7,805 nucleotides of DNA. Origin: Candidatus Hecatellales archaeon ex4484_218 (GTDB taxonomy: Archaea > Thermoproteota > Bathyarchaeia > Hecatellales > Hecatellaceae). Below are positions 1-7,805 of this stretch, in pieces; position 1 is the first letter of the stretch; each line of letters opens with the position of its first letter. The stretch covers positions 1 to 7,805 of the forward strand of contig NJEB01000017.1 of NCBI GenBank assembly GCA_002254975.1. Direction: 5' to 3'. Below the pieces are notes generated by a model. It did not search any database. It was not told where the DNA came from and saw only the letters and a list, made by a program, of their open reading frames with translations. Both the position numbers and the translations under genes were made by a program.

Positions 1-41
1 TTAACAAACTCCCAGTACTCTTTCCAACTAATCTCACGCAT
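1..41 (-). CDS. Possible partial CDS (N-terminus only), unrecognised
   Basis: On the minus strand an ATG at 41-39 opens a frame that runs off the left edge after 13 codons, reading M-R-E-I-S-W-K-E-Y-W-E-F-V. The charged, tryptophan-rich composition looks like coding sequence. The frame stays open upstream to a TGA near 77-79, so a TTG at 59-57 is an alternative start. No Shine-Dalgarno precedes the ATG. An ATTAAAAG stretch about 30 bases upstream could be the TATA box of a leaderless transcript. The fragment is too short to assign to a family, and it could be a chance ORF. Confidence 0.35.
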   Translation of the reverse strand, partial: MREISWKEYWEFV

Positions 42-111
42 TGGAATATAGCTAAACAACAGAACCCATACTTTTAATCAACCCTAAACCTAATAAATTC
101 TCCCCCAAAAT

Positions 112-168
112 TTACCTACAAAACATACCTAGACAAAGGTTTATCCTAAACAAACTTTTAAGCTTCAA
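112..168 (-). CDS. Possible 18-codon ORF with a strong Shine-Dalgarno
   Basis: A TTG at 168-166 follows GGAGGT (181-176) by 7 nt, close to the layout at the thiolase gene. The frame reads M-K-L-K-S-L-F-R-I-N-L-C-L-G-M-F-C-R and stops at TAA (114-112). It lies about 70 bases upstream of the possible partial gene at the left edge, on the same strand. It could be a leader peptide, the surviving 5' end of a decayed gene, or chance. The ribosome-binding site is the only real support; the peptide matches nothing I recognise. Confidence 0.25.
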   Translation of the reverse strand: MKLKSLFRINLCLGMFCR

Positions 169-400
169 AAAATTAACCTCCAAATGTTAATTAGGAAAAA
201 AAGAGTAAAGTAAAAAGTATGTGGGATATTCGAAGAAAGCTAAGGTAAGAAAAAGTCATTATTTTAAATTTTAATTCTTACTTACAGACTTAAGCAGTAA
301 TAAACTGGTTTTCAAGGATGAATAAAAAAACATTAAACAAACATAAACCAATCTACCATCTGCAAATAGCTTCCAAAAAAATTGTAAATTCAAGTAAGAC

Positions 401-430
401 GGTATCATACAATGTCATACTATATCATAC
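401..430. repeat. Three tandem 10-bp repeats, NNTRTCATAC
   Basis: GGTATCATAC, AATGTCATAC and TATATCATAC follow one another without a gap, so the shared TRTCATAC core recurs once per helical turn. The first copy contains GTATCATAC, a 9-bp palindrome about its central C. The third copy overlaps a TATA-like ACTATATCA (419-427). Such phasing suits a protein-binding site, but no regulated gene is evident directly downstream. Confidence 0.55.
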
Positions 431-610
431 TTTTCTGGTTTGGTTTGTGACTGGAGATGTTTAATGTTGGTTATTTTTGGGTTAATAGGCTACAGAAATT
501 TTTGTTTAATGGTAAATTTAGCCTTATTCTGGTTTAAACCGGAAAATTTGGTTTTAAGTGAAATATTAGCCTTAGTAAAGGTTTATTTTTAAGTTATGGG
601 TCTAAAAATT

Positions 611-621
611 CATAAATATTG
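611..621 (+). promoter_or_regulatory. Candidate TATA box
   Basis: CATAAATATTG is centred about 22 bases before the ATG at 638. That distance would suit a leaderless archaeal transcript starting at or near this ATG and continuing into the gene at 714. It is assigned by position and composition only. Confidence 0.35.
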
Positions 622-637
622 TTTGTATTTACCAATT

Positions 638-742
638 ATGGGTAAGATTGGAAAGCTTCCATATTCCTGCTTCATCAACCGTAAACTAGGAAAAATCGTT
701 CAGGTGATGATTTTTGACTGTGGAAGGAAGATTTATTGTTAA
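638..742 (+). CDS. Possible 34-aa small protein overlapping the next gene
   Basis: ATG at 638 opens a 34-codon frame ending in TAA at 740-742. The peptide begins M-G-K-I-G-K-L-P-Y-S-C-F-I-N-R-K and is basic, with three cysteines. Its last 29 bases overlap the 137-aa gene in another frame, and that gene's ribosome-binding site lies inside it, so the two could be translationally coupled. A TATA-like box at the spacing expected for a leaderless mRNA supports the start. No homologue is recognised. It could equally be an accidental ORF in the 5' leader of the larger gene. Confidence 0.33.
   Translation: MGKIGKLPYSCFINRKLGKIVQVMIFDCGRKIYC
702..708 (+). promoter_or_regulatory. Shine-Dalgarno deciding the TTG start at 714
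   Basis: AGGTGAT sits 5 bases before TTG 714 and matches the archaeal GGAGGTGAT consensus. An in-frame TGA at 708-710 rules out any start further upstream. Confidence 0.6.
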
Positions 743-1127
743 AGGTGAAAAAATAAAGCCAGTAACATTCAAAAGTTTGGAGGAGGCTGAAAGATTTGTT
801 AATAAGCTTAGGGAGGCAGGAATAGGTGAAGCTGTTATCGAGGAGGTTAAGGAAGCCATCTATCCTGTTGCTGAAGGAGTTAAAGTGGTTAAAGGTGAAA
901 CAATCTACAAGACACCAACTTGGTGGATGGCTGTACTTTTAACTGAAAGATTTAAACGTAGAGAAGTTGCAGTTTATAGGTGGAAAAAGAAAGGGGAAAA
1001 ATGGTCAAGAAAACAAAAATTAAGTATTTTAAACAGGAAACATTGGGAAAAAATTAAACAAATTGTTGATAGCCTCCTAGAAGAATTAGAAAAACTGGGT
1101 GTGGTTGAAAAAGAAGAAAAACAATAG
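714..1127 (+). CDS. Unidentified 137-aa protein with a PC4-like C-terminal half
   Basis: I do not firmly recognise this protein. Residues about 1-60 are acidic and look like a small alpha/beta unit. Residues about 65-125 read as beta strands followed by a long helix: V85-A-V-Y-R-W90, a basic turn with W97, S104-I-L, then H110-W-E-K-I and a helix to about 126. That order (strand, charged hairpin, short strand, W-x-x-L/I helix) resembles the single-stranded-DNA-binding fold of PC4/p15 coactivators. This is inferred from pattern alone. The protein is very lysine-rich and has no signal peptide or membrane segment. Start is TTG 714, set by AGGTGAT and an in-frame stop; GTG 720 is the alternative. 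It converges on the zinc-ribbon gene with a 27-bp gap. Confidence 0.8.
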   Translation: MTVEGRFIVKGEKIKPVTFKSLEEAERFVNKLREAGIGEAVIEEVKEAIYPVAEGVKVVKGETIYKTPTWWMAVLLTERFKRREVAVYRWKKKGEKWSRKQKLSILNRKHWEKIKQIVDSLLEELEKLGVVEKEEKQ

Positions 1128-1154
1128 TTTTAGAATTATGAATATTGGTTTAAA

Positions 1155-1502
1155 CTATTTTTTTGTTATCTTTCTTATTTTTTCTAAAGCTTCCAAATAG
1201 TTTAAGGTTAAGTTTAGGTAAGTTTGAAGAATTTCCGGGTTTTCCTCAAATCTGATTTTTTGTTGTAGTTGTTGAAGTTTCCCTAAAATTGTTTCTTCAA
1301 GCAGGTTTAAGGTTGCTGGTTTACTAACCTTTAAAGCTTCCTCCTCAGTTTTTACAAGAATAACTTTCCGGTTACATTTTAGACAATAGATTTCATCTGA
1401 AGGCATTTTAAAAAGTGGTGAACTACATACAGGGCATGCTTCATTTAGCATGGTTGCTCCTGCTTTTAAGGCTTCAGCCATTTTTTTAACTTCCAAACCC
1501 AA
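1155..1502 (-). CDS. Autoantigen p27 (SSSCA1/ZNRD2)-type zinc-ribbon protein
   Basis: A small zinc-binding protein of 115 aa. Residues 8-50 match the Auto_anti-p27 pattern: a helix leading into M-L-N-E-A-C-P-V-C (C23, C26), about 13 residues, then C40-L-K-C43, giving a four-cysteine zinc ribbon. The rest is a charged helical tail, probably coiled-coil, with a leucine-rich stretch around 65-110. Archaeal members are of unknown function. Start is TTG 1502: AAGGTTGA (1516-1509) lies 6 bases upstream and an in-frame TGA closes the frame just before. TTG 1496 and ATG 1481 are possible later starts and would keep the zinc ribbon. It diverges from the UPF0147 gene and converges on the 137-aa gene. 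Confidence 0.82.
   Translation of the reverse strand: MGLEVKKMAEALKAGATMLNEACPVCSSPLFKMPSDEIYCLKCNRKVILVKTEEEALKVSKPATLNLLEETILGKLQQLQQKIRFEENPEILQTYLNLTLNYLEALEKIRKITKK
1157..1163 (+). terminator. Oligo-T tract after the 137-aa gene
   Basis: Seven T residues on the plus strand lie 30 bases after the stop at 1127, followed by a six-T run near 1177. This fits archaeal oligo-T termination. The tract lies inside the 3' end of the convergent zinc-ribbon gene, where it encodes lysines. Confidence 0.4.
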
Positions 1503-1518
1503 AATTTTTCAACCTTGA

Positions 1519-1562
1519 GGAATTTATAAATATTAAACGAATACTAAAGAAACTTATAGTAT
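1519..1562. promoter_or_regulatory. Candidate divergent promoter region
   Basis: This stretch separates the zinc-ribbon gene (minus) from the UPF0147 gene (plus). TTTATAAATT on the minus strand (about 1522-1531) is a good TATA candidate for the former. ACTTATAGTATT on the plus strand (about 1550-1561) lies some 50 bases ahead of the ATG at 1610 and could serve the latter. Assignment rests on composition and spacing. Confidence 0.4.
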
Positions 1563-1609
1563 TGTGGTATTTTTGATTTTTGAAGATTTTTGTTGGGTAG
1601 GTGGTAGAA

Positions 1610-1891
1610 ATGTCTAGAAGAAAAAGAAAAATCGAAAGATATGAGGAGAGTATAGGTCAAGCTATGAGTATTTTAAAAGAAATTTCTGAGGATACAACAA
1701 CCCCAAGAAATATTAGAAGAGCTGCTAAAGAAGCCATGGATGTTTTACAGAATCTGGCTAAAACTCATGCTGTTAGGTCGGCGGATGCAATTTCTATCCT
1801 TGATGAAATTTCTCAAGACCCAAACATGCCAACCTACACAAGAACAAAAATCTGGAATGTTGTAAGCATTCTGGAAACAATAAAAGATTAA
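1610..1891 (+). CDS. UPF0147 family protein
   Basis: A 93-aa, all-helical, highly charged protein typical of the archaeal UPF0147 family, whose function is unknown. The features seen are the basic start M-S-R-R-K-R-K, the S-I-L-K-E-I-S-E-D block, the [10 protein letters not shown] core, and a second related helical block S-I-L-D-E-I-S-Q-D followed by T-P-type residues. The two blocks look like an internal duplication. Length matches the family. The ATG at 1610 is preferred over GTG 1601 because the Shine-Dalgarno AGGTGG (1599-1604) lies 5 bases before it and overlaps the GTG. Its TAA stop abuts the stop of the convergent phosphatase gene with no base between. Confidence 0.93.
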
Positions 1892-2722
1892 TCATGAATT
1901 TTTAAGAAGTATTAAAAGCTTGTTAAGAAGTTTTTTGTTTCCAACAGCAAGAAAAGATACCCTTCTTTGAGGATTATCTGCTAAACTATCCAGCATGGTG
2001 CCATCCTCCCTAACAATAAATCCTCCTGCTTCTCGGATAATATGGTAGGATGCTGCAAGGTCTGTAACTCTAAGTTTTCCTCTCAAGTCGATGGCTGCAT
2101 CCAATCTACCTGAAGCAACATAACAAATTTCAAGAGAAATTGCCCCATAATGTCGAATATGTTGAGCTTTACACAGTATACCAGAAACTTTTTCAAGAAT
2201 TTTTTTGTTTGTTGAAGGATTTAAGGTGATTAAAGCTTCCTCAATATTATTTGTTTTGGATGGTTTGATAGGTTTACCGTTTAATTTTGCACCCAACCCT
2301 TTTTCAGCTGTAAAAATCATTTTTTCTATGGATAGATTTGCTACAAGACTTGTATGGACTGCTGAAAGTTTTGGTTTGTCTGCAACAGCTAAAGAAATGG
2401 CATAAAACGGAATTTTTCTTAAAGCATTGTAGGTTCCATCCAAACCATCAACTATTAGATAGGTGTTTTGGTTTCCACCTAAAATTTTTTTAACACCACT
2501 TTCCTCACTAACAACAACACAAGAAATCTTGTTAGTTTTAAGCATCTCAAAAACAGTTTTTTCAGCAACCCAATCAACATATCTTGTTTTATCCCCACCA
2601 ACACCTACACCAACAATTTTCCCAGCTTTACCACTATCAATTAAAGATTGAACTTTAAACCTAACCTTTTCAGCAATCTCCATCAACAATTCAAGATTAA
2701 GCTTCAAAACAAACCCAACCAA
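1892..2722 (-). CDS. Archaeal fructose-1,6-bisphosphatase / inositol monophosphatase family protein
   Basis: A Mg2+-dependent sugar-phosphate phosphatase. Archaeal relatives such as MJ0109 hydrolyse both fructose 1,6-bisphosphate (gluconeogenesis) and inositol 1-phosphate; which one dominates here cannot be read from sequence. Metal-site motifs are present: D50-x-x-x-E54, S-E-E (E73, E74), D92-G-L-D95-G-T and T220-D221-L-A-A, plus the family block C-Y-V-A-S-G-R-L-D-A (200-209). The usual proline of the DPxDG motif is glycine here, an oddity that keeps both aspartates. The 276-aa length is slightly above the roughly 250-aa norm. The N-terminus is uncertain: TTG 2722 lacks a well-spaced ribosome-binding site, and TTG 2707 is equally compatible with the family. 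It is divergent from tRNA-Leu. Confidence 0.9.
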   Translation of the reverse strand: MVGFVLKLNLELLMEIAEKVRFKVQSLIDSGKAGKIVGVGVGGDKTRYVDWVAEKTVFEMLKTNKISCVVVSEESGVKKILGGNQNTYLIVDGLDGTYNALRKIPFYAISLAVADKPKLSAVHTSLVANLSIEKMIFTAEKGLGAKLNGKPIKPSKTNNIEEALITLNPSTNKKILEKVSGILCKAQHIRHYGAISLEICYVASGRLDAAIDLRGKLRVTDLAASYHIIREAGGFIVREDGTMLDSLADNPQRRVSFLAVGNKKLLNKLLILLKNS

Positions 2723-2757
2723 AACCTTAAAACTTACAACAAAAAATATCCCTAATA

Positions 2758-2767
2758 GTAAATATAG
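2758..2767 (+). promoter_or_regulatory. Candidate TATA box of tRNA-Leu
   Basis: GTAAATATAG is centred about 23 bases before the first tRNA base, near the usual archaeal TATA distance if transcription starts at or just before the mature 5' end. Confidence 0.35.
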
Positions 2768-2784
2768 CTTTTAAGCTGTAAGAT

Positions 2785-2872
2785 GCGGGGGTTGCCAAGC
2801 CAGGTCAAAGGCGCAGGAATGAGGATCCTGTCCCGTAGGGGTTCGTGGGTTCAAATCCCACCCCCCGCACCA
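2785..2872 (+). tRNA. tRNA-Leu (anticodon GAG)
   Basis: A complete class II cloverleaf folds by eye. The acceptor stem GCGGGGG (2785-2791) pairs with CCCCCGC (2862-2868). The D arm is closed by GCC/GGC. The anticodon stem CAGGA/TCCTG encloses loop ATGAGGA with anticodon GAG (2821-2823), reading CUC and CUU leucine codons. The 14-nt variable arm contains CCC/GGG, as expected for leucine. The T stem GTGGG/CCCAC encloses TTCAAAT. Discriminator A2869 is followed by an encoded CCA. No intron is present. Confidence 0.97.
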
Positions 2873-3001
2873 ACTGTTAATTTATTAAATCGAAAAAATA
2901 CTAACCAGTTTAAACAATAAACAAAAGGTGTTAAGAGGGAAAATTAAGGTAGCTTTATCTCACATTACAGCGTAGGGTAAACCGTATTCAACAAAATTAA
3001 G

Positions 3002-3039
3002 AGTTAATTGTAAATTTTTTAGGTTAAACGTAAATTTTT
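3002..3039 (+). repeat. Two 18-bp direct repeats at 20-bp spacing upstream of a TATA box
   Basis: AGTTAATTGTAAATTTTT (3002-3019) and GGTTAAACGTAAATTTTT (3022-3039) agree at 15 of 18 positions and start exactly 20 bp apart, two helical turns. They end immediately before the TATA candidate of the dehydrogenase gene, the classic place for an archaeal activator or repressor site. The copies are AT-rich, so chance similarity is possible. Confidence 0.5.
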
Positions 3040-3040
3040 G

Positions 3041-3048
3041 TATTTAAG
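3041..3048 (+). promoter_or_regulatory. Candidate TATA box of the hydroxyacyl-CoA dehydrogenase gene
   Basis: TATTTAAG lies 31-38 bases before the TTG start, so transcription would begin around 3068-3072 with a very short leader. It follows directly on the two 18-bp repeats. A similar TATTTAAAC box lies ahead of the flavoprotein gene. Confidence 0.45.
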
Positions 3049-3066
3049 GGGACTATGTTAAAACTT

Positions 3067-3072
3067 GAGGTG
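3067..3072 (+). promoter_or_regulatory. Shine-Dalgarno proving the TTG start at 3079
   Basis: GAGGTG lies 6 bases before TTG 3079. An in-frame TAA at 3073-3075 excludes any earlier start, and the NAD-binding motif begins 12 codons later, so TTG is the only standard initiator available. Confidence 0.75.
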
Positions 3073-3078
3073 TAAGGT

Positions 3079-3969
3079 TTGAAATGTGAAGATATTAGGA
3101 AGATTGTTGTTGTGGGTGCTGGTATGATGGGTTCTCAGATAGCTCAACTTTTTGCTGAAAAAGGTTATTCTGTTAGTTTGGTTGATGTTTCTGATGAAAG
3201 AGTTCAACTTGGAATAAACTCAATTAAGGATAGGTTAGACAAGTTTTTTGTTAAGAAGGGTAAAATAACCCAAGAACAAGCTGATGCTATTTTAGCAAAA
3301 ATTAAAGGAACAACCAATCTTGAGGAAGCATGTAAAGATGTTGATTTTGTTGTGGAAGCTGTTTTTGAAGACTTAAACCTTAAAAAGGATGTTTTTAAAA
3401 GGTTAGACCAAGCAACACCTAAACATACAATTTTAGCTAGTAATACTTCTTCTTTAAGCATAACTGAAATGGCTAAGGTTACATCTAAACCTGATAAGGT
3501 TGTTGGAACCCACTTTTTTAATCCTGTTGCTGTTATGAGGCTTGTTGAGGTTGTTAAAGGTTTAACATCTGATGAAACTGTTAATGTAACGATGGAACTT
3601 ATGAAAAAACTGGGTAAAACACCTATCCTATGTAAGGATTCACCTGGATTTGTGGCTAATAGGGTTTATGCCGGATTAATTCAAGAAGCTTTATGGTGTG
3701 TTTATACTGGAGTTGCAAGCCCAAAAGATGTTGATACAGCCTTAAAATTAGGCTACAATCTTCCTATGGGACCTTTAGAGTTGATGGATTATACTGGTGG
3801 ATGGGATATAGCCTTAACCATGTCTAAACTTTACATGGAAGAGTTTGGGCCAAGATATGCTCCATGTCCACTTTTATTTGAGCTTGTTAGGGCTGGATAT
3901 TTGGGTAAAAAAGTTGGAACAGCCGGAAAAGGAATTTACGACTACTATGAGGAACATATGAAAAAATAG
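3079..3969 (+). CDS. 3-hydroxyacyl-CoA dehydrogenase (3-hydroxybutyryl-CoA dehydrogenase type)
   Basis: A cytosolic NAD(P)-dependent enzyme that interconverts 3-hydroxyacyl-CoA and 3-oxoacyl-CoA. At 296 aa it is a stand-alone dehydrogenase without a fused hydratase. The Rossmann domain (about 7-195) has G13-A-G15-M-M-G18 and D36 at the end of the second strand, which favours NAD+. The catalytic elements are S121-N-T-S-S, H145-F-F-N148-P and E157; His and Glu are 12 residues apart as in human HADH. P189-G-F-V-A-N194-R begins the link to the C-terminal domain, which holds G-P-L-E-L-M-D (about 231-237). All key residues are intact. It starts at TTG and converges on the thiolase gene, whose substrate would be its product. 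No enoyl-CoA hydratase or acyl-CoA dehydrogenase is in the window, and acyl-chain specificity cannot be judged. Confidence 0.96.
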   Translation: MKCEDIRKIVVVGAGMMGSQIAQLFAEKGYSVSLVDVSDERVQLGINSIKDRLDKFFVKKGKITQEQADAILAKIKGTTNLEEACKDVDFVVEAVFEDLNLKKDVFKRLDQATPKHTILASNTSSLSITEMAKVTSKPDKVVGTHFFNPVAVMRLVEVVKGLTSDETVNVTMELMKKLGKTPILCKDSPGFVANRVYAGLIQEALWCVYTGVASPKDVDTALKLGYNLPMGPLELMDYTGGWDIALTMSKLYMEEFGPRYAPCPLLFELVRAGYLGKKVGTAGKGIYDYYEEHMKK

Positions 3970-4014
3970 GTTTAATTAAACCTGAAAAATTTTTCATTAT
4001 TTTTTTATGAAAAA
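3968..4014. terminator. Bidirectional terminator region between convergent genes
   Basis: The 56-bp gap between the dehydrogenase and thiolase genes is almost entirely dyad sequence. It holds a perfect 16-bp palindrome AGGTTTAATTAAACCT (3968-3983), a perfect 12-bp palindrome GAAAAATTTTTC (3984-3995), and an inverted repeat TTTTTCAT/ATGAAAAA (3990-3997 and 4007-4014) around a T-rich loop. Oligo-T runs occur on both strands, including seven T on the plus strand at 4000-4006, as archaeal termination requires. Confidence 0.6.
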
Positions 4015-4025
4015 TAGGGTTTGGT

Positions 4026-5195
4026 TTATGGTCTTCCAATGATGGTTACTGTTGCTACTGTGTAGGCTCCACCAAGATTATGAGCAAAACCTGCTTCAGC
4101 ATTTTTAACTTGCAAACCTTCAGCCCTACCAAGTACTTGTCTTGTAAGTTCAACAGTCATCCTAACACCTGTAGCTCCAATTGGATGACCAAAACATTTT
4201 AATCCACCATCTGGATTGATGGGGAACTCCCCATTGATAGCTGTTACACCTTCACGTATTAGACTTGCAGCCTCCCCAGGTTTACAAAGTTTCATATCTT
4301 GATAGTTGATAAGCTCGGTTATGGTAAAACAGTCATGAACTATTCCAAAATCTAAGTCTTTTAAGGGGTCTGTTACTCCTGCCTCCTTATATGCAGCCTC
4401 AGCAGCTTTAACATTTGCTGGAAAACTTAGAAAACTTTCATAGGGTCGATACCATGGTTCTAAGGTTTCAACAGCCATACCTATGGCTTTAATTGTTGCG
4501 TAGTTATCTCCAACATATTGTTTTGCTATTTCAGGTCTTGTTAAGATTACAGCTGCAGCCCCATCAGACATTGCACAACAATCGTATAGGCCTAGGGGAT
4601 AAGCAATAATAGGTGCTTTTAATGCAGCTTCAACGGTTATTTCTCTTCTAAAATGGGCTTTAGGATGTCTTGCTCCATTATAATGGTTTTTTACAGCAAC
4701 TCTTGCAAGGTCTTCCTTAGTCCAACCCCAAACTTTAAAAGCTCTATTTGCACAAAGAGCAAACATTGCAGGTGGAGAAGGCATACCAAAAACTGGATGA
4801 AGCTCCAATCCTGTTAACGGTAAACCTCTACCACCATAATCTAAAATTTTTTCAACACCACAAGCAATAACAATATCATACATTCCAGCAGCTACAGCGT
4901 AAGCTGCATTTCGAATAGCATCCATACCGGAAGCACAAAAGTTTTCAACTCTTGTAACTGGTTTACCAAAAAATTTTAATGGGTCTGAAAAAATTGCACC
5001 AGACATACCTGTAAAATGATATTGGGTTCCAACCCAAACAGCTTCAACATCTTTTTTTAAGTCTACATTAGCCTCCTTTACAGCTTCATAAACAGCCTCC
5101 ACAAGCAAATCTTCAGCATCTTTTTCCCAAATCTCACCAAATTTTGTAACACCTGTACCAATTATTGCAACTTTATCTTTAATTTTTCCAACCAA
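4026..5195 (-). CDS. Thiolase, SCP-x/archaeal type (acetyl-CoA C-acyltransferase-like)
   Basis: A thiolase-fold enzyme that cleaves 3-oxoacyl-CoA with CoA or condenses two acyl-CoAs. The 389-aa length is normal. The nucleophile C87 is in E-N-F-C-A-S-G. K169-N-H-Y-N-G is the CoA-loop motif. H287-D-C-F-T-I-T-E and G336-H337-P-I-G-A-T-G hold active-site residues. The C-terminal H372-N-L-G-G replaces the C-x-G motif of classical bacterial thiolases, as in SCP-x and archaeal acetoacetyl-CoA thiolases. In methanogens this family forms a complex with a DUF35 protein and HMG-CoA synthase; here the immediately upstream gene, 19 bp away, encodes both folds in one chain. Start TTG 5195 is certain: GGAGGTGA (5209-5202) is 6 bases upstream and an in-frame TGA precedes it. 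Likely the second gene of an operon; substrate unknown. Confidence 0.95.
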   Translation of the reverse strand: MVGKIKDKVAIIGTGVTKFGEIWEKDAEDLLVEAVYEAVKEANVDLKKDVEAVWVGTQYHFTGMSGAIFSDPLKFFGKPVTRVENFCASGMDAIRNAAYAVAAGMYDIVIACGVEKILDYGGRGLPLTGLELHPVFGMPSPPAMFALCANRAFKVWGWTKEDLARVAVKNHYNGARHPKAHFRREITVEAALKAPIIAYPLGLYDCCAMSDGAAAVILTRPEIAKQYVGDNYATIKAIGMAVETLEPWYRPYESFLSFPANVKAAEAAYKEAGVTDPLKDLDFGIVHDCFTITELINYQDMKLCKPGEAASLIREGVTAINGEFPINPDGGLKCFGHPIGATGVRMTVELTRQVLGRAEGLQVKNAEAGFAHNLGGAYTVATVTIIGRP

Positions 5196-5201
5196 AATTT
5201 T

Positions 5202-5209
5202 TCACCTCC
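5202..5209 (-). promoter_or_regulatory. Full-length Shine-Dalgarno proving the TTG start of the thiolase
   Basis: GGAGGTGA on the minus strand ends 6 bases before TTG 5195. Its last three bases form an in-frame TGA, so no upstream start is possible, and the conserved I-I-G-T-G segment needs this start. Confidence 0.75.
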
Positions 5210-5214
5210 AAATA

Positions 5215-6666
5215 TTATTCTCTTATAGGTCTACCCCTCCAACTATAAAATCTAAAATTGGACCTTTCACACATAAATCTAAACGTTAATTCTATAGGCA
5301 TATCAATATAAACCTCTTTTGGGTCAGGTTTACAATCTGAAAGTTCAAGGAATAATCTACATCCATCTTCCATATCTGCTACAACCCTAATTGAAGGATT
5401 TAAGGCTGCTGATTCACCATAAGCAAACCCAGGACCATAAAGGTAGTCAAAGGTAAATGTGTAAACTTTTCCTTTTCTGGCAATTTTAACCTCCTCATAA
5501 TTATCTTTTTCACCACAAATAAAACAGCATCTTTCTATTGGATAGGTTATAGCACCACATTTACCACATTTTCTTCCGTAAAGAGGTAAAAGCATTTTTT
5601 CATCCCTCCAATAAGTTACCACAGAAGCTCTTGGTCGTTCAGGTTGAGCTTTTTCACGTAACCGTTTAAAATCTAAATATTCCTCATAGGTGGGTAACAT
5701 ACGTTTAGATTTTAGATAGATGGAGGTTGCTCTTCTACTTCCTTTTAAATCTTCAATTTTGTTTGTTGTTTCAACATAGAATGCATCACATCCATCCCCA
5801 TAACCAGCACAAAGAATTTTTTCTTCAGATTGAGCTTTTTCCAATGCTGCTACAAGCAAAAATAATGGGTGAACAGCACCCGTTAAACCTACGTTTTTAA
5901 ACATTGGGTCTTGAATTTGTTTTGGGTCTGCACCCATTCTTCCAGCAATTTCAAAATAGCCTCTTGGGTCTGGAGCATTAAAAGTAAGTTTTGAAAAATC
6001 TTTGATGGATAATCCATGTTTTTTAAGAAGCCCTTGCATAGCTTCAACTGTATTTTTAATAAAACCATATCGTAGGTCAAGTTTAGATTCAAATCGTTGA
6101 GGAAAAACATCCATACTACGTTTCCAAGGTCCAGGTATAGGTTCAACAACGGAGAAAAAATCGCTTATTTTTGCTATCCCCTCATCTTCTCCAACAAGCA
6201 AGGCTGCTGCAGCATCACCATACAACTGTTCAAGGTCTGAGGATGGAGTTGCAACCATACATTCTCCAGCCACAACCAAAATTTTTTTCGCTGAGCCTGC
6301 TTTAACAGCATCTACAGCTGCTTTTAAGGCTGCTGTTCCAGCTTTTGTTGTATTTGTAAAATCTGCTGTTGTTACATCTTTTCTTAAATCTAATGCTGAT
6401 GCAATAATGGAGGATGCATTTTTTTCTCTAAAAGGGGGGGATGTTGAAGCAAAAAACAATCCATCAACCTCTTTTGGGTTTACTCCAGTTAAACAATCAA
6501 TTCCAGCCTCAACAGCCATAGATAAACTATCTTCATCCCATGAAGCAACAGCTTTTTCTCCACCAGCTGAAGGTACACTAGAAGCCTTAGAGATTTCATC
6601 TCTACTTAATCTCCAAACCGGAATGTAGGCACCATAAGCTAAAACATTAACCAAACAAACCACCAT
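5215..6666 (-). CDS. HMG-CoA-synthase-fold protein fused to a DUF35 zinc-ribbon/OB domain; catalytic triad not conserved
   Basis: Residues about 5-305 have the archaeal HMG-CoA synthase/KAS III fold, with Y-G-A-Y-I-P (11-16), K-A-G-T-A (108-112), G150-D-A-A-A-A-L and G-Y-G-D-G-C-D-A-F. After a linker, about 345-470 form a DUF35 unit: a Y-W-R helix, a zinc ribbon C367-x2-C370...C381-x2-C384, and an OB fold. In archaea these are normally separate subunits of a thiolase complex. The synthase nucleophile Cys is replaced by Thr107, the Glu by Thr75 and the His by Asn230 (alignment by eye), so HMG-CoA synthesis is improbable. A scaffold or acyl-CoA channelling role for the adjacent thiolase is inferred. 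ATG 6666 (or GTG 6663) has no clear ribosome-binding site and may be leaderless. Confidence 0.88.
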   Translation of the reverse strand: MVVCLVNVLAYGAYIPVWRLSRDEISKASSVPSAGGEKAVASWDEDSLSMAVEAGIDCLTGVNPKEVDGLFFASTSPPFREKNASSIIASALDLRKDVTTADFTNTTKAGTAALKAAVDAVKAGSAKKILVVAGECMVATPSSDLEQLYGDAAAALLVGEDEGIAKISDFFSVVEPIPGPWKRSMDVFPQRFESKLDLRYGFIKNTVEAMQGLLKKHGLSIKDFSKLTFNAPDPRGYFEIAGRMGADPKQIQDPMFKNVGLTGAVHPLFLLVAALEKAQSEEKILCAGYGDGCDAFYVETTNKIEDLKGSRRATSIYLKSKRMLPTYEEYLDFKRLREKAQPERPRASVVTYWRDEKMLLPLYGRKCGKCGAITYPIERCCFICGEKDNYEEVKIARKGKVYTFTFDYLYGPGFAYGESAALNPSIRVVADMEDGCRLFLELSDCKPDPKEVYIDMPIELTFRFMCERSNFRFYSWRGRPIRE

Positions 6667-6685
6667 TCATATTTTTTCTTCTTCA

Positions 6686-6713
6686 AAATTTATTGGGAAA
6701 TGAAACATATAGT
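6686..6713 (-). promoter_or_regulatory. Candidate promoter of the synthase-like/thiolase operon
   Basis: In the 68-bp gap upstream, the minus strand offers two TATA-like boxes. AATAAATTTT (6695-6686) is about 24 bases before ATG 6666, fitting a leaderless start. ACTATATGT (6713-6705) is about 43 bases before it. The absence of a Shine-Dalgarno favours the first. Read-through from the cysteine-rich gene upstream is also possible. Confidence 0.35.
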
Positions 6714-6734
6714 TTTTTGGTTGTTCCCAAAAGA

Positions 6735-6974
6735 TTATTCTTCTTGATTTTCAGTATAATATTCACATTTTTCAGCAATTTCTTCAAGGGAGGAAAGAGT
6801 TCTCATAAAAATACATTCGCTCCCTCCACAACATAGGTCGCTAAAAGTAAAAGCTGCTGGAAGATAACCCTTTTTTAAACAAAAATCTAAGGTTGTTCTA
6901 TTTCTTTCCTCATTAACAACCATCCTATAAAACTTACATTTTAAACAGGTTTTCTTAGAAGCCGAATTATCCAA
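6735..6974 (-). CDS. Small cysteine-rich protein of unknown function (79 aa)
   Basis: I do not recognise a family. The protein has seven cysteines, at C10-x2-C13, C32, C48-C49, C54 and C70, enough for one zinc or iron-sulfur site with residues to spare. Between the first pair and C32 lies a basic stretch (N-E-E-R-N-R), and the C-terminal 25 residues look helical and acidic. No signal peptide or membrane segment is seen. TTG 6974 is chosen because AAGGTTGA (6988-6981) sits 6 bases upstream and an in-frame TGA closes the frame, the same layout as at the zinc-ribbon gene. It lies 68 bp upstream of the synthase-like gene on the same strand and may belong to that transcript. It diverges from the flavoprotein gene. 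Confidence 0.72.
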   Translation of the reverse strand: MDNSASKKTCLKCKFYRMVVNEERNRTTLDFCLKKGYLPAAFTFSDLCCGGSECIFMRTLSSLEEIAEKCEYYTENQEE

Positions 6975-7008
6975 GTTTATTCAACCTTAAAGAATGGCTA
7001 CTAAACAA

Positions 7009-7019
7009 ATTATTTAAAC
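7009..7019. promoter_or_regulatory. Shared candidate TATA element between divergent genes
   Basis: The sequence ATTATTTAAAC reads as TATTTAAAC on the plus strand and GTTTAAATAAT on the minus strand. Its centre is about 40 bases from both the flavoprotein ATG (7057) and the cysteine-rich gene's TTG (6974), leaving room for short leaders with ribosome-binding sites on each side. Whether one box drives both directions is inference. Confidence 0.4.
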
Positions 7020-7046
7020 TTTTACATGTTGAAGTTTATTTTTTGT

Positions 7047-7051
7047 GGAGG
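7047..7051 (+). promoter_or_regulatory. Shine-Dalgarno deciding the ATG start at 7057
   Basis: GGAGG lies 5 bases before ATG 7057. The in-frame GTG at 7045 overlaps this motif and would add four residues encoded by the ribosome-binding site itself, so it is rejected as the start. Confidence 0.7.
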
Positions 7052-7056
7052 GAAAA

Positions 7057-7743
7057 ATGTTGAAAATAAAAATTGTTGGTGTTGCCGGTAGTGTTAGAAA
7101 AAATAGTAATACAGAAATTTTGGTTAAAAAAGCATTAAAAGCTGCTGAAAGTTTGGGTGAGGTTGAAACTGAATTTATAAGTTTGGCTGAGAAAAAGGTT
7201 GAGTTTTGTCGTGCATGTTTTAATTGTTGGAGAGAATTGGGGAAATGTGTTATAGAGGATGATGTTCCAAAAATCCTAGAAAAACTTTGTAAGTCTGATG
7301 GAATGATTTTTGGAAGTCCAGTATATTATGGAACTATTAGTGCAAAACTTAAGGCATTAATGGATAGATGTGTATCCATTTTGCTTCCACCCAAACCTGT
7401 AACATCTTTTGAGTGGGATAAACTAAAAAATATGCCTTTAACATCCAAGCTTAGAAATAAGGTTGGTGGAGCTGTGGTTGTTGGAGGTTTTAGAGGTGGA
7501 GGACATGAATATGCTCTTTCAGCAATCCATCATTTTTTCATGATTAATGATATGTTTGTGGTTGTTGATGGTGGAATAAGAACCTACGAGATACATCCAC
7601 ATTTTGGTGCAACCGCATTAGGGATTAGAAAAGGTGAAGTTTTAAAGGATGAATTTGGTGTTAAACTTGCAGAATCTGTTGGGTTAAGGGTTGCTGAAGC
7701 AACAAAAATAGTTAAAGCTGGATTGGGGCTGATGAAACCTTAA
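7057..7743 (+). CDS. Flavodoxin-family NAD(P)H-dependent FMN reductase, iron-sulfur flavoprotein (Isf)-like
   Basis: A 228-aa flavodoxin-fold redox protein. The N-terminal strand and FMN phosphate loop are G-S-V-R-K-N-S-N-T (about 11-19). Next comes C51-x2-C54-x2-C57-x6-C64, followed by I-E-D-D (66-69). G-S-P-V-Y-Y-G-T (about 85-92) forms the second FMN loop. The compact four-cysteine motif matches C-x2-C-x2-C-x4-7-C, which binds a 4Fe-4S cluster in Methanosarcina iron-sulfur flavoprotein. Many flavodoxin-family reductases carry similar cysteines without a proven cluster, so this is likely but not certain. Residues about 105-170 are an insertion relative to shorter Isf proteins, with the glycine-rich G-G-F-R-G-G-G-H. 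It may exchange electrons for the neighbouring acyl-CoA enzymes, but only proximity suggests this. Confidence 0.92.
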   Translation: MLKIKIVGVAGSVRKNSNTEILVKKALKAAESLGEVETEFISLAEKKVEFCRACFNCWRELGKCVIEDDVPKILEKLCKSDGMIFGSPVYYGTISAKLKALMDRCVSILLPPKPVTSFEWDKLKNMPLTSKLRNKVGGAVVVGGFRGGGHEYALSAIHHFFMINDMFVVVDGGIRTYEIHPHFGATALGIRKGEVLKDEFGVKLAESVGLRVAEATKIVKAGLGLMKP

Positions 7744-7805
7744 CCAGATTATTCTCCATCCCTATTTTCATCCTGTTTACAAACCTGTTTGCTTCAGCAT
7801 AACTA
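7712..7805 (-). CDS. Possible C-terminal fragment of a convergent gene
   Basis: On the minus strand one frame is open from the right edge to TAA at 7714-7712. It gives about 30 residues, including Y-A-E-A-N-R-F-V-N-R-M-K-I-G-M-E-N-N-L. The composition looks coding. It would overlap the last 32 bases of the flavoprotein gene tail to tail, which is unusual, and the other two minus-strand frames are closed quickly. No family is recognised, and it may be a chance open frame. Confidence 0.35.
   Translation of the reverse strand, partial: SYAEANRFVNRMKIGMENNLVKVSSAPIQL

Follow-up and report, generated by a model that had tools for sequence, protein, structure and literature searches.

Described complexes of thiolase, synthase-like and DUF35 subunits

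A dead subunit with the fold of HMG-CoA synthase (HMGCS), standing next to a DUF35 subunit and a thiolase, is already known in the form of PhlA. PhlABC (PpATase), the Friedel-Crafts acyltransferase of Pseudomonas protegens (PDB 5M3K/5MG5), consists of three separate chains and acylates phenols independently of CoA during antibiotic synthesis. According to PMC6392133, PhlA has Gly115 and Cys83 where a synthase has its Cys and Glu, acyl transfer is performed by PhlC alone, and the presumed task of PhlA and PhlB is to ensure proper assembly of the complex. The archaeal thiolase/HMGCS/DUF35 complex also has three separate chains, and it makes HMG-CoA with a synthase that keeps Cys114 and Glu82 (PMC6392133).

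We analysed a window of 7,805 nucleotides from Candidatus Hecatellales archaeon ex4484_218, in which one fused chain, lacking both of these synthase residues, stands beside a thiolase in an apparent acyl-CoA context. Like PhlA, the fused protein has an HMGCS fold without the Cys and Glu, lies on the same side of the branch that parts Cys-less from Cys-bearing proteins in the tree, and is accompanied by a DUF35 domain and an intact adjacent thiolase. The DUF35 domain is fused within a single ORF rather than forming a separate chain like PhlB, so the protein is a variant and not PhlA proper.

The beta-oxidation of benzylsuccinate involves a further relative, the benzoylsuccinyl-CoA thiolase BbsAB. 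This enzyme (PDB 7PXP) likewise pairs an SCP2-type thiolase with a DUF35 subunit (thiolase match 167 bits; DUF35 part 28 bits), but it has no synthase-like part, and BbsB carries HDAF where the thiolase of this locus has HDCF. The steroid aldolases Ltp2-ChsH2 (6OK1) and Sal-Shy (9MYR) also combine a thiolase fold with a DUF35 domain that shapes the pocket (PMC12329534); they catalyse retro-aldol cleavage, and Sal lacks the nucleophilic Cys, whereas the thiolase of this locus keeps both Cys. MucABC, a multi-component acyltransferase of Streptococcus macacae (PDB 9VBO/9VBT), has separate chains and forms a long branch.

A fused synthase-like/DUF35 protein without the synthase catalytic residues

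The features of the locus are listed in Table 1. The synthase half of the fused protein has the thiolase-superfamily fold of archaeal HMG-CoA synthase. An earlier note on this DNA had described an HMGCS-fold protein without any of the three catalytic residues, and alignment with synthases and with HMGCS/DUF35 homologs confirmed that description: Thr75, Thr107 and Asn230 stand at the Glu, Cys and His positions, respectively, so that the catalytic set by which an HMG-CoA synthase is recognised is absent. The TIGR00748 score (about 153.2-154.3 bits) was below the curated cut-off of 353.35, and the NF003274 score (203.8 bits) was below the cut-off of 244. In the C-terminal part, Cys367, Cys370, Cys381 and Cys384 form the four-Cys set of a DUF35 zinc ribbon. 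A profile of the fused family matched 6esq_E with 98.3 bits, and the PF01796 (OB fold) match of the protein itself was 23.9 bits, under the Pfam cut-off of 27.1.

Table 1. Position and basis of the features at the locus (window coordinates)
Feature	Position	Strand	Basis
Fused HMGCS-like/DUF35 protein, 483 aa, single ORF	5215..6666	-	ORF list, profile and structure-database matches, homolog alignment
HMG-CoA-synthase-like part	5662..6648	-	TIGR00748 match
Thr75, synthase Glu position	6442..6444	-	alignment
Thr107, synthase nucleophile Cys position	6346..6348	-	alignment
Asn230, synthase His position	5977..5979	-	alignment
DUF35-like part, residues 349-470, zinc ribbon and probable OB fold	5257..5622	-	6esq_E match, conserved Cys
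Thiolase, 389 aa, TTG start	4026..5195	-	NF004810 531.4 bits (cut-off 403), catalytic motifs
3-hydroxyacyl-CoA dehydrogenase-type protein	3079..3969	+	profile matches; convergent with thiolase

Because residues 1-4 of the ORF were missing in at least 115 of the 120 homologs listed (best 120 of 1556) and codon 5 is TTG, the true start of the fused gene may be at 6654. Directly upstream of the gene lies a Cys-rich ORF of 79 aa (6735-6974, minus strand) that had no Pfam or NCBIfam match.

Absence of the catalytic residues across the family

A total of 1556 homologs of the fused protein were found, and residues were counted in the best 120 of these. Position 107 was occupied by Leu (73), Thr (27), Val (6), Ser (4) and others, with no Cys; position 75 by Thr (59), Val (53) and others, with no Glu; and position 230 by Tyr (90), Ser (13), Asn (6), Ala (6), His (2) and others. 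At least 80 loci came from named genomes, and 80 of them were examined: none had Cys at position 107 or Glu at position 75, one had His at 230, and all four zinc-ribbon Cys were kept in 80/80. The organisms of these loci included archaea (Bathyarchaeota, Alkanophagales, Archaeoglobus, Lokiarchaeota and Helarchaeota) and bacteria (Dehalococcoidia and other Chloroflexi, Deltaproteobacteria, Blastocatellia and an Armatimonadetes bacterium). The absence of the catalytic residues is thus family-wide and not confined to this gene.

The disappearance of all three residues could in principle mark a decaying paralog. We regard this as having next to no probability: the frame is open, 16 columns are invariant across 86 homologs, the zinc Cys persist in every one of the 80 loci, and identical substitutions recur in P0002, P0003 and P0016. 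The conserved columns, the zinc Cys and the open frame refute decay for the family, in agreement with the earlier note.

Column variability was computed on 117 full-length homologs after three short rows of the 120 had been dropped. The three positions that are catalytic in synthases, where Leu, Tyr, Thr or Val predominate here, exceeded 47%, 58% and 41% of the synthase-half columns in variability, whereas the same positions were invariant in 18/18 canonical synthase rows. The only Cys or His conserved in at least 90% of the homologs in this half was Cys58, which lies at a helix end. Several other residues were widely kept and differed from the canonical ones, namely His266 (85/117), Arg137 (111/117) and Arg235 (110/117, against Lys in 17/18 canonical rows), and Gly263 of the family stands against Tyr in 18/18 canonical rows. 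The small clade of the present protein (P0001, P0002, P0003 and P0016) has Thr107 instead of Leu, Asn230 instead of Tyr and Met or Thr instead of Arg137; its residues at 75/107/230 are Thr/Thr/Asn, where the rest of the family mostly has Thr or Val/Leu/Tyr.

These data bear on whether the synthase-fold half is an enzyme of another chemistry that uses His266, Arg137 or Arg235. Such an enzyme would fit the residues peculiar to the family around the former site (Arg235, Gly263 and His266) and the all-polar Thr/Thr/Asn set of this clade. However, residue 137 of this protein is Met, Cys58 is the sole strongly conserved Cys or His, and the variability of the three positions, set against their invariance in canonical synthases, argues that no new catalytic set has arisen at the old site. 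We consider this explanation quite improbable, and the middling variability likewise disfavours the option of other chemistry at the same site that had been raised before.

Descent of the Cys-less proteins

A first tree was built from 90 proteins (50 Cys-less and 40 Cys-bearing), with the three catalytic positions excluded from the data. A single branch parted the 50 Cys-less from the 40 Cys-bearing rows (SH-aLRT 96) in this unrooted tree without an outgroup. In a second unrooted tree, from which six of the 90 rows had been dropped as long branches or distant (MucA, L118 and L124-L127), the split stood at 98/93, and a single change sufficed in 98% of 200 bootstrap trees. PhlA, itself a long branch, fell on the Cys-less side in both trees. 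The other members of the superfamily are known to use a Cys, and the Cys is accordingly taken as ancestral. Because one branch separates the Cys-less rows, PhlA included, the simplest account on these sequences would be one loss of the Cys, common to PhlA and preceding the fusion.

Fusion as the cause of the residue loss was rejected, since DUF35-bearing Cys synthases and unfused Cys-less proteins both occur. The Bathyarchaeia synthases L100 (1483-3030) and L101 (1498-3087) have all three residues and an N-terminal DUF35-like stretch, a domain order opposite to that of the fused protein. In L100 the zinc ribbon scored 31.3 bits (cut-off 23.2) and the OB part 20.7 bits (below the cut-off of 27.1), and in L101 both parts were under the cut-offs. 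Unfused Cys-less HMGCS-like proteins were found in Bathyarchaeia as L116 (1992-3017), L117 (1974-3122), L118 (1968-3008), L144 and L145, the first three of which adjoin separate thiolase and DUF35-like genes, as in phlACB.

The adjacent thiolase gene

The thiolase starts with TTG at 5195, 19 nt downstream of the stop of the fused gene, and the start is preceded by GGAGGTG. It retains Cys87, His287, Cys289 and His337, and all SCP2-type thiolase motifs (nucleophile Cys, His-Asp-Cys-Phe and Gly-His-Pro) are present. Among the 80 loci, 73 were scored for a downstream thiolase, the other seven having less than 400 nt of room. The results showed a same-strand thiolase gene starting within 400 nt downstream in 68/73 loci; the five without one were L018, L047, L057, L065 and L073. 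The nucleophile Cys was kept in 68/68 readable thiolases, this locus included, the Cys of HDCF in 65/66 (the exception, L037, is a short and partly masked sequence), and the two His in 65/65 and 64/64 readable cases.

With three short thiolases left out, the distances of the fused protein and the thiolase correlated over 65 loci (r 0.831; best of 999 permutations 0.154), a value from which species history was not removed, and the nearest neighbour was identical for the two proteins in only 39/65 loci. Fused proteins with a match reaching the DUF35 part were found in 8/256 Bathyarchaeia genomes (G000, G094, G095, G004, G199, G146, G010 and G005). A thiolase gene adjoins the fused gene in all eight, on its upstream side in four genomes and on its downstream side in the other four; in G005 the gene appears to be split over two contigs.

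Pathway context

In the genome of this organism, three matches to crotonase and five to acyl-CoA dehydrogenase were found, and the 3-hydroxyacyl-CoA dehydrogenase-type protein of the window is a plausible pathway neighbour. The 84 nearest neighbours of the bacterial loci included 10 acyl-CoA dehydrogenases and 6 enoyl-CoA hydratases, counts that stand without a random-neighbour baseline. Around 21 archaeal and closest loci, a Pfam scan of 118 neighbours showed no clear beta-oxidation signal. The neighbour tallies left out 29/147 and 7/91 ORFs (size limit, or short or end-cut frames). On the strength of the crotonase and acyl-CoA dehydrogenase matches, the 3-hydroxyacyl-CoA dehydrogenase neighbour and the bacterial neighbours, the reaction is probably the beta-ketothiolase step of acyl-CoA breakdown or its reverse.

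MCR-based alkane oxidation by the organism was rejected: MCR_alpha was found in 0/2 genomes of the genus, despite the closeness of the fused protein to Alkanophagales proteins (P0008). Elsewhere in the window, a tRNA-Leu with anticodon GAG lies at 2785-2872 (plus strand), and a protein of the UPF0147 / NCBIfam stationary phase-response family, above both cut-offs, is encoded at 1601-1891 (plus strand).

Relation to mevalonate synthesis

Seven of the eight Bathyarchaeia genomes with the fused protein also carry a synthase in which all three catalytic residues are present; in three of the seven it scores above the TIGR00748 cut-off. The eighth is the genome of this organism. A second, intact synthase, whose search the earlier note had proposed, was not found in this 61%-complete assembly; the same-genus genome G001 does hold one (L098, with all three residues), and there no fused protein was found at E <= 1e-60. 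A second thiolase-superfamily ORF was observed in the organism's own genome (G000:C53:201-512; L002, L129); its contig also carries a crotonase, about 3.3 kb away.

That the fused protein is the real HMG-CoA synthase of its genome, active without the Cys, would account for the missing Cys-bearing synthase. The incompleteness of the assembly, the intact L098, the co-occurrence in seven of eight genomes and the scores below the curated cut-offs (154 vs 353 and 204 vs 244 bits) all speak against this, and we give it very little credence. Because the fused protein so often coexists with a Cys-bearing synthase, mevalonate synthesis is likely not its job.

A proposed scaffold role

By analogy with PhlABC and the archaeal thiolase/HMGCS/DUF35 complex, we consider it likely that the fused protein is a scaffold without catalytic activity of its own, on which acyl-CoA is held for the adjacent intact thiolase; the complex, the binding, the substrate and the pathway are all inferred. 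In such an assembly, the thiolase dimer and the dead synthase dimer would be linked through the DUF35 part, a cavity common to the synthase-like, DUF35 and thiolase parts would receive the substrate, and all C-C bond chemistry would take place on the thiolase Cys87. The roles of PhlA and PhlB would thereby be united in one chain, alongside the thiolase. A pseudoenzyme kept by selection for the partner thiolase had been one of two options offered earlier, and it fits the conserved pairing of the two genes, the intactness of the thiolase and the lack of the catalytic residues throughout the family, while new chemistry, the other option, was disfavoured.

Copy numbers were counted in 14 genomes chosen for holding the fused protein, as matches at E <= 1e-60. 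Three Dehalococcoidia had 11, 9 and 7 matches (G258/L006, G264/L037 and G259/L008, respectively), and the other 11 genomes had one to three; the 11 matches include one of unfused length and the 9 include three partial ones. The high copy number in Dehalococcoidia may reflect specialisation by substrate. It would also suit a role of the old synthase pocket as a selector of chain length or substrate shape, which would accommodate the acyl tail and determine the ketoacyl-CoA that the thiolase may cleave. The inactive PhlA is suggested to regulate chain length (PMC2954200), and within PhlABC the PhlA and PhlC cavities adjoin each other without a break (PMC6392133). The replaced catalytic positions, moreover, differ between clades. 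Such variation fits a loss of constraint equally well, and the selector overlaps with the scaffold; taken as a separate explanation, we rate it as unlikely.

Significance

In the open-access literature, with most subscription papers outside it, no description was found of the single-chain fused form, of its pairing with a thiolase or of its spread. Tentatively, single chains of dead synthase and DUF35, together with SCP2-type thiolases, might constitute undescribed modular acyl-CoA complexes of anaerobic archaea and bacteria, with the pocket serving as an acyl-tail chamber that sets the substrate and with about 10 copies per genome in Dehalococcoidia; we hold this broader picture to be possible but doubtful.

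In databases these proteins are named hydroxymethylglutaryl-CoA synthase. Homologs under that name may be confused with genes of the mevalonate pathway, and their use as such genes is to be avoided. If the proposal is true, a large set of thiolase complexes was made possible by a single loss of a catalytic Cys, ranging from antibiotic synthesis in Pseudomonas to the acyl-CoA metabolism of Bathyarchaeia, Alkanophagales, Archaeoglobus, Lokiarchaeota and Dehalococcoidia, and it would become a testable question what a functional thiolase gains from having a dead synthase alongside it.
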